From positions 361,762 through 425,761 of the forward strand of contig CALSMN010000004.1 of the NCBI GenBank assembly GCA_943787465.1: a DNA stretch of 64,000 bases, written 5' to 3'. Source of the DNA: an uncultured Bacteroidia bacterium (lineage in GTDB: Bacteria; Bacteroidota; Bacteroidia; NS11-12g; UBA9320). The notes beneath the pieces were generated by a model. The model was not told the origin of the DNA. It ran no database searches and worked only from the letters and a program-made list of their open reading frames with translations. Positions 1 through 64,000 of this stretch are shown here, piece by piece (positions within the stretch are counted from its first letter, which is position 1; each line of letters starts with the position of its first letter). Made by a program: the position numbers and the translations under genes.

Positions 1-3000
1 ACTGAATGAAGTTGAAGGAAAGGCATACACTGAAACCACAGAAGTGTCAATACCCACACAACCAAAACTGTCCGTAGCAGATACAATATATGTAGTATTT
101 TGAGTGGGATAAGCCAGAGTAGATGAGCTCGTTGAATTAGAAAGACTCGAACTTGGTGACCAAATGTAAGAAACCAAATTAGAGGGAGTAACAGATAAGA
201 TTACCGTATCATTCAAACATAATGTAGCATCGGTAGTAACTACATTCGGCAATTGATTTACAACAATCGTCACACTGTCCATGGCTTTACATCCAGTAAC
301 ATCAATTGTTTCTTGTAAATAATAGGTTGTTGAAAATAAGGGATAAACTACAGGATTAGCAATAGAATCTAAAGCAGAAATAGGAGTACTAGTCCATACA
401 TACGAGTTTCCAATGATACTAGATCCTCCAATCTGAATACTATCATAAGCACAAATGGTATCTGTATTACCCACAAAAGCACGAGGTAGAGTATCTACCG
501 TAATCGTTACTGTATCGTAATTATAGCATTGATAAGCTGCATTTACACTTAAAAAATACGTCGTGTTTGCTTTAGGTGATACATAGGGTTGAGCTTTGGA
601 AGAATTATACCCAGTAGGATTACTTGTCCATTGATAATTATACCCAGCAACATAGCTACCTAATTGAATGGAATCATTCAAACAAATAGAGGTATCTGTA
701 CCTGCATTGGCAGGAGGTAAAGCATTCACCGTAACGCTTACCGTGTCATAATTGATGCATCCTGTAATAGTATTAGAATCTAAAAGAATGTATTGTGTTG
801 TTACTTGAGGAGAAATCCGAACGTTGGTTTGATTCGAGAAGAAAGTAGATCCAATATACCATGAATACGTATGGTTTGACTCAATTTTAGGGTTTAGGTC
901 TATTGAATCATAAAGACAAATAAGGGTATCATTTCCTGCATTGGGATTAGGTAATGGGTGAACAATTATAGTAGTAGAATCCATTGAAGAACATGTCAAT
1001 GAATCTGTAAATATGTAGTATATTTTATGTGTACCTACACCTGCGATGGATGGATAAAAAACATTGGATACGATATAATTCGAATTTGAAGAGTATATAC
1101 CTCCAACTGGAGTTGCATTATTTAAAATAAAAGAATCTGCATCCACACAAACTGGAGATAAACTGGTAAAGCTAATCACAGGATTAGCCAGTACCGTAAT
1201 GGTATCATAATACGTGGTATCAGAGCACCGATTGGTTACCTTTAAAGATATTACAAATCGTCCAATAGAATCCGAACTGAAACTACCAGGATTGGCTGTA
1301 GTAGGTGATTGGATGGAGCCGCCCGAATAGGTCCATAAATACGTTGCAGTTGGATCATAGCAATTTTTAATCGAAATCGTATCTATTGATAATGGACTAT
1401 TCGCACAAATCGAATCTGCCGTAACATTAAAATAAATCTCTGGCCTAGTGGCTACGGTATCTAGTTTAGACAGGGAATCTAGTCCGCAATAGCTACTGTC
1501 GTATAATGTTATTTTGTAAATACCCGCACTTAAAAAATGAATTGAGGGGCTTTTTGATGTTGAAGTGGTGCTATCCACAAATTTCCAATAGGGCGAAGAA
1601 GGAGAACAATTGTTATCAATCCCCTGAATACTCCATCTATAAAATGCCGTATCACAGGAATTTACTGAGGGAGAGGTATTGATGATTTGCATTGTGTCTG
1701 GATTACACAAAAAGGTATTTGATAATCGATAAGAAGAATTAGGTTTAGGAACGACACATATCGTTTTGGAAAAAGAATCTACGCCACAATAATTAGCTAA
1801 AAAATATTTTATGGTAAATGTTCCTGCTGAATCAAATCTTAGTTTAATATCTTTAGTACCATAGTACCTGGATCTCGAAATATTACGTCCTAATGCACCT
1901 GAAGTGACATTAACACCCGTCATGGGGGTAATTGTCCAAAATTTCTTTAATGATTCTGAACATCCCAAATTAGGACTACCCGAATTTATGGATATTCCAG
2001 TAGAATCCGACCCAGATAAAGACATTGTATCTCCTTGACAAATCTTAGGATCTGGCGAGTTGGTAAACCGTGCATTTGCTCCTTTGTTGATATGAATAGG
2101 ATAGGCACTGGAATACGCTGAAGCACATTGATTCGATGCAATGACCTCAACATAAAAGCCATTTGCAATAGTATTTGCGGTATATCCACAAGAATTCTCT
2201 ACAAAAGTGAATGTAAACGTACTATCTGGCATACCCACACTCGGATGAAAGTATACCGAATCAACAAAACCTGGGTAATTTGATCTGATAGTATACTTAG
2301 TCCCTGGGAAATTAGCTGCACCAGAAGTATCCCGATAATTAATTCTGAACGATAAAGTATAGGGCGAGCAGCCCGTTGTATTCCCAGGATTTGTGATTCC
2401 AATCACAGGATTACTCCCATGAAAAACGGTATCAATAATTGAATCAACACACCCATTGCTTCCCGTTACACTGTAGTTTAAATAAAAATAGCCCTGTGAT
2501 GTGTAGGTATGTGACGTTGTTCCTTGATAACCATAATTAGATGGGGTTAAAGTAGATGATGATCCATCTCCCCAATTAATTGTATATGTACTATTAGTAC
2601 TTGTTGTGGTAGAAAAATTTTCCAGTGTTAGTGTATAATTACCATACCCTACACAATTGGTATAATCAGTCGTACCGTTAATTCCCGCTCCATAATCATA
2701 ATGGGTGATCGATGGTAAATCTTTGACCACGATTGTATCTATAAATACTGATACGCAACTGGAATCTGTTACTGTAAGTGTAACTATACGCGAGGTATTT
2801 CCAGAGCCTAGTGTAGAAGTTGTAAACGTATGTGAAGGATTTTTATTGGTAGAATTGGCACCCGTTGTACCAAAATTCCATGAAAAAATTGCACCTGAAC
2901 TAGCAAACCGCGTAGAATCAGAAAACGAAACAGTAGTTCCGGAACAAATGGTGTCATTTGATAATCCAAATTTAGCGTTTAAATTCAGTATGCTTATGGT

Positions 3001-3312
3001 AACAGAGTCCCTAATAATTCCAGACGAATAGGTGACATCTAAATAATATTTTGTAGTTTGAGTTGGGCTAACCGTTGGCGTTGAATCTGTTGAAAAAGCT
3101 GTAGATGATGCGGCAGAAGTCCAGCTATAACTGGATGGTGTTCCAGATGCCACTATTGGTTTACCGCCCAATTTAATGCTATCTCCAATACAAATAGCCG
3201 TATCCTTACCTGCGTCTATGGTTTGAGCAGAGATTTTTGTATGCAATAAAAGAAACAAAACACACCATATAAAAAATTGGCGGTTTCTTTTTAAACCAAT
3301 ATACAAACGCAT
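1..3312 (-). CDS. Giant secreted PKD/Ig-like repeat adhesin (5' part, runs off window)
   Basis: The reading frame is open from an ATG at 3312 to the window edge, 1104 codons without a stop, so the C-terminus is missing. The N-terminus is a signal peptide (MRLYIGLKRN then a hydrophobic stretch ending in KISAQ). The mature protein is a string of roughly 80-residue Ig/PKD-like modules that keep restarting with an AGxDTxIC-like motif (DAGKDTAIC, NAGNDTLIC, NAGTDTSIC) and contain YxW and TTYxLSV strands. Earlier modules resemble classical PKD domains (FSWNFG, INWGDGSSS). Proteins of this kind in Bacteroidota usually end in a T9SS sorting or gliding-motility-associated C-terminal domain and act at the cell surface. 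That end is not visible here, so secretion by T9SS is an inference. It is divergent from the AsmA-like gene across a 158-bp spacer. Confidence 0.85.
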   Translation of the reverse strand, partial: MRLYIGLKRNRQFFIWCVLFLLLHTKISAQTIDAGKDTAICIGDSIKLGGKPIVASGTPSSYSWTSAASSTAFSTDSTPTVSPTQTTKYYLDVTYSSGIIRDSVTISILNLNAKFGLSNDTICSGTTVSFSDSTRFASSGAIFSWNFGTTGANSTNKNPSHTFTTSTLGSGNTSRIVTLTVTDSSCVSVFIDTIVVKDLPSITHYDYGAGINGTTDYTNCVGYGNYTLTLENFSTTTSTNSTYTINWGDGSSSTLTPSNYGYQGTTSHTYTSQGYFYLNYSVTGSNGCVDSIIDTVFHGSNPVIGITNPGNTTGCSPYTLSFRINYRDTSGAANFPGTKYTIRSNYPGFVDSVYFHPSVGMPDSTFTFTFVENSCGYTANTIANGFYVEVIASNQCASAYSSAYPIHINKGANARFTNSPDPKICQGDTMSLSGSDSTGISINSGSPNLGCSESLKKFWTITPMTGVNVTSGALGRNISRSRYYGTKDIKLRFDSAGTFTIKYFLANYCGVDSFSKTICVVPKPNSSYRLSNTFLCNPDTMQIINTSPSVNSCDTAFYRWSIQGIDNNCSPSSPYWKFVDSTTSTSKSPSIHFLSAGIYKITLYDSSYCGLDSLSKLDTVATRPEIYFNVTADSICANSPLSIDTISIKNCYDPTATYLWTYSGGSIQSPTTANPGSFSSDSIGRFVISLKVTNRCSDTTYYDTITVLANPVISFTSLSPVCVDADSFILNNATPVGGIYSSNSNYIVSNVFYPSIAGVGTHKIYYIFTDSLTCSSMDSTTIIVHPLPNPNAGNDTLICLYDSIDLNPKIESNHTYSWYIGSTFFSNQTNVRISPQVTTQYILLDSNTITGCINYDTVSVTVNALPPANAGTDTSICLNDSIQLGSYVAGYNYQWTSNPTGYNSSKAQPYVSPKANTTYFLSVNAAYQCYNYDTVTITVDTLPRAFVGNTDTICAYDSIQIGGSSIIGNSYVWTSTPISALDSIANPVVYPLFSTTYYLQETIDVTGCKAMDSVTIVVNQLPNVVTTDATLCLNDTVILSVTPSNLVSYIWSPSSSLSNSTSSSTLAYPTQNTTYIVSATDSFGCVGIDTSVVSVYAFPSTSFS

Positions 3313-3342
3313 TCCTAATAAATTAGTTAAGATTGTTAGATA

Positions 3343-3350
3343 CAAATTTA
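3343..3350 (-). promoter_or_regulatory. Predicted -7 box (TAAATTTG) for the giant adhesin
   Basis: On the minus strand this reads TAAATTTG, a full match to the Bacteroidota -7 consensus TAnnTTTG. It lies 30 nt upstream of the adhesin ATG, in the spacer shared with the AsmA-like gene. I do not see a clear TTG/TTTG -33 element at the expected spacing, so support is the -7 box and its position only. Confidence 0.4.
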
Positions 3351-3470
3351 TGCATTTATATTCAGACGCTCCTTTGCGGTTTTTATTTCACTTAGGACAC
3401 ATCAAATTATAATGTTAATTCGTTAAATAAATTTACCTTAATTATTAATTAATTTGTCGATTATATCAGC

Positions 3471-5933
3471 GTGAATAAAGTAGTAAAAATAATTGCCTTA
3501 ATAGTCTTGAGCATTAGCTTGTGTGTGGCTGGGTTATTTTTTTACTTTCAGAAAAATATTCAACCAATTATACTATCAGAAATCAATAAATCGCTTCAAG
3601 TAAAAGTGAGTGTGGATAAGATTTCGGTATCGGGATTTAGAGACTTCCCCAAACTTGGGATTAAGTTTACCCAAATTAACATTGATGAGAGTACCCCTTA
3701 TTTTAATTCCAAGCTATTACAAGCTAAAGAAATAAATTTATTTCTAAATATCTATCAATTGTACCAAGGAGAATATGTCATTGACGAAATAATTGTTCGA
3801 GAAGGCACCATCCGAATAGCTGACCTTGCAACAAACACTAATTATGATATTTTCAAACCTACCAACGAAAAAGATAAAACTGAAGTCAATTTTGAAATTG
3901 AAAAATTGAAATTAGAGCACTGTAATTTAGTGTATGCAAATTCACCAAATAACTCAAAAATTTCAGGATACTCCCCTTCGTCAGAAATCAAGATAAAGTA
4001 TTCTAATCAATTGACTTATTTGGATATCAACTCAAAATTAGAGAAAGGGGTTATTTCTGTTGATGATGATATGTATGTTGATAAAAGAGATTTTGTTTTA
4101 AAAACAACGATAACTATTGATGATGAAAAAAAGAAAATAGAAGTGTCCCCAAGTGAGGTCATTATTGATGGCATCAAACTTTCAAGTCAAGGAAAAATAC
4201 AGTACGCAGACCATACTCGCATTGATATTTCATTTAAAAATGCGGAAACTGGAGCACAACAATTGATCCAATTATTACCGCCGTCTATGATTGCATCCCT
4301 TGGAGCCTATGACTTAACTGGAAACATGACAATACAAGGGTACATTCGGGGGAGTACTCATATCGATAGCTCATTATCTCTAGGCCTTCACTATGGTTTA
4401 GATAAAGCAAACCTGACACTCAAAGAAAATAAAATTGGAATTCGGAATTTGACGGCAAGTGGTGATGTATTAATTCCCAATTTGAACCGATTGGATAGAG
4501 CAACTGTAAATTGTGATTTACAAAGTGCAACCAGTGGTAAAAATCATATTTCAGGAAAAATAACTGTGATTGATTTCTTAAAACCAAAAATTCAATGGAA
4601 AGGAAAAGCTAAATTAGACCCTGTATTTTTAAGCAAATTTACAGACCAATCCAATTTTTCAGTAACTCAGGGAAGTATTGGACTAAATGGCACATTATCA
4701 TTTACATACTTTACAGATCAGTCTACTATACTCCCTAATTCCTTAAATTATTTAGGGAATATAGCTATTGAAAATATACAAGGAAAAATAATAGATCCGC
4801 CACTTACTATTCATAAAATAGACGTTCTAATATCATCAGAAAATAACAATCTCATTATCCAAAATGGTATCGTAGATATCAATAATACCCATGCCCTTTT
4901 GAATGGTTCTATATCTAATATTCCTTCGTTATTTGATGGTAATGGTCAATCTAAAATGAGTGGGGATCTGATTATTAATCAACTCAATCTTAATGATTTT
5001 TTCGGTACAGAGTCTGCTGAAAGTAATCATTCTAACCCGAAGCCCATATTGCCCTTTCCATTGGAACTGAAAACAAGTATATCTCAATTTAAAATTAATG
5101 ATTTTGAAGCTGAAAGCATCGATGGATTGTTGGTTTCTGATCAGAATTCAGTGCGAATATCTGACTTGAAAATAAAAGCATTAGGAGGAGATGCAACGGG
5201 TAAAGTGTCTTTCCAAACTTGGGGAAAAAATTATTTATTAGACATTAACAGTAACTTGAAAAACATTAGTATTTTTCAATTATTCAAACAATTTAATAAT
5301 TTTTATCAACACGAAATTACCTATCAAAATATTAGTGGTGACCTCAACGGAACCATTCATACAAAAATTATATTAGATTCTAAATTTGAACCTATACTTC
5401 CTAAACTGTATGTTAAATCAAATATAGAAATCAATAACGGGGCTCTTATTGGATATGAGCCATTAAAAGAACTTTCAACATTTGTAAAAATTGATGATTT
5501 AGAAAATGTTACGTTTAAAACATTGAAAAATTCGATAGAAATTTTTGATCAAACTATTTTCATTCCTAAAATGAAAATTGAAAATAATGCACTTAATTTA
5601 GTACTTGAAGGTTCTCATACCTTTGAGAATTATATGAACTACTCCATGGAGCTAAGTGTGGCTGAGCTATTAGCTACCAAAGCCAATTGGATTGCTAAAA
5701 AAGCAGAAAAAAGAATAGAACGAAATAAAAATGGAGGTCTTACAGCCTATGTTTTAATGGAGGGTACCCCTGAAGATTTAAAAATAAAATACGATCGTAC
5801 TTCTGTTAAAAATAATATCAAGGATGAGATGAAAAATGAAAAAAGAAAATTTATACAAACACTCAAAGGAGAAAACATTGAAAATGAGAATTCAATTGAT
5901 TTAAAAAACTATGATGATGTCTGGGATGAGTGA
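3471..5933 (+). CDS. AsmA-like inner-membrane-anchored protein
   Basis: 820 residues from a GTG start. One N-terminal transmembrane segment (about residues 7-26, IIALIVLSISLCVAGLFFY) is followed by a long, beta-rich periplasmic region. The opening after the membrane segment, with an early FPxLGIKF-type strand, is typical of AsmA/TamB-related proteins, and residues about 600-770 resemble the conserved AsmA C-terminal block. Family members are thought to act in envelope lipid transport or outer-membrane assembly; the cargo here cannot be told. The C-terminal 50 residues are charged and low in complexity. Its stop codon abuts the stop of the convergent hemW gene with no base between. The neighbouring BamA/TamA-like gene at 7112 makes an outer-membrane assembly or lipid role plausible, as inference. 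Confidence 0.75.
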   Translation: MNKVVKIIALIVLSISLCVAGLFFYFQKNIQPIILSEINKSLQVKVSVDKISVSGFRDFPKLGIKFTQINIDESTPYFNSKLLQAKEINLFLNIYQLYQGEYVIDEIIVREGTIRIADLATNTNYDIFKPTNEKDKTEVNFEIEKLKLEHCNLVYANSPNNSKISGYSPSSEIKIKYSNQLTYLDINSKLEKGVISVDDDMYVDKRDFVLKTTITIDDEKKKIEVSPSEVIIDGIKLSSQGKIQYADHTRIDISFKNAETGAQQLIQLLPPSMIASLGAYDLTGNMTIQGYIRGSTHIDSSLSLGLHYGLDKANLTLKENKIGIRNLTASGDVLIPNLNRLDRATVNCDLQSATSGKNHISGKITVIDFLKPKIQWKGKAKLDPVFLSKFTDQSNFSVTQGSIGLNGTLSFTYFTDQSTILPNSLNYLGNIAIENIQGKIIDPPLTIHKIDVLISSENNNLIIQNGIVDINNTHALLNGSISNIPSLFDGNGQSKMSGDLIINQLNLNDFFGTESAESNHSNPKPILPFPLELKTSISQFKINDFEAESIDGLLVSDQNSVRISDLKIKALGGDATGKVSFQTWGKNYLLDINSNLKNISIFQLFKQFNNFYQHEITYQNISGDLNGTIHTKIILDSKFEPILPKLYVKSNIEINNGALIGYEPLKELSTFVKIDDLENVTFKTLKNSIEIFDQTIFIPKMKIENNALNLVLEGSHTFENYMNYSMELSVAELLATKANWIAKKAEKRIERNKNGGLTAYVLMEGTPEDLKIKYDRTSVKNNIKDEMKNEKRKFIQTLKGENIENENSIDLKNYDDVWDE

Positions 5934-7067
5934 TTATACATCCACAAACATTGAACTTGCAATATGATCAGCAAATAAAAATCCCACTTCAGTTAATCGG
6001 ATGTTTTCTTTTTTCTTTACCATCCACTGAATAGACACCCAGTAGTTAATTTCTTTCTCAAATAAAGTATAAATATCATATCCGTATTTTAATTTAAAAG
6101 ATTGCTGATTAACCCCCCACTTTGTTCTTAAACCAGTAAGTAGTTTTTCATTGATTTGATCTGAAATGGTCAAAACTTCAAAATCGCGATAATCTCCATT
6201 TTGTCTACTTAAATCGAGATAAGAATCATTACTGCTTACATTCCAGTATCTTTTTTCTTGGTCGTAACTATGGGCCGAAGGCCCTATCCCCAAATACTTT
6301 ATACCCTCCCAATAGGATTTATTATGCCTAGCGTAATTTTCCTTCTTACAAAAAGAGGATACTTCATAATGATCCCATCCCAAAGATTGAGATAATTCCA
6401 CCAAAATAGTATAGTGTTCTGAAGAACCATCATCTAAGGGCTTTAGATACTTTTTCTGTTTCACTAATTTAGAATAAGGCGTATTTTCTTCAAGTGTTAA
6501 ACTATATGCCGATAAATGATTAATTGGAAGTTCAAAAGCTTTTTTGACCGTACTTTCCCAAACCGAATTGCTCAATTGAGGTAAACCATATATCAAATCA
6601 ATGGTAATATCATTAAATCCAACTTGAGCTGCATCATGAATACATTGTATACTTTGATGGGCATTATGACTTCTGTTCATCCAGCTTAAATGATCATCAT
6701 CAAAGCTTTGCACACCAACACTGAGCCTATTTATACCTGCAAATTTTAAACCTTGCAGAAAAGAAAAGTTCAAATCATCCGGATTACACTCAAATGTGAT
6801 TTCAGCGTCTTGTGCTACTGTATAGTGTGAATGAATTGCCGCCATAATATCGTCCAATTCTTCCAACGATAGAACACTCGGAGTGCCTCCTCCAAAATAA
6901 ATGGTACGAATTATTTCTTTAGGTTTAAAAAAATCAGTTCTTGAAATAACCTCTTGAATAAGAGCCCCTACAATTTCTTTCTTTTTCTTGAATGAAACTG
7001 AAAAATGAAAATCACAATAAAAACAGGCTTTTTTACAAAAAGGGATGTGTATATATATTCCAGCCAT
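5934..7067 (-). CDS. hemW: HemW-like radical SAM protein (coproporphyrinogen III oxidase-like)
   Basis: 377 residues from the ATG at 7067. A TTG 14 codons upstream is possible, but homologues begin with the AGIYIHIPFC motif, which the ATG fits. The radical SAM iron-sulfur cysteines are visible as PFCKKACFYCDFH (CxxxCxxC), followed by the glycine-rich YFGGGTPS motif that contacts S-adenosylmethionine. HemW members bind haem and insert it into respiratory enzymes; older annotations call them oxygen-independent coproporphyrinogen oxidases. True HemN-type oxidases are longer at the N-terminus and have a fourth cysteine, which is not evident here. It is convergent with the AsmA-like gene and divergent from the BamA-like gene; hemD lies a few genes away. 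Confidence 0.88.
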   Translation of the reverse strand: MAGIYIHIPFCKKACFYCDFHFSVSFKKKKEIVGALIQEVISRTDFFKPKEIIRTIYFGGGTPSVLSLEELDDIMAAIHSHYTVAQDAEITFECNPDDLNFSFLQGLKFAGINRLSVGVQSFDDDHLSWMNRSHNAHQSIQCIHDAAQVGFNDITIDLIYGLPQLSNSVWESTVKKAFELPINHLSAYSLTLEENTPYSKLVKQKKYLKPLDDGSSEHYTILVELSQSLGWDHYEVSSFCKKENYARHNKSYWEGIKYLGIGPSAHSYDQEKRYWNVSSNDSYLDLSRQNGDYRDFEVLTISDQINEKLLTGLRTKWGVNQQSFKLKYGYDIYTLFEKEINYWVSIQWMVKKKENIRLTEVGFLFADHIASSMFVDV

Positions 7068-7094
7068 GAAAATTTTTAGTCCTGCAATATCGTT

Positions 7095-7102
7095 TATTTT
7101 TG
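7095..7102 (+). promoter_or_regulatory. Predicted -7 box (TATTTTTG) for the BamA/TamA-like gene
   Basis: TATTTTTG is a full match to TAnnTTTG and ends nine bases before the GTG start at 7112. Transcription would begin at about the start codon, so the mRNA would have almost no leader. The box lies between the divergent hemW start at 7067 and this gene. No obvious -33 TTG was found. Confidence 0.5.
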
Positions 7103-7111
7103 TAAGCAAAC

Positions 7112-8851
7112 GTGTATAAACTTATCGTCATTTTTAGCTTATTTTTTGCTCCATTTTTATGCAAAGCTCAGAAAGTAATGCTGAGTTTATATTATCAAAA
7201 TACCGTTTCTCACATGGCTGTTTTGGATTCTGTAGAAGCTAAAAATAAAGTGCACGACTTCATTGAAAAACAGCGAGAAGATGGATATTTAGGTGTTCAA
7301 ATTGACACCTTAATATTTCATAATGACTCGATTCGTTGTTTTGTTGATTTAAACAAAAAATATACCCATATTCAGATAAATAAGCATAATCTAACTGAAG
7401 AATATGCAGAAGATGAATCCGGACTTTGTATGAATTTAGCAGCCTTTTCAAAACTCCAAAGTCAAATCCTATATAATTATGAAAATAATGGATACCCCTT
7501 TGTTTCTATCTCCTTGACTCAACCCCAAATTCGAACAGATACACTGTTGTGCGATTTAATAGTAGAACCCTATATACAATTTAAATATGACACATTGAGA
7601 ATAATTGGAAATGCTTCCGTATCTAAAAAATATATCAGTAATTATTTAGGCATAATCCCAGGTAAGATATATCGTGAGCAAGATGTCATGAACATTGATA
7701 ATCGATTACAGAACCTACCTATTGTCCAGCTAAAATCTGCCAGCCAAGCCATCTTTAATAGGGGAATTGTACAACTTATACTTCATCTAGATGATGCAGT
7801 TATAGATCGATTTGATGGGATTGTAGGTATCGCTCCCAATAGCACAAATCAGGACAAAAATGATTTACTTGTTACTGGAGAAATAAACATAGGATTAAAT
7901 AATTTATTTCAAAGTGGTCAGCAACTTGAGCTTCAATGGAAAAATTATCTAAAAAACTCTCAAAAATTAGACATATCTGTGGGGTTACCTTATCTATTAA
8001 ATACCAAAATAGGTATTAATGGAGAGATGAAACTCAATAAATTTGATACCCTTTTTGTAAATATTGCCAGCAAGTTAGCGGTGAGGTATCAGAACAAAGG
8101 AAATGATTATCTCCAGTTTTATTATCAAAACATTAATAGCAATTTGCTAAACGTGGATACGAATGCCGTAAGGACGTTGAAACGAATACCTGACAATAAT
8201 CCCTATCAAATAGACAACTATGGATTAGCTATTTTTCATCAAAAAATAGACCACATATCTAACCCAAGAAAAGGGTTCTCGCTGCTAACAGACGTCGCTA
8301 TTGGACAAAAAACCATACAGCGAGATAATGATATCGCTCAAATGCAATTTTTTGACCAAACAATCGGAAAATATATTTCTTTATATGACACTTTAAAAAT
8401 TAAACATACCCGATTAGATGTTAACATAGACATATCATCTTTTATTCCGATTATGAAAAAAAGCACCATCCATCAACGTCTTGCATTTCAAGGATTATTT
8501 TCAGACCAAATCTTTTTTAGCGAATTACACAATTTTGGCGGTTTTTCTACACTAAAAGGATTTGACGAAAATGAATTTTTTGCTAGTAAATTATTAAGAT
8601 ATACGATTGAGTATCGTTATCTAATCAGTAAAAATAGTCATATTGGGATGTTCTTTAACATGGGTGCTTACCAAAATGATTTGATTCAAAAATCTGAATT
8701 ATATGATACGCCATTGGGTATAGGATTTATATGTAATTTACAAGTTGGGCAGGGCCTATTAAATCTAGCCTATGCTCTGGGATCGGAACAAGGTAACGGT
8801 TTTCAACTCAACACAGCAAAGATTCATTTTGGAATTATTAATTATTTTTAA
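7112..8851 (+). CDS. BamA/TamA-like outer-membrane beta-barrel protein
   Basis: 579 residues from a GTG start, with a signal peptide (hydrophobic run ending PFLCKAQ). Residues about 20-220 form POTRA-like segments, including a typical linker IIGNASVSKKYISNYLG and a conserved PGKIY motif. The remainder is predicted to form a D15/Omp85-type barrel with a FGGFSTLKGFDENEF-like motif, and the chain ends in phenylalanine, the usual terminal signal for barrel insertion. At 579 residues it is shorter than BamA and closer to TamA-like paralogues. The AsmA-like protein nearby fits a shared role in outer-membrane protein or lipid traffic. Its exact substrate is unknown. Confidence 0.75.
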   Translation: MYKLIVIFSLFFAPFLCKAQKVMLSLYYQNTVSHMAVLDSVEAKNKVHDFIEKQREDGYLGVQIDTLIFHNDSIRCFVDLNKKYTHIQINKHNLTEEYAEDESGLCMNLAAFSKLQSQILYNYENNGYPFVSISLTQPQIRTDTLLCDLIVEPYIQFKYDTLRIIGNASVSKKYISNYLGIIPGKIYREQDVMNIDNRLQNLPIVQLKSASQAIFNRGIVQLILHLDDAVIDRFDGIVGIAPNSTNQDKNDLLVTGEINIGLNNLFQSGQQLELQWKNYLKNSQKLDISVGLPYLLNTKIGINGEMKLNKFDTLFVNIASKLAVRYQNKGNDYLQFYYQNINSNLLNVDTNAVRTLKRIPDNNPYQIDNYGLAIFHQKIDHISNPRKGFSLLTDVAIGQKTIQRDNDIAQMQFFDQTIGKYISLYDTLKIKHTRLDVNIDISSFIPIMKKSTIHQRLAFQGLFSDQIFFSELHNFGGFSTLKGFDENEFFASKLLRYTIEYRYLISKNSHIGMFFNMGAYQNDLIQKSELYDTPLGIGFICNLQVGQGLLNLAYALGSEQGNGFQLNTAKIHFGIINYF

Positions 8852-8907
8852 TTTTATGTAACACCTTTGTGACTTTGAAATTAACTACCCTTTTTTGTGA
8901 TATAATC

Positions 8908-9558
8908 ATGCGAAATGAGATCCCAACGATCTTAAAATTTTCGCTATTAATAGTATTGCTTTTTATTGCCACTATCTATATCTTAAACCCAAAATGGTTT
9001 TTACAAATAAAGCTTTTGACATTAATTCCTATCCAGAGGTTTCAATGGAAATCTGAAAAATACAATGGAAATTTTCAATTTAGAATAGCTTCCTTTTTTA
9101 CCTCTACCCTAATTTTCAGTATCACTATATTTTCATATATACCCATGGATTTTAGCCAATTCAAATTCCGTAGCACCCTCTTATTCTTTGGTATTTATGG
9201 TAGCTTGATTGGTTTATTTATATTAAAATTAGTCTTAGATCATACTTATTTTTGGTTACACAAGGACAAGCAATCTGTGCTATTGATAACTGACTATCAA
9301 TATGGCTTAAATCAGTCTTTTGCATTTCTTATTGGAGGGATTACGCTTATCGATGTATATTATTTTCGATTATCAAGTCCACTAATTACAATCGTATTTA
9401 TTATCTTCATTTTATATCTAATTGCTCGAATATTTGGAACTTTTAAAATCCTATTAAGTAATTTTCAATATCCAATTTTCAGTGTAATTGTTTACCTTTG
9501 CACATTCGAAATTGTATCTATCATGGTGTTTGTTAAGATATTAATCGAATTTTTTTAA
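8908..9558 (+). CDS. DUF4271 multi-pass membrane protein
   Basis: 216 residues from the ATG at 8908; a GTG at 8869 would add 13 residues. It has about six hydrophobic segments (first at residues 9-27), consistent with the DUF4271 family of Bacteroidota integral membrane proteins. No catalytic motif is visible. It lies 12 bp upstream of hemD on the same strand, a neighbourhood I associate with DUF4271 genes, so a link with tetrapyrrole metabolism or the membrane step served by hemD is conceivable but unproven. Start choice is uncertain. Confidence 0.7.
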   Translation: MRNEIPTILKFSLLIVLLFIATIYILNPKWFLQIKLLTLIPIQRFQWKSEKYNGNFQFRIASFFTSTLIFSITIFSYIPMDFSQFKFRSTLLFFGIYGSLIGLFILKLVLDHTYFWLHKDKQSVLLITDYQYGLNQSFAFLIGGITLIDVYYFRLSSPLITIVFIIFILYLIARIFGTFKILLSNFQYPIFSVIVYLCTFEIVSIMVFVKILIEFF

Positions 9559-9570
9559 AAAAGAAATAAA

Positions 9571-10317
9571 TTGAGCGTTAAAAGTATTCTTATTTCTCAA
9601 CCTCATCCAGGAGGTAAAAAAACGGTTTACGATATTCTCACTGAAAAGTATGGTATAACGGTAGATTTTCATCCATTTATCGAAGTCAAATCGGTTCATG
9701 CTCGTGATTTACGTAAACAAAAGTTGCGTATACTTGATCATGATGCTATCATTTTTAACTCTAGAAATGCTATTGATCATTTCTTTAGGATTGTTGACGA
9801 AATGAAAGTTGAAATCCCTCCTACAATGAAATATTTTTGTACAAATGAGGGAGTTTCGCTGTATATTCAAAAATATACCCAGCTCCGAAAAAGAAAGATG
9901 TTTGTTGGAAAAGGAACGAATGCATCTTTCCTAGAATTACTAAAAAAACACAAAGCGCTTAATTACTTATTCCCTTGCTCTAATATAAGAAATGAGGTCA
10001 TCCCTAATTTCTTGGAACTCCATGAAATTAATCACACTGAAGCAATAATGTATCATACTGTGAATTCTGATTTATCTGATTTGGCTAGTGTTTATTACGA
10101 TATTTTAGTGTTTTTTAGTCCTCAAGGAATCTCCTCACTTTTCGCTAATTTCCCAGATTTTGAGCAAGAAAATAGAGCAATAGCTGGCTGGGGAAAAACA
10201 ACAGACTTAGCACTTATAGAAGCTGGTCTTAAAAACACGATTCCAGCACCATCCCCAGAACATCCGAGTATGGTTGCTGCTTTAGAAGCATATATCAAGA
10301 ATAGCCTCAAGAAATAA
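9571..10317 (+). CDS. hemD: Uroporphyrinogen-III synthase family protein
   Basis: 248 residues from a TTG start. The N-terminal ILISQPHPGG, the IIFNSRNAIDHFF block (residues about 60-73), and the later FFSPQGISSLF and IAGWGKTT blocks match the two-lobed HemD fold, which cyclises hydroxymethylbilane to uroporphyrinogen III. The family is highly divergent, so recognition rests on these blocks and the normal length (about 250). It follows the DUF4271 gene by 12 bp and overlaps the convergent methyltransferase gene by 11 bp. It is the only classical haem pathway gene here besides the accessory hemW. Confidence 0.8.
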   Translation: MSVKSILISQPHPGGKKTVYDILTEKYGITVDFHPFIEVKSVHARDLRKQKLRILDHDAIIFNSRNAIDHFFRIVDEMKVEIPPTMKYFCTNEGVSLYIQKYTQLRKRKMFVGKGTNASFLELLKKHKALNYLFPCSNIRNEVIPNFLELHEINHTEAIMYHTVNSDLSDLASVYYDILVFFSPQGISSLFANFPDFEQENRAIAGWGKTTDLALIEAGLKNTIPAPSPEHPSMVAALEAYIKNSLKK

Positions 10318-11494
10318 GTCGACTAAGTATCATTTCACTTTTTTTTCTCAATTTTAGGATAAACAGATAAACATCACCTCCATCTGTGGTTCCCAACTTT
10401 TTGTGATATTTAATGGGTATTTCTGAAGTACCTTTCAAAATAATATTTAGCTTTTGATAGTCGTTTGAAGTTAAAAATTCTTTAACCTTTTTCACAGAAT
10501 AGCCCCATTGCTCAATTATTTTATAGGTTTTAAAACCATCTAAGTAGGATTGATTTGAAAAGAACAATGGATAAATAGTATGTTTTAAAACCTTCTGACT
10601 TTGAGTGAAAAAATGATAGCACGAAGATTTAGAAACTGTTGCTAAAGGAACATGGATAAAATCTCCGTAACCATAATAATCGGTATATTTTTTTTGATTT
10701 AAGTAGATCTCAAATGGAAAATCACTCATAAAACTTCCCCCTACATCCTTTAAAAAAATATGAGGATCTGTGTGATGTGACCAATTTAATATGACTCCTA
10801 CTTCTTTCATCTCATTTTTTTCAGAAATGAGATGAATTGCCTCTACATTTTTGAAATTTCTTATGATTTCAGCTATATCAAATAATGGTGATAGTTTCAG
10901 ATAAATTTTATCCGTGACAGTTTTGAGTAACGGCATGATTTCCAGCACATTTGGCTCCATATATTCGAGCGTTATAGAACGACGATGATGGCTTCTTCGA
11001 TCTGGATCTATGTATATCCAGTCCACTTTTTTAGTAGATATATAATCTAGTGCATTCCCATGGATCCTGGAGATATTCGTAATGCCTAATTTTTTTAAAT
11101 TATAGCAAGCCCATTCATGTAGATTTTTATTTTGCTCTATCGCTACAATATTTTTAAAATTAGATGCCAAAAATATACTATCTATACCTATTCCTGCAGT
11201 AATATCGAGTAACTGATTTCCAGAGATAAATGTAGCTTTATGCTTAGCTACTTGCTCAGATGTAGACTGCTCATAGGCTCTTTTATCAACGGCTAAATGA
11301 AAACTAGAAATGATTGGAGCCTTTTTTTTAGCTTTTCTATAAATAGCCATAAGCTCAAGTGTTGTACCGAGGTGGAAGGAAGTTTTTCCTGCAAATTTTA
11401 ATGAAAGTGTAGGAATATCTGCATCCCCATATTCTTCCATAAAACGATTTGCCTCATCATTGGATAATACTGTAAGAATAGTGTTACTTTGCAT
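10307..11494 (-). CDS. Class I SAM-dependent methyltransferase with THUMP-like domain
   Basis: 395 residues. A Rossmann methyltransferase core is visible: motif I LLDITAGIGIDS (about residues 98-109), an acidic residue in IVAIEQN, and an IYIDPDRR motif (about 163-170) like the DPPR/NPPY catalytic motif of nucleic-acid N-methyltransferases. The C-terminal third fits the THUMP-like domain found with it in Bacteroidota. The target is probably RNA, from the fold and the DPxR motif, but position and nucleotide are unknown. It overlaps hemD tail to tail by 11 bp. A TAGATTTG promoter box lies 20 nt upstream. Confidence 0.75.
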   Translation of the reverse strand: MQSNTILTVLSNDEANRFMEEYGDADIPTLSLKFAGKTSFHLGTTLELMAIYRKAKKKAPIISSFHLAVDKRAYEQSTSEQVAKHKATFISGNQLLDITAGIGIDSIFLASNFKNIVAIEQNKNLHEWACYNLKKLGITNISRIHGNALDYISTKKVDWIYIDPDRRSHHRRSITLEYMEPNVLEIMPLLKTVTDKIYLKLSPLFDIAEIIRNFKNVEAIHLISEKNEMKEVGVILNWSHHTDPHIFLKDVGGSFMSDFPFEIYLNQKKYTDYYGYGDFIHVPLATVSKSSCYHFFTQSQKVLKHTIYPLFFSNQSYLDGFKTYKIIEQWGYSVKKVKEFLTSNDYQKLNIILKGTSEIPIKYHKKLGTTDGGDVYLFILKLRKKSEMILSRLIS

Positions 11495-11514
11495 TAATCT
11501 CGTATAAATAAAAT

Positions 11515-11522
11515 CAAATCTA
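11515..11522 (-). promoter_or_regulatory. Predicted -7 box (TAGATTTG) for the methyltransferase gene
   Basis: The minus strand reads TAGATTTG, a full TAnnTTTG match, 20 nt upstream of the ATG at 11494. No clear -33 element is seen. The divergent 43-residue lipoprotein gene begins 14 bp away at 11537. Confidence 0.45.
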
Positions 11523-11536
11523 GATTATAATTTAAA

Positions 11537-11668
11537 ATGAATACTAAAAATAACCTCACACTTATGCTTTTAATTATAACAATGTGTATTGTTTTTGCAT
11601 CTTGTAAATCAAGAGATGCTTGCCCAGGCGTAAGCAAAGTACATAGTGAAATATTGCAAATAGTATAA
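11537..11668 (+). CDS. 43-residue small lipoprotein upstream of ytxJ
   Basis: A short open frame MNTKNNLTLMLLIITMCI.. followed by VFASC and a 20-residue mature tail. The positively charged start, hydrophobic core and lipobox FASC form a complete lipoprotein signal, so the product would be a lipid-anchored peptide of about 21 residues containing a second cysteine in DACPG. It lies 6 bp upstream of ytxJ and is probably co-transcribed. I recall similar very short CxSxxxxCP lipoproteins in other Bacteroidota, but no function is known to me. Evidence is the signal sequence and tight spacing. Confidence 0.6.
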   Translation: MNTKNNLTLMLLIITMCIVFASCKSRDACPGVSKVHSEILQIV

Positions 11669-11674
11669 ATAGCG

Positions 11675-11995
11675 ATGTGGTCAAATACATCATTAGAAAC
11701 TGTAGAAGAAATACTGACAGGTGACGCTCCTGTTCTTATCTTTAAACATAGCTATCGATGTTCCATCAGTTCCATGGCACTTGGTCGAATTGAAAAAATT
11801 AAGGATATAATCGATGCGAAAACTACGTTTATTCTAGTTGATGTCATAAATCAACGTGATTTATCTCAAAAAATTGAAAAAAAATTAGTAATTACTCATG
11901 CATCCCCTCAACTTATTTTCGTAAAAAATAACATCGTACAATTTGTGGATTCACACATGAATATTAAAGCCTCAAAAGTGCTAGATCATTTATAG
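11675..11995 (+). CDS. ytxJ: YtxJ/BrxC-like monothiol thioredoxin-fold protein
   Basis: 106 residues, the normal length for the family. The diagnostic IFKHSYRCSISS block carries the single active-site cysteine (about residue 31), and HASPQ supplies the cis-proline of a thioredoxin fold. YtxJ (BrxC) proteins are linked to bacillithiol redox chemistry in Bacillota and are common in Bacteroidota. The OsmC-type thiol peroxidase-like gene next door, overlapping tail to tail by 10 bp, suits a thiol-stress role. Whether this organism makes bacillithiol cannot be seen from this window. Confidence 0.85.
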   Translation: MWSNTSLETVEEILTGDAPVLIFKHSYRCSISSMALGRIEKIKDIIDAKTTFILVDVINQRDLSQKIEKKLVITHASPQLIFVKNNIVQFVDSHMNIKASKVLDHL

Positions 11996-12387
11996 CAAAA
12001 TGATAAATGCTGTTCTAGATCGGGACTCAAACTCTTTGATACTGGGCATGATTTAGCTGTATTTTCCATTATTTCTCGTTCTCGATCATTCCAAATATCG
12101 CCAATAGTCAAGACAACACTTACCGATGAAATCCTCCGGGGATTTGCCGCCATTTTTTTTACTACTGAAGCACTTACATCCTTAAATGAAATGCCCATTT
12201 GGTTAGCCTTTATCCCCATAACTGTTATCATACAAGAAGCCAAAGCGGTTGCCACTAAATCTGTGGGAGAAAAGCGATTGCCTGATCCATTATTATCTAT
12301 AGGTGCGTCGGTCTCTATTTGATTGTTTGATTGAATATGAGTGCACCTTGTTCTCAGGTTTGAAAGATAAACTATATCTGATGTCAT
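11986..12387 (-). CDS. OsmC family protein
   Basis: 133 residues from the ATG at 12387 (MTSDIVYLSN). Upstream in-frame starts at 12417 and 12447 would add residues not typical of the family and would run into the divergent gene. The two conserved OsmC/Ohr cysteines are present in ATALASCMITVMG and KSCPVSKSLSP. These proteins reduce organic hydroperoxides or are osmotically induced. The N-terminal NGSGNRFSPTDLVATAL block is characteristic. It is convergent with ytxJ and divergent from the secreted protein at 12449. Confidence 0.88.
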   Translation of the reverse strand: MTSDIVYLSNLRTRCTHIQSNNQIETDAPIDNNGSGNRFSPTDLVATALASCMITVMGIKANQMGISFKDVSASVVKKMAANPRRISSVSVVLTIGDIWNDREREIMENTAKSCPVSKSLSPDLEQHLSFCYK

Positions 12388-12448
12388 AGGCTTTGTTTTG
12401 AGCACAAAGTTTATCATAAATTTATTTAATTTCGTTATTCTAATCAAA

Positions 12449-13168
12449 ATGATTGCCGTATCACATCCCTATACTAAATTTTGGTTGTTGTCTATGGGTC
12501 TAATTCAGGGACTTTTTAGTCAGGCACAATTTGCAAAAACAACACAGTTTAGCAGTGGTGGTATACTATCAACCAATGGATTTGGTATTGTTGTTCAAGC
12601 TCATTTAACCGATAATAATGAAAAAAAATCGCACCATGTATCTGGGTATTTACACACTATTAAACATGCACAAGAATCCCGAATAAAAAATGATAAATAT
12701 GTAAATCCTAATCCCTATGTTTTTGGAAAAATAAATGCAGGAGGTGGAATTGGATTGGATTATACATTTTTAAACTTAATTGGTGAAAAAAATAATAAAA
12801 CACCCAGTCTGTATTGGGGTACTTCTTTGGGTCCCATGCTTGGGATAATAAAACCCTACTATATATCCTATGATAAACGCGGAGAACAAAACCTAGTGGT
12901 AGTGCAAGATGAATATATTATGGCAAATCAAGATTCCATTATTGGAGGAGTTTCATGGATAAAAGGTATAAATGAAATGAAATACACCCCGGGTATTCAT
13001 ATCGATCTTCATGTTGTAATTGAATGGACTCAGTATTTAACTATACATCGATGGCAAAATGGGGTGCGAATGAATTATTTTCCAAAAAATTTAACCATTT
13101 TGTATCAAGCAAAAAACGCCTTATTTCTGTCTTTTTATACGCAATATACCTTAGGTAAGAACACCTGA
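12449..13168 (+). CDS. Secreted protein of unknown function
   Basis: 239 residues from the ATG at 12449; a 17-codon upstream extension exists but lacks a signal peptide. The N-terminus has a hydrophobic stretch (FWLLSMGLIQGLFS) followed by QAQ, a likely cleavage site. The body alternates short beta-like segments with aromatic and glycine residues (NAGGGIGLDYTFLN, YWGTSLGPMLG) and ends in YTQYTLGKNT, suggesting a small outer-membrane barrel or periplasmic beta protein. I do not recognise a named family. It is followed after 105 bp by a large T9SS cargo gene that has its own promoter. Confidence 0.6.
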   Translation: MIAVSHPYTKFWLLSMGLIQGLFSQAQFAKTTQFSSGGILSTNGFGIVVQAHLTDNNEKKSHHVSGYLHTIKHAQESRIKNDKYVNPNPYVFGKINAGGGIGLDYTFLNLIGEKNNKTPSLYWGTSLGPMLGIIKPYYISYDKRGEQNLVVVQDEYIMANQDSIIGGVSWIKGINEMKYTPGIHIDLHVVIEWTQYLTIHRWQNGVRMNYFPKNLTILYQAKNALFLSFYTQYTLGKNT

Positions 13169-13213
13169 TAAAAAGAAGTCATTTTTTTTTTACAAAAGCA
13201 CCGTCAAGTATTC

Positions 13214-13244
13214 TTTGATAGAACAAAATCAAAAGCTAAATTTG
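13214..13244 (+). promoter_or_regulatory. Bacteroidota-type promoter for the BNR-repeat T9SS protein
   Basis: TTTG at 13214-13217 and TAAATTTG at 13237-13244 are separated by 19 bases, matching both halves of the Bacteroidota consensus (TTTG, 19-21 bases, TAnnTTTG). The predicted start of transcription is about 13250, leaving a leader of about 23 bases before the ATG at 13274. This is one of the best-formed promoters in the window. Confidence 0.65.
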
Positions 13245-13273
13245 TGTGTTCTATTATACGAGCAAGCATAATC

Positions 13274-15997
13274 ATGAAGAAAAATATATTCCTAGCAGCA
13301 ACTGCTGCGATCACATTGAGTTTGGTTACATTTTTAGTACTTCAAGGACCTTCTGAACTTAACTATTCACCAAGAATAAAGCAAGTTCAGGGTATTGATG
13401 GATATCAATCTTATTTACAAAAAATAAGAGCTAATCAAATAACAGGCTTCGTATCTAATGATGAAGTGTCTGAAGTAATGCAAGACATCAACAATCAAAG
13501 TAAGCTTAAAAATAAATCCAATTGGCCCCTCAAATGGGAATTCAGAGGACCAGATAATATTGGTGGAAGAACACGTTGTTTAGTGATTGATAAAGACGAT
13601 CCATCTATTTTATATACGGGTGGTGTTTCTGGGTCTGTATTCAAATCTACTAATGGTGGTGGAAGTTGGACTCCAATAACTTTAGGTGATGATAACTTTG
13701 GTGTTGTTAGTATGGCACAGACCAACGATGGTAATTTATACTACGGTACGGGCGAGAATGGACTACTTTTATCAAATCCTAATGGTGATGAGGGTTCTGG
13801 ATTCAATGGTATGGGTATATACAAGTCTATTGATGGACAAACATTTACATCATTAGCCAACACTAAAACATTTGGCAACGTTTATGTTTTAACAGCTCAT
13901 CCTTCTAATAATCACATCTATGCAGGTTCATCTAACGGACTAAGAGTTAGTGAAGATGGGGGGAGTACTTGGAAACTTGTTCGAGGTGGCAGTTGCAGAG
14001 ATATAAAATTTAACAAAAATGGTGTAGTGATTGCAAGTATTGGAAATACTATTTGGCGTTCAACCACCCCGAATGATGGCTCATCATATACGTCTTTAAC
14101 TGGATTTTCAAATAATGGCAGAGCGGCCATTGGTTGGGCAGCCTCTGATGACAATTACTGCTATATCGTTACTGTAGGCACCGTATCATTTGATGGCAGA
14201 ACATATGGTGGAGGGTCTCTTACAGGCTTATATCGCTCTACTGATGCTGGAGAATCATTTACTCAAGAAGTTGGACAAATGAGTCAATTCTTTGCTCCAT
14301 TTACATACATTGGATTGCAAGCACAGGGTTTATATGATATCGCAATTGGTGTACATCCACGTAACAAGGACCGAGTTTTCATTGGTGGAATTTTATTTGC
14401 CGAATGGACCTTGGAAGATGGACCACAAATCGTTGGAAATACATTTAACTCCCCTCGAAATCCCTTTGGAATTCATTCTGATAAGCATTTAATTACCTTC
14501 GATAATACGGGTACAGATCCGATTATGTATATCTGTTCTGACGGAGGAATTGCTCGTACGACAAATGAAGAATTAAATCAATACAAAAATATCAGCACCA
14601 ACCTTAGTACTACTCAATTTTTTGGAATTGCTGCCGATGTGCAAGGTCGAATCTTAGGTGGTACTCAAGATAATAATACACTTTTGATCACTGGAGAATC
14701 ATATCCAAGAAAAATTGCTGAATCAGTCATCAGTGGTGATGGCTTTCAATGTGCTATTAGTACCTATAACCCAAACATGATGTTTGGTGAAAGCCAATAC
14801 GGAAACTTAAGGAGATCCATTACTGCCGGTGCAAGTTTCGAATCCATTTGGGACAATCGCATACGTGCTTCATTTGGATCAGCAAGTAGACCAACTAGCT
14901 ATTTCAATAATCCAATGGCTTTATGGGAAAATCCAGCAGTAATCGATAGTATTGAAACCTATGGTAAAAGAGAATCTGATGATTCAATTGCGAACGGTCG
15001 AATATACTTTGCTGCCAATGATGGCGTTTGGGTATGCATTAATGCATACGGCAAACCTCACGACCCTACAAATCCAAAGGATGGTTCTATTCGATGGTTT
15101 AGAATTTCAAATCTATCTCGGGTACATCACCTTGAACCTAGTTCCAATGGAGAATCTTTGTTTGCAACAACAAGCAATGGAAAAATATTTAGAATAGATA
15201 ATTTACTATCCACCCAATTTGATACCATTTCCTTACCCGGAAGAAATCAAATTGCGGCCAATTTAAATACCGTTGAAATTTCACAAAATATGGGTGTAAG
15301 TACGGCTCGTACCATTACCTCTGTGGCTATTGACCCAGAAAATCCGAACCGAATGGTTGCAACACTTGGTAATTATGGAAATAGTAATTATGTCTATATT
15401 ACGAACAATGCACTTGATGCATCCCCAAACTGGACAAGTATTCAAAGTAATTTACCAAAATTCCCCGTATACCACGGATTAATCAGCATAAAAAATTCTG
15501 ATGTCATCATCTTGGGAACAGAGTTCGGTATTTGGGCTACAAATAATGGCTCCTCTTCTAATCCAACTTGGGTGGAAGCCCCTGATGGTGTTGATAGTGA
15601 TATGCCATTCCCACGCGTACCGGTATTTGATTTAACGCAAGTAGAAAGTAATTCTTCTACTGGACCCCGAATTTATGCAGGTACACACGGAATGGGAATT
15701 TGGGAGACAAAATCGATGCTTACAAGCGTAAAACCTGAACCTAGTAATACCATCAATTCACACCAAATTCACGCTTATCCAAATCCTGCTAATGCATACA
15801 TCACCATCGATACCAAAATGAGTGGTGCATTTACCTTAAATGCATATGCAATGAATGGTAAGTTAGTATACAGCAATCAACATAACCAAACAGGTACTGT
15901 TCAAATTTCCACTATAGATTGGAAATCAGGCAATTACTTTATTGAAATCATAGGAGCTAATAAAAAATTAGTTTCTAAGGTGATTGTACAACACTAA
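13274..15997 (+). CDS. T9SS-exported BNR/sortilin-like repeat protein
   Basis: 907 residues from the ATG at 13274 (MKKNIFLAATAAITLS signal sequence). The GTG at 13244 overlaps the promoter box and is unlikely. The body carries repeated Asp-box/BNR-like motifs (FKSTNGGGSW, YKSIDGQTF, RVSEDGGSTW, YRSTDAGESF) spaced through residues about 110-350, as in sortilin (VPS10)-type beta-propellers. The last 75 residues form a T9SS type A sorting domain (AYPNPANAYITI, NGKLVYS, SGNYFIEI, KLVSKVIVQH). It should therefore be secreted and attached to or released from the surface. Enzyme activity is not assignable. A strong hairpin terminator follows, so it appears monocistronic. Confidence 0.88.
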   Translation: MKKNIFLAATAAITLSLVTFLVLQGPSELNYSPRIKQVQGIDGYQSYLQKIRANQITGFVSNDEVSEVMQDINNQSKLKNKSNWPLKWEFRGPDNIGGRTRCLVIDKDDPSILYTGGVSGSVFKSTNGGGSWTPITLGDDNFGVVSMAQTNDGNLYYGTGENGLLLSNPNGDEGSGFNGMGIYKSIDGQTFTSLANTKTFGNVYVLTAHPSNNHIYAGSSNGLRVSEDGGSTWKLVRGGSCRDIKFNKNGVVIASIGNTIWRSTTPNDGSSYTSLTGFSNNGRAAIGWAASDDNYCYIVTVGTVSFDGRTYGGGSLTGLYRSTDAGESFTQEVGQMSQFFAPFTYIGLQAQGLYDIAIGVHPRNKDRVFIGGILFAEWTLEDGPQIVGNTFNSPRNPFGIHSDKHLITFDNTGTDPIMYICSDGGIARTTNEELNQYKNISTNLSTTQFFGIAADVQGRILGGTQDNNTLLITGESYPRKIAESVISGDGFQCAISTYNPNMMFGESQYGNLRRSITAGASFESIWDNRIRASFGSASRPTSYFNNPMALWENPAVIDSIETYGKRESDDSIANGRIYFAANDGVWVCINAYGKPHDPTNPKDGSIRWFRISNLSRVHHLEPSSNGESLFATTSNGKIFRIDNLLSTQFDTISLPGRNQIAANLNTVEISQNMGVSTARTITSVAIDPENPNRMVATLGNYGNSNYVYITNNALDASPNWTSIQSNLPKFPVYHGLISIKNSDVIILGTEFGIWATNNGSSSNPTWVEAPDGVDSDMPFPRVPVFDLTQVESNSSTGPRIYAGTHGMGIWETKSMLTSVKPEPSNTINSHQIHAYPNPANAYITIDTKMSGAFTLNAYAMNGKLVYSNQHNQTGTVQISTIDWKSGNYFIEIIGANKKLVSKVIVQH

Positions 15998-16019
15998 AAC
16001 TGAGAAAGAAATCATCCCA

Positions 16020-16052
16020 ACGGGTATTCATCAAAATGAATACCCGTTTTTT
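16020..16052 (+). terminator. Rho-independent terminator after the BNR-repeat protein
   Basis: Perfect 12-bp stem ACGGGTATTCAT / ATGAATACCCGT with a four-base loop (CAAA), followed directly by TTTTT. It starts 23 bp after the stop codon. On the opposite strand the stem is not followed by a U run, so it should act on the plus strand only. Confidence 0.85.
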
Positions 16053-16121
16053 GATTGATTTTTTTGAAGTAACTGAAAGAATATGATGTGATTTAATTCG
16101 GTTCAAAATATAGAATATCCC

Positions 16122-16856
16122 TTACCTTTTTAACAAGTTTCCTGTCCCTGATCGGTGTGCCAATATACGGTATGCTGTGGGCTCTTGGATATAATAAATA
16201 TTCCCTGAATTATATATTTTCATGTACATGCCTAATGAAGGATTCACCGTACAATCCAATGGGGAGTGGCTATCTAAATACACCTCATCACAGGTTAATT
16301 CCGCTGCATCTAAATCAGATATTTCTTCAATACTTCCTTTCAATACCTTTAAATTTCCATGCAGACGTGTTGTGGCTGAATTTCTGGACCTGATAAAAAC
16401 TTCTTTGCCAGATAAAGTGAGATCAATATCAGATAATGCCGTGTGTTTAATGGATAAGAAATCTACATGGAGTGTATCCGCTGTTATAACCTCAGCTATT
16501 GACTCTACTTGAAGATCGATCAGTTGATCAACAAATACATATACTTTCAAATCATAATTGAACGAACGAGCAAAATTGCACGTATTGGTATTGATTAAAC
16601 GCAGTTGCCCATTTGACACTTCGCTATGTACTTGATTCAATAAATTTGATGGTCCTTCCAACAAGATTTCTCCATGCCTAGAAGAGTCTTGCTTTAAAAT
16701 TACTTCAATGCGATCTTCTACATACAATTTGTTAAAAGATAAAACCGAACGAGTAATCACTGTTTTCTTGCCCATTGAGGTAATACAATCGTCTTTTCTA
16801 TCCCCTTGGCAGGCGATGAAGAATATCAAAATCGAAATCCAACTCAGTTTTTTCAT
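16122..16856 (-). CDS. GIN-domain (DUF2807) lipoprotein
   Basis: 244 residues. A lipoprotein signal (MKKLSWISILIFFIACQ; cysteine 16) is followed by FNKLYVEDRIEVILKQ, the hallmark start of the head GIN domain (DUF2807). The rest is a right-handed beta-helix-like pattern of VFVDQLIDLQVES and IRSRNSATTRL turns. Such proteins are widespread in Bacteroidota; function is poorly known and is suggested to be adhesive or envelope-related. It is the last gene of the six-gene gld operon, its ATG overlapping the end of the PagL-like gene by four bases, so translational coupling is likely. Confidence 0.8.
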   Translation of the reverse strand: MKKLSWISILIFFIACQGDRKDDCITSMGKKTVITRSVLSFNKLYVEDRIEVILKQDSSRHGEILLEGPSNLLNQVHSEVSNGQLRLINTNTCNFARSFNYDLKVYVFVDQLIDLQVESIAEVITADTLHVDFLSIKHTALSDIDLTLSGKEVFIRSRNSATTRLHGNLKVLKGSIEEISDLDAAELTCDEVYLDSHSPLDCTVNPSLGMYMKIYNSGNIYYIQEPTAYRILAHRSGTGNLLKR

Positions 16857-17941
16857 AACGTATACCCTATACCCATTTCAAAAAAATCTGCAACTCCCCG
16901 ATGAAAACGTAACATACCTTGAGTGTACCAGTGTTGATTTAACATGTATGATAGTCCCATACGCTGACTCAATCCGTTTTTTAATATGCTGGGTTTATAT
17001 ACATATGCACCCATCTCAGCGATTACAGTTGCCTTACCGAAACCCCACTGAAAACCTCCTGCTATGGCCAATTCAGATTGGTCCTCAACAGATATGGCAT
17101 GTGAGGGTATTTCTGAATCCAGGGCATGCATATAGGTCTTGTCTAAAGTGTAATCAAGACCAAATCTCCACGCTTTTACTGAATTTAAATGACGAATTCC
17201 CCTTAACTGAATACCATAATTATTAAAATCCTTGGGGTTGGCAAAATTACGCTGCTTTCTGCCATAAATCAGTAGTGCAGACCAACTAAATTGGTCTGAT
17301 GATATGACTTGTTTGGAGCTAGGGTTTTCACCAGGTTTTGTATACCATCCATACCGTAAGCAAAATGAAGGAATATTATACCCTAAATTGGGTACTTTAA
17401 AGGCTGCGTTAGAATAATGGGAAATGGAAATACCTGCCTCCATGAAGTTAGATGATTTTTCCCATTCCTTTCTTGCTGTTAGACCAAACTGCATACTCCC
17501 ATTCAAATGACTACCTATAGCCTGATTTCTTCTGTTTTCATATTCGTCGAACTTTTGGGTAAGGTATGCGACCCCTACTCCCATTCTGAACTTCAAATCA
17601 ATATTCTTTATGGATAGAACATTCAGTTTGACGTGGGAAAGAGCACCCAAAGCATGCCCTGTTTCTACACGACCTAAATTATAATATAATATTCCAAAAC
17701 CTGTACTCGGTTTATTATAAAATTGCCCCCAATCCGTAGCATATTTTTGTCTTTCTATAGATATATCAATTCCAAAATTATGAGCAGCTAAATTTTTTAT
17801 ATCTGCTCTATGAGCCAATAAAAAACCAGGTGTTAGACTAGCACTAACATAGGATTTATCTTGAGCTTGAAGAAAAAAGGTGTTAAATATGAATGCAAAA
17901 ATGAATGTGTTTCGAATATGTATTCTCTTACTTATGCCCAT
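16853..17941 (-). CDS. PagL-like lipid A deacylase (acyloxyacyl hydrolase family)
   Basis: 362 residues with a signal peptide (hydrophobic run ending TFFLQAQ). The ISHYSNAAFKVPNLGYN segment contains the HxSN motif of PagL, whose histidine and serine form the catalytic pair with an acidic residue. The third residue is not certain here. PagL is an outer-membrane barrel that removes the 3-O-acyl chain of lipid A. The protein is longer than Pseudomonas PagL (about 170) but fits the larger Bacteroidota members, and ends in an aromatic-rich beta strand. It overlaps gldG by 10 bp and the GIN lipoprotein by 4 bp. Confidence 0.72.
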   Translation of the reverse strand: MGISKRIHIRNTFIFAFIFNTFFLQAQDKSYVSASLTPGFLLAHRADIKNLAAHNFGIDISIERQKYATDWGQFYNKPSTGFGILYYNLGRVETGHALGALSHVKLNVLSIKNIDLKFRMGVGVAYLTQKFDEYENRRNQAIGSHLNGSMQFGLTARKEWEKSSNFMEAGISISHYSNAAFKVPNLGYNIPSFCLRYGWYTKPGENPSSKQVISSDQFSWSALLIYGRKQRNFANPKDFNNYGIQLRGIRHLNSVKAWRFGLDYTLDKTYMHALDSEIPSHAISVEDQSELAIAGGFQWGFGKATVIAEMGAYVYKPSILKNGLSQRMGLSYMLNQHWYTQGMLRFHRGVADFFEMGIGYTL

Positions 17942-19710
17942 CGCCTTTTACGATACAATGAATTAATAATACCAAACAAAAGGATTAAAAAAACAGGTAA
18001 TCCCATATTCAAAATTTGCCAGTATAATTTCTCATTTTTCACCTTGCCTTTATCCAATAATCGTAAGATTACCTCCTTACTTCGTACTTCAATTAAATTA
18101 TTATCGTCACATAAATAATCAACACAATTTAAAAAGAATTTTTTATTTGCAAATTCTACAGGTGTAGAAAATTGACTTGAGGCATATCTATCATATCCCA
18201 ATGGATAAATTTTACCATCAGAGGATACTTGATTCCGAATTAAATCGCCATCCCCAATCACTATCATGGCATTTTTTGTAATCGATGCAGAAAAAGGAAT
18301 ATCAAATTTACGTTGCATCCCTTCTCTATATTTAAATGGGCTTTTGAACTCCCCTTCAACTAGTACTGCAGAAATTTGATTTCCATTTCTGAAATTTCTT
18401 GGATTCTGTTGATTTTTTAAAATATCTAAAGAGATCATTACTGGATGTGCAGCAACCCTTGAACGTGGGGATGAACGAAGCAAGACTGTTTTTTTAAGGG
18501 TTTTCCTAGCGGTGGTATCTAAGGTGCTACAGTATCTCCCCCAAACATTTTCTAAATTCTTGGATACTGGGTTATCATCTACTGCACTAAACAAAGGATA
18601 AAAAATCCAAGGCCAGAAACCTGGTCGGTTGGTTTGTTGATTTATAGCAGGAATACCGTGACATTGGATATCTTGTACAAGATTTGGCTTAACCTTAACT
18701 CCATAATTAAACAAAAGGTCATCCAAATTGTGGGAATAATTGGCTGATATAGTTTGGCCATACTTGGCTACTGAATCCATTTCAGCAATGAGGTTTTCTA
18801 CCAAGAAAATAGCCTTACCTCCTTGCATGATATATTGATCTAAAATATATTTTTCGGGTTCTGAAAATGCCTGAGTAGGCTTAGCTATAACTATCCCAGA
18901 ATAGGTTTTTAATTGTTTAATTAATCCCTCCACTAAGATCGTAAAAGGTTCTCTGTCTGGATTATTGTATACATCTGCAGCGAAAATTTTATAACAATTA
19001 CTATCATTCAAATTCAAATTAATACGCTCCAATGAATAAAAATCACTCAGTGCGTTTGCTATATCGGCAGTTTCAATATCGCTTAATTCTCCATGACCAT
19101 CCGTAAATGCAAGTTTCATTTCCTTACCAGCGATTCCTTTTCTGATAGCAGTCCCAATTTCATATTCCAACAACTCAATCGAACTATTAATCTCGAGTTC
19201 TATATCTTTCCCAAACTCTCTTTTTAGTAGATTTATTGGATATTCTTTGCCTTTATAAAATACAATACCGGTAGGGAGAATATATTTTTCTGTAGGAGCC
19301 TCATCGGGCTTTAACTCGGGACGCTCAATTTGAAGCCCTTTTTGGAACATCTCTTTCAGTATAGCTTCCTTCTCCTTAATTTCTTTATCAGCTAAAATAT
19401 CCTCAAACTGAAATTTTAACTTCCCACCAGAAGCCATTTTAAATTCATTGAGTATGTCTTTTGTTGATGATTGAAGCTGTTTGTATTCGATGGGTAGATC
19501 ACCTTCTAAAAAAATAGTCACGTAAATGTCATCATCTAATTTACTCAATAAATTTAGGGTAGATGATGATAAAGTGTATCTTTTTTCTTTTGTTAGATCC
19601 AATCTAAAATAATATTGACTTCCAATAAAATTGAGCAATAACATAAGGACAATAAATACCCCGATTTTCAACTCCATGTGACGTGATATGTTGCCTTTAA
19701 ACTTTATCAT
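17932..19710 (-). CDS. gldG: Gliding motility-associated ABC transporter auxiliary protein GldG
   Basis: 592 residues. An N-terminal transmembrane segment (about residues 13-31) is followed by LDLTKEKRYTLSSST, the conserved GldG opening, then a long periplasmic region with two Rossmann-like lobes. A C-terminal transmembrane segment (ILNMGLPVFLILLFGIINSL) precedes a basic tail. GldA, GldF and GldG form an ABC transporter associated with gliding in Flavobacterium johnsoniae, although gliding bacteria without it exist. The gene overlaps gldF by 4 bp and the PagL-like gene by 10 bp. Confidence 0.9.
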   Translation of the reverse strand: MIKFKGNISRHMELKIGVFIVLMLLLNFIGSQYYFRLDLTKEKRYTLSSSTLNLLSKLDDDIYVTIFLEGDLPIEYKQLQSSTKDILNEFKMASGGKLKFQFEDILADKEIKEKEAILKEMFQKGLQIERPELKPDEAPTEKYILPTGIVFYKGKEYPINLLKREFGKDIELEINSSIELLEYEIGTAIRKGIAGKEMKLAFTDGHGELSDIETADIANALSDFYSLERINLNLNDSNCYKIFAADVYNNPDREPFTILVEGLIKQLKTYSGIVIAKPTQAFSEPEKYILDQYIMQGGKAIFLVENLIAEMDSVAKYGQTISANYSHNLDDLLFNYGVKVKPNLVQDIQCHGIPAINQQTNRPGFWPWIFYPLFSAVDDNPVSKNLENVWGRYCSTLDTTARKTLKKTVLLRSSPRSRVAAHPVMISLDILKNQQNPRNFRNGNQISAVLVEGEFKSPFKYREGMQRKFDIPFSASITKNAMIVIGDGDLIRNQVSSDGKIYPLGYDRYASSQFSTPVEFANKKFFLNCVDYLCDDNNLIEVRSKEVILRLLDKGKVKNEKLYWQILNMGLPVFLILLFGIINSLYRKRRWA

Positions 19711-20432
19711 TTTTTAGATGTGAGAATAAGAGATGTTAGACCTAAAAAAACTGACACTACAGATAGGAAGTAAATCAAATCTCGGGTATCTACTACTCCC
19801 CGACTTATTGAATCATAATGATATTGAATACCCAATGACTGGACAAAACTGTCTAAACCGCCAAATACACCGAGATTACTCATTTGATCAAAACCTACAT
19901 AAAAGAAAAAACATAAAAACAAACCGAGAATAAATGCCACAATCTGATTGGGCGTAATCACGGAAGCAAATAGACCTATACTGACATAAGACATGCCTAA
20001 ACACAATAGACCTAAGTAGGAACCCATAATGGCTCCCATGTCTAAATTGCCCTGAGGCGATCCCAATTGATATACTGAGTATACATATATAAAAGTGGGT
20101 AATAAAGCAAAAATTACTAAAGTAACAGAGGCAAAAAACTTCCCTAATATGATTTGAAGATCAGTAATTGGCTTTGTGCTCAATATTTCATAAGTACCTT
20201 GTTTGAGCTCCTCTGCAAAAGAACGCATCGTGATCGCCGAAATTAAAAAAGTAAAAACCCATGGTGCTAAAAAAAATAAAATATCCAAATTAGCGCGTCC
20301 TTGAGCTAAAATATTTCCATCGGCAAATATCCATGCAAATAATCCAATGATTAATAGAAAAACGATAATAACTACATAGGCAATGAGTGAACTTAAAAAA
20401 CTTCGAATTTCTTTTTTATAAATACTAAGCAT
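19707..20432 (-). CDS. gldF: Gliding motility-associated ABC permease GldF
   Basis: 241 residues with six hydrophobic segments, the first at about residues 15-34. The FLAPWVFTFLISAITMRSFAEE segment and the following KQGTYEILSTKPI block are typical of ABC-2 type permeases of the GldF family. It is the membrane half of the GldA/GldF/GldG transporter. The start overlaps the end of gldA by 8 bp and its end overlaps gldG by 4 bp. Confidence 0.9.
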   Translation of the reverse strand: MLSIYKKEIRSFLSSLIAYVVIIVFLLIIGLFAWIFADGNILAQGRANLDILFFLAPWVFTFLISAITMRSFAEELKQGTYEILSTKPITDLQIILGKFFASVTLVIFALLPTFIYVYSVYQLGSPQGNLDMGAIMGSYLGLLCLGMSYVSIGLFASVITPNQIVAFILGLFLCFFFYVGFDQMSNLGVFGGLDSFVQSLGIQYHYDSISRGVVDTRDLIYFLSVVSVFLGLTSLILTSKK

Positions 20433-21339
20433 TCTTGGTCAAAAATTCAAAAATAGACTCTAATGATTTCTCTTTACTCTTTTGCTCCAGAATTATTGTT
20501 TTAGAAGCAATGGCAAAATTGAAAAGTATTTCTGCTGCATCTGCTGATTTCTTGGTGCATACCGAATATGTATTGTTTCCTGATAGCTCTACGGATTGAA
20601 CACCTTTGATGGTCATCAATTGTTCCTCGTTTATTTTATCCTTAAAGGTAACAAGGGTATAAACTTGATCTTCATTCCTATTTTTCTTTATAGATTGAAT
20701 GGTATCATCCGCAATAATTTTACCTTGATTAATAATAATTACACGATTACACATGGCTTCTACTTCTTGCATAATATGTGAGGACAACAAAATAGTTTTA
20801 TTCTTGCCCAAAGAAAGAATCAGCTGTCTAATTTCTTTCATCTGATTGGGGTCTAATCCTGAGGTTGGCTCGTCTAATATAAGCACATCTGGATCATTAA
20901 TCAGGGCCTGAGCTAGACCAACACGTTGTTTATAGCCTTTTGATAATTGGCTAATTTTCTTCGTACTTTCTTGCGTAAGTCCAGTAGAATTGATAACCTT
21001 ATCAATGGCCTTCTTGGTGTTTTTTATATCATGAATATTAGCTGTAAATTCTAAATATTCTTTAACATACATTTCACCATAAAGTGGGTTCAATTCTGGC
21101 AAATACCCGATTTTCTTTTTGATTGCTATTCCATTACTTGAGACATCTAATCCTAGCACCTCTGCTTCTCCCGATGTCTTTGAGATATACCCACTTAAAA
21201 TTTTCATCGTTGTACTTTTCCCAGCACCATTAGGCCCTAAAAAACCTACAATCTCACCCGATCCTATCGAAAATGATACTTGATCTATTGCTTTTTGACT
21301 GCCATATACCTTCGTTAAATTTTTAACTTCGATTGACAT
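20425..21339 (-). CDS. gldA: Gliding motility-associated ABC ATPase GldA
   Basis: 304 residues with a complete nucleotide-binding domain: Walker A GPNGAGKST (about residues 36-44), Q-loop region YLPELNPLYG, signature LSKGYKQRVG (about 133-142), Walker B VLILDEPTSGLDP (about 154-166) and switch histidine in LLSSHIMQEVE. The C-terminal 90 residues are an accessory domain typical of GldA. The start ATG shares one base with the stop codon of the preceding adhesin gene (TAATG), implying coupled translation. Confidence 0.9.
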   Translation of the reverse strand: MSIEVKNLTKVYGSQKAIDQVSFSIGSGEIVGFLGPNGAGKSTTMKILSGYISKTSGEAEVLGLDVSSNGIAIKKKIGYLPELNPLYGEMYVKEYLEFTANIHDIKNTKKAIDKVINSTGLTQESTKKISQLSKGYKQRVGLAQALINDPDVLILDEPTSGLDPNQMKEIRQLILSLGKNKTILLSSHIMQEVEAMCNRVIIINQGKIIADDTIQSIKKNRNEDQVYTLVTFKDKINEEQLMTIKGVQSVELSGNNTYSVCTKKSADAAEILFNFAIASKTIILEQKSKEKSLESIFEFLTKNA

Positions 21340-24227
21340 TAATGACTAACTATTAAAGTGTGGTGTGAAATTTTTCCATCTTGAAGCATTGATAAAACAT
21401 ATGTTCCAGAAATTAATTCAGAAATTTCAATTGTAAAATTGGGTTGTAATACTCGTTTTTCAAGCGCTAATTGGCCAAAAACATCAGTAATTCTAATATC
21501 GATTGGGGTTGTGTTATTAATAGATGTTACATAAAGAAATTGATCAGCAGGGATGGGATATATATGGAATCGTCTGTCATCAATGCTTGGCACTCTAGCT
21601 GAACTGGTTATTTGCATTTCAGCATAACCCGAACAACCGTTGGAATCTATTACAGTTACTGAATATGTACCTTTATCTTTTACTTCAATTTTTTCAGTAG
21701 TTTCGCCTGTACTCCAAGTATATGAAACAAAATTGGGCCCAGGAGTGAGTACAAGGGGGTTACTCGTTCGAAGAGCTGTATCATTTCCTATTGTAATGAT
21801 TGGACTTTCGTATTTTGAAATAGTAATACTATCCGTAAATGAGCAATTTTCATTGCTTTTAACCTCCAGGTAATATAAACCTGGTCCGGTTACATTGATA
21901 CTAACATTATCGCTACCGTTGTACCATAAATAATTCTTCATGTTTGACGGACCCGTAAGTTGATAACTGATGTTATCACAAAATCCTGTATCTTGACCTA
22001 AGCTAAAATAGGGTGTTGGTTGATAGGTAATCTTAACAGTATCATATGCCGGACAACCAAAGCTATTGTAAGCTTCTACAAAAACTATTGTATCTGATGA
22101 AGTTGTAAAATTATTCTTGCTAGAAGAGACTCCATTCCATGCATAATTTTTTAGGAAAACAGGTCCAAAGTATTCAATACTAAGACCTTCACATAATGAG
22201 GTATCACTCCCTATGTCAATTGTCGAAGATGGATTTGTGAAAATTTGAATATCGCCCGTGTATTTACATCCAAAGGTATCTGTAACTTCTAGAGTATGAA
22301 GTTTTTCTTGATTAGTTGTATAGGTAGAATTGGTGGTGGAAACGGAATTCCATGAATATGATCTCATGTTGGGTGGTCCTATTAGTGTAATATCCAGATT
22401 ATCACAGATAGTAGTATCGTTACCTAATGAAAATTTAGGAAGAGGTTGTTCGATCACCACGAGCGTATCATAGTAACGACAAGTATTGTTATCCACCATA
22501 AAAAGTTTGAGTATTTCTGAAGAATCAATAGTTATTGATCGTTTATTAATTTGGACTCCATTATCTGTTTGCCATTCATAAATTAACATACCCGATTTTG
22601 CATTAATTGTTATGGAAGAACCCTCACAAAAAAATGTGTCAGAAATAAAATTTTGAGTCATTCTTGGTTTGACAAAAACTTCTACAGTTGCTGAATCTGA
22701 GGTACAAAGTCCATCATCAGAAGTTACTACAAGCTTATATTCTGTATCCTCATTAGGCGAAACTAATGGATTAGCAGATTGACTTGTAAAAGTTTGTCCA
22801 GAAATAGTGGTCCAAGAATAGTTATAGCCACTTATTGAAGATTTCCCAATATTGATAGAAGCACCATCACAAATGGTAAAGGTATTACCTTTCACTCTGG
22901 CTTCTAAATTACAACATACTACTGAATCTGAATTTTGAATGGATCCCTTTACGAATGAAATAGTTGAATTTGAATTGAGATTATAAATGTTTGAAAAACT
23001 ATTAGAGCTCAAATTAATAAATCCTTGTGATTGAATAGGTTCTATATCTGATGAGCATTCCAATGTAAGTGACTTAGATAATTTTGCTAAATATAAATCT
23101 TCGGTTGAGGTATTTCCTAGAGAATTTCCAGAAGAAAAAATAGAAAATCCTGAGGTAGGATTCCCCATGATAGACATTCCAGATTGTCCGTCAGTTGAAA
23201 AACCACCGATGGTTTTTCCTGAAGAGCTATTTCCAAATGAATATAATTCACAAAATACGGCATTAGTAGACATTGAACTTCTTGAAGACATAGCAATGAC
23301 AATAGAATTATTGTTTCCTAGTTTGATGTCCTTCAAAATTAGATTATCTACTGAGGCAATCAGGTCTGTATTCAGTATCTTAAAAGTAGTGTCTATTTTA
23401 CTGATTAATAAATTACTATTCATCCCACCATTTTGCAGAATATTACCTGCAACATAATACGCATTGTCAGCGGTCATGATAATTTGGGTAGCTATTTCAG
23501 AATTCGAGGTTCCAATATTCTTAGAATTTAAAACATTTCCAGCACTAGAAAGTGCCAAAAGTTGAAAATCTTTATCCCCACTTGTACCTATATTGACCGA
23601 ATCATTGGATGTGTAACCCGCAATAACTAATCTTCCGAAGTTATCTTCGATAATAGACATACCCCTATCATCGCCAATTCCACCAAAAGATTTAGTCCAA
23701 GATATTGCCCCACTACTTGATAGTTTACAAATCAAAATGTTATCACCCAATGTATCTGTTTTTACATAACCACATGCATAATACTCACCATTAAATGCTT
23801 GTACAACATCAAAAAGTTGTTCCGTGCTATCGGTATCTAAAGCACGAGACCATTGTAAAGCACCGGAAGAACTAATTTTGGAAACAAAACCATTTATATT
23901 ATTGGAACTTGTTGTGGTATAACCGCAAATTACGACACCCCCGTCTTTGGTTGGCTTCATACTCGTAGCACTATCTCTTCGAGAATTTCCATAGGTATAT
24001 GACCAAAGGGACTCACCTAAACCATCTGTTTTGGTTACAACAAAGTCCAGATCACCTTGCCCCCCGCTATTTGAGTTCGATAATAAGAAATAATCGCCAC
24101 TTGAATTCTGAAAAGCCATTTGAGCTTTGTCAGCTGAATCATTGATGATTAATTTTACAAAATTGGTGTTTTGAGCAGAGACACCTAGGGATATAAAGAG
24201 CGTTATTAAAGAAAAAATTACTTTCAT
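21339..24227 (-). CDS. T9SS-sorted adhesin with propeller-like and Ig-like repeats, first gene of the gld operon
   Basis: 962 residues with a signal peptide (MKVIFSLITLFISLGVSAQ). Residues about 25-430 contain repeats of the type GDxDFxVxKxxxxGxxxWxxxxG(G/N)xxxD and GGxVICGYT, a bacterial beta-propeller pattern. Residues about 440-870 are five or six Ig-like modules each starting with an IGxDTxxC motif (SLGNDTTIC, DIGSDTSLC, SLGQDTGFC). The last module has lost that cysteine (NDTALRT). The final 80 residues are a T9SS type A sorting domain (YPIPADQFLYV, SGTYVLSML). It heads the operon with gldA, gldF, gldG. Surface adhesion is inferred. Confidence 0.85.
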   Translation of the reverse strand: MKVIFSLITLFISLGVSAQNTNFVKLIINDSADKAQMAFQNSSGDYFLLSNSNSGGQGDLDFVVTKTDGLGESLWSYTYGNSRRDSATSMKPTKDGGVVICGYTTTSSNNINGFVSKISSSGALQWSRALDTDSTEQLFDVVQAFNGEYYACGYVKTDTLGDNILICKLSSSGAISWTKSFGGIGDDRGMSIIEDNFGRLVIAGYTSNDSVNIGTSGDKDFQLLALSSAGNVLNSKNIGTSNSEIATQIIMTADNAYYVAGNILQNGGMNSNLLISKIDTTFKILNTDLIASVDNLILKDIKLGNNNSIVIAMSSRSSMSTNAVFCELYSFGNSSSGKTIGGFSTDGQSGMSIMGNPTSGFSIFSSGNSLGNTSTEDLYLAKLSKSLTLECSSDIEPIQSQGFINLSSNSFSNIYNLNSNSTISFVKGSIQNSDSVVCCNLEARVKGNTFTICDGASINIGKSSISGYNYSWTTISGQTFTSQSANPLVSPNEDTEYKLVVTSDDGLCTSDSATVEVFVKPRMTQNFISDTFFCEGSSITINAKSGMLIYEWQTDNGVQINKRSITIDSSEILKLFMVDNNTCRYYDTLVVIEQPLPKFSLGNDTTICDNLDITLIGPPNMRSYSWNSVSTTNSTYTTNQEKLHTLEVTDTFGCKYTGDIQIFTNPSSTIDIGSDTSLCEGLSIEYFGPVFLKNYAWNGVSSSKNNFTTSSDTIVFVEAYNSFGCPAYDTVKITYQPTPYFSLGQDTGFCDNISYQLTGPSNMKNYLWYNGSDNVSINVTGPGLYYLEVKSNENCSFTDSITISKYESPIITIGNDTALRTSNPLVLTPGPNFVSYTWSTGETTEKIEVKDKGTYSVTVIDSNGCSGYAEMQITSSARVPSIDDRRFHIYPIPADQFLYVTSINNTTPIDIRITDVFGQLALEKRVLQPNFTIEISELISGTYVLSMLQDGKISHHTLIVSH

Positions 24228-24273
24228 GATTGAATTTGAAATTTGGTAGACGCAATTTAATTTTTTTCAAGCA

Positions 24274-24837
24274 TTAAAATGCCATCTTTCTAGCAACTTT
24301 TAATGAATAGCTAACATATTCTGAAAAACCAGCATTAAACTGCTTGTTATCCAATAACTGACCATGTTCATCAATACAACGAGTAACTTCTTGAACCTCA
24401 TAGGCACTTGGACTGACCATACTGGACAACTTAAAAAAACTAATTATTTTGTTGAAAACCGAGACGAGTTGCACTGCAGGCATTCTACCTCCACGACCTG
24501 CACTCACTCCAATTGTTGCAATTACCTTATTGTCAAATATATGCTTATACTCATTGTTAGCTAATTGATGAATTGTATTTATGATTTCTGCCGTGGGAAA
24601 CCAATTGTATTCTGGAGTTAACACAAAAACTAAATCCGCTTCATCTAATGTATGAATCATTTTGGTTTGAAACAGTGTTTCTTTTCCGGGTACCAACATT
24701 TCTTGGTTAAAATTTGGCAAATCATACTCCTGAAAATCAATAATCTTTGACGAATCAAAATAAGATGATATGGCTTTCGCTACACGCAATGTGTTATTGT
24801 TGGGTCTTGCAGATCCCGATATAATACAGACTTTCAT
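24274..24837 (-). CDS. NADPH-dependent FMN reductase family protein
   Basis: 187 residues. The flavodoxin-like fold is marked by IISGSARPNNNT (phosphate loop for FMN, residues 5-16), LVFVLTPEYNWFPTAEI (PEYNW-type motif, about 70-86) and IGVSAGRGG. Members reduce FMN or quinones using NAD(P)H; the substrate is unknown here. Its ATG overlaps the stop of the upstream membrane protein gene by 4 bp, placing it last in the tyrS operon with a second flavin-related gene. Confidence 0.85.
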   Translation of the reverse strand: MKVCIISGSARPNNNTLRVAKAISSYFDSSKIIDFQEYDLPNFNQEMLVPGKETLFQTKMIHTLDEADLVFVLTPEYNWFPTAEIINTIHQLANNEYKHIFDNKVIATIGVSAGRGGRMPAVQLVSVFNKIISFFKLSSMVSPSAYEVQEVTRCIDEHGQLLDNKQFNAGFSEYVSYSLKVARKMAF

Positions 24838-25364
24838 TTTATTTTGATATATTGAGCTATCCGTTTAACGGTTTTATAATTTCTAGCAAAATCAATAAAC
24901 CACCATGAAAAGTAGGGTCTGCTCTCAATGGTATATAGATCATCTTTATGTTCTATTCGAATTTTATCGGGTTTGAGAAAATATACTTTTTTAGAGGCTA
25001 TAATCGTATTTCCTATAACGGATATATTGACAAAACGCGAATTGGAAGCAAGCCAATCTTCAAGTTCAGGGATCGAATAGGTGCTTCTTACACGAACTAT
25101 CTGATGAGATTTTAAATAGTTTTCATCAGGAAAACCTTCTGCCTCTTCAAAACTTAGTGTATGATATAAGGATAATAAAAAACTGAATGCAAATGCTATA
25201 AAAAAAGCAACGTTCAAATTGCTTTGAATAAAGGTAAATCCATACTTCCATCCATCTTCCTTCATGACAATAATTGCAATAGCAATGGGTAAAATTAGAA
25301 TCCAGCAACGAATCAAATAAGTTAGAGAAATAAAAAGTTTGAACAGTAATTTTTGAATATTCAT
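24834..25364 (-). CDS. Membrane protein of unknown function
   Basis: 176 residues with two hydrophobic segments near the N-terminus (about residues 14-33 and 51-67) and a soluble C-terminal half of mixed strands with IRIEHKDDLYTIESRP and WWFIDFARNYKTVKRI. I do not recognise the family. It is placed between two flavoprotein genes, abutting the flavin reductase-like gene without a gap and overlapping the FMN reductase gene by 4 bp, so it is co-transcribed. A role with either flavoprotein is a guess from position only. Confidence 0.6.
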   Translation of the reverse strand: MNIQKLLFKLFISLTYLIRCWILILPIAIAIIVMKEDGWKYGFTFIQSNLNVAFFIAFAFSFLLSLYHTLSFEEAEGFPDENYLKSHQIVRVRSTYSIPELEDWLASNSRFVNISVIGNTIIASKKVYFLKPDKIRIEHKDDLYTIESRPYFSWWFIDFARNYKTVKRIAQYIKIK

Positions 25365-26213
25365 TTAGTTTAATTCGGTTAGTATTGCGTAAGCCAAAGC
25401 AACATGGTTTAGTTCCAAGCTTCGTTTAGCTTCACTTAAAGTTATTAAACCCGTATAATGGTTGAGAATGTTAAGCCTTTCTTCTTCGGAGGGTATTGAT
25501 TCCATCATGCCTAACTTTCCAAGTTCGTTACCTGTCAAATCTTTATTTTCACGTATGCTTCGAGGCAATACATCAACACCTATTCCAATGGTAGTAAGAG
25601 GTTTGTCTATTTCAAACATAGAATGACTGTCGGCTCTACAATACCAATTGCCACCCATCCGGCTAACTAAATCTATTCTTTGTTGATCAACCATACCATT
25701 ATCATCCAACACGGAATCGTCAATATGCATTTTAAGTACCTCGCAAAAAATTAAATTTCCCGCACCGCCATTTTCCCCTAATTCTTTTATTTCTATTACT
25801 TTACACTCTATTTGAATCGGTGATTCTAACACGCGATAAGGCTGAATGGTATCAGAAGCGATTGGCGTAAATCCAGATTTCTTGAATTCGTCTACAGTAC
25901 TATCAAAAGGGGAACTTGCTAGACTCATCTGATTTACCATTGCATATGTGACTACATTTATAACAACCTCAGGAATATTTTTTACATTGTGATAGGTATC
26001 CTTATTTGTATTTGTCCTTCCACTTCTTGCTGGAGAAAAAATTAATATTGGTGGATTAGCACTAAAAACATTAAAAAAGCTGAATGGTGCTAAATTTCTA
26101 TGACCATCTTTGTCAATTGTACTTGCAAAAGCAATGGGCCTTGGACCTATACTCCCAAGTAAGTATTGATGCAGTTTAGGTACAGTTAGCTCTTTAGGAT
26201 CAATAGATATCAT
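25365..26213 (-). CDS. Flavin reductase family protein (FMN-binding split barrel)
   Basis: 282 residues. The N-terminal split barrel is recognisable from GPRPIAFASTIDKDGHRNLAPFS-like residues 22-44 (GxRPI...NLAPFSFFN), followed by NPPILIFSPARS, the FMN phosphate-binding region. Family members bind FMN; larger Bacteroidota members of about 290 residues like this one are of unknown substrate. The C-terminal 80 residues are helical. It begins 2 bp after tyrS and is immediately followed by the membrane protein gene. Confidence 0.82.
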   Translation of the reverse strand: MISIDPKELTVPKLHQYLLGSIGPRPIAFASTIDKDGHRNLAPFSFFNVFSANPPILIFSPARSGRTNTNKDTYHNVKNIPEVVINVVTYAMVNQMSLASSPFDSTVDEFKKSGFTPIASDTIQPYRVLESPIQIECKVIEIKELGENGGAGNLIFCEVLKMHIDDSVLDDNGMVDQQRIDLVSRMGGNWYCRADSHSMFEIDKPLTTIGIGVDVLPRSIRENKDLTGNELGKLGMMESIPSEEERLNILNHYTGLITLSEAKRSLELNHVALAYAILTELN

Positions 26214-26215
26214 AT

Positions 26216-27496
26216 TTAATTTTTGATAATGATAAATTTATTCTTTTTACCTCGTTGTAGAAGGATGTATTTTCCATTAATGAGATCGGTATTTGAAAAA
26301 ATAAATTCTTCTGTAACTTTTTCGCTATTTACAGAGACGGAATTTTCTTGCAAAGCTCTTTTTGCTTCACTTTTACTAGCCAAAAAACCGGTATCTGCAC
26401 ACATTTCTACTATATTAATTCCGTCTATATCAGTTACTTCTTTGTTTTTAACTCCATTAAATATGGAAAAAAAATCTGACTCTGACAATTCGCGTAAACT
26501 CGCTGCTGTAGCCTTCCCAAATAAAATATCAGAAGCCGATAAAGCTGTTTTATAACCTTCTTCACCATGAACCCATTGTGTAATAAATCCAGCTAATTCT
26601 TTTTGCAAAAATCTGAGATGTGGTGTTTCTTTATGCTGATTAATTAAATTATCTATGTATGCTTTCTGATGTAAAGTAAAGATCTTGATGTATCTTTCAG
26701 CATCATCATCAGAGGTATTCATCCAAAACTGGTAAAATTCGTACGGACTTGTCTTTGATGGATCTAACCACACATTACCACCCTCACTTTTACCAAATTT
26801 ACTTCCGTCAGATTTAGTGATTAAAGGAGCTGTTAACGAAAATCCTTTACCTTCACCTTTTCTTCGAATTAATTCTGTACCCGTAACTATATTTCCCCAT
26901 TGATCACTACCACCCATTTGAAGTTTAATATTTTTCTCCTTCCATAAATAATAAAAATCATACCCCTGAACCAACTGATAACTAAACTCGGTAAAACTCA
27001 TTCCCTCTTCCAGTCTATTTTTTACAGAATCTTTAGCCATCATGTAATTCACAGAAATATGTTTACCAACATCCCTGATAAATTCTAAAAAAGACATCGG
27101 CTCAAACCAGGAGAAATTATTGACTACCTCAGCACTATTTATTCCACAATCGAAGTCTAAAAATTGCTCTAATTGCTTTTTTTGAGCATTTAAATTGTGT
27201 TGAATTTCTTCTATACTTAATAACTGACGCTCGGCTTTCTTTCCCGATGGATCACCAACCATACCGGTAGCACCACCAACAAGTGCATAGGGCTTATGAC
27301 CTGCTCTTTGTAGATGTACCAACAAAATAATAGGAACTAAATTACCAATGTGTAATGAATCTGCAGTAGGATCAAAACCCACATAACCACTTACCATCTC
27401 TTCCATTAACAATTCTTCTGTTCCCGGAATGGACTGGTGGTATAAACCTCTCCATTTTAATTCCTCGATGATGTTATAATTGGGTGAAAACTTCAT
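26216..27496 (-). CDS. tyrS: Tyrosyl-tRNA synthetase
   Basis: 426 residues from the ATG at 27496 (MKFSPNYNIIEELKWRG). A TTG-like upstream extension to 27583 would pass through the predicted promoter and is rejected. Class I motifs are the HIGN signature (SLHIGNLVPI, about residues 47-56) and KFGKSEGG as the KMSKS variant. GFDPTADS and the tyrosine pocket QGYDFYYL are present, and a C-terminal S4 RNA-binding domain is seen (SKSEAKRALQENSVSVN). The enzyme charges tRNA-Tyr. It is first in an operon with two flavoprotein genes and a membrane protein. Confidence 0.95.
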   Translation of the reverse strand: MKFSPNYNIIEELKWRGLYHQSIPGTEELLMEEMVSGYVGFDPTADSLHIGNLVPIILLVHLQRAGHKPYALVGGATGMVGDPSGKKAERQLLSIEEIQHNLNAQKKQLEQFLDFDCGINSAEVVNNFSWFEPMSFLEFIRDVGKHISVNYMMAKDSVKNRLEEGMSFTEFSYQLVQGYDFYYLWKEKNIKLQMGGSDQWGNIVTGTELIRRKGEGKGFSLTAPLITKSDGSKFGKSEGGNVWLDPSKTSPYEFYQFWMNTSDDDAERYIKIFTLHQKAYIDNLINQHKETPHLRFLQKELAGFITQWVHGEEGYKTALSASDILFGKATAASLRELSESDFFSIFNGVKNKEVTDIDGINIVEMCADTGFLASKSEAKRALQENSVSVNSEKVTEEFIFSNTDLINGKYILLQRGKKNKFIIIKN

Positions 27497-27511
27497 TCTA
27501 TTCAATAACAA

Positions 27512-27519
27512 CAAAGGTA
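27512..27519 (-). promoter_or_regulatory. Predicted -7 box (TACCTTTG) for tyrS
   Basis: The minus strand reads TACCTTTG, a full TAnnTTTG match ending 15 nt before the tyrS ATG at 27496. It supports that start and implies a very short leader with no room for a tRNA-responsive T-box. No clear -33 element is visible. Confidence 0.5.
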
Positions 27520-27599
27520 GAAATTTGATTGAAGTTGTAGTCTTTAAGTCAAGGATAATATCTAACAACAAATTTCGTTTCATTATTTTTAACTCTACT

Positions 27600-29081
27600 A
27601 TGAAACCTAAATACCAGCGTCAACCTACATTGAAAATTTTTTCATGGGATATTTTAATCCTTTTTATTATTTATATAAGCCTCTACCTTGTTCTGACTTT
27701 GTTGCACCCATTTCCAGATGGTATTAGTGATTCTGCTGATTATATTCGATCTGCTGTTCAAGGAAGGTATATTGGTTATCGCCCCTATGGATATTCAAAA
27801 TTTTTAAACCTTATAAAAGGGGTGTCTAACCAAATTCCATTTTTAATTTTTATCCAATTTTTAATAAGTACTTGTGTACATATCGTATTTGCTAAAACGT
27901 TAGTACATATTTTTAATCTTTCAAAAGGGTACAAAATAGCCTTATATATCCTATTAGCCTTTAGCCTAAAAACGATCTATCTTACCAATTGTATTCTGAG
28001 TGATAGTCTGTTTACATCATTAACGATATTGTGGACTACAATACTGATATGGATCATTTACAGTAAAGATTCAAGAATCACTATTGTATTGATTATTCTA
28101 ACATGTATTGTACTTTATATAACCATCAATATTCGTTACATAGGGATTATCTACTTTATTTTAACCTTTTTTGTCCTCACTTTAACGCTATATAAAAAAG
28201 AAAAAAATCTACTTTTTTTAAGCTTCCTCATTCTGTGTATTATGGGTTATAAGCTATATCACGATCAAGTAATGGCTACCAAAAAAATTACTGGGGTACA
28301 CACCTACAGTGGGTTTTCTGGTTGGCAAATGGCGAATAATGCCATGCATGCTGTTTCAGAAATTGACTTTAATAATGATGAAATTGAAGATCCAGAATTA
28401 AAGAATTTCATTTCTACACTTAGTAATTTTGATTCCTCTACACTCAAAGCGGATGGAGTCACTGCCAAATATTTATGGCTTAAAAAACTCCCATTAAAGC
28501 AGTATTTGTTCGACAAAATGAATGAAAACCAATCTCAATATCTAAGAACATGGACCAAATTAGGCAAAACAACCTATACAGATTTTGCTAAATATGTCAT
28601 GATTCACTACCCTGTAGAGTACACTCAAAATTATTTAATACCCAATCTTTTAGAAACCCTATATCCAAAACTAGATGACGTATATACCACTTCTGATACT
28701 GCCTATGTATCCAACGTTATTTTAAAAGACCATTTTGATTTTGATCCATCATTAAAAATGCTTGTTAGACAAACACCTATCAATGCCGTAGCAAACTATC
28801 TTCCCATTGCTCAGCTTATTATATGGTTAGTATTAATGGTGATACTCATATTGATTATTGCAAAGAAGGTATGGAAAAAATTGACGAAAATACAAACTGT
28901 TATTTTTGGTTTTATTTGGAGTGTAATGGCAGGATATATACTCTTTCATATTTACGCTGCTCCAGTGTATATGAGGCATTTAACACCTATATATTTTGCT
29001 CAAATAAGTTTAATTATAGTTGGAGTTAGCACGCTAATTATGCCAAAACACACCGACGATTTGCCAAACACGATACCATAA
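27600..29081 (+). CDS. Multi-pass membrane protein, possible GT-C type glycosyltransferase
   Basis: 493 residues from the ATG at 27600 (MKPKYQRQPTLKIFSWD). The upstream in-frame extension overlaps tyrS and its promoter. About nine to eleven hydrophobic helices are predicted. A first extracytoplasmic loop with DGISDSADYIRSA followed by RPYGYSKFL resembles the acidic catalytic loop of GT-C glycosyltransferases (GT39/ArnT-like), and a large soluble loop lies between helices at about residues 225-380. No named family is recognised with certainty. It is divergent from tyrS and followed by polA. Confidence 0.6.
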   Translation: MKPKYQRQPTLKIFSWDILILFIIYISLYLVLTLLHPFPDGISDSADYIRSAVQGRYIGYRPYGYSKFLNLIKGVSNQIPFLIFIQFLISTCVHIVFAKTLVHIFNLSKGYKIALYILLAFSLKTIYLTNCILSDSLFTSLTILWTTILIWIIYSKDSRITIVLIILTCIVLYITINIRYIGIIYFILTFFVLTLTLYKKEKNLLFLSFLILCIMGYKLYHDQVMATKKITGVHTYSGFSGWQMANNAMHAVSEIDFNNDEIEDPELKNFISTLSNFDSSTLKADGVTAKYLWLKKLPLKQYLFDKMNENQSQYLRTWTKLGKTTYTDFAKYVMIHYPVEYTQNYLIPNLLETLYPKLDDVYTTSDTAYVSNVILKDHFDFDPSLKMLVRQTPINAVANYLPIAQLIIWLVLMVILILIIAKKVWKKLTKIQTVIFGFIWSVMAGYILFHIYAAPVYMRHLTPIYFAQISLIIVGVSTLIMPKHTDDLPNTIP

Positions 29082-29151
29082 TCCTATACGCATTCAATAG
29101 GTTGCAGTAACATTATATTGAACCTGTATTCTATTCATCTTAAAATTGATT

Positions 29152-29159
29152 TACTTTTG
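29152..29159 (+). promoter_or_regulatory. Predicted -7 box (TACTTTTG) for polA
   Basis: TACTTTTG, a full TAnnTTTG match, ends nine bases before the polA ATG at 29169, so the leader would be only a few bases. This position also argues against the upstream ATG at 29118. Confidence 0.45.
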
Positions 29160-29168
29160 ACTCTCTTT

Positions 29169-31955
29169 ATGTCAGCTGAAAAAAAACTATTTCTATTGGA
29201 TGCTTATGCACTCATTTTTAGGTCCTACTATGCATTTATCAAAAACCCAAGAATCACCTCCTACGGACTCAATACAAACGCCATTTTTGGCTTTACCAAT
29301 ACACTGCTTGAAGTTTTAGAAAAACACAATCCAAGCCATATAGCCGTTTGTTTTGATCATAAATCAGAGAATATACGAAAAAAACAATACCCATTGTATA
29401 AGGCGAATAGAGACGAAACACCAGAAGACATAAAACGATCCGAACCCTTTATTCGTGAAATCATTGAAGCCTTTAATATTCCCATTATAGAAAAAGAAGG
29501 GTATGAAGCCGATGATGTAATTGTTACCTTAGCTACACGAGCAGAAAAAGAAGGATTCATCACCTACATGATGACACCAGACAAGGATTTTGGTCAAGCG
29601 GTCACCCATAAAATATTGATGTATAAACCTGCCCGTGGGGGTAATCCCCCAGAAATCTTAGGTCCTGCAGAAGTATGCAAAAAATTTGGTCTTGAGAAAA
29701 CTGAGCAAATCATAGACTACTTAGGCATGATGGGCGATGCTGTAGATAATATCCCTGGTATACCTGGAGTTGGAGCTAAAACGGCATCAAAACTATTATT
29801 AGAGTTCGGATCCATGGAAAACATGTATGAAAACCTCGACGGCATCAAAGGTAAACTTCGCGAAAAAATAGAAGATAATAAAGAACAGGCATTTATGTCG
29901 AAGCATCTGGCAAAAATCATTACAGATGTTCCGGTAAACTTTGATGAATCAGAGTTAATTCGGTCGAAACCCAATAAAGAAAAGATTAATCAATTATTCA
30001 CCAAATTAGAATTTAATGCTCTATCAAGAAGGGTGTTCAATGAATCGATGCAGGAAGCCAAAACTGTACAAGGAAATTTATTTTCATCCGCTACAAACTC
30101 CATCACTACTTCTATAATAAAAGAAAATAATAGTATTGAATTAAACGCAATAGAAAACACAAAACACGATTATCAACTTATTGATAATGAGAATAAAAGA
30201 AAATATTTAATATCTGAATTAGAAAAAAATAATTCGTTTTGTTTTGATACTGAAACGACCTCCTTAAATGTACATGATGCTGAAATTTTAGGTGTTTCAT
30301 TTTGTTTTGAAGCAGGTAAAGCGTTCTATGTCAATATGCCACAAGATTTTGATGAAACTAAGAAAATATTAAATGAATTTAAACATCTTTTTGCACATCA
30401 ATCTATTGAAAAAATTGCACAAAATTTAAAATATGATCTCAAAGTACTTTTAAAATACGAGATTTTCATTGATGGACCAGTATTTGACACCATGTTAGCT
30501 CACTACTTAGTAGATCCAGACGGGAGACATAACATGGATGTTCTCTCAGAAAAATATCTCCATTATCAACCTGTTTCTATCACTAATTTGATCGGAAAGA
30601 AAGGTAAGAATCAACAATCGTTCGCTAGCGTTCCTTTAGAAAAAGCAAAAGAATATGCGTGTGAAGATGCAGACATCACCTTTCAACTAAAACAAAAAAT
30701 ATACCAAGAATTAATGGATAAACAATTGGCTCATCTTCTCATTCGTGTAGAAATGCCATTAGTCTCTGTTCTTGCTGATATAGAAATGGAAGGGATACGT
30801 ATCGATGATCATTTTCTACAAGAATATTCCAAAGAACTAGAATTGATGTCAAACAAAATGGAAGACCGCATATATGAACTCTCTGACCTCAAATTTAACA
30901 TTGCTAGTCCAAAACAATTAGGTGAAGTTTTATTTGACCACTTAAAAATTAATGCTAAAGCAAAAAAAACTAAAACCGGTCAGTATAAAACTGATGAAGC
31001 CACTTTGGAAAAATTAGCAGACGAACATGCTATAGTCAAAAATATAATGGACTATAGAAAAATTAACAAACTAAGATCTACTTATGTAGATGCATTACCT
31101 AAACTAATCCATCCAAAAACACGAAGAGTACATACCAACTTTGGGCAAGCTGTTGCAGCCACTGGAAGATTAAGTAGCACTAATCCTAATCTGCAGAATA
31201 TCCCTATTCGAACAGACATGGGTAAAGAAATCAGAAAAGCGTTTATTCCAAGAGACGAAGATCATACCCTTCTGGCGGTTGATTATTCTCAAATAGAACT
31301 AAGAATTGTGGCATCAGTGGCTGAAGATGCAGGAATGATTGATGCATTCAAGGCAGGATTGGATATTCACTCCGCTACCGCAGCAAAAGTTTTTGGTGTA
31401 GCTATTGAAGAGGTGACCAAAGAGCAACGATACAAGGCAAAAAGTGTCAATTTTGGATTAATATATGGACAAGGAGCATTCGGGCTTGCCCAAAATTTAA
31501 AAATTTCAAGGACAGAAGCTAAAACTTTAATTGATGCCTATTTTGATCAATTTAGCGGTGTAAAAAAATATATGGACGATACCATAACATATTGTAGAGA
31601 AAATGGATATGTTAAAACGATGCTTGGTAGAAAACGATTTATACCTGATATAAATTCCAGCAACCAAACTGTGGTCGGATTTGCTGAAAGAAATGCAATT
31701 AATGCGCCTATTCAGGGGAGTGCTGCTGATATGATAAAATTAGCTATGATTAATATAAATCAAAAATTATCGCAGTTGAACTCTCGTACAAAAATGATAT
31801 TACAAGTCCATGACGAATTGTTATTTGATGTTCCTCTTAGTGAATTAGAAGAAATAAAACCCATCATCATTCAAGAAATGGAAATAGCAATGCCCTTAAA
31901 AGTACCCGTAGTTGCCGAAGCAGGAAATGGCAATAACTGGCTAGAAGCTCATTAA
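29169..31955 (+). CDS. polA: DNA polymerase I
   Basis: 928 residues from the ATG at 29169 (MSAEKKLFLLDAYALIFR). All three domains are present: the 5'-3' flap nuclease (residues 1-300, with DAYALIFRSYYAF, YEADDVI and the helix-hairpin-helix GIPGVGAKTASKL); an intact DEDD 3'-5' proofreading exonuclease (FDTETTSLN, with its downstream CEDADIT motif); and the polymerase with motif A (VDYSQIELRI), motif B (RYKAKSVNFGLIYG) and motif C (LQVHDELLFDV). The intact exonuclease is notable because many Pol I enzymes have lost it. It repairs and matures Okazaki fragments. lpxH follows. Confidence 0.96.
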   Translation: MSAEKKLFLLDAYALIFRSYYAFIKNPRITSYGLNTNAIFGFTNTLLEVLEKHNPSHIAVCFDHKSENIRKKQYPLYKANRDETPEDIKRSEPFIREIIEAFNIPIIEKEGYEADDVIVTLATRAEKEGFITYMMTPDKDFGQAVTHKILMYKPARGGNPPEILGPAEVCKKFGLEKTEQIIDYLGMMGDAVDNIPGIPGVGAKTASKLLLEFGSMENMYENLDGIKGKLREKIEDNKEQAFMSKHLAKIITDVPVNFDESELIRSKPNKEKINQLFTKLEFNALSRRVFNESMQEAKTVQGNLFSSATNSITTSIIKENNSIELNAIENTKHDYQLIDNENKRKYLISELEKNNSFCFDTETTSLNVHDAEILGVSFCFEAGKAFYVNMPQDFDETKKILNEFKHLFAHQSIEKIAQNLKYDLKVLLKYEIFIDGPVFDTMLAHYLVDPDGRHNMDVLSEKYLHYQPVSITNLIGKKGKNQQSFASVPLEKAKEYACEDADITFQLKQKIYQELMDKQLAHLLIRVEMPLVSVLADIEMEGIRIDDHFLQEYSKELELMSNKMEDRIYELSDLKFNIASPKQLGEVLFDHLKINAKAKKTKTGQYKTDEATLEKLADEHAIVKNIMDYRKINKLRSTYVDALPKLIHPKTRRVHTNFGQAVAATGRLSSTNPNLQNIPIRTDMGKEIRKAFIPRDEDHTLLAVDYSQIELRIVASVAEDAGMIDAFKAGLDIHSATAAKVFGVAIEEVTKEQRYKAKSVNFGLIYGQGAFGLAQNLKISRTEAKTLIDAYFDQFSGVKKYMDDTITYCRENGYVKTMLGRKRFIPDINSSNQTVVGFAERNAINAPIQGSAADMIKLAMININQKLSQLNSRTKMILQVHDELLFDVPLSELEEIKPIIIQEMEIAMPLKVPVVAEAGNGNNWLEAH

Positions 31956-31959
31956 TCTA

Positions 31960-31967
31960 TATTTTTG
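31960..31967 (+). promoter_or_regulatory. Predicted -7 box (TATTTTTG) for lpxH
   Basis: TATTTTTG, a full TAnnTTTG match, lies just after the polA stop codon and ends 13 nt before the lpxH ATG. It suggests lpxH can be transcribed independently of polA, with a leader of only several bases. Confidence 0.45.
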
Positions 31968-31980
31968 CATTTCTATAGCC

Positions 31981-32724
31981 ATGAGTAAAACATACTTTGC
32001 ATCTGATTTTCATCTTGGGACTCCTAATTATAGTGAATCGCTTAAACGTGAAAAAAAAATTGTACAATGGCTGAATCAAATTGAACCCGATTGCGATTCC
32101 CTGTTTTTAGTAGGTGATGTATTTGATTTTTGGTTTGAATACAAAACTACAGTTCCAAAGTATTTCAATCGATTGCTCGGCAAATTGGCGTCTATGACTG
32201 ACACTGGTATTCCTATTTATTTTTTTAAAGGCAATCACGATATGTGGACTTTCAATTATTTAGAAAAAGAAATAGGTCTTAAGATTATAGATGAAGAATG
32301 GATAGGGACCATTCAAGGTAAAAAATGCTACATTCATCACGGAGACGCCCTTTGGAAGGGTGAACGCAGTTATAAAATAATCCGAAAAATTTTTAGAAGT
32401 AAATTAGCTATTTGGTTATTTGGCCGATTACACCCCAATACAGGTATTGCATTGGCCCAGTTCTTAAGTAAAAAAAGTAGAAAGAAAAGTCATCTCAATG
32501 ACCAATTAGACATTCCATTAGAAAAGGAGTATCAATATCAGTTTGCTCAAGATTATGTGCAGACTCATGATGTTGACTATTTCATTTTTGGACATCGTCA
32601 CAAACCGATGAAAATACCTATTGAAAAGAAAGCTACTCTTATAAACCTTGGTGATTGGATATCACACTTTACCTTCGTAACTTTAGAAGAAAATGATGTT
32701 AAGATGCACACTTTTTCTGATTAG
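31981..32724 (+). CDS. lpxH: UDP-2,3-diacylglucosamine diphosphatase (LpxH-like)
   Basis: 247 residues. The metallophosphatase motifs are clear: ASDFHLG (DxH, residues 8-14), FLVGDVFDFWFE (GDxxD, about 42-53), FFKGNHDMW (GNHD, about 80-88), IHHGDALW and FIFGHRHKPM. The order and the WFEYK segment fit LpxH, which hydrolyses UDP-diacylglucosamine to lipid X in lipid A synthesis. It overlaps the next secreted-protein gene by 32 bp in another frame. A lipid A-modifying PagL-like gene exists elsewhere in the window. Confidence 0.9.
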   Translation: MSKTYFASDFHLGTPNYSESLKREKKIVQWLNQIEPDCDSLFLVGDVFDFWFEYKTTVPKYFNRLLGKLASMTDTGIPIYFFKGNHDMWTFNYLEKEIGLKIIDEEWIGTIQGKKCYIHHGDALWKGERSYKIIRKIFRSKLAIWLFGRLHPNTGIALAQFLSKKSRKKSHLNDQLDIPLEKEYQYQFAQDYVQTHDVDYFIFGHRHKPMKIPIEKKATLINLGDWISHFTFVTLEENDVKMHTFSD

Positions 32725-33484
32725 TTTTTTCTTTGCATTTTGGGTTAGAAGCCAAGACACTTTGACATTAACTCCCCTTAACGCTATTCAATGTATGAAT
32801 ATTGATGCATCCCAAAATATATGGGTAACTGATGATGCATTCACATTGTATAAATTTGATTTAACCGGAAAACAGATTACCAATGTAAATATTAAAAGTT
32901 ATGGTACTATTTCAAGCATTGATTGTTCCAATCCATTTGAAATATATGTATATCACCGAGACCAAAATATACTCGTATTTTATGATAACATGCTCAATAA
33001 ACGTGGTGAGATCCGGTTCAACGATCTATATATTTATAATGTAGCTTGTGTAGCACGATCCTTTGACAATCAAATTTGGATACTGGACATCTCCGATTAT
33101 ACCCTAAAAAAGATAAGTAAATCTGGCAAACTCTTAGCTTCTTCCATATACCTAAATACCATTAGTTCAAAAGCACTAAATACATATAAAATTTGGGAAG
33201 AAGATGGCCATACCCTGGTGGCAGATTCTTTAAATGGAATTCTTAGTTTTGATCTGTTTGGCACTTATGAGACCACATATTCTTTTTATCCCTGTACCTC
33301 AGCAACAAGTATTTCAAAATTATTTTATGTCAATCAAAAAGGATCTTTAATGGCCTATAATTCCATACTTAGAAACCCAATACCATTAAAATATTCCTTG
33401 CCTTTATTCGCTCAAATCACCAAATCCGGGAATGCAATTTATTACAGTGTAGAAAATCGTGTAATTCGCATTCCAATTCAATAA
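32693..33484 (+). CDS. Secreted propeller-like protein of unknown function
   Basis: 263 residues. The signal peptide (CTLFLISFFFAFWVRSQ) is followed by repeats of about 40 residues of the type IDASQNIWVTDDAFTLYKFD and ARSFDNQIWILDISDYTLKKIS, indicating a small beta-propeller of NHL/WD type, possibly five or six blades. No catalytic residues can be named. The gene starts within the 3' end of lpxH (32-bp overlap), so it is probably translated from the same message. Conserved pairing with lpxH would be worth checking. Confidence 0.7.
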   Translation: MMLRCTLFLISFFFAFWVRSQDTLTLTPLNAIQCMNIDASQNIWVTDDAFTLYKFDLTGKQITNVNIKSYGTISSIDCSNPFEIYVYHRDQNILVFYDNMLNKRGEIRFNDLYIYNVACVARSFDNQIWILDISDYTLKKISKSGKLLASSIYLNTISSKALNTYKIWEEDGHTLVADSLNGILSFDLFGTYETTYSFYPCTSATSISKLFYVNQKGSLMAYNSILRNPIPLKYSLPLFAQITKSGNAIYYSVENRVIRIPIQ

Positions 33485-33494
33485 CTTGTTTGTG

Positions 33495-33525
33495 TTGATT
33501 TGCCGATTCATTATGAATACATTTG
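33495..33525 (+). promoter_or_regulatory. Predicted promoter for prfA
   Basis: TTG at 33495-33497 and TACATTTG at 33518-33525 are 20 bases apart, matching the Bacteroidota -33/-7 arrangement. The -7 box ends only six bases before the prfA ATG at 33532, so the message would be essentially leaderless. Confidence 0.5.
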
Positions 33526-33531
33526 CCCTTT

Positions 33532-34602
33532 ATGCTTGAAACATTAGAAGGAATATACGCTCGTTTTAAAGAAGTAGAATTATTACTTAGTAGTCCTGAA
33601 ATAGCTTCTGATATAAAACAATTTACCAAATTAAACAAGGAATATAGTGACTTAAAACAAATCGTAGAACGATTTTTTGAATATAAAAACCTAGTAGGAA
33701 ATCTATCCGAAGCAAAAGAAATTTTGGAGCATTCCAATGATCTAGAAATGAAAGAAATGGCTAAAGAAGAATTCGAGCTACTCAGTGACCGGAAAGAGCC
33801 ATTGGAAAATGAAATCAAAATGCTACTCATTCCTAAAGATCCGGAGGATGATAAAAATGCCATTGTGGAAATTAGAGCAGGAGCGGGTGGAGATGAAGCC
33901 AGCTTATTTGCCGGAGATTTATTTCGGATGTATACGAAGTTTTTTGATGCTCAAGGTTGGAAACATGAAATAATGGATGTTACCGAGGGAACAGCGGGAG
34001 GATTCAAAGAAATTGTAGTTAAAGTAGAAGGATTAGAAATTTTTGGGACACTCAAATTTGAAGCTGGAGTACATCGCGTACAACGTGTTCCAGACACCGA
34101 GACACAAGGAAGAGTGCACACCTCTGCAGCTACTGTAGCCGTTTTACCAGAAGTGGAAGAAGTGGATGTACAAATCAACCCAGCAGATATTGCCATGCAA
34201 ACCTCTCGATCAGGAGGTGCTGGAGGACAGAATGTCAACAAAGTAGAAACCAAAGTTCAACTCACCCATAAACCATCCGGTATCGTAGTAGTATGTTCTC
34301 AAGCACGATCACAACTCGCCAATCGAGAAATTGCCATGGATATGATTCGAGCCAAATTGTATGATTTAGAGTTGGTTAAACGAAATGGGGATATTGCAGC
34401 TAAACGAAAAACCATGGTGTCTACAGGCGATCGGTCGGCTAAAATTCGCACTTACAATTATCCACAAGGTAGAGTCACAGATCATCGCATCAACTTGACC
34501 TTGTATAACTTAGGGGCTGTAATGAATGGAGACATCCGTGAAGTGATTGACGCACTGAAATTTGCTGAAAATGCAGAAAAAATGAAAGTTGGAGGATTAT
34601 AG
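33532..34602 (+). CDS. prfA: Peptide chain release factor 1
   Basis: 356 residues from the ATG at 33532 ([12 protein letters not shown]). A TTG three codons upstream overlaps the promoter box and is rejected. The catalytic GGQ motif is at residues 231-233 ([17 protein letters not shown]). The codon-recognition domain includes the [15 protein letters not shown] block and the [15 protein letters not shown] segment; the PET-type tripeptide reads as PDTET in this region. Length and both domains are normal for RF1, which terminates at UAA and UAG. UGA is also used as a stop in this window (rlmB), so an RF2 should exist elsewhere. Confidence 0.96.
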
Positions 34603-34669
34603 TAATTTCTCCATATCAAAATATTTTTAAATTGCTTTTTAAAAAAATTATTAACAAAATAGTCTGTTT

Positions 34670-34701
34670 TTTGTCAAAATAGATTCAAAAAAATATTTTT
34701 G
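34670..34701 (+). promoter_or_regulatory. Promoter for type III glutamine synthetase
   Basis: TTTG at 34670-34673 and TATTTTTG at 34694-34701 are separated by 20 bases, a full match to both elements of the Bacteroidota promoter. The -7 box ends 21 bases before the ATG at 34723. Confidence 0.62.
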
Positions 34702-34722
34702 TATCTAAAATAAGTATAAAAA

Positions 34723-36885
34723 ATGCGATTTGAGTCACTAAAAACTGTTTCTAATAGAAAAAATAGAATTAAAGATAATTCTACTGTTTCATTTACAGAT
34801 TTATTTAATAGCAATGTATTTGACGATACTGCTATGCGAAACTTCTTAAGTAGGGAGGCTTATGAATCTGTAAGTAGCTCTATTCATAATGGAAAAACAA
34901 TCAATCGAAAAATGGCAGAACATGTTGCTTCTGGTATGAAGCGATGGGCACTGAGCAAGGGAGCAACACACTACACCCATTGGTTTCAACCATTAACAGG
35001 TTCTACCGCAGAAAAGCACGATTCCTTCTTTGAACCTGAAAATGGCAAAGCAGTGGAAAAATTTTCTGCAAACTCTTTAGTTCAACAAGAGCCCGATGCT
35101 TCTAGTTTGCCGAGTGGTGGTTTACGAAATACATTTGAAGCTCGAGGTTATACTGCTTGGGACCCATCCTCTCCCGCATTTATTTATGAAAATACGGCCG
35201 GGAAAACATTATGTATCCCCACTGTTTTTGTTTCATACAACGGTGAAGCTCTTGATTATAAAACACCATTATTAAAATCAGTCAATCTGGTTGATAAAGC
35301 CGCTACAGAAATTTGTAAATACTTTCTTAAAAAAGTTTCCTCTTGCACTGCATCCTTAGGAATAGAACAGGAATATTTCTTAGTCGATGAAGCATTATTT
35401 CAAGCTAGGCCAGATTTGGTCATGTGCGGAAGAACCCTTGTTGGTCATGCTCCAGCTAAAGGACAACAAATGGATGACCACTACTTTGGTTCTATTCCTG
35501 ATCGGGTATTTAATTATATGTATGATTTAGAAATAGAGGCTGCCAAACTGGGAATTCCGTTAAAAACAAGACACAACGAGGTTGCTCCAGGTCAGTATGA
35601 ATGTGCCCCTATGTTTGAAGAAGTGAACCTAGCCATAGACCATAATCAACTACTCATGGATTTAATGGATGATGTAGCTAAACGACATCACTTCCGTGTT
35701 TTACTACACGAAAAACCTTTTGCTGGAATCAATGGCTCTGGAAAGCATAACAACTGGTCATTGATTACTAATACTGGAGTAAATCTTCTATCTCCAGGAA
35801 ATGATCCTAACAGTAATCTGTTGTTTCTAACTATCTTCATCAACACGATTAAGGCATTACATGACAATTCCGATATCATCAGAGCAAGTATTGCTTCTGC
35901 TTCCAACGACCACCGACTAGGGGCTAATGAAGCACCTCCAGCTATCATCTCTGCATTTATTGGTTCTAAACTAACTCAGGTATTAAATGCCTTTTTAGCC
36001 GATGCCGTAGCTGAGGATAAAGGAGAAAAAAAATCCATCAATATTGATAAAATACCAGAGATACTAAGAGATAACACCGATAGAAATCGCACCTCTCCAT
36101 TTGCATTTACAGGTAACAAATTTGAACTAAGGGCCGTTGGCTCTTCAACCAACTCTGCACAACCAATGACTGCTCTAAATAGTGCTGTAGCTAATCAGCT
36201 TATTGCATTTAAGATTGCTGTTGACAGTGCTGTTGTAAAAGGGGTTGATCAGAAAAAGGCCATTGTGCTTGAACTAAAAAAAGTACTTAAGAGTGCTCAA
36301 AATATTCTATTCGAGGGCAATAACTACAGCGATGAGTGGGCTAAAGAAGCTAAAAAAAGAGGATTAAGCAATATCAAAAACACACCCGAATCGCTCAAAG
36401 CCTATATCAGCAATCAAGCACATGATACTTTTGTCAAAAATGGCATTTTCACCCAAGAAGAGTTGCATGCTCGTTATGAAATTATGCTGGAGGACTACAT
36501 AAAAAAAATTCAAATCGAAGGAAGAATTTTAGGTGAATTAGCCTACTCTTTCATACTCCCTCCGTCCATTCAGTATCTATCCAATGTGGCTGCCAATGTT
36601 AAAACATTGAAGGAAGCGGGTATCAAAGTCGGTACTGCTCAAAAGGAACTAATTGAATCTATTGGAGAGCACATCGATATGGTAAAAACTAAAACAGATC
36701 AAATGATAGCTGCTAGGAAAAAAGCAAATACCATGATCGATAGTGAAAAACAAGCCATATCCTATCACTATGACGTTAAAGAATCATTTGATGATATTCG
36801 ATATCATATCGACAAACTTGAACAATTGGTAGACGATAAAATGTGGCAATTGCCCAAATATAGGGAGCTTCTTTTTACACGGTAA
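34723..36885 (+). CDS. glnN: Type III glutamine synthetase
   Basis: 720 residues, the size of GSIII rather than the 450-residue GSI. Diagnostic blocks are TNWxQP-like THWFQPLTGSTAEKHDSF (about residues 84-101), FSANSLVQQEPDASSLPSGG, the metal-binding LGIEQEYFLVD (about 214-224), RHNEVAPGQYE, GINGSGKHNNWS (ammonia/ATP region) and NRTSPFAFTGNKFE (glutamate binding). It condenses ammonium and glutamate to glutamine, the usual nitrogen-assimilation enzyme in Bacteroidota. It has its own promoter and is followed by the PorE-like gene after 124 bp. Confidence 0.95.
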   Translation: MRFESLKTVSNRKNRIKDNSTVSFTDLFNSNVFDDTAMRNFLSREAYESVSSSIHNGKTINRKMAEHVASGMKRWALSKGATHYTHWFQPLTGSTAEKHDSFFEPENGKAVEKFSANSLVQQEPDASSLPSGGLRNTFEARGYTAWDPSSPAFIYENTAGKTLCIPTVFVSYNGEALDYKTPLLKSVNLVDKAATEICKYFLKKVSSCTASLGIEQEYFLVDEALFQARPDLVMCGRTLVGHAPAKGQQMDDHYFGSIPDRVFNYMYDLEIEAAKLGIPLKTRHNEVAPGQYECAPMFEEVNLAIDHNQLLMDLMDDVAKRHHFRVLLHEKPFAGINGSGKHNNWSLITNTGVNLLSPGNDPNSNLLFLTIFINTIKALHDNSDIIRASIASASNDHRLGANEAPPAIISAFIGSKLTQVLNAFLADAVAEDKGEKKSINIDKIPEILRDNTDRNRTSPFAFTGNKFELRAVGSSTNSAQPMTALNSAVANQLIAFKIAVDSAVVKGVDQKKAIVLELKKVLKSAQNILFEGNNYSDEWAKEAKKRGLSNIKNTPESLKAYISNQAHDTFVKNGIFTQEELHARYEIMLEDYIKKIQIEGRILGELAYSFILPPSIQYLSNVAANVKTLKEAGIKVGTAQKELIESIGEHIDMVKTKTDQMIAARKKANTMIDSEKQAISYHYDVKESFDDIRYHIDKLEQLVDDKMWQLPKYRELLFTR

Positions 36886-37009
36886 TAAAGGTAAATATGA
36901 AAACAATTGGCCCAACAGTTTGAGGTCAACCCGGTCAATTGTGATTATATCTTCATATTTATTTGTTTTTGGACGTATATTTTTTGATTTTTGACGTTCT
37001 ATTAACAAA

Positions 37010-39607
37010 ATGAATAATCCATTGTTGAATTTTATCAAAACAGTAATTCCAGTAGCTATTATTGTTTTTGTGACTGGTTGCAAAACAGTTACCATGAAAA
37101 AAGCTGATGAGAATATGCAAATTAAAAATTATGCAATCTCTGCAGATATGTACGACAGGTTATCTAGCGATACAAAGCTTCCTAAAGACATTCGTCAAAA
37201 TGCTGCATTCCGTGGCGGTGAAAGTTATCGTTTTAACCACCAACCAAAAAAAGCGTTAAAATTATACGTCAAAGCACAAAAATATGGGGCTAAAGATCCT
37301 ATTGTTATTTATAGAATAGCCCAAATGTACAAGCAACTAAATGAGTACGAAAATGCTATTCAGTATTTTAAAACCTATGAAAAAGAAGTACCTTCTGATG
37401 AAAGGGTTAGATCCATGATCAAGGGCTGCGAATCGGCAATGAAATGGAAAGAAGAAAAATCACGATATACCGTTACACCGTTTAAACCTGCCAATGATAA
37501 ATCAGCCGATGATTTTTCTCCCGTTTGGGCCGATCGTAAGAATAATTCTATCATGTTTACATCAGATAGAGAAGGAGGTGTAAATAAAAGTCCATACGAT
37601 AGAACGCTTCGCTCTCACTCTGACGTATGGCAAGTGAAAAAAGGAACAAGTCGCGGTAAATCTGAAAAATGGAGTACAGCTGAACTTGTAGAAGGTTTAA
37701 ATACCAAATACAATGATGGTGCGGTCACTTTTAATAGCAGAATGTCTAAAATGTATTTCACACAATGCAATGGCGAAACAGGCAAAGAGCCAAAATGTAA
37801 AATCTATGAGGCTCGCAAATCTGGTAAAGGGTGGCAAATGAACCCAGAACCACTCAGCTTTTGTTCTGGTGAAGAAAATAATAAGTGGAATTACGGACAC
37901 CCCGTTATGGCTGATAAGGATAAAGTTCTGTATTTTTCCTCTGACAGACCAGGAGGATATGGAGACACCAATGCATTGGAAAAAACCAAAGATATTTGGA
38001 TGGTAACTTTCGTAAGGAGAGGAAGAACATGGAGCGAACCCATCAACCTTGGGCCCTCTGTAAATACTGAATACAACGAAATGTTTCCATATGTTCATTC
38101 AGATGGTTCACTATATTTTGCATCAGAAGGGCACCCCGGTCTAGGAGGTTTAGATATTTTTTATACGGTTAAAACTGATGAAGGTCCAACTGATTGGGCA
38201 GTACCAACAAATCTAAAAAGTCCCGTAAATTCATCAGGCGATGATTTTGGTATTATTCTGGATGCGACCAAAGAATCAGGGTTTTTTACATCCAACCGAA
38301 TAAAAGAACAAGATGATATTTTCGAATTTACGATGGAGCCTATTGAGTGTACACTTAAAGGGCAAATTACCGACTGCGACAGTGGAACCGCCATTAAACA
38401 AGCTTTAGTTGAAATAAGCAATAATGTGGACTCCTCCATTATTCGACTTAGAACAGATGATCGTGGATATTATGATACCAAGCTAGGAATCAACAAAGAA
38501 TATACCATTAATGTTTCAAAAAGAGGAGCATATTACTACGATGCTAAACCCCAATATGTAAGTACTGTAGGTGTAGAAAATTCTTTGGATTGCCAATATA
38601 TTAAAGACTTCTGCCTCAAAAATACATGTAATGATGTATTTGTTTTGCCTATCTATTACGATTTAGCAAAAGCCTTCATCAGAGATGATGCAAAACCTAT
38701 TTTGGATGATTTGATTAAAACCCTAAAAAAATATCCTAAAATGGCTGTTGAATTAGGATCTCATACCGATTGTAGGGCATCATTCGAGTATAACAGAGAC
38801 TTGTCTCAACGAAGAGCAGATTCTGCCATTTCATACATTATCGAAAAAGGAGGTATCAATCCATTTCGATTGGATGCAAGAGGGTATGGAGAATCACAAT
38901 TAGTAACAGATTGTCCTTGTGAGGGCCCTATTAAGAGTAGCTGTACAGAGGATGAACATCAAAAAAATAGACGTACAACTGTTAAGGTTGTTAATTGTAA
39001 TTTTGATATTCAATCCATTGGAGTCGATTACTCCCAACGAAATGATGAAGCACTAAACGGAAAAGGATCCATTTACAGTCCTTATCTTTTAGCGAAACAA
39101 CGTGCTTTCTTGGAAGAAACCAAAGGAGATATTGATAGCTTCCTTCGCGCAAAGGCAATAGAAGATAGTTTAACAATTGTACGTCAAGCTGAAGAAGAGT
39201 TCTTAGCTAAATACGATTTCATTCCATTAACACCTTCTCGAACTGAAGGTGCCTATTCTGTTTATGGGTATATCGGTAGAAAAAAAGTAAAATTTGAATA
39301 CAATGGTGAAGAAAGAAGAACACTTATGCCACAAACGCTAGTTGAGCAACTAATCAAAACTGGTCAACTTACACCTGAAGATTTTAGAGATTCTGGTGAT
39401 AAAATAAAACTTTCTGACGGTACCAAAATTTTTGGAACATCATTCACTCTCAAAGAGCTAAAAATAAATGATAAAATATATACCAAGGTGAAGTGTAAAA
39501 TGGTAGATACCAAAGAAACTGTTTTAGGGTATAATATTTTTGATAAAGAATATGTAGATTTTGAAATCAAAGACAATAAACTTTGGTTGCTCAAAGACAC
39601 TGAATAG
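37010..39607 (+). CDS. PorE-like OmpA-family lipoprotein with degenerate retropepsin-like C-terminal domain
   Basis: 865 residues. The lipoprotein signal ends at cysteine 24 (IIVFVTGC). Then come TPR repeats (about 35-140), a PD40/beta-propeller region (about 165-445; FSPVWADRKNNSIMFTSDRE), a carboxypeptidase-regulatory-like domain (about 448-535) and an OmpA peptidoglycan-binding domain (about 541-662; SHTDCRASFEYN, LSQRRADS). This order matches PorE of the type IX secretion system. The extra tail (about 745-862) reads like a clan AA aspartic protease domain (IKTGQLTPEDF, KLSDGTKIFGTSFTLKEL), but the position of the DTGA active site reads NGEE (765-768), so it should be inactive. It probably anchors the machine to peptidoglycan. 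PorE identity is inferred; related architectures exist. Confidence 0.78.
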   Translation: MNNPLLNFIKTVIPVAIIVFVTGCKTVTMKKADENMQIKNYAISADMYDRLSSDTKLPKDIRQNAAFRGGESYRFNHQPKKALKLYVKAQKYGAKDPIVIYRIAQMYKQLNEYENAIQYFKTYEKEVPSDERVRSMIKGCESAMKWKEEKSRYTVTPFKPANDKSADDFSPVWADRKNNSIMFTSDREGGVNKSPYDRTLRSHSDVWQVKKGTSRGKSEKWSTAELVEGLNTKYNDGAVTFNSRMSKMYFTQCNGETGKEPKCKIYEARKSGKGWQMNPEPLSFCSGEENNKWNYGHPVMADKDKVLYFSSDRPGGYGDTNALEKTKDIWMVTFVRRGRTWSEPINLGPSVNTEYNEMFPYVHSDGSLYFASEGHPGLGGLDIFYTVKTDEGPTDWAVPTNLKSPVNSSGDDFGIILDATKESGFFTSNRIKEQDDIFEFTMEPIECTLKGQITDCDSGTAIKQALVEISNNVDSSIIRLRTDDRGYYDTKLGINKEYTINVSKRGAYYYDAKPQYVSTVGVENSLDCQYIKDFCLKNTCNDVFVLPIYYDLAKAFIRDDAKPILDDLIKTLKKYPKMAVELGSHTDCRASFEYNRDLSQRRADSAISYIIEKGGINPFRLDARGYGESQLVTDCPCEGPIKSSCTEDEHQKNRRTTVKVVNCNFDIQSIGVDYSQRNDEALNGKGSIYSPYLLAKQRAFLEETKGDIDSFLRAKAIEDSLTIVRQAEEEFLAKYDFIPLTPSRTEGAYSVYGYIGRKKVKFEYNGEERRTLMPQTLVEQLIKTGQLTPEDFRDSGDKIKLSDGTKIFGTSFTLKELKINDKIYTKVKCKMVDTKETVLGYNIFDKEYVDFEIKDNKLWLLKDTE

Positions 39608-39625
39608 AAATTTAACTATACATAC

Positions 39626-40780
39626 GTGAGTAGATATGAAAAGAGAGGCGTTTCTCCTCAAAAAGAGGACGTACATAACGCTATCTCCAATGTTGATAAA
39701 GGAATATTTCCCAATGCCTTTTGTAAGGTTGTAGCGGATTACATTGGTAATGATTCATCGTACTGCAATATTGTTCATGCTGATGGTGCTGGAACAAAAT
39801 CATCGCTAGCTTATCTATATTGGAAAGAAACAGGAGATATTCGGATTTGGAGAGGTATCGCTCAAGATGCCTTAGTGATGAATCTAGACGACATCATTTG
39901 TACGGGTGCAATTGGCCCTTTTTTATTATCTAACACCATTGGTCGAAATAAACACCTCATACCCGGCTCCGTCATAAAAGAAATTATTGATGGCTTCGAA
40001 GAGTGTATTGATACCATGCAATCCTTCGGAACAAACATTAAATTCACCGGGGGAGAAACCGCTGATGTTGGGGATTTAGTCAAGACAATCATTGTAGATA
40101 GTACAGTGGCATGTAGACCATTACGATCTGACATCAAGGAAGTAGACATACAACCTAATGATGTTATTATAGGGTTTTCATCCTATGGACAGGCTACCTA
40201 CGAAAATTCCTATAATGCAGGCATGGGGTCCAATGGACTAACCTCTGGTAGGCATGATTTATTAAAACATGATTACTTTACAAAATATCCCGAATCATTT
40301 GATAAAAATACTCCTGAGGAATATATCTATTCTGGTATTTTTTCATTAACCGATATCCTCAATGGTACAGAGGTGAATATTGGTCAGGCATTGCTATCAC
40401 CTACTCGAACCTATGCACCTATTTTAAATAAAATTTTCGAAAATCAATCTTTAAAAGATGCCATCCATGGAATCATTCACTGCACAGGAGGAGCTCAAAC
40501 TAAAGTAATGAAATTTTTGGATAAGCCTTTGCACATTATCAAAAACGACTTGCTCCCTATACCCCCATTATTTCAAATGATTCAATCGACAACGGGTACT
40601 TCTATGAAAGAAATGTTTGAGGTATTCAACATGGGTCATCGACTTGAAATATACTGTGATGAGGCAATAGCTTCAGATTTAATTCAGATTTCAAGACTAT
40701 TTCAGGTCGAAGCCAAAATTATCGGACGATGTGAAGCATCCACTGAAAAAGCATTAACTATTGACGGCATCCATTACTAA
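39626..40780 (+). CDS. purM: Phosphoribosylformylglycinamidine cyclo-ligase (AIR synthase)
   Basis: 384 residues from a GTG start. The PurM fold is marked by HADGAGTKSSLAYLYWKETG (substrate loop, about residues 50-69), QDALVMNLDDIICTGA, and the glycine-rich GGETADVGDLV (about 143-153). It closes FGAM to aminoimidazole ribotide in purine synthesis. The sequence is the divergent, slightly longer form common in Bacteroidota, so it is sometimes annotated only as AIR synthase-related. It follows the PorE-like gene by 18 bp and precedes rlmN by 16 bp. Confidence 0.88.
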   Translation: MSRYEKRGVSPQKEDVHNAISNVDKGIFPNAFCKVVADYIGNDSSYCNIVHADGAGTKSSLAYLYWKETGDIRIWRGIAQDALVMNLDDIICTGAIGPFLLSNTIGRNKHLIPGSVIKEIIDGFEECIDTMQSFGTNIKFTGGETADVGDLVKTIIVDSTVACRPLRSDIKEVDIQPNDVIIGFSSYGQATYENSYNAGMGSNGLTSGRHDLLKHDYFTKYPESFDKNTPEEYIYSGIFSLTDILNGTEVNIGQALLSPTRTYAPILNKIFENQSLKDAIHGIIHCTGGAQTKVMKFLDKPLHIIKNDLLPIPPLFQMIQSTTGTSMKEMFEVFNMGHRLEIYCDEAIASDLIQISRLFQVEAKIIGRCEASTEKALTIDGIHY

Positions 40781-40796
40781 TTAGTAATATAATTCA

Positions 40797-41831
40797 TTGA
40801 GAGACATCCGATCACTTTCCAAAATAGAACTATTAGAGGCATGCGAGCAACTGGGAGAAAAAAAATTTAGGGCTCAGCAACTATGGGAGTGGTTGTGGCA
40901 AAAAAGTGCTCATTCCTTTGATGAAATGACTAATTTGTCCAAAGAGTTTAGACAAAAACTACAAACTACTTTTAGTTTCAACACCTTGACGATTGCAAAG
41001 TCACAGAAAAGTTCGGACGGAACAGTGAAATATGCCCTAAAATTAAATGATGGTTTTCTGGTAGAAGGCGTGCTCATTCCTACCTCTGATCGCGTTACGG
41101 CTTGTATTTCATCACAGGTAGGATGTAGCTTGAGTTGTACATTTTGTGCAACCGGTTTTATGAAAAGAGAACGAAACCTTAGGGCCGATGAAATTTATGA
41201 TCAGGTAGCCTTACTCCGAAAAGAAGCCGAAAAAGAGTACGACATAAAACTTACTAATATAGTTTTGATGGGTATGGGCGAACCCCTCCTAAACTATGCC
41301 AATGTTCTTGCAGGAATTGAAAAAATAACATCACCGGAAGGATTAGGAATGTCGCCACAACGCATCACTTTGTCCACTGCAGGTATTGCCAAAATGATTA
41401 TGAAATTGGGCGATGATCAGGTTCGTTTTAATCTAGCACTTTCCCTACACGCAGCAAATAATGAAAAACGAAGTACTATTATGCCCATTAATGATAGTAA
41501 CTCTCTAGAAGATTTGATTGAAGCCATTAACTATTTTCATGAAAAAACAGGTACACGGATAACCTTAGAATATTGCGTTATTAACGATATTAATGACGAT
41601 CCAATGGAAGCGGAAGAACTCATAGCTTTTGCACGACAAATTAAATGTAAGGTTAACCTAATCGAGTACAATCCGATTGATTTTGCAGAGTTTCAGTCGA
41701 GTTCCACAGAAAAAATTCAACGCTTTGCAGATTATCTTGAACGCCATAAAATCATTGTTAATATCCGAAGAAGCAGAGGCAAAGACATTGACGCCGCATG
41801 TGGTCAATTGGCCAATAAACTTAATGAATAA
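40797..41831 (+). CDS. rlmN: 23S rRNA/tRNA (adenine-C2) methyltransferase RlmN
   Basis: 344 residues from a TTG start. The radical SAM cysteines are C110, C114 and C117 (VGCSLSCTFCATGF), followed by the conserved MGMGEPLLNY motif. The N-terminal helical RNA-binding domain (RAQQLWEWLWQKSA) and the C-terminal RSRGKDIDAACGQLA with the resolving cysteine are present. RlmN methylates A2503 of 23S rRNA and A37 of certain tRNAs. The 3' end overlaps the convergent DCC-family gene by 11 bp. Confidence 0.95.
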   Translation: MRDIRSLSKIELLEACEQLGEKKFRAQQLWEWLWQKSAHSFDEMTNLSKEFRQKLQTTFSFNTLTIAKSQKSSDGTVKYALKLNDGFLVEGVLIPTSDRVTACISSQVGCSLSCTFCATGFMKRERNLRADEIYDQVALLRKEAEKEYDIKLTNIVLMGMGEPLLNYANVLAGIEKITSPEGLGMSPQRITLSTAGIAKMIMKLGDDQVRFNLALSLHAANNEKRSTIMPINDSNSLEDLIEAINYFHEKTGTRITLEYCVINDINDDPMEAEELIAFARQIKCKVNLIEYNPIDFAEFQSSSTEKIQRFADYLERHKIIVNIRRSRGKDIDAACGQLANKLNE

Positions 41832-42234
41832 ACCGATACTTTTCTTGTGCTGTAGGTAAACGACAGTCTGATTTTTTCCCAAATAGACTATAGCGTTTTT
41901 TAGCTACCCATTGATATAAACCATCCCTGATAAAAGTGGGTACTACCTTAAAGTAGTTTAAAAATCGATAGGGCATTTTAAGATGATTAGCAACCTGCAT
42001 TATTGCATCTGATGAATCATACACTTTGCCACTCTTTATGAATATAACACTTTCCATATGGGTTATTCCCCAGGTATTTCGCAAATAGGTTTGAGCACTA
42101 TGAGATTGAATCGATGCAAATAAAATAGCCTGATCTTTTTCATGCTTTAAAACAAAATCAACTCCCCAATTGCAAAGGTTGCAGACCCCGTCAAAGAAAA
42201 GAATTGGTGCTTCAGATGCCTTTGAAATATTCAT
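41821..42234 (-). CDS. DCC-family (DUF393) thiol oxidoreductase-like protein
   Basis: 137 residues. The eponymous motif FFDGVCNLCN (residues 13-22) gives the DxxCxxC pattern, followed by ILFASIQSHSAQ, the typical second block, and a VAKKRYSLFGK tail. The fold is thioredoxin-like and members are predicted thiol-disulfide oxidoreductases with unknown partners. Length is normal. It overlaps rlmN tail to tail by 11 bp and is divergent from hscA. Confidence 0.87.
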   Translation of the reverse strand: MNISKASEAPILFFDGVCNLCNWGVDFVLKHEKDQAILFASIQSHSAQTYLRNTWGITHMESVIFIKSGKVYDSSDAIMQVANHLKMPYRFLNYFKVVPTFIRDGLYQWVAKKRYSLFGKKSDCRLPTAQEKYRFIH

Positions 42235-42294
42235 CTTTGTCCTTAACTGTCAAATTAAAGCGATATTATCTTAAATCACTCAGACTAGTTTAAA

Positions 42295-42302
42295 TATCTT
42301 TG
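42295..42302 (+). promoter_or_regulatory. Predicted -7 box (TATCTTTG) for hscA, near-leaderless
   Basis: TATCTTTG, a full TAnnTTTG match, ends five bases before the ATG at 42308. Transcription would start at or next to the first codon. No clear -33 element is visible. Confidence 0.5.
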
Positions 42303-42307
42303 CTGCA

Positions 42308-44161
42308 ATGGCAAAAATATCAATCGATATAAATTCGGGAACCATACAAAAAGATAATGCAGTAATTGGAATAGACTTAGGAACTACTAATAGTTTAATT
42401 GCTACCATTAATCCAAAAACTAAAAAACCATTTTGTTTGCCTATACATGGTAAAAATAGCATGCCTAGCGCTTTGTACTTTGATGCACAAAAAATTGAAG
42501 TTGGTTCCATGGCTCTTGAAAAATTAGTTAGTGACCCCAAAAATACCCTCTATTCTATCAAAAGATTAATGGGGCGTAGTTTCCATGACCTTGGACATGA
42601 ACTAAATAAACTAAATTATAAAATCGTTGATAATCATGATCAGCTTGTTCAAGTAAGAATTGATGACCAATTCTATTCTCCTATTGAACTTTCATCCTAC
42701 ATTCTCAAAGAATTAAAAAAAGTGGGCCAAAAAGAGCTCCAAAAAGATATTCAAAAAGTGGTGATAACCGTCCCTGCCTATTTTAACGATTCGCAACGAC
42801 AAGCTACACGAGACGCCGGGAAATTAGCTGGCTTAGATGTACTCCGAATCATCAACGAACCAACGGCTGCTAGTCTTGCTTATGGAATAGGTATAAACAC
42901 CGATCAACCCAAAACTGTTGCCATCTATGACTTGGGTGGCGGTACTTTTGATATTTCCATTTTAAAAATTCAACAGGGTATATTTGAGGTTCTTTCTACT
43001 AATGGTGACACTGCTTTAGGGGGTGATGATATTGATCAAGCCATTAAGAACTATTGGATTTCGTTTTATGACCTAAAATTACTGTCTCGTAGTAAAAATC
43101 AATTATTAAGACTAACTGCAGAAGAAGCAAAAATCCAACTTAGTAAGGATAAATCATTCCATAAAAAAATAGCTATTCAGAATCAACACATTACACTTGA
43201 ACTAGATCGAGATAGGATGAATACTATTTTATCGCCAATTATAGAAAAATCAATAGCCATTTGTAAAAATGCATTATCCGACGCAAATCTTTCAACGGAT
43301 GAAATTGAAGAGGTTATTCTTGTGGGTGGCAGCACAAGAACACTCGCTGTTAAACAAGCAGTTCAAAAACTATTCAGCTCAGCTAATGTAAATGATGACA
43401 TTAACCCAGATGAGGTAGTCGCTTTGGGAGCTGCTATTGAAGCTGACATCTTAGCAGGCAACCGCACAGATATGTTGCTTCTTGATGTTACACCCCTTTC
43501 TCTGGGGATAGAAACCATTGGAGGTTTAATGGATGTACTAATTCCTCGAAATAGTAAAATTCCTATTCAATTAAAAAAAGAATACACCACCTCCATAGAT
43601 GGACAAGTTAATTTAGCTGTCAATGTATATCAAGGGGAAAGAGAAATGATTAAAGATAACCGTAAAATTGGTGAATTTATTCTTAAGGGCATTCCGGCCA
43701 TGCCTGCAGGTATCCCAAAAATTGAAATGTCTTTTATGCTAAATGCCGACGGTATTCTGCAAGTTAGTGCAAAAGAACTTCGGTCGGGTGTAAAACAAGA
43801 GATAACACTCAAGCCTCAATACGGCATTTCTGATGAACAAATCAAAACCATGCTTCAGGACAGTATCAAGTTTGCCCAATCTGATATGGATGAGCGTTCT
43901 TTAGCAGAGACTATAACTGAAGCAAATCAGTTGATATATGCTACGCATAAATTTATGCGTGACAACCCTCAATTATTACTAGAAAAACATATTCAAACCA
44001 TGAGTGGCTTAATCCGAAAGCTAGAAGATAGTATTCATAAAAAAGATCGTCTTACAATAAATAATCGTATTGAAGAGTTAAATGAATTCACAAAACCATT
44101 TGCAGAGCAAGTAATGGATCATCAAATATCCAAAGCATTACGAGGCAAAAATATTACTTAA
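42308..44161 (+). CDS. hscA: Hsp70-type chaperone HscA-like (Fe-S cluster assembly)
   Basis: 617 residues. Hsp70 signatures: [11 protein letters not shown] (residues about 20-30), [12 protein letters not shown], and [17 protein letters not shown]. The substrate-binding domain starts after [17 protein letters not shown] and lacks the long acidic C-terminal tail of DnaK. The N-terminal extension, [11 protein letters not shown] and overall length fit HscA, the partner of HscB/IscU in iron-sulfur assembly. No other isc gene lies next to it, so HscA rather than a second DnaK rests on sequence resemblance. It has a near-leaderless promoter. Confidence 0.85.
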
Positions 44162-44770
44162 ATGAGGGGATTTTTCTATTCTATAAGCATTTTTATATGT
44201 TCTAGTATATTAGCTCAATCCAATTCTATTTCAAAACACCACTTAGGCGTAAAAACTAGTATCAATATTTCTAGTATGATTGGTAGTGCACTTAAAAACC
44301 CTACCCCAAAATATGGCTATACTGCTGGCTCTTTCTGTGTGTTCCATTCTGAAAAAAAAATTACCGCTTATACAGAGATTGTTGGAAATTTTAAAGGTTC
44401 AAACTTTAATAATGGTGATTTGGGTTATTCTAAAATTGCTTTATTTTATGTCGATGCTTCCGTACTTCCCATGGTTAAACTAAAGAACAAAAATGCTATT
44501 GCTGTGGGGCCCAGTTTATCCTACCTTGGTCTTTCATCTATCTATGTGGGTGCTAAAAAAAAGTCAGAAATCGATAAACTTAACTTAAAACCATGGGATC
44601 TGAATTTAACTGTGTTTTATCATATAAAAAAAGACATCGTTACCTTTCAGTTCGGAACTAAAATCGGTCTGATTGATATCTATAATAATTTAAATTTAAC
44701 AACTATAACTCCATCCATAGATCAAGGAAATATTCATAATATTTCTTTTGAAATCGGAATGTTATTTTAA
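44162..44770 (+). CDS. Predicted outer-membrane beta-barrel protein
   Basis: 202 residues, beginning at the first base after the hscA stop codon. The signal peptide (FFYSISIFICSSILAQ) is followed by a beta-strand-rich body with LGVKTSINISSMIGS and NISFEIGMLF, ending in phenylalanine as barrel proteins do. It looks like a small PorT-type outer-membrane barrel, but the family is not identified. The abutting start suggests co-translation with hscA, although a functional link is not evident. A pair of hairpins follows. Confidence 0.65.
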   Translation: MRGFFYSISIFICSSILAQSNSISKHHLGVKTSINISSMIGSALKNPTPKYGYTAGSFCVFHSEKKITAYTEIVGNFKGSNFNNGDLGYSKIALFYVDASVLPMVKLKNKNAIAVGPSLSYLGLSSIYVGAKKKSEIDKLNLKPWDLNLTVFYHIKKDIVTFQFGTKIGLIDIYNNLNLTTITPSIDQGNIHNISFEIGMLF

Positions 44771-44787
44771 AAAATGTTGTTGTTTTT

Positions 44788-44823
44788 ATGATAAAAATCA
44801 TAATTGGATATGATTTTTATCAT
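44788..44823. repeat. Perfect 15-bp inverted repeat downstream of the barrel gene
   Basis: ATGATAAAAATCATA at 44788-44802 and TATGATTTTTATCAT at 44809-44823 are exact reverse complements around a six-base loop (ATTGGA). Each arm is itself nearly palindromic (ATGAT...ATCAT). It lies between the convergent barrel and DUF2795 genes, just before a second hairpin. AT-rich stem; a terminator component or protein-binding site is possible. Confidence 0.75.
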
Positions 44824-44848
44824 AAAACTCCCTTTTAAAGGGAGTTTT
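44824..44848. terminator. Bidirectional hairpin terminator
   Basis: AAAACTCCCTTT, one central T, then AAAGGGAGTTTT: a 12-bp perfect inverted repeat whose ends give U runs on both strands. Located between the convergent genes ending at 44770 and 44858, it can terminate both. Confidence 0.75.
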
Positions 44849-44857
44849 AGAGCTACA

Positions 44858-45079
44858 TTACAATTCGTCTTGATTGAAGAAGTAATCGTCCGTAGAAGGA
44901 TACTCTGACCAAATCTCTTCAATGGTTTCGAAAGGTTCTCCGTCATCTTCCAATTCTTGTAAATTTTCAACTACTTCTAAGGGTGCTCCCGTTCGAATAG
45001 CAAAGTCGATAAGTTCGTCTTTGGTTGCAGGCCAAGGGGCGTCATCTAAGTAAGATGCAAGTTCTAATGTCCAATACAT
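44858..45079 (-). CDS. DUF2795 domain protein
   Basis: 73 residues, highly acidic, beginning MYWTLELASYLDDAPWPATK and containing ELIDFAIRTGAPLEVVENL. This is the DUF2795 family, short and strongly conserved in Bacteroidota, with unknown function and predicted helical fold. It is complete and flanked by the bidirectional terminator, with a 135-bp upstream spacer before rlmB's end. Confidence 0.85.
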   Translation of the reverse strand: MYWTLELASYLDDAPWPATKDELIDFAIRTGAPLEVVENLQELEDDGEPFETIEEIWSEYPSTDDYFFNQDEL

Positions 45080-45214
45080 GGCTAAAATTATTTAAAATTA
45101 TTCGATTAATGAAAGTTGGTTTTTAAAAACAAAAATGTCACTTTCAGTTTGTGCGAAAATAACGTATTTTACTAATTTCCAAATAGGATTAAAATAATTT
45201 TATATTATTGGAAA

Positions 45215-45946
45215 TCAAGTAGTTAGCTGGTATAGCATTATCCCTGCTGCCACAGAGACATTCAAAGAATCCATAGAACCCTGCATTTCTATGCGCCAAA
45301 TTTTGTCCATTAAGGCTAATCGTTCGCGAGAAAGTCCTTTATCCTCATTTCCCATCCAAAGTGCCCAGGAATCTAATTTTTTTATATTCAATTTATCCAA
45401 TGGTTGGTCTGATTTTTCGGATGCAGCAAGTTGGTTGATTCCCCAGCTTTTTAGATAGTTTAATGTATTGGATAAACTACTCACCCGAGCTACCGGTAAT
45501 TGAAGAAGTGCCCCTGCTGAGGATTTTACAGCTCCTTCACCAATCTCAGCATTGGCCTTAACCCCTACAATTAGTAAATCTATACCAAATGCTAGGCAAG
45601 ATCTGGAAATTGCTCCTATGTTTCTTATATCTTGTATCCCATCAGCGACTAATATTTTGGGAGGTTTACCTTCTTCAAATAATCGGGTAATGGTTTCTTC
45701 CAACGGAACAAATTCAATAGGGCTTTTGATAGCAACCACTCCTTGATGGTTGGCTCGCGTTATTCGGTTTAGCTTCTCAACAGGTACCATTTGAAATGGA
45801 GTATCTGTTTGTTTGGCCAACTGTCTCAATGTACCCACTTTTTGACTATCGGCTTTACTATTCACATATACCTTGCCAATGGTTACACCACTTTTGAGAA
45901 GATCTTCTACAGCATGATAACCAATAACAACACCTTCTTTACCCAT
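45215..45946 (-). CDS. rlmB: 23S rRNA (guanosine-2'-O-)-methyltransferase RlmB, intact copy
   Basis: 243 residues from ATG 45946 (MGKEGVVIGYHAVEDLL), the start also seen in the upstream partial copy. An ATG at 45976 exists only because of the insertion junction. SpoU motifs are intact: NIGAISRSC (motif 1), WMGNEDKGLS (motif 2) and MDSLNVSVAAG (motif 3), forming the trefoil-knot SAM site that methylates G2251. The first 72 codons are within the 238-bp duplication, so this complete gene is a fusion rebuilt downstream of an insertion. Its promoter context differs from the ancestral one next to the DUF2723 gene. Confidence 0.93.
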   Translation of the reverse strand: MGKEGVVIGYHAVEDLLKSGVTIGKVYVNSKADSQKVGTLRQLAKQTDTPFQMVPVEKLNRITRANHQGVVAIKSPIEFVPLEETITRLFEEGKPPKILVADGIQDIRNIGAISRSCLAFGIDLLIVGVKANAEIGEGAVKSSAGALLQLPVARVSSLSNTLNYLKSWGINQLAASEKSDQPLDKLNIKKLDSWALWMGNEDKGLSRERLALMDKIWRIEMQGSMDSLNVSVAAGIMLYQLTT

Positions 45947-45967
45947 AGGATTATCTACTGGAGAGTA
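45730..45967. repeat. 238-bp direct repeat, copy 1 (within rlmB)
   Basis: Identical by eye over 238 bp to 46498-46735, offset 768. It spans the first 72 rlmB codons, the spacer, and 13 bp matching the end of the DUF2723 gene (TACTCTCCAGTAG in gene orientation). Because this copy carries the tail of a gene that lies beside the other copy, this one is the secondary junction. Confidence 0.95.
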
Positions 45968-46064
45968 TATCATCATTTATAATATTCTCAGATTTTTTAC
46001 AGCTGACAAAAAAAACATTAATTATTAAAGTTAAGATTATTATAAAGAATGATGTATTTTTCAT
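45951..46064 (-). pseudogene. 5' fragment of a lipoprotein gene
   Basis: A 37-codon frame starting MKNTSFFIIILTLIINVFF and VSC, a full lipoprotein signal with lipobox FVSC, then KKSENIINDD. At that point it meets the repeat junction (45967/45968) and reads five codons of unrelated sequence (ILSSR) to a stop. It begins 15 bp after the stop of the lipoprotein-like 3' fragment upstream. The broken gene lies wholly within the 530-bp inserted segment plus junction. No function is assignable. Confidence 0.7.
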
Positions 46065-46079
46065 TTTATGTATGTGTTT

Positions 46080-46496
46080 TTAGTTTTGTTTTTCTATGCT
46101 GAATTCAGGTTCATTTGCTCCTTTGCAAACAGCAGTTTTATCGGATTTATTTATTTTTAAATTGTATTTAGGTTTAGAATATTCACCATCGCTTAACGAG
46201 CATTCCACAGTTACTGAATTGGCATCTTCATTAAGTATTTTAAAAGTGCCATTATAATAAACTCTGCTATTATCATCAAGGTTTGTTTGTTGCAAACCTG
46301 CAATGCCATCCTCTTTTAGTAGAAACTTAAAATCAATGGAAGGAACTGAAACCTTTTGGCCGCCAATTATCATATCGTCACCATATTGATTTTTCATAGT
46401 GTAACTTGGCTGAATTCCGTGGTACTTTCCTAAGTATTCACTCTGCAGTAGTTGTTGATTATGTTTTTTTACTTCAGTTGATTGAGTCTGATTACT
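46080..46496 (-). pseudogene. 3' fragment of a small secreted/lipoprotein-type gene
   Basis: The frame is open from the repeat junction (46496) to a TAA at 46080, about 138 codons, with the first ATG at 46397 giving 105. Upstream codons (NQTQSTEVKKHNQQLLQSEYL, read from the junction) look like a mature lipoprotein linker, and a TAG sits at the junction itself. There is no signal peptide. It therefore seems to be a gene lacking its 5' end. The visible domain (YLGKYHGIQPSYTM, SIDFKFLLKEDG, NSRVYYNGTFKIL) resembles a small beta-barrel/lipocalin-type fold, without a named match. Confidence 0.65.
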
Positions 46497-46714
46497 CTAG
46501 CAACCACTCCTTGATGGTTGGCTCGCGTTATTCGGTTTAGCTTCTCAACAGGTACCATTTGAAATGGAGTATCTGTTTGTTTGGCCAACTGTCTCAATGT
46601 ACCCACTTTTTGACTATCGGCTTTACTATTCACATATACCTTGCCAATGGTTACACCACTTTTGAGAAGATCTTCTACAGCATGATAACCAATAACAACA
46701 CCTTCTTTACCCAT
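46469..46714 (-). pseudogene. rlmB: Truncated rlmB 5' copy
   Basis: The first 72 codons are identical to rlmB at 45946, in the ancestral position 8 bp after the DUF2723 gene stop, then nine junction codons (RVIRLNQLK) and a stop at 46469. All SpoU catalytic motifs are absent. If translated it would give only the N-terminal substrate-binding domain of RlmB; function is unlikely. Confidence 0.9.
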
Positions 46715-46735
46715 AGGATTATCTACTGGAGAGTA
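46498..46735. repeat. 238-bp direct repeat, copy 2 (ancestral position)
   Basis: Identical by eye to 45730-45967. It includes the last codons and stop of the DUF2723 gene and the start of rlmB in the order expected before rearrangement. The unique 530 bp between the copies (45968-46497) carries only broken lipoprotein-type genes. Confidence 0.95.
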
Positions 46736-49700
46736 GTAACTTGCTTATATAAATTATCGTATGTATCTGCTAATTTATCCCTTTTATATTCTCGAGCTAA
46801 AAGACCCATACTTTGTAATATTTGCATGTTTTCATTCAGCTCATCAGTTGTCCTGAATTTTTTGTAATACTGAATTAATTCATACGAGTTGTCCCCCACC
46901 TCTTTCAAGAACTGATCCCCTTTTTCCATTTGATTGGCTTTGTAATAAATATCTGCACTAGCCGCTTTTAAACGTAGATTCATGGGTAATAATGTTTCAG
47001 GCATTGAAGCATAACACTTATCCACTAAAGCAGCGGCTGTGTCAGGTTTACCTGTATTGGCATAATAATCGGCTACTTGAATAAATAATGAACGTAAATT
47101 TTGTGGAACTAACTGAGCTTTGTCATCCAAGAACATCGTTCCTTTTTCCATATTTCCCCATTTATAATCTTTCATCAAACGATTATACAATAAGTCCATA
47201 TCATCCATCCCACGCATTTGCTTATTGGCTTCTACAGGTAAAAGTTGATAGGTAAGCCCATTGTGTCTGAAGTATTTATCTAAGTTCATATATACCGACG
47301 AGCCTGTTGTAGTAGTCCAATAGATTGGTCTTTTCCATCCTGTTTTGGCATTAGTAGCAATAATATCGAGTACCACCAAATCTCCTTTGCTTAAACCACT
47401 TTTATTGATAGCCCACTCTAATTGATCTACAATACGAGCCGTATCTTTTGCAGGGATATATCCAGAAGCTATTGCTGCTTTTTGGTCTACTTTGACACTA
47501 AACTTCTTTACTGGAAACACATTGATTAATTCATTGGTGTTGGTTCTTTGTTTTAACTTTGGGTCATCCGAGGTCACATATTCCAATACTTGATCCAACG
47601 GATAAAATGAATCTACGTTGACATTAGGAGCCTCAAAATACCTTACGTAGTCGCGTTTCCCTGCTACCAGTTTCTCTGCAGGAATACTGAGTGGAAGAGG
47701 TTCACTATCAAAAACTTTACGTCTCAGAGCACTACTATACCATTCTGTAGGCAATAAACTCAAGTTGATCACACGTACATCTGTACGAATCCCCTCTACA
47801 TTCTGAGCATACCAAAGCGGATAGGTATCATTATCTCCATTGGTAAATAGAATAGCATTGGGCGCGCAACTATTCAAATAATTCTCTGCGAAGGATATTC
47901 CTAAATATCGATCTGAACGATCGTGATCATCCCAGTTGTGGAAACCCATCAAGACTGGTGATACAAGCAATGCAATAACCGTAGCACCCATAGCTGCTAT
48001 GGTTTTGTTAACTGATTTTTTGAATAGGTCAACCAAAAAAATCACACTGAGACCAATCCAAACACAAAACGTCTGGAATGAACCTACCGAGGAATAATCC
48101 CGCTCTCTGGGCTCCATTGGAGGTTGATTAAGGTATACAACCACCAATAATCCCGTAAATAAAAACATAACAAGTACTGTATAAAAGTCCATTTTACTCT
48201 TTTTATACATAACAATGATGCCTAAAATTCCCAGCAATAGAGGCAAGAAAAACAGGGTGTTTCGTCCTTTGTTATATTGAAGACTGGCTGGCAAGTCTTG
48301 AGAGAATCCAAGCCTAGCTTCATCAATGAAATCAACTCCTGAAATCCAATTTCCGTCAGAAGTAGTTCCCAAAACATTCTGTATATCATTTTGCCTTCCC
48401 ACAAAATTCCACATAAAATATCTCCAGTACATCCAACCCAGCTGATACTTGAACATAAAAGTCATGTTATTCGCAAAAGATGGCTTTTTGGATTTTACAT
48501 TTTCCAATTGTTGTTCTAATTGATTTCTACCAGAAAATTTCTTAACCATACCGTTCCATAAAGGATAGTATCTTGCTTTTTCTGACATATCACCCATTCG
48601 CGGCAAAACTGTAGAAAAACGGTCATCATAAATAGGTTCTTGCTTAGTACCTATCTCTTCATATGCACTATCTCCACGTCTGTACTGTGCCCTTCCCTCT
48701 TCAATATCTGTCAAATTTGCATTATAATACGGACCATATAAAAGCGGACGAGAACCGTACTGCTCCCGATTGATATAGCTCAGTAAGCTTTCCGCATCCT
48801 GTGGATCATTCATATTGATAGCTGGTTCGGCAATGGATCGAATCACAACCATGCTGTAGGACGAAAATCCAAGCATAATAAATGCGAAACAGAGAATAGC
48901 CAAGTTGGCAATGGGTTTATTGTTTTTGATGGTGTATCTCAAACCATAAACAATCCCAAAGACAATAAGTAACAAGAAAAATAAAACGCCAGAATTAAAA
49001 GGTAGTCCAAATGAATTCACAAAAATTCTGTCAAAAAAAGCAGCAACAGCAGGTGTTTTTGGTATTATCACCCATTGAAGTATTGCTATGGAACCTAATC
49101 CTATCACTGAAGCTCGGATTATATTTCGTTTGTTAGCACCAAATTTGTTAATGAAGTAGTATAAGAATACAGCAGGGACAACCAATATACCCAACAAGTG
49201 AAGCCCTATACCCAGACCAATAATATATGCTATAAATACAATCCATCGATCAGAAGTAGGTTCATCTTTTACCTTTTCCCATTTTAAAATTGCCCAAAAT
49301 GCTAAAGCCATAAAACAAGAAGAACTAGCATACACCTCTGCTTCAACTGCGTTGAACCAAAATGTGTCCATAAAAGTGACAGATAACGCAGCTACTAATC
49401 CTGCTCCGATTATAGTGATGGCATTCCCTAATTCTACCGTTTTAGCATTCAAATCGATAGAGAGCATTTTCTTAGCAAAATGTGTTGTAATCCAAAAAGT
49501 AAACATGACAGTTGCCGCACTCGCTACAGCGCTAAGCATATTGACAGCAATAGCAACTTGGTTAGTACCCGGCTCGGCAAATAGGGTAAATAAACGCCCT
49601 AACATTAAAAACAAGGGAGCTCCTGGAGGGTGGACTACTTGCAGTCTGTAAGATGCCGAAATAAATTCACCACAATCCCATAAACTCACGGATTGCTCCA

Positions 49701-49779
49701 ATGTCATAATATATACAGCAATGGCTATTAAGAATGTAATCCAACCAAATACCGTATTAATTCTATTAAAATTATTCAT
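46723..49779 (-). CDS. DUF2723 multi-pass membrane protein (GT117-like)
   Basis: 1018 residues. The opening segment (about residues 11-27 transmembrane, then LEQSVSLWDCGEFISAS and LQVVHPPGAPLFLMLGR) is diagnostic of DUF2723, a Bacteroidota family classed as GT-C glycosyltransferases (GT117). The WDCGEF acidic residues lie in the first extracytoplasmic loop, where the catalytic acid of GT-C enzymes sits. About a dozen helices occupy residues 1-620. The soluble remainder includes INGDNDTYPLWYAQN-like and C-terminal TPR-like helices. A role in protein O-glycosylation is inferred from the class. The last codons and stop lie inside the 238-bp repeat. Confidence 0.88.
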   Translation of the reverse strand: MNNFNRINTVFGWITFLIAIAVYIMTLEQSVSLWDCGEFISASYRLQVVHPPGAPLFLMLGRLFTLFAEPGTNQVAIAVNMLSAVASAATVMFTFWITTHFAKKMLSIDLNAKTVELGNAITIIGAGLVAALSVTFMDTFWFNAVEAEVYASSSCFMALAFWAILKWEKVKDEPTSDRWIVFIAYIIGLGIGLHLLGILVVPAVFLYYFINKFGANKRNIIRASVIGLGSIAILQWVIIPKTPAVAAFFDRIFVNSFGLPFNSGVLFFLLLIVFGIVYGLRYTIKNNKPIANLAILCFAFIMLGFSSYSMVVIRSIAEPAINMNDPQDAESLLSYINREQYGSRPLLYGPYYNANLTDIEEGRAQYRRGDSAYEEIGTKQEPIYDDRFSTVLPRMGDMSEKARYYPLWNGMVKKFSGRNQLEQQLENVKSKKPSFANNMTFMFKYQLGWMYWRYFMWNFVGRQNDIQNVLGTTSDGNWISGVDFIDEARLGFSQDLPASLQYNKGRNTLFFLPLLLGILGIIVMYKKSKMDFYTVLVMFLFTGLLVVVYLNQPPMEPRERDYSSVGSFQTFCVWIGLSVIFLVDLFKKSVNKTIAAMGATVIALLVSPVLMGFHNWDDHDRSDRYLGISFAENYLNSCAPNAILFTNGDNDTYPLWYAQNVEGIRTDVRVINLSLLPTEWYSSALRRKVFDSEPLPLSIPAEKLVAGKRDYVRYFEAPNVNVDSFYPLDQVLEYVTSDDPKLKQRTNTNELINVFPVKKFSVKVDQKAAIASGYIPAKDTARIVDQLEWAINKSGLSKGDLVVLDIIATNAKTGWKRPIYWTTTTGSSVYMNLDKYFRHNGLTYQLLPVEANKQMRGMDDMDLLYNRLMKDYKWGNMEKGTMFLDDKAQLVPQNLRSLFIQVADYYANTGKPDTAAALVDKCYASMPETLLPMNLRLKAASADIYYKANQMEKGDQFLKEVGDNSYELIQYYKKFRTTDELNENMQILQSMGLLAREYKRDKLADTYDNLYKQVTTLQ

Positions 49780-49793
49780 CCTATGATTTTTAA

Positions 49794-49810
49794 ATCTTCG
49801 GGCGAAGATA
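49794..49810 (-). promoter_or_regulatory. Inverted repeat overlapping a variant -7 box of the DUF2723 gene
   Basis: ATCTTCGGGCGAAGAT (49794-49809) is a 7-bp-arm perfect inverted repeat. On the minus strand it overlaps TATCTTCG (49810 to 49803), one base from TAnnTTTG, 23 nt upstream of the DUF2723 start. It could be an operator over a weak promoter. Evidence is sequence symmetry and position only. Confidence 0.3.
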
Positions 49811-49932
49811 AAAGATTTAGCTTTATAATGAAGACTGGAACTTAAATCAATCTGTAATTAATTGATTTAATATGATAGAATTGAAATGAATTTATATTTT
49901 GTGGGTTTATTTGTAACCTAATTCTATACCCA

Positions 49933-50829
49933 TTGAACGAAAATAATCGCATATCCCAATGCCCTGTATGTAGTTATACTGATTTCAGTTCTTATTTACA
50001 AGTGCCCGATTGGCTGGTATCCAAAGAAATATTCGAACTTAAGCAGTGTGCCCATTGCGACTTTATCTTCACCGCAAATGCTCCCATTGAACAGAATATA
50101 GGACCATATTATAACAGCGAAGAATATGTAGAACATTCGGATACTTCTAGTGGGATAATTTACGGTATATATCACTATGCCAGAAAAATAATGCTTCAAT
50201 ACAAGCATAAAAAAATCAAAAGGTTAGGGGTAGGAAAAAAATTATTGGATGTGGGATCGGGATCGGGATACTTTTTAAATCACATGAAAAATAAAGGGTA
50301 TGAGGTAACTGGTGTAGAAATCAGTAAAAAAGCCGTTGCACTATGTGAGCAAAAATTTGGTATTACTGCACACCATCCTCAAACATTTTTAGACGGAAAA
50401 CTCGATACCAACTTTTCTATTATTTCACTATGGCATGTCTTTGAACATGTTTACCAGTTCGATGCGTATTTTGATTTGTTTTCAAACTCGTTAGCTGAAA
50501 ACGGAGTACTTATTTTGGCATTACCCAATTGTGACTCATGGGACGCTAAAATGTACCAATCCTATTGGAACGCCTATGATACACCTCGTCATATTTGGCA
50601 TTTTACACCCCAGACATTGCAACTTTTTGCAGAAAAAAGAGGATTTAAAATCATAAAGAAACACCGATTGCCGTTGGATCCATTTTTCAATGCCATGGTC
50701 AGTGACTCGTACAAAGATCGTTTTACCTTTTTACCCGTCACCCTACTCAAAGGTCTTGCTGCCTATTTAGCGTCACTCATCAATATTGATAAATCTAGCT
50801 CTATCATATATGTGTTAAAAAAAGCTTAA
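49933..50829 (+). CDS. Zinc-ribbon class I SAM-dependent methyltransferase
   Basis: 298 residues from a TTG start. The N-terminus holds two CxxC pairs (QCPVCSY, QCAHCDF) forming a zinc ribbon, then an IGPYYNSEEYVEHS segment. The methyltransferase core follows: motif I LLDVGSGSGYFLNHM (about residues 105-119), VTGVEIS, and a SLWHVFEHV motif. This architecture is common among sugar or polyketide methyltransferases encoded near envelope glycan genes. The adjacent divergent DUF2723 protein suggests glycan modification, as inference. Its stop overlaps the convergent T9SS cargo gene by 4 bp. Confidence 0.82.
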   Translation: MNENNRISQCPVCSYTDFSSYLQVPDWLVSKEIFELKQCAHCDFIFTANAPIEQNIGPYYNSEEYVEHSDTSSGIIYGIYHYARKIMLQYKHKKIKRLGVGKKLLDVGSGSGYFLNHMKNKGYEVTGVEISKKAVALCEQKFGITAHHPQTFLDGKLDTNFSIISLWHVFEHVYQFDAYFDLFSNSLAENGVLILALPNCDSWDAKMYQSYWNAYDTPRHIWHFTPQTLQLFAEKRGFKIIKKHRLPLDPFFNAMVSDSYKDRFTFLPVTLLKGLAAYLASLINIDKSSSIIYVLKKA

Positions 50830-51614
50830 TGTTTAACGAAGGTTTTGGTAAATACTCGTTCTTCTTCAATCAACCTAAGATAATACACCCCGCTTTGCAG
50901 CAATGATACATCAAGAACTTGCTTGAATGGATGGGATAAGACTACCGATCCACTACCGTTCAAAACCTGAATTTTAGCACTGGAATTGGAGTATCCATCA
51001 ATATGGATTGTGTTTGTTGTGGGATTGGGAGAAAGTAAAATTTGAACATTAGCAATAGTGTGAATTGATGCATTTGCATTTTCTTGTACATGAATGGTGT
51101 CAATGAATACCTGATCACCGCTGTTGTTACCATTTCCGTTTGCAGCTAGTGTGGAGACATAGAAAACAACTTTTCCAGTACCGCTAGAGGGCGCTTTCCA
51201 GTTTGCAATCCATGATTGACCATCATTGGATGAACTACTTGCAAATTTATGTGTTGCTCTAGAACCGCTACTTAAGCTATTTACCTGAGTATTATTTAAA
51301 AACTCACCTACTGGATTACCATTAGCATCTTCTGCCATCATTTCAAAACCCCAGACCGATGTTCCATTTTCGGTTGGATTTACGGTAATGTTGTATGTTT
51401 TCCCAGCAGCATATCCAGTGGCTGGAATATTACTCGATAAAATATCTTTAGATTGAGGACTTGAGCCACCATGGCAGCCACCATTCGTTGAGCAGGTAGC
51501 ACCATTATCCGAAGTTGAACCCGATCTTCCACCAGGAGAGCCTCCCCTATTGGCTAAGAAAAAAATGGAGAGTGTGCAAAGTAAAAATAGGTTTAATTTT
51601 ATATTATTTTTCAT
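50826..51614 (-). CDS. Small T9SS cargo with choice-of-anchor V/Reeler-like domain
   Basis: 262 residues with a signal peptide (LFLLCTLSIFFLAN). The mature N-terminus GGSPGGRSGSTSDNGATC and NGGCHGG, then NPTENGTSVWGFEMMAED, matches the choice-of-anchor V (Reeler-like) domain of Bacteroidota surface proteins. Relatives have a CxxCH-type motif here; this protein has C-x5-CH. The last 75 residues are a T9SS sorting domain (LSPNPTTNTIHIDG, QSGVYYLRLIEEE, TKTFVKH). The product is probably exported to the surface. It overlaps the methyltransferase stop by 4 bp. Confidence 0.82.
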   Translation of the reverse strand: MKNNIKLNLFLLCTLSIFFLANRGGSPGGRSGSTSDNGATCSTNGGCHGGSSPQSKDILSSNIPATGYAAGKTYNITVNPTENGTSVWGFEMMAEDANGNPVGEFLNNTQVNSLSSGSRATHKFASSSSNDGQSWIANWKAPSSGTGKVVFYVSTLAANGNGNNSGDQVFIDTIHVQENANASIHTIANVQILLSPNPTTNTIHIDGYSNSSAKIQVLNGSGSVVLSHPFKQVLDVSLLQSGVYYLRLIEEERVFTKTFVKH

Positions 51615-51677
51615 CTTTGGTTTAGCATATTTTAGTCAAAGTTAAGTGATAATCATGAAGAAAGCATGTCAAATTAT

Positions 51678-51707
51678 TTTGAAAAACAAAATTTTAACTT
51701 AATTTTG
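51678..51707 (+). promoter_or_regulatory. Promoter of the rimP-nusA-infB operon
   Basis: TTTG at 51678-51681 and TAATTTTG at 51700-51707 are 18 bases apart, matching both Bacteroidota promoter elements. Transcription should begin near 51713, leaving a leader of about 50 bases that contains a terminator-like palindrome. Confidence 0.6.
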
Positions 51708-51728
51708 CATTAAATATTATAATAGTTC

Positions 51729-51751
51729 AAAGGGGCAGCTGCCCCTTTTTT
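51729..51751 (+). terminator. Terminator-like palindrome in the rimP leader (candidate attenuator)
   Basis: AAAGGGGCAGCTGCCCCTTT is a perfect 20-bp palindrome (8-bp stem, four-base loop AGCT) immediately followed by more T residues, the form of an intrinsic terminator. It sits after the predicted promoter and 13 bp before the rimP TTG start, so it would stop transcription of the operon unless overcome. The divergent upstream gene starts at 51614 and is transcribed away from it, so it is not that gene's terminator. Confidence 0.6.
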
Positions 51752-51764
51752 CTTAAACAAAAAT

Positions 51765-52229
51765 TTGGGAATTAAATCACTTATATCGACAATAATTGAA
51801 GCGGAATTAAAGGCTACAGATTCTTTTTTGGTGGGCATAGATACCAATCAAAATGAAACTGATATAAAATTTTTCATTGATAGTAACGATGGAGTTAGTA
51901 TACAGCTGTGTTCGCAGATAAGCCGTAAAGTTTCCCGAATTTTAGATGAGGAGTACACCGATGATGAGCCTATCCGTTACGAAATTTCATCTCCCGGAGC
52001 AGAGCAACCCCTAGTTGATATCCGTCAATATCCCAAACATATTGGAAGAGAACTAGAGGTTATACTTCAATCAGAAGAGATTATAACCGGAGAACTAATG
52101 GGAGTTTCAGATAAGAATATCGTTATTCTTGTTCCTATCTCCAAGCATGAAAAAGAAGAAAAAACGATTGTTTTTGATGACATAAATAAAAGTACAGTAA
52201 AAATATCCTTTAAACGTAAAAAGAAATGA
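51765..52229 (+). CDS. rimP: Ribosome maturation factor RimP
   Basis: 154 residues from a TTG start; no in-frame ATG exists before the upstream stop. The two-domain RimP form is recognisable: FFIDSNDGVSIQLCSQISRKVSRIL (block 33-57), the YEISSPGAEQPL motif (about 86-97; usual VSSPG.DRPL), and a C-terminal Sm-like domain (GELMGVSDKNIVIL). It assists 30S assembly. It is the first gene of the rimP-nusA-infB operon and overlaps nusA by 4 bp. Confidence 0.9.
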   Translation: MGIKSLISTIIEAELKATDSFLVGIDTNQNETDIKFFIDSNDGVSIQLCSQISRKVSRILDEEYTDDEPIRYEISSPGAEQPLVDIRQYPKHIGRELEVILQSEEIITGELMGVSDKNIVILVPISKHEKEEKTIVFDDINKSTVKISFKRKKK

Positions 52230-53461
52230 GCTTACAACTAGTAGAATCGTTCTCAGAATTCAAAGAATTTAAAAATATCGATCGGGCAACCATGATGAGG
52301 GTGCTCGAAGATGTGTTCAGAACAATGATTAGAAGAAAATACGGTTCTGATGAGAACTTTGATGTGATAGTTAATACCGATAACGGTGATTTAGAAATAT
52401 ACCGTAACCGAGAGATTGTGGATATGGGTGAGGTGGAAGATCCCAATAAAGAAATAAACATTGAAGATGCTAAGTTGCTTGAAGATGATTACGAAATCGG
52501 TGAGGAGGCCATTGAAGAAATTGATATGGCTACTTTTGGTCGTCGTACTATTTTAACAGCCAGACAAACGCTATTGTCTAAGATACTTGAATTAGAAAAA
52601 GATGAATTTTATAAAAAATATAAAGATCGAGTTAGCGAAATTGTAACTGGAGAAGTATATCAAATTTGGAAAAATGAGATCATGGTATTAGACGATGAGG
52701 GTAACGAATTAATCCTCCCGATACGAGAAATGATTCCCCGAGATTTTTTCAAAAAAGGAGATGCCGTTAGAGCGGTCATTTTACGCGTAGAAATGTATAA
52801 TTCTAATCCAAAAGTGATCTTATCAAGAACCGCCCCAGAATTCCTTGAGAGACTTTTCGAATTAGAAGTACCTGAAATTTTAGATGGACTGATAACGGTC
52901 AAAAAGATTGTACGTGAACCTGGAGAGAGAGCTAAAGTTGCTGTAGAGAGTTACGATGACAGAATTGATCCAGTTGGAGCCTGCGTAGGAATGAAAGGAA
53001 GTCGAATACATGGTATTGTAAGAGAATTGAAAAATGAAAATATTGACGTTATCAATTTTACATCCAATATTCAATTATTAATTCAACGAAGTTTGAGTCC
53101 AGCCAAAGTTTCATCCATCAATTTAGATGATGAAAATGGAAAAGCTAATGTCTATTTACCTGCGGACCAAGTCTCACTAGCTATTGGAAAAAGAGGACAT
53201 AATATAAAATTAGCCGGTAAACTTGTTGGGTATAATATTGATGTTTATCGCGAAACCAACGAAGAAGAAAATGTGGATGTTGATTTGAATGAATTTGCTG
53301 ATGAAATTGATAGTTGGATCATTGATGAACTTAAGGCAATTGGTCTGGATACCGCAAAAAGTGTTCTTGAAATGAGTAATGAAGACTTGATATCAAGAAC
53401 TGAATTAGAAGAAGAAACTATTATAGAAATTAAGAAAATACTGGAAGCTGAATTTGAATAA
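52226..53461 (+). CDS. nusA: Transcription factor NusA
   Basis: 411 residues. The N-terminal RNA polymerase-binding domain (1-125) is followed by S1 (about 133-200, VSEIVTGEVYQIWKNEIMVL), KH1 with GACVGMKGSRIHGIVREL (about 253-270) and KH2 with LAIGKRGHNIKLAGKL (about 320-335). Then a short C-terminal acidic helix-hairpin-helix segment. The length matches other Bacteroidota NusA. It modulates pausing, termination and antitermination, and in E. coli it feeds back on its own operon. The ATG overlaps the rimP stop. Confidence 0.95.
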   Translation: MSLQLVESFSEFKEFKNIDRATMMRVLEDVFRTMIRRKYGSDENFDVIVNTDNGDLEIYRNREIVDMGEVEDPNKEINIEDAKLLEDDYEIGEEAIEEIDMATFGRRTILTARQTLLSKILELEKDEFYKKYKDRVSEIVTGEVYQIWKNEIMVLDDEGNELILPIREMIPRDFFKKGDAVRAVILRVEMYNSNPKVILSRTAPEFLERLFELEVPEILDGLITVKKIVREPGERAKVAVESYDDRIDPVGACVGMKGSRIHGIVRELKNENIDVINFTSNIQLLIQRSLSPAKVSSINLDDENGKANVYLPADQVSLAIGKRGHNIKLAGKLVGYNIDVYRETNEEENVDVDLNEFADEIDSWIIDELKAIGLDTAKSVLEMSNEDLISRTELEEETIIEIKKILEAEFE

Positions 53462-53511
53462 TTCTGCTTTAAAGACATAAAGTATTATCTTCGAGCGTCC
53501 ATAAGCATTCA

Positions 53512-56220
53512 ATGGTTGGAAAGAAAAAAACATATCGGGTAAACAAAGTTGCTACAGAATTCAATGTCAGTTGGAAAACAATTGTTGAACACCTTACCGA
53601 TAAAGGTTTTGAGGTAGAGGCAAAGATTACTGCCAAATTAGACGAAGACATGTATCAAGATTTACTTAGCTTTTATCAAAAGGATAAACAAGCCAAGGAA
53701 GAATCTAAGAAACTTGAAATCAACATCCGAAAAGATGTTCGGTCCCAAGCTGCACCAGAAGTAAAAAAATCAGAACCACCTCAGCCTGAAATTGTCCCTG
53801 AGCCAACAATATTCATAAAAGATATATCTTTAGGCTCAAAAAAGACAGAAGATAACGTTGAGGATGATACCCATGAATCTCCAAAGGGTACACCAAAAAT
53901 TATTCAAAAAGCAGACGAAATACCTACTGCTAAAACACCCTCCGCAGATAAAACTGAGTCTAATACATTAAAAATAGTAGGTAAAATTGATGTATCAAGT
54001 CCCAATAAAGCAAAGAAAGTTGAAAAATTGGATGCCCCCAAGAGTTCTCCAGAACCCAAAAATGTGGAGGAACCTGTTTCAGAAGAAGAAAAGTTAGTAG
54101 AAACAGAATACAAGAAACTGGAAGGAACTACAGTTTTAGGTAAAGTGGAAATAAAACCTCCCGTCAAAAAAACCAAAACTGTTCGAGATGATGAGCCCAA
54201 AAAGAAACGAAAAAGAATTCGAGGTGAGAAAGTATCTGCAGATCGATTTAATTCAGATCGAAATAAAAAACAAAATCCAGCAGAAAATAAGACGGAGGTA
54301 ACTGAGAAGGAAATTCAAGAAAAAATTAAAAAAACACTTGCTCAAATGTCATCGAGCAAGCAAGCTCCATCACACGGTGGTAAAGTTCGTCAAAAAGCTC
54401 GAAAATTTAGAAGAGAAGAACATAAAAAGAAGTGGGAAGAAAAACAACTTCAAGATATTATTGAAAGTAAAATTCTTGATGTAACAGAATTTGTTACCGC
54501 TAATGATTTATCCAATATGATGGACGTTAGTGTAAATGAGATTATAGGTGCTTGTTTTTCACTTGGCATGATGGTGTCAATCAATCAACGTTTAGATGCT
54601 GAAACGATTCAGATTGTCGCTGAAGAATTTGGTTACGAAATCAACTTTGTAGATGCTGATGAAACCATCGAAATTGAAGAAGTAGAGGATAATCCAGAAG
54701 ATTTGAAACCCCGTCATCCTATTGTCACTGTTATGGGGCACGTAGATCACGGTAAAACCTCATTACTAGATTATATCCGAAATGCAAACGTGATTGCTGG
54801 TGAGGCAGGTGGTATAACTCAACACGTCGCTGCTTACGAGGTTAAACTTAAAAATGGGGATCACATGACCTTCATTGATACTCCAGGTCATGAGGCATTT
54901 ACTGCCATGCGAGCTCGTGGTGCTCAAGTGACAGATATTGCCATTATTGTAATTGCGGCAGATGATTCTATCATGCCTCAAACAAAAGAGGCTATTAGTC
55001 ATGCTCAAGCAGCCAATGTGCCCATTGTCTTTGCTTTTAATAAGATAGATAAAGATGGAGCCAATCCAGATAGAGTAAGAGAAGGTTTGTCCGCCATGAA
55101 CATATTGGTTGAGGAATGGGGTGGTAAATTCCAAACTGCTGAAATTTCTGCCAAAAAGGGTACAGGTATTGAGGAACTCCTAGAAAAAGTATCTCTTGAA
55201 TCAGAAATGTTGGAGCTAAAAGCCAATCCCGATAAAAATGCAAAAGGTGGCGTTCTGGAGGCTAAAATTGAAAAAGGAAGAGGTGTAGTTGCCTCCATAC
55301 TTGTTCAAGAAGGTACACTTCGAGTAGGAGATGCATTGGTAGCTGGTCAACATTATGCAAGAGTTAAGGCTATGTTTAATGAAAGAGGTCAAAATATTCA
55401 AGAAGCTGGACCGGCATCACCGGTCTCTATTCTTGGATTCTCTGCTGCACCCGCTGCTGGAGAAACATTCCAAGTAATGGATGACGAATCTGTTGCCAAA
55501 GAAATTGCAAACAAACGTGAACAATTGCAACGTGAACAAGATATTCGTTCTACCTCCATGCTAACTTTAGATACGATTGGTAAACGTCTTGCAATAGGAA
55601 ACTTCCAAGAACTTAAATTAATAATCAAAGCAGATGTAGATGGTAGTTCTGAAGCACTTTCTGATTCGTTGATGAAACTTTCAACAGAAGAAATCGAAGT
55701 TAAAATTATACAAAAATCCGTTGGGCCAATAACCGATAATGACATCCTCTTAGCCAAAGCTTCGGATGCAATTGTTATTGGATTTCAAGTGAGACCTATG
55801 CCTACAGCTCGTAAATTAGCTGAATCGGAAGGAGTTGAAATTCGACAATACAGCATTATTTATCAAGCTATTGAAGAGATAAAGGCGGCCATGGAAGGTA
55901 TGCTAGTACCTGATTTGGAGGAAGAAATTACCGGAACTGCTGAAGTGAGAGAAGTCTTCAAAATAACCAAAGTTGGTACCATTGCTGGATGTATGCAAAC
56001 TGAGGGCAAAATGTATCGAGATAATAAAGTACGTCTAATCAGAGACGGCGTGGTTATTTATACCGGTGAAATTGAAACCTTGAAACGTTTTAAAGACGAT
56101 GTTAAAGAAGTGGCTAAAGGATATGAATGTGGAATTCAAATTAAAAACTGCAATGACATTAAGGAGTTTGACCTAATTGAAGGTTATCGTGAAGTAGAAG
56201 TCGCAAGAAAACTAAAATAA
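53512..56220 (+). CDS. infB: Translation initiation factor IF-2
   Basis: 902 residues. The N-terminus has an IF2N-type helical domain ([20 protein letters not shown]), then a long charged Lys/Glu/Pro-rich linker (about 55-320). The GTPase domain begins at G1 GHVDHGKT (residues 409-416), with DTPGHEAF (G3) and NKID (G4) following. The domain II/III regions and C-terminal fMet-tRNA-binding domain are complete ([16 protein letters not shown]). It delivers initiator tRNA to the 30S subunit. A variant -7 box TATCTTCG lies at 53486-53493, so extra transcription is possible. It ends 2 bp from the convergent ABC remnant. Confidence 0.95.
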
Positions 56221-56222
56221 AG

Positions 56223-56969
56223 CTACTTTATTTTCACAAATTCTTGGTTTTTAATATTATACACTGAATTACACAACGATAATTCTGTTTCATTATGTGT
56301 TACAAATAAAGCTGTTTTCCCCACTTTCTTTAGAGATTGAATTGTTTTAAGCACTTGCTCCTTACTTTCATCATCCAAATTATTCGTGACTTCATCAAAC
56401 AAAAAGATCTCAGAATCCTTATATAAGGCCCGTGCAATAGCAATACGCTGACGCTGTCCACCACTGATCTGATTTCCCAATTCGCCAATTGGAGTATGGA
56501 TAGACTCCGACAAATTCATGGTAACACTCATCATCTCATTTAATATAGATGAAGAATCACGGGAACGAAAATAGTTTAGCTGGCTTTGCATAAGCTGCTT
56601 ATAATTATCGTCAGAAATTTGAGCATTGATTTCAAAAGAAAGCTGTATTTGTCGTTTACTGATATACACCAAGACTACATTTTTAAAAATATAAATTAAA
56701 AATAAAAAAGCGCTTAATACCAAAACAAAGCGTTGCTCATTCCTTAGTTGTAGTTTGTCATAAATGTCCTTTGTAAGTTGATAGTCCTGAATAAAATTGG
56801 GTTCAAAAATAGATAGTATAGTGTATAATAATAGGGAGACACCAATCAATTCAAGAAAAGCACTTGCAATACTTAACAGGATGATATGGATAAACTTATT
56901 TTTAGATTTTTGATCTAAAAGAAGACTGAATTTATACCTAATATTATTAAAAAAACGAATACTTATCAA
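56223..56969 (-). pseudogene. Internally deleted ABC exporter (in-frame remnant)
   Basis: 248 residues instead of the usual 570-600. Residues 1-about 158 are the start of an ABC exporter membrane domain (helices about 27-50 and 85-107, then a coupling-type helix ending SVTMNLSESIHT). The next residues jump straight to the C-terminal part of an ATPase: IGELGNQISGGQRQRIAIARAL (signature), IFLFDEVTNNLDD (Walker B) and LFVTHNE (H-loop). Walker A, the Q-loop and most membrane helices are gone, so ATP transport is not possible as such. The frame is preserved. It follows the GldI-like gene with 4-bp overlap. Confidence 0.85.
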
Positions 56970-57784
56970 TCTGTGTCTTCTAAAATTTCTATTTCAATAA
57001 TGACAGGAAAATAACCCGGAACTACTTTATTTCCAGAAGGACCAAAAGCATACTCAGATGGAATTACCGCTCTTACAGACTCGCCTTTTTTCATTTTTTG
57101 CATTAATAAATGAATGCCCAGCAAAACCTTTTTATCTGAAACATCATATAGAAAAGGCTCACCTTTTTTTGTCATATAAAGCAATTGATCCTGAAGTGTT
57201 TTTAAAACATAATTAATTTTAGCCTTAGTAAATTGAGTAGCATTTTGAGTTTTAATTAATTTTTCATAATAAATAGCCGAAGCTGAATCCAAATTTCCAT
57301 TCCAGCGTTGTGTTTGGATAAAATTATCTATCTGGCTTCTTTCAAACGCTTTTTTATAAGAAATATGCTCTAAATCGTCCAGCTTACCTCTCATCCAAAC
57401 AATGCCTGAGATGGTATCCATCGCATTCAGATAAATAGGAACAGATCCGTGAAGAGATTGATAAAAGTCTTGTGCTTTTATTTTAAAAATTAAACTGTCA
57501 TCAACACAAATTTGTTGTAATAGCCGCACAAATGAAGATGTGATGTCCGTGTCCAAGCGATGAACCTCCATTTTTCGACCCATTTTTCGAGTATCTAAAA
57601 AAACAGAATCTAAGGCATTTTGTAGTTTAATGTCTAGTAGCAAATGATTTTTGTTTTCCTTGCATTGCTTTTCTGTAGGGATATAGACTACATTGCCATT
57701 TTTAACATACGTAGTCTTTTCTTCTTGCCTACAGGATATTAAACCAATGACAATAAGTAATACAAATATTCCTTTAATTTTCAT
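56966..57784 (-). CDS. gldI: GldI-like FKBP-type peptidyl-prolyl isomerase lipoprotein
   Basis: 272 residues. The lipoprotein signal (FVLLIVIGLISC, cysteine 18) is followed by a helical N-terminal region and a C-terminal FKBP domain with LLGIHLLMQKMKKGESVRAVIPSEYAFGPSG-like features (residues about 222-252), the canonical loop YAFG and the terminal strand IIEIEILE. GldI is a gliding-related lipoprotein PPIase in F. johnsoniae; the placement next to nrnA and ndk fits what I recall for GldI. It may fold secreted adhesins in the periplasm. It overlaps nrnA by 4 bp and the ABC remnant by 4 bp. Confidence 0.75.
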   Translation of the reverse strand: MKIKGIFVLLIVIGLISCRQEEKTTYVKNGNVVYIPTEKQCKENKNHLLLDIKLQNALDSVFLDTRKMGRKMEVHRLDTDITSSFVRLLQQICVDDSLIFKIKAQDFYQSLHGSVPIYLNAMDTISGIVWMRGKLDDLEHISYKKAFERSQIDNFIQTQRWNGNLDSASAIYYEKLIKTQNATQFTKAKINYVLKTLQDQLLYMTKKGEPFLYDVSDKKVLLGIHLLMQKMKKGESVRAVIPSEYAFGPSGNKVVPGYFPVIIEIEILEDTD

Positions 57785-58788
57785 AAATAGTCTCGGTAAT
57801 TTTTAATGACCTCTTTAAATTTTTTTAATGTATCATCCAGTCCATCATGACTAATACCTCCAGCTGCATTTTTATGGCCACCACCACTGAAGTTTTCAGC
57901 ACTAAAAATATTGCACGGAAATTCGCCTGAACTCCTGAAACTCATCTTTACTATAGGGCCTCTATCAATAATTAGTGCACTCATTTTTACACCAGCTATG
58001 CCTAATCCATAATTGACAAATCCCTCTGTATCACCCGTAATACTATCAAATCGCTCAATATCGTCAATGGTTAAATATCCCAGTGCAACCTTCCCTTTTT
58101 CGATGATCTCTAAGTTGGTAGATAAAAGGTGGCCAAGTAATTGCAAACGACTTAACTTGTTTTGATCAAAAAGTACTTGATATATTGCATCAGGTACTAC
58201 ACCTAGATCCATCAAATCTGCTGCAATACGAAGCGTAGAACTTGAAGTACTTGCAAAGCGAAACGAACCCGTATCTGTAATCAATCCCGTGTAAATACAT
58301 TCTCCAACATGCTTATTCATATACGATTGATCTAGGTGGGTCGTTATGTATCTATAAATCAATTCGCAGGTTGAACTTGCCCCTATTTCAATAAAACGTT
58401 CATCATCAAAGTCATGCGGATCTTGATGATGATCTATCAGAATACACCGGGCAGAACTTGCCTCTACATGCTCACCCATGACATTAATTCTATGAAGAGC
58501 ATTGAAATCCAAACAAAAAATAAAATCAGCATGGGCAATCTCAATATTACATTGAATTTCATCTTCCTCATAAATTAGGACTTTATTATTCCCTGGCATC
58601 CAATGTAAAAAATCAGCATAATCAGAAGGCACAATTACTTTGGACTCAATACCTGCACTTTTGAGGTAGTGATATAACCCAAGGCTTGAACCCATTGCAT
58701 CACCATCAGGTTTGAAATGAGATGTAATGATTATCCTACCTGAAGCCTGAATTAAATCTTCGAGATTGTGTTGAATGGTATCTTGCAC
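57781..58788 (-). CDS. nrnA: NrnA-type DHH/DHHA1 phosphoesterase
   Basis: 335 residues from a GTG start. DHH family motifs are HFKPDGDAMGSSLGLYHYL (DxD, residues about 24-42), FIFCLDFNAL (D), CILIDHHQDPHDF (DHH, about 125-137) and the DHHA1 GGGHKNAAGG (about 306-315). NrnA cleaves nanoRNAs and 3'-phosphoadenosine 5'-phosphate. It is the first gene of the operon and faces the divergent ndk gene across a 77-bp spacer. Confidence 0.92.
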   Translation of the reverse strand: MQDTIQHNLEDLIQASGRIIITSHFKPDGDAMGSSLGLYHYLKSAGIESKVIVPSDYADFLHWMPGNNKVLIYEEDEIQCNIEIAHADFIFCLDFNALHRINVMGEHVEASSARCILIDHHQDPHDFDDERFIEIGASSTCELIYRYITTHLDQSYMNKHVGECIYTGLITDTGSFRFASTSSSTLRIAADLMDLGVVPDAIYQVLFDQNKLSRLQLLGHLLSTNLEIIEKGKVALGYLTIDDIERFDSITGDTEGFVNYGLGIAGVKMSALIIDRGPIVKMSFRSSGEFPCNIFSAENFSGGGHKNAAGGISHDGLDDTLKKFKEVIKNYRDYL

Positions 58789-58833
58789 GTCGTATTATTT
58801 GCAACAAAACTCGCAAAAAGAAGCGGATATTTC

Positions 58834-58841
58834 TATTTTTG
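58834..58841 (+). promoter_or_regulatory. Predicted -7 box (TATTTTTG) for ndk
   Basis: TATTTTTG is a full TAnnTTTG match 24 nt upstream of the ndk ATG. No -33 at the right spacing was found. It lies in the divergent nrnA/ndk spacer. Confidence 0.45.
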
Positions 58842-58865
58842 CGCACCTTTTAAATAAAATAACAA

Positions 58866-59282
58866 ATGTCTAACATCACATTTACAATGATAAAACCAGA
58901 TGCCGTTGCTAACGGGCACACTGGTAAAATAATTGATGACATCATCGCTGGAGGATTTGGTATCAAGGCCATGAAATATATTCACCTCTCAAAACAAAAA
59001 GCAGAAGCCTTCTACGGTATCCATAAAGAAAGACCTTTTTTTAATGATTTGGTTGCATTCATGACCTCTGGACCTATAGTTGCTGCTGTTTTAACCAAAG
59101 AAAATGCCGTATCCGATTTTAGAAAATTAATTGGAGCTACCAATCCTGAGGAAGCTGAAGTAGGTACTATTCGACAGAAATACGCCAAATCTATTGATGC
59201 AAATGCAATACACGGAAGCGATAGTGATGAGAATGCTGCTGGAGAGGCATCATTTTTCTTCTCTTCATTCGAAATGTATTAG
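58866..59282 (+). CDS. ndk: Nucleoside-diphosphate kinase
   Basis: 138 residues, normal length. The phosphorylated histidine is H116 in NAIHGSDS; the nucleotide-binding TMIKPDAV start and the [13 protein letters not shown] block are present. It transfers gamma-phosphate from ATP to (d)NDPs. Complete and probably monocistronic; the 166 bp after it contain no gene or clear terminator. Confidence 0.96.
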
Positions 59283-59448
59283 AAAAGGCGTCTGCTTTCC
59301 AATTTTCAGAGACTTCTTTTTCGCTAACTATTATATTAAGGAGATTCACATATCTCTAAAATTAAATAGTACTTTAGTGCCATTATAAAATAAGTAACCC
59401 ATATTATCGTTAGTTTAAATCGATATTTATGTGACATAAAGTTAAATC

Positions 59449-61530
59449 ATGAAATTAAAAAACGTATTTTTTGTATTTGGTCCGATCGTTTTTATCGTAT
59501 TTGGGTTCTTCTTAAAAGGGCAAAACCTTGGTGAAGATATTCTTCTTCGGGCAATTAATATGAATTTGCAAAATGCGCATTATGATCCCGTTGAAATTGA
59601 CGACAACTTTTCTAAAAAAGCATACCAGCTATATATAGATAATATAGATGCAAATAAACGATTGTTGATCCAGTCTGATTTAGATGAATTGGAACCCTAC
59701 AAGACTACTATAGATGATGAAATTATTAATGGAACATACCAATTTTTTAACGCATCGTTAGAGATTATTGAAGAAAGAACAGCGTTAACTGAACGTTTTT
59801 TTGAGGAAATTCTTGGGCAACCCATGAATTTTGACAAAGATGAAATGGTCGATTTTAGCGAGGATATTCCCTATGTTAAAAACGAAAAAGAACTTAAAGA
59901 ACGGTGGAGAAAATATTTAAAATATAGTGTACTGACTCGCTTGTATGCCGATCAAAAAGCACAAGAAAAATCACTTTCCAACGCTGATACATCATTTATT
60001 CCAAAATCAATGGATACCCTACAAGCTATGGCTCAAAGAAGTGTTTTGAAAACACACCGGGATTGGTACAAAAGACTAAAAAGGCTCGATCGACAAGATC
60101 GCTTGGCCATGTATGTAAACAGCATTACATCTGTTTATGATCCCCATACCAATTATTTCCCTCCAGAACAAAAAGAGGATTTTGACATCCAAATGTCTGG
60201 TCGATTAGAAGGTATTGGTGCTCAACTTCAAGAAAAAGATGGATATATTAAAATTACAAATGTTATTCCTGGAGGACCATCCTCTCTTCAAGGTGAATTA
60301 AAAACCAATGACTTAATACTCAAGGTAGCTCAAGAAGGTGAAGAGGCTGTTGACATTATCGATTGGAGAATTAGTGATGCTGTGAAAATCATTCGTGGAC
60401 CCAAAGGTTCTAAAGTTACCTTAACTGTTCGCAAGCCCGATGGTAGTGAAAAAAATATCACCATTACCCGAGATATAGTGGTTTTAGAAGAAACGTATGC
60501 TAAATCATTGATCATTCATGATCAAGATCGTGTAAAATCAGGATACATTTATTTGCCCAGTTTTTATGCTGATTTTCAAAATCCTAGAGGACGATTTAGT
60601 TGGAAGGATGTGAAAACTGAAATTGAAAAACTGAAAACTGAAAATGTTTTGGGAATTATTCTAGATTTAAGGAATAATGGCGGTGGATCATTGGACGATG
60701 TTGTTAAAATGGGTGGACTATTTATAGATCAAGGACCTATTGTGCAAGTTAAAGAGAAAGGGCGTCCTGCTCAAATTTTAGAAGATCGATATCCTGGCGC
60801 AGAATGGGAAGGTGCTCTTGTGATTATGGTCAATGAATTCAGTGCTTCTGCGTCTGAGATTATGGCCGCTGCTATGCAAGATTACGAACGGGCAATCATC
60901 ATTGGCTCAAAATCAACCCATGGTAAGGGGACTGTTCAACGTTTTTTACCCTTAAACCGAACATTACGAGATAAGGATATTCCTGATTTAGGTAGCATCA
61001 AACTAACCATACAAAAATTTTATAGAATCAATGGTGATGCCACTCAATTAAAAGGGGTGCAATCTGATGTCATCCTTCCTGACAACTACATGTATCTTGA
61101 AACAGGAGAAAAAGAGCACGAATATCCACTATCTTGGGACCAAATTAATGGTGTGAAATATGATAAAATAAAAACCGCTGTGTCTGACAAAGTGATTAAA
61201 AAAAGTCAACTAAGAATTCAAAATAACTCAACCTTCAATCTCATTGAAGAGAATGCAAAACGATGGGAAGAACAACGAGAGAATACTTCTTTTCCCTTGA
61301 AATTATCTACCTATGAAGCTGAAGAAATCAAAGAAAAGAAAGAGGGAGAAAAGTTTGAACAAATGGGCAAGGATAAAATACCCTCATTTGAAATTTCAAA
61401 CGTTCCGTCTGATTTAGTTGAAATTAATGCTGAAGAATCCCGTAAAAAGCGAAATGCTGATTGGATTAGTAGTGTAGAGAAGGACCCATACATTTATGAA
61501 GCATTGCAGATTATTGAAGACTTAAATTAG
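59449..61530 (+). CDS. prc: C-terminal processing peptidase (Prc/Tsp-like, S41A)
   Basis: 693 residues. An N-terminal hydrophobic segment (FVFGPIVFIVFGFFL) is followed by a helical domain (about 30-220), a PDZ domain (about 245-340; SGRLEGIGAQLQEKDGYIKI) and the S41 protease domain with serine in FSASASEI (residues 464-471) and lysine 493 in STHGKGTVQ. The C-terminal region is helical and charged, as in Bacteroidota homologues. It trims or degrades periplasmic proteins from their C-terminal ends. ndk lies upstream; the photolyase-type gene is convergent with one base between stops. Confidence 0.93.
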   Translation: MKLKNVFFVFGPIVFIVFGFFLKGQNLGEDILLRAINMNLQNAHYDPVEIDDNFSKKAYQLYIDNIDANKRLLIQSDLDELEPYKTTIDDEIINGTYQFFNASLEIIEERTALTERFFEEILGQPMNFDKDEMVDFSEDIPYVKNEKELKERWRKYLKYSVLTRLYADQKAQEKSLSNADTSFIPKSMDTLQAMAQRSVLKTHRDWYKRLKRLDRQDRLAMYVNSITSVYDPHTNYFPPEQKEDFDIQMSGRLEGIGAQLQEKDGYIKITNVIPGGPSSLQGELKTNDLILKVAQEGEEAVDIIDWRISDAVKIIRGPKGSKVTLTVRKPDGSEKNITITRDIVVLEETYAKSLIIHDQDRVKSGYIYLPSFYADFQNPRGRFSWKDVKTEIEKLKTENVLGIILDLRNNGGGSLDDVVKMGGLFIDQGPIVQVKEKGRPAQILEDRYPGAEWEGALVIMVNEFSASASEIMAAAMQDYERAIIIGSKSTHGKGTVQRFLPLNRTLRDKDIPDLGSIKLTIQKFYRINGDATQLKGVQSDVILPDNYMYLETGEKEHEYPLSWDQINGVKYDKIKTAVSDKVIKKSQLRIQNNSTFNLIEENAKRWEEQRENTSFPLKLSTYEAEEIKEKKEGEKFEQMGKDKIPSFEISNVPSDLVEINAEESRKKRNADWISSVEKDPYIYEALQIIEDLN

Positions 61531-61531
61531 A

Positions 61532-63025
61532 TTAGTGCTTTTTACGACCTGGTATGGTATGGATTTGTAATACCTCTTTTTTTCCTGCTTTAACAGCCTC
61601 AGACCCTTTTGCGGACCAAAGCTCTTTACGTGCTTTTTTTAAAGCTTCACCGATATCAATTATAGGAGGCGGGTATGCCGTTTTTATTCCCCATAATTGT
61701 CGCTCAAAATCGTTTACCTTCCATGGTTCATGAATATGTTCAACTGGAAATTCTGCGAGTTCTGGTAGCCACTTTTTAATGAAAATACCTTGAGGGTCGT
61801 GTTCCTTAGATTGTTTAATTGGATTGTAAATTCGAATGGTATTTATCCCTGTTACAGAAGCTTGCATTTGAAACTGTGAATAATGTATTCCCGGTTCAAA
61901 ATCGGTAAATTGTCTGGCTAAAAAAACGATACCATCATCCCAATTTTGAAGTAATGCGTGGGTCAGAAAAGAAACCAGTAAAGCACGCATTCTAAAATTC
62001 AAATAGCCTGTTTCACAAACACATCGCATACACGCATCAACCAGCGGAATACCCGTATTTCCAGTTTCCCATCGTTCAATATGAGTAGCATTACGTAATC
62101 GTACAAATGAAGTATACGCTTTATTTTGAGGTAAATATTCCATTTCAACCTCTTGTTCAAATTTTTGAATAAAATGACAATGCCATCGTAATCGGGACAT
62201 AAATGCATTCAAATTCTTTTTGTTGCCATTCTTTTTAGCATTAAAAGCATGTTGATAAACCGTTCTCACGCTGATATTACCCCATGCTATAAACGGTGAC
62301 AAACGACTGCATGAAGATCTACTTTCTAGCGGTTTTGAAATCAGGTACAGATATTCTTTTGAACGGTTCTGAATAAAATCGTGAAGTGTTGCCATAGCTT
62401 GTAACTCACCGCCAGTTTGAATAGCCGAATTATGTGCTAGTTTAATAAAATACTCCGGTTGGTATTGGTTTGGTTTCCAAGAAACTGATTCAAATTGATG
62501 AAAATCCAAAACAGCTACTTGTTCATGCATAAAAGTATACCAGTTTTTTACCCAATCTATTCTATTTTTCAATCCACGAATGACACCGTTTTGTTGAAAT
62601 TCATACCAGCTTATTCTTTTATAGCTTACCCATTTTTTAATCGATTTATCAATAGTGTAAGAAAAATTTAATCCTGTTTCTTGGTATGAGAAAATAGATT
62701 GAATATCAAAATTATCGCTGATTTGTTTTAAAATAGCAAGTGTATCCCCTTCTAAAACACTCAGTGAATGCCCCGCCTTTTTCAAGCATTTAGCAATGTC
62801 TTTCAAACTATCTTTAACAAATTGCCAATGTCGCTCAGCGTAGTGCGGGTTTTGGATGTATTGAGAGTCTAAGATATAAATGAGAAGAACTGGTATGGAA
62901 TCCGCTGCAGCTCTATGTAAGGGTTCATGGTCTGATAAACGTAAATCCCTCTTGAACCAAACAATATTTATTTTTTTCTTAACCAACGCTTTGAGTAAAA
63001 ACGTTAAGCGCTGACAATTGTTCAC
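61532..63025 (-). CDS. Cryptochrome/photolyase family flavoprotein
   Basis: 497 residues from a GTG; homologues usually start near [14 protein letters not shown], so a TTG at 62986 is an alternative. The N-terminal alpha/beta domain ([18 protein letters not shown]) and the C-terminal FAD-binding domain ([66 protein letters not shown]) are all present. Whether it repairs pyrimidine dimers or senses light cannot be told from motifs alone. It is divergent from SDR, DUF2256 and a second photolyase-type gene, a light-associated neighbourhood. Its C-terminal tail (about 40 residues) is basic. Confidence 0.9.
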
Positions 63026-63060
63026 CTAAACCAAAATACACAAACCGTGTTATGTATACT

Positions 63061-63732
63061 ATGAGTAAACGCATTCTTATTGTAGGAGGAAATACCGGTA
63101 TTGGTCATTCACTTAATGAATTATTGACTGCCGAAGGGGCAGATACCATACTAATTAGTAGAAATCAAGGAGGAGTAGATATCTCCGAAGAAGAACCTAA
63201 ATTTCCTGCCGTTGATGGGGCTATAGATGCATTGGTCTATTGTCCAGGTAGTATAAATTTAAAGCCGTTCCGGGGTTTGAAGATTTCGGATTTTCAACAC
63301 GATCTAACCATAAATTATCTTGGGGCTGTAAAAACAATTAAACATTATTTGCCCAACCTGAAAGAAGCGACTCAAGCAAGTATTACCTTATTTAGTACCG
63401 TTGCAGTTCAGAAAGGCATGCATTTTCACAGTAGTATAGCTGGTGCAAAAGGTGCTGTTGAAGGCCTTACTCGAGCACTTGCTGCCGAATTTGCTCCCAG
63501 TATTCGCGTGAATTGCATCGCACCAAGTCTAACCGATACACCATTGGCTGAAAAACTACTTCGCAATGACAAACAAAGGGAAGGTGCAGAACAACGCCAC
63601 CCTTTGAAGACCATTGGAAAATCTGATGATATCGCAAATATGGCCCACTTTTTAATCAGTGATAAAGCACGATGGATCAGTGGACAGATTATGGGCGTAG
63701 ATGGTGGAATGAGCGCTTTATCCAATGGATAG
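63061..63732 (+). CDS. SDR-family protein lacking the catalytic tyrosine
   Basis: 223 residues from ATG 63061 (MSKRILIVGGNTGIGHSL, nucleotide-binding GxxxGIG; an ATG at 63052 adds three residues). The fold is a classical SDR: LVYCPGSINL (NAG-type region), LFSTVAV with the serine, and a C-terminal ISGQIMGVDGGMS. Where the catalytic YxxxK should be, the sequence reads IAGAK, so the tyrosine is isoleucine while the lysine is kept. Related proteins next to photolyase genes appear similar to me. Reduction activity is therefore doubtful. It precedes the DUF2256 gene by 18 bp. Confidence 0.85.
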   Translation: MSKRILIVGGNTGIGHSLNELLTAEGADTILISRNQGGVDISEEEPKFPAVDGAIDALVYCPGSINLKPFRGLKISDFQHDLTINYLGAVKTIKHYLPNLKEATQASITLFSTVAVQKGMHFHSSIAGAKGAVEGLTRALAAEFAPSIRVNCIAPSLTDTPLAEKLLRNDKQREGAEQRHPLKTIGKSDDIANMAHFLISDKARWISGQIMGVDGGMSALSNG

Positions 63733-63750
63733 CGGACTCCAACTTAATCC

Positions 63751-63885
63751 ATGCACAAGAAAATAAACCTCCCATCAAAAATTTGTGTCACCTGCAATCT
63801 ACCCTTCAATTGGCGTAAGAAATGGGAAAAAAATTGGAATGATGTAAAATACTGTAGTGAACGTTGCCGAAAAAATAAATCATAA
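63751..63885 (+). CDS. DUF2256 zinc-ribbon-like small protein
   Basis: 44 residues: a CVTC pair followed by [10 protein letters not shown] and YCSERC, giving CxxC and CxxxC metal-binding pairs. This is DUF2256, a short family often found next to cryptochrome/photolyase genes. It is below typical ORF length cut-offs but has strong family-like features and lies between the SDR and the next photolyase-type gene, overlapping that frame by 29 bp. Confidence 0.85.
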
Positions 63886-64000
63886 AAAAGTAGTACATTG
63901 GTATAGGAAAGACCAACGTACTGATGATCATGAAATCATTTCACGACTCCAAGTAACCAAATCGCTGACGTGTTTTTTTATCGAAGACCCGAAATCAAAT
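63857..64000 (+). CDS. Photolyase/cryptochrome-like protein, 5' part (cut by window end)
   Basis: 48 codons from a GTG start inside the end of the DUF2256 gene. The N-terminus reads [15 protein letters not shown], matching the photolyase/cryptochrome opening (VxWFRxDLRxxDHE) with some substitutions, followed by a [12 protein letters not shown] strand that resembles the beta-strand of the N-terminal domain. It may be a DASH-type or other cryptochrome. The rest lies outside the window. The GTG is the only start codon in this frame that precedes the motif after an acceptable distance. Confidence 0.6.

Follow-up and report, generated by a model that had tools for sequence, protein, structure and literature searches.

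How can a short piece of foreign DNA come to lie between two bacterial genes, bracketed by two copies of the sequence at their border, and leave both genes whole? The question is raised by a locus in the window, the whole 64-kb stretch of DNA that was analysed, in which two copies of a 238-bp segment (A) flank a 530-bp segment (B). Copy 1 of A lies at 45730-45967 and copy 2 at 46498-46735, with B at 45968-46497 between them, all read on the minus strand. The A copies are 100% identical in a repeat comparison of the window and start 768 bp apart; the first-pass annotation had given the same identity, coordinates and lengths of 238, 530 and 768 bp, and these prove exact to the base. An agreement over 238 exact bp cannot be a chance match. 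The A pair is the only direct repeat of at least 40 bp in the whole window, and in the whole 1.97-Mb assembly A occurs twice, each time exactly, and B once. The G+C content is 29.8% for B and 40.3% for A, with 36% for the contig. The A-B-A scar is probably real, and its order on the minus strand is the DUF2723 (PF11028, TMEM260-like) gene, A copy 2, B, A copy 1 and the remainder of rlmB.

Both flanking genes are intact. The gene rlmB, for the 23S rRNA Gm2251 2'-O-methyltransferase, runs from its native start over 45946-45215 on the minus strand, and its product matches the SpoU_methylase and SpoU_sub_bind domains as well as the full-length TIGR00186 (RlmB) model, with 174.4 bits against a curated cut-off of 160.15 over residues 16-252. 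The open reading frame as called is longer (253 aa) and opens at ATG 45976, a start made by the new junction; its ten extra N-terminal residues are junction codons, and since homology with relatives begins only at about residue 11, the native start is ATG 45946. The DUF2723/TMEM260-like membrane protein gene occupies 46723-49779 on the minus strand (PF11028, 229 bits), and its last 13 bp, TACTCTCCAGTAG on the minus strand, fall within A. The C-terminus of this protein can be aligned with its nearest relatives as far as the penultimate residue, which makes the 13 bp native to copy 2. Copy 2, in the ancestral place, therefore carries the end of the DUF2723 gene and a 5' fragment of rlmB, the latter continuing into B in another frame as an 81-codon pseudogene ORF (46469-46714, minus strand). 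Copy 1 lies inside intact rlmB and consists of the DUF2723 gene's final 13 bp, the spacer and the 5' part of rlmB. This arrangement had been anticipated in the annotation, which placed copy 2 directly after the DUF2723 gene, took copy 1 to hold a displaced DUF2723 3' end and proposed that re-copying A had kept rlmB whole; the placement of the copies and the intact rlmB are confirmed.

The ancestral state of the locus is seen in relatives. An rlmB orthologue was found in 15 same-genus genomes, and in every one of them the DUF2723 gene stops 1-16 bp short of the rlmB start, with nothing between; the closest relatives compared share at most ~80% RlmB identity, and the gaps at L004 and L005 were determined by visual inspection of the sequence. 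With the DUF2723 gene abutting rlmB at 15 of 15 loci, the A-B-A arrangement is derived in this lineage, as had been suggested. The junction in related genomes had also been named as the place where an old duplication, its copies merely kept identical, would be recognised; the relatives are without the duplication, and an old duplication shared by all of them is rejected.

The most informative fact on the event, absent from the first-pass annotation, is that B comes from a lipoprotein operon. On the minus strand B begins inside one lipoprotein gene (gene 1), of which it holds 138 open codons (SNQTQSTEV...EKQN stop, 46080-46496). In alignments and an order-wide search these correspond to positions 25-162 of a ~165-aa lipoprotein family with a signal peptide and a Cys lipobox, both of which are cut off here. 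Downstream of the gene 1 stop a second lipoprotein gene (gene 2) opens, of which B holds the initial 32 codons, including a signal peptide and lipobox (MKNTSFFIIILTLIINVFFVSCKKSENIINDD); together with junction codons these form a translated 37-codon ORF at 45951-46064 on the minus strand. In two other genomes, G053 and G050, a second lipoprotein gene likewise follows 3' of gene 1, and B is thus a slice of a two-gene operon. Both of its ends fall inside genes, and starting and ending within coding sequences it has the character of a random fragment rather than an element. The lipoprotein sequences tested belong to no Pfam or NCBIfam family. An RNA element was considered and rejected, as B matched no Rfam family. 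B is unlikely to have a function, since gene 1 lacks its signal peptide and gene 2 is a stub. The 37-codon ORF stops 4 nt before the native rlmB ATG, and translational coupling to rlmB may therefore persist. No terminator-like sites were found in 45100-46900.

The insert is foreign. Over 438 bp, B shares 93% DNA identity with G053, which belongs to another family of the same order, whereas the RlmB proteins of the host and G053 are only 36% identical; this disparity indicates that B was acquired by horizontal transfer. Its DNA identity is 75% to G032 and 67% to G050, and of 108 genomes of the order, 10 carry the lipoprotein family. In the host B is single-copy, and the genome contains neither an intact parent gene nor a second member of the family, so the template was external or has since been lost; copying from elsewhere in the cell's own genome was rejected on the same observations. 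Carriage as phage or plasmid cargo was likewise discarded, no lipoprotein relatives being found in phages, plasmids or viral contigs (IMG/VR). In G053 a DDE (rve) transposase gene stands directly upstream of a frameshifted relative of B (L034:344-1318), a hint, not proof, of a route for such DNA. In two genomes, B-family lipoprotein genes have genes that encode short Asn-rich repeat proteins in their vicinity (e.g. ...SNYGTTGYIKPDGTIQN...; L037:1088-1420 and L047:159-569).

Foreign DNA bracketed by direct repeats recalls a mobile element, here with an unusually long target duplication. Insertion sequences and transposons are marked by a transposase (or a partner element), terminal inverted repeats and a short target duplication of fixed length. 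B contains no transposase or recombinase ORF and has no inverted repeats at its ends, as the annotation had observed, and the duplication is 238 bp long. An element that defines its own boundaries would show the same ends in different places, but the homologues run past the ends of B: those in G053, G032 and G050 extend beyond the gene 1 end into a full signal peptide, and those in G053 and G050 into a full second gene. Nor are the relatives of B at other loci bracketed by duplications, or found in plasmid, phage and viral collections. A transposon or integron-like element was rejected on the absence of a recombinase and terminal repeats and on ends that cut two genes; the mobile-element reading is largely refuted and retains next to no probability.

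A second explanation is that B or its joints stem from chimeric reads or a co-occurring organism during library preparation or assembly. B is indeed nearly identical to DNA of another lineage and single-copy. However, two separate joints would both have to be false, the estimated contamination is 0.04 and the contig measures 436 kb. The same contig also resolves almost five exact 1353-bp tandem units, which suggests long reads, and such reads would span the 1-kb structure. An assembly error looks unlikely, and an artefact of either kind is given a distinctly low probability.

What remains is to explain two illegitimate joints, which any model needs: one between rlmB (the last base of A on the minus strand) and gene 1, and one between gene 2 and the first base of A. 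A is doubled because these joints lie 238 bp apart in crossed order. The first-pass annotation had listed template switching, a small circle and an assembly artefact as candidates, which is the right list, and template switching is preferred. A single, recent and accidental capture of foreign DNA by a double replication template switch is favoured with somewhat better than even confidence. In such an event (i) a 530-bp piece of a lipoprotein operon belonging to a different lineage within the order would enter the cell, (ii) the growing strand would exit the chromosome inside rlmB and copy 530 nt of the foreign strand, and (iii) the strand would return 238 bp upstream of its exit point, re-entering the chromosome in the final codons of the DUF2723 gene. 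Illegitimate (non-homologous) joints would thereby connect B at either end to the DUF2723-rlmB locus. The locus displays what a template switch is expected to leave, namely a templated insert, with its 93% foreign relative, and an exact duplication of A between the switch points. Microhomology-driven events usually involve a few bp of microhomology. If the donor gene was intact, the overlap at the rlmB-side joint would be ~1 bp at most, as judged from G053 and G032, since a longer one would place a TAG stop in frame; under that premise, the overlap would count against a switch driven by microhomology.

The eukaryotic literature offers a likeness in form. FoSTeS/MMBIR events, described mostly in eukaryotes and with the cell's own genome as template, also combine an insert copied from elsewhere with a duplication between the points of exit and re-entry. 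Here, in contrast, the template would be foreign DNA and the setting is a bacterium. A literature scan for bacterial template switching onto foreign DNA turned up no close precedent beyond two studies (PMC3240628, PMC3784515).

From the A-B-A product alone, template switching cannot be told apart from its main rival, a Campbell-type integration in which a 768-bp circle of A and B, end-joined in the cell, enters by a single homologous crossover in A. This would yield exactly A-B-A, and B is flanked by identical A copies as it requires, the A+B circle itself not having been seen. In Escherichia coli, plasmids that had been linearised, partly degraded and then re-ligated integrated through one crossover, producing 109-950 bp duplications beside foreign DNA about ten times more commonly than homology-facilitated illegitimate recombination (HFIR) did (PMC3240628). 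There too foreign DNA adjoins a direct duplication of the target gene, but the target segment had been cloned beside the foreign DNA beforehand, whereas here the donor has no known homology to the locus. The circle would also need the same two illegitimate joints and a crossover besides, hence a longer path, and A and B would first have to meet on one small molecule. No Ku gene was found in the genome; this disfavours the joining of fragments to a circle, though there are other routes of ligation. Circle entry is accordingly judged unlikely, at perhaps a third of the weight given to template switching.

HFIR and HDIR also place a short foreign segment in the chromosome through an illegitimate joint. 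HFIR relies on a single homologous joint and as a rule removes a segment of comparable length (PMC3240628). The present locus, by contrast, has no visible homologous joint, and its DNA has been duplicated: none of the target DNA is missing and 238 bp have been gained. The G053 locus has no homology to the flanks of B, with the proviso that G053 may not be the true donor.

Transformation could also account for the duplication of A, if the two illegitimate joints formed on different sister chromosomes (unequal interchromatid integration). The genome carries comEC and dprA homologues; both genes are near-universal, and their presence proves little. Interchromatid integration does make tandem duplications in Streptococcus pneumoniae, where transformation gives merodiploids that require repeats and homology and span ~100-900 kb (PMC3784515). 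As it would here, uptake of DNA drives a duplication that spares one intact copy of the target gene. The known cases nevertheless depend on homology at both ends and involve 100-900 kb, whereas at this locus 238 bp are duplicated and neither end of B shows detectable homology, and this route is considered very unlikely. Template switching is thus retained as the preferred reading of an event that is known in kind, with a mechanism that is not uniquely fixed.

The age of the scar can be bounded from the A copies. Zero differences in 238 bp correspond to a divergence below ~1.3% (rule of three), even though selection no longer maintains copy 2 as rlmB; either the event is recent or the copies have undergone conversion. 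Near-by exact repeats were sought in ~0.8 Mb of genome sequence (contig C4 in full plus 360 kb from other contigs), and within that sample no second exact A-B-A case was found, which fits a rare accident and led to a recurring genome pattern being rejected. The locus is probably the scar of an isolated DNA-copying accident rather than a new type of mobile element. That gene-sparing, homology-free capture of foreign DNA by template switching is a regular process in this lineage, of a kind not yet catalogued in bacteria, is highly improbable, and the survival of both genes may simply reflect which accidents persist. The interest of the locus lies in a fresh and readable scar, with an exact duplicate, 15 relatives that show the site empty and a foreign insert whose relative is 93% identical, of a type seldom caught before it decays. 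It is one event with no sign of function, and it shows short non-homologous DNA entering a bacterial operon without breaking either gene.

Besides tandem arrays, the only comparable pair in the sampled sequence lies at contig C4:105547-105849 and 107705-108003 (L058), where two 303-bp copies of 90% identity, spaced by 2158 bp, each contain a 63-aa ORF and enclose two unique genes; this is possibly an older event of the A-B-A type. Immediately to the left of the window, a 1353-bp unit is repeated exactly, head to tail, in ~4.7 copies (contig C4:355248-361661, L070-L071), inside one giant minus-strand ORF (>2984 aa, repeat-rich and surface-protein-like) that reaches the start of the window. A further array at contig C4:348925-351127 (L070) is built from units of 735-741 bp that are 87-99.6% identical, and the patchy distribution of this identity suggests conversion between the units.
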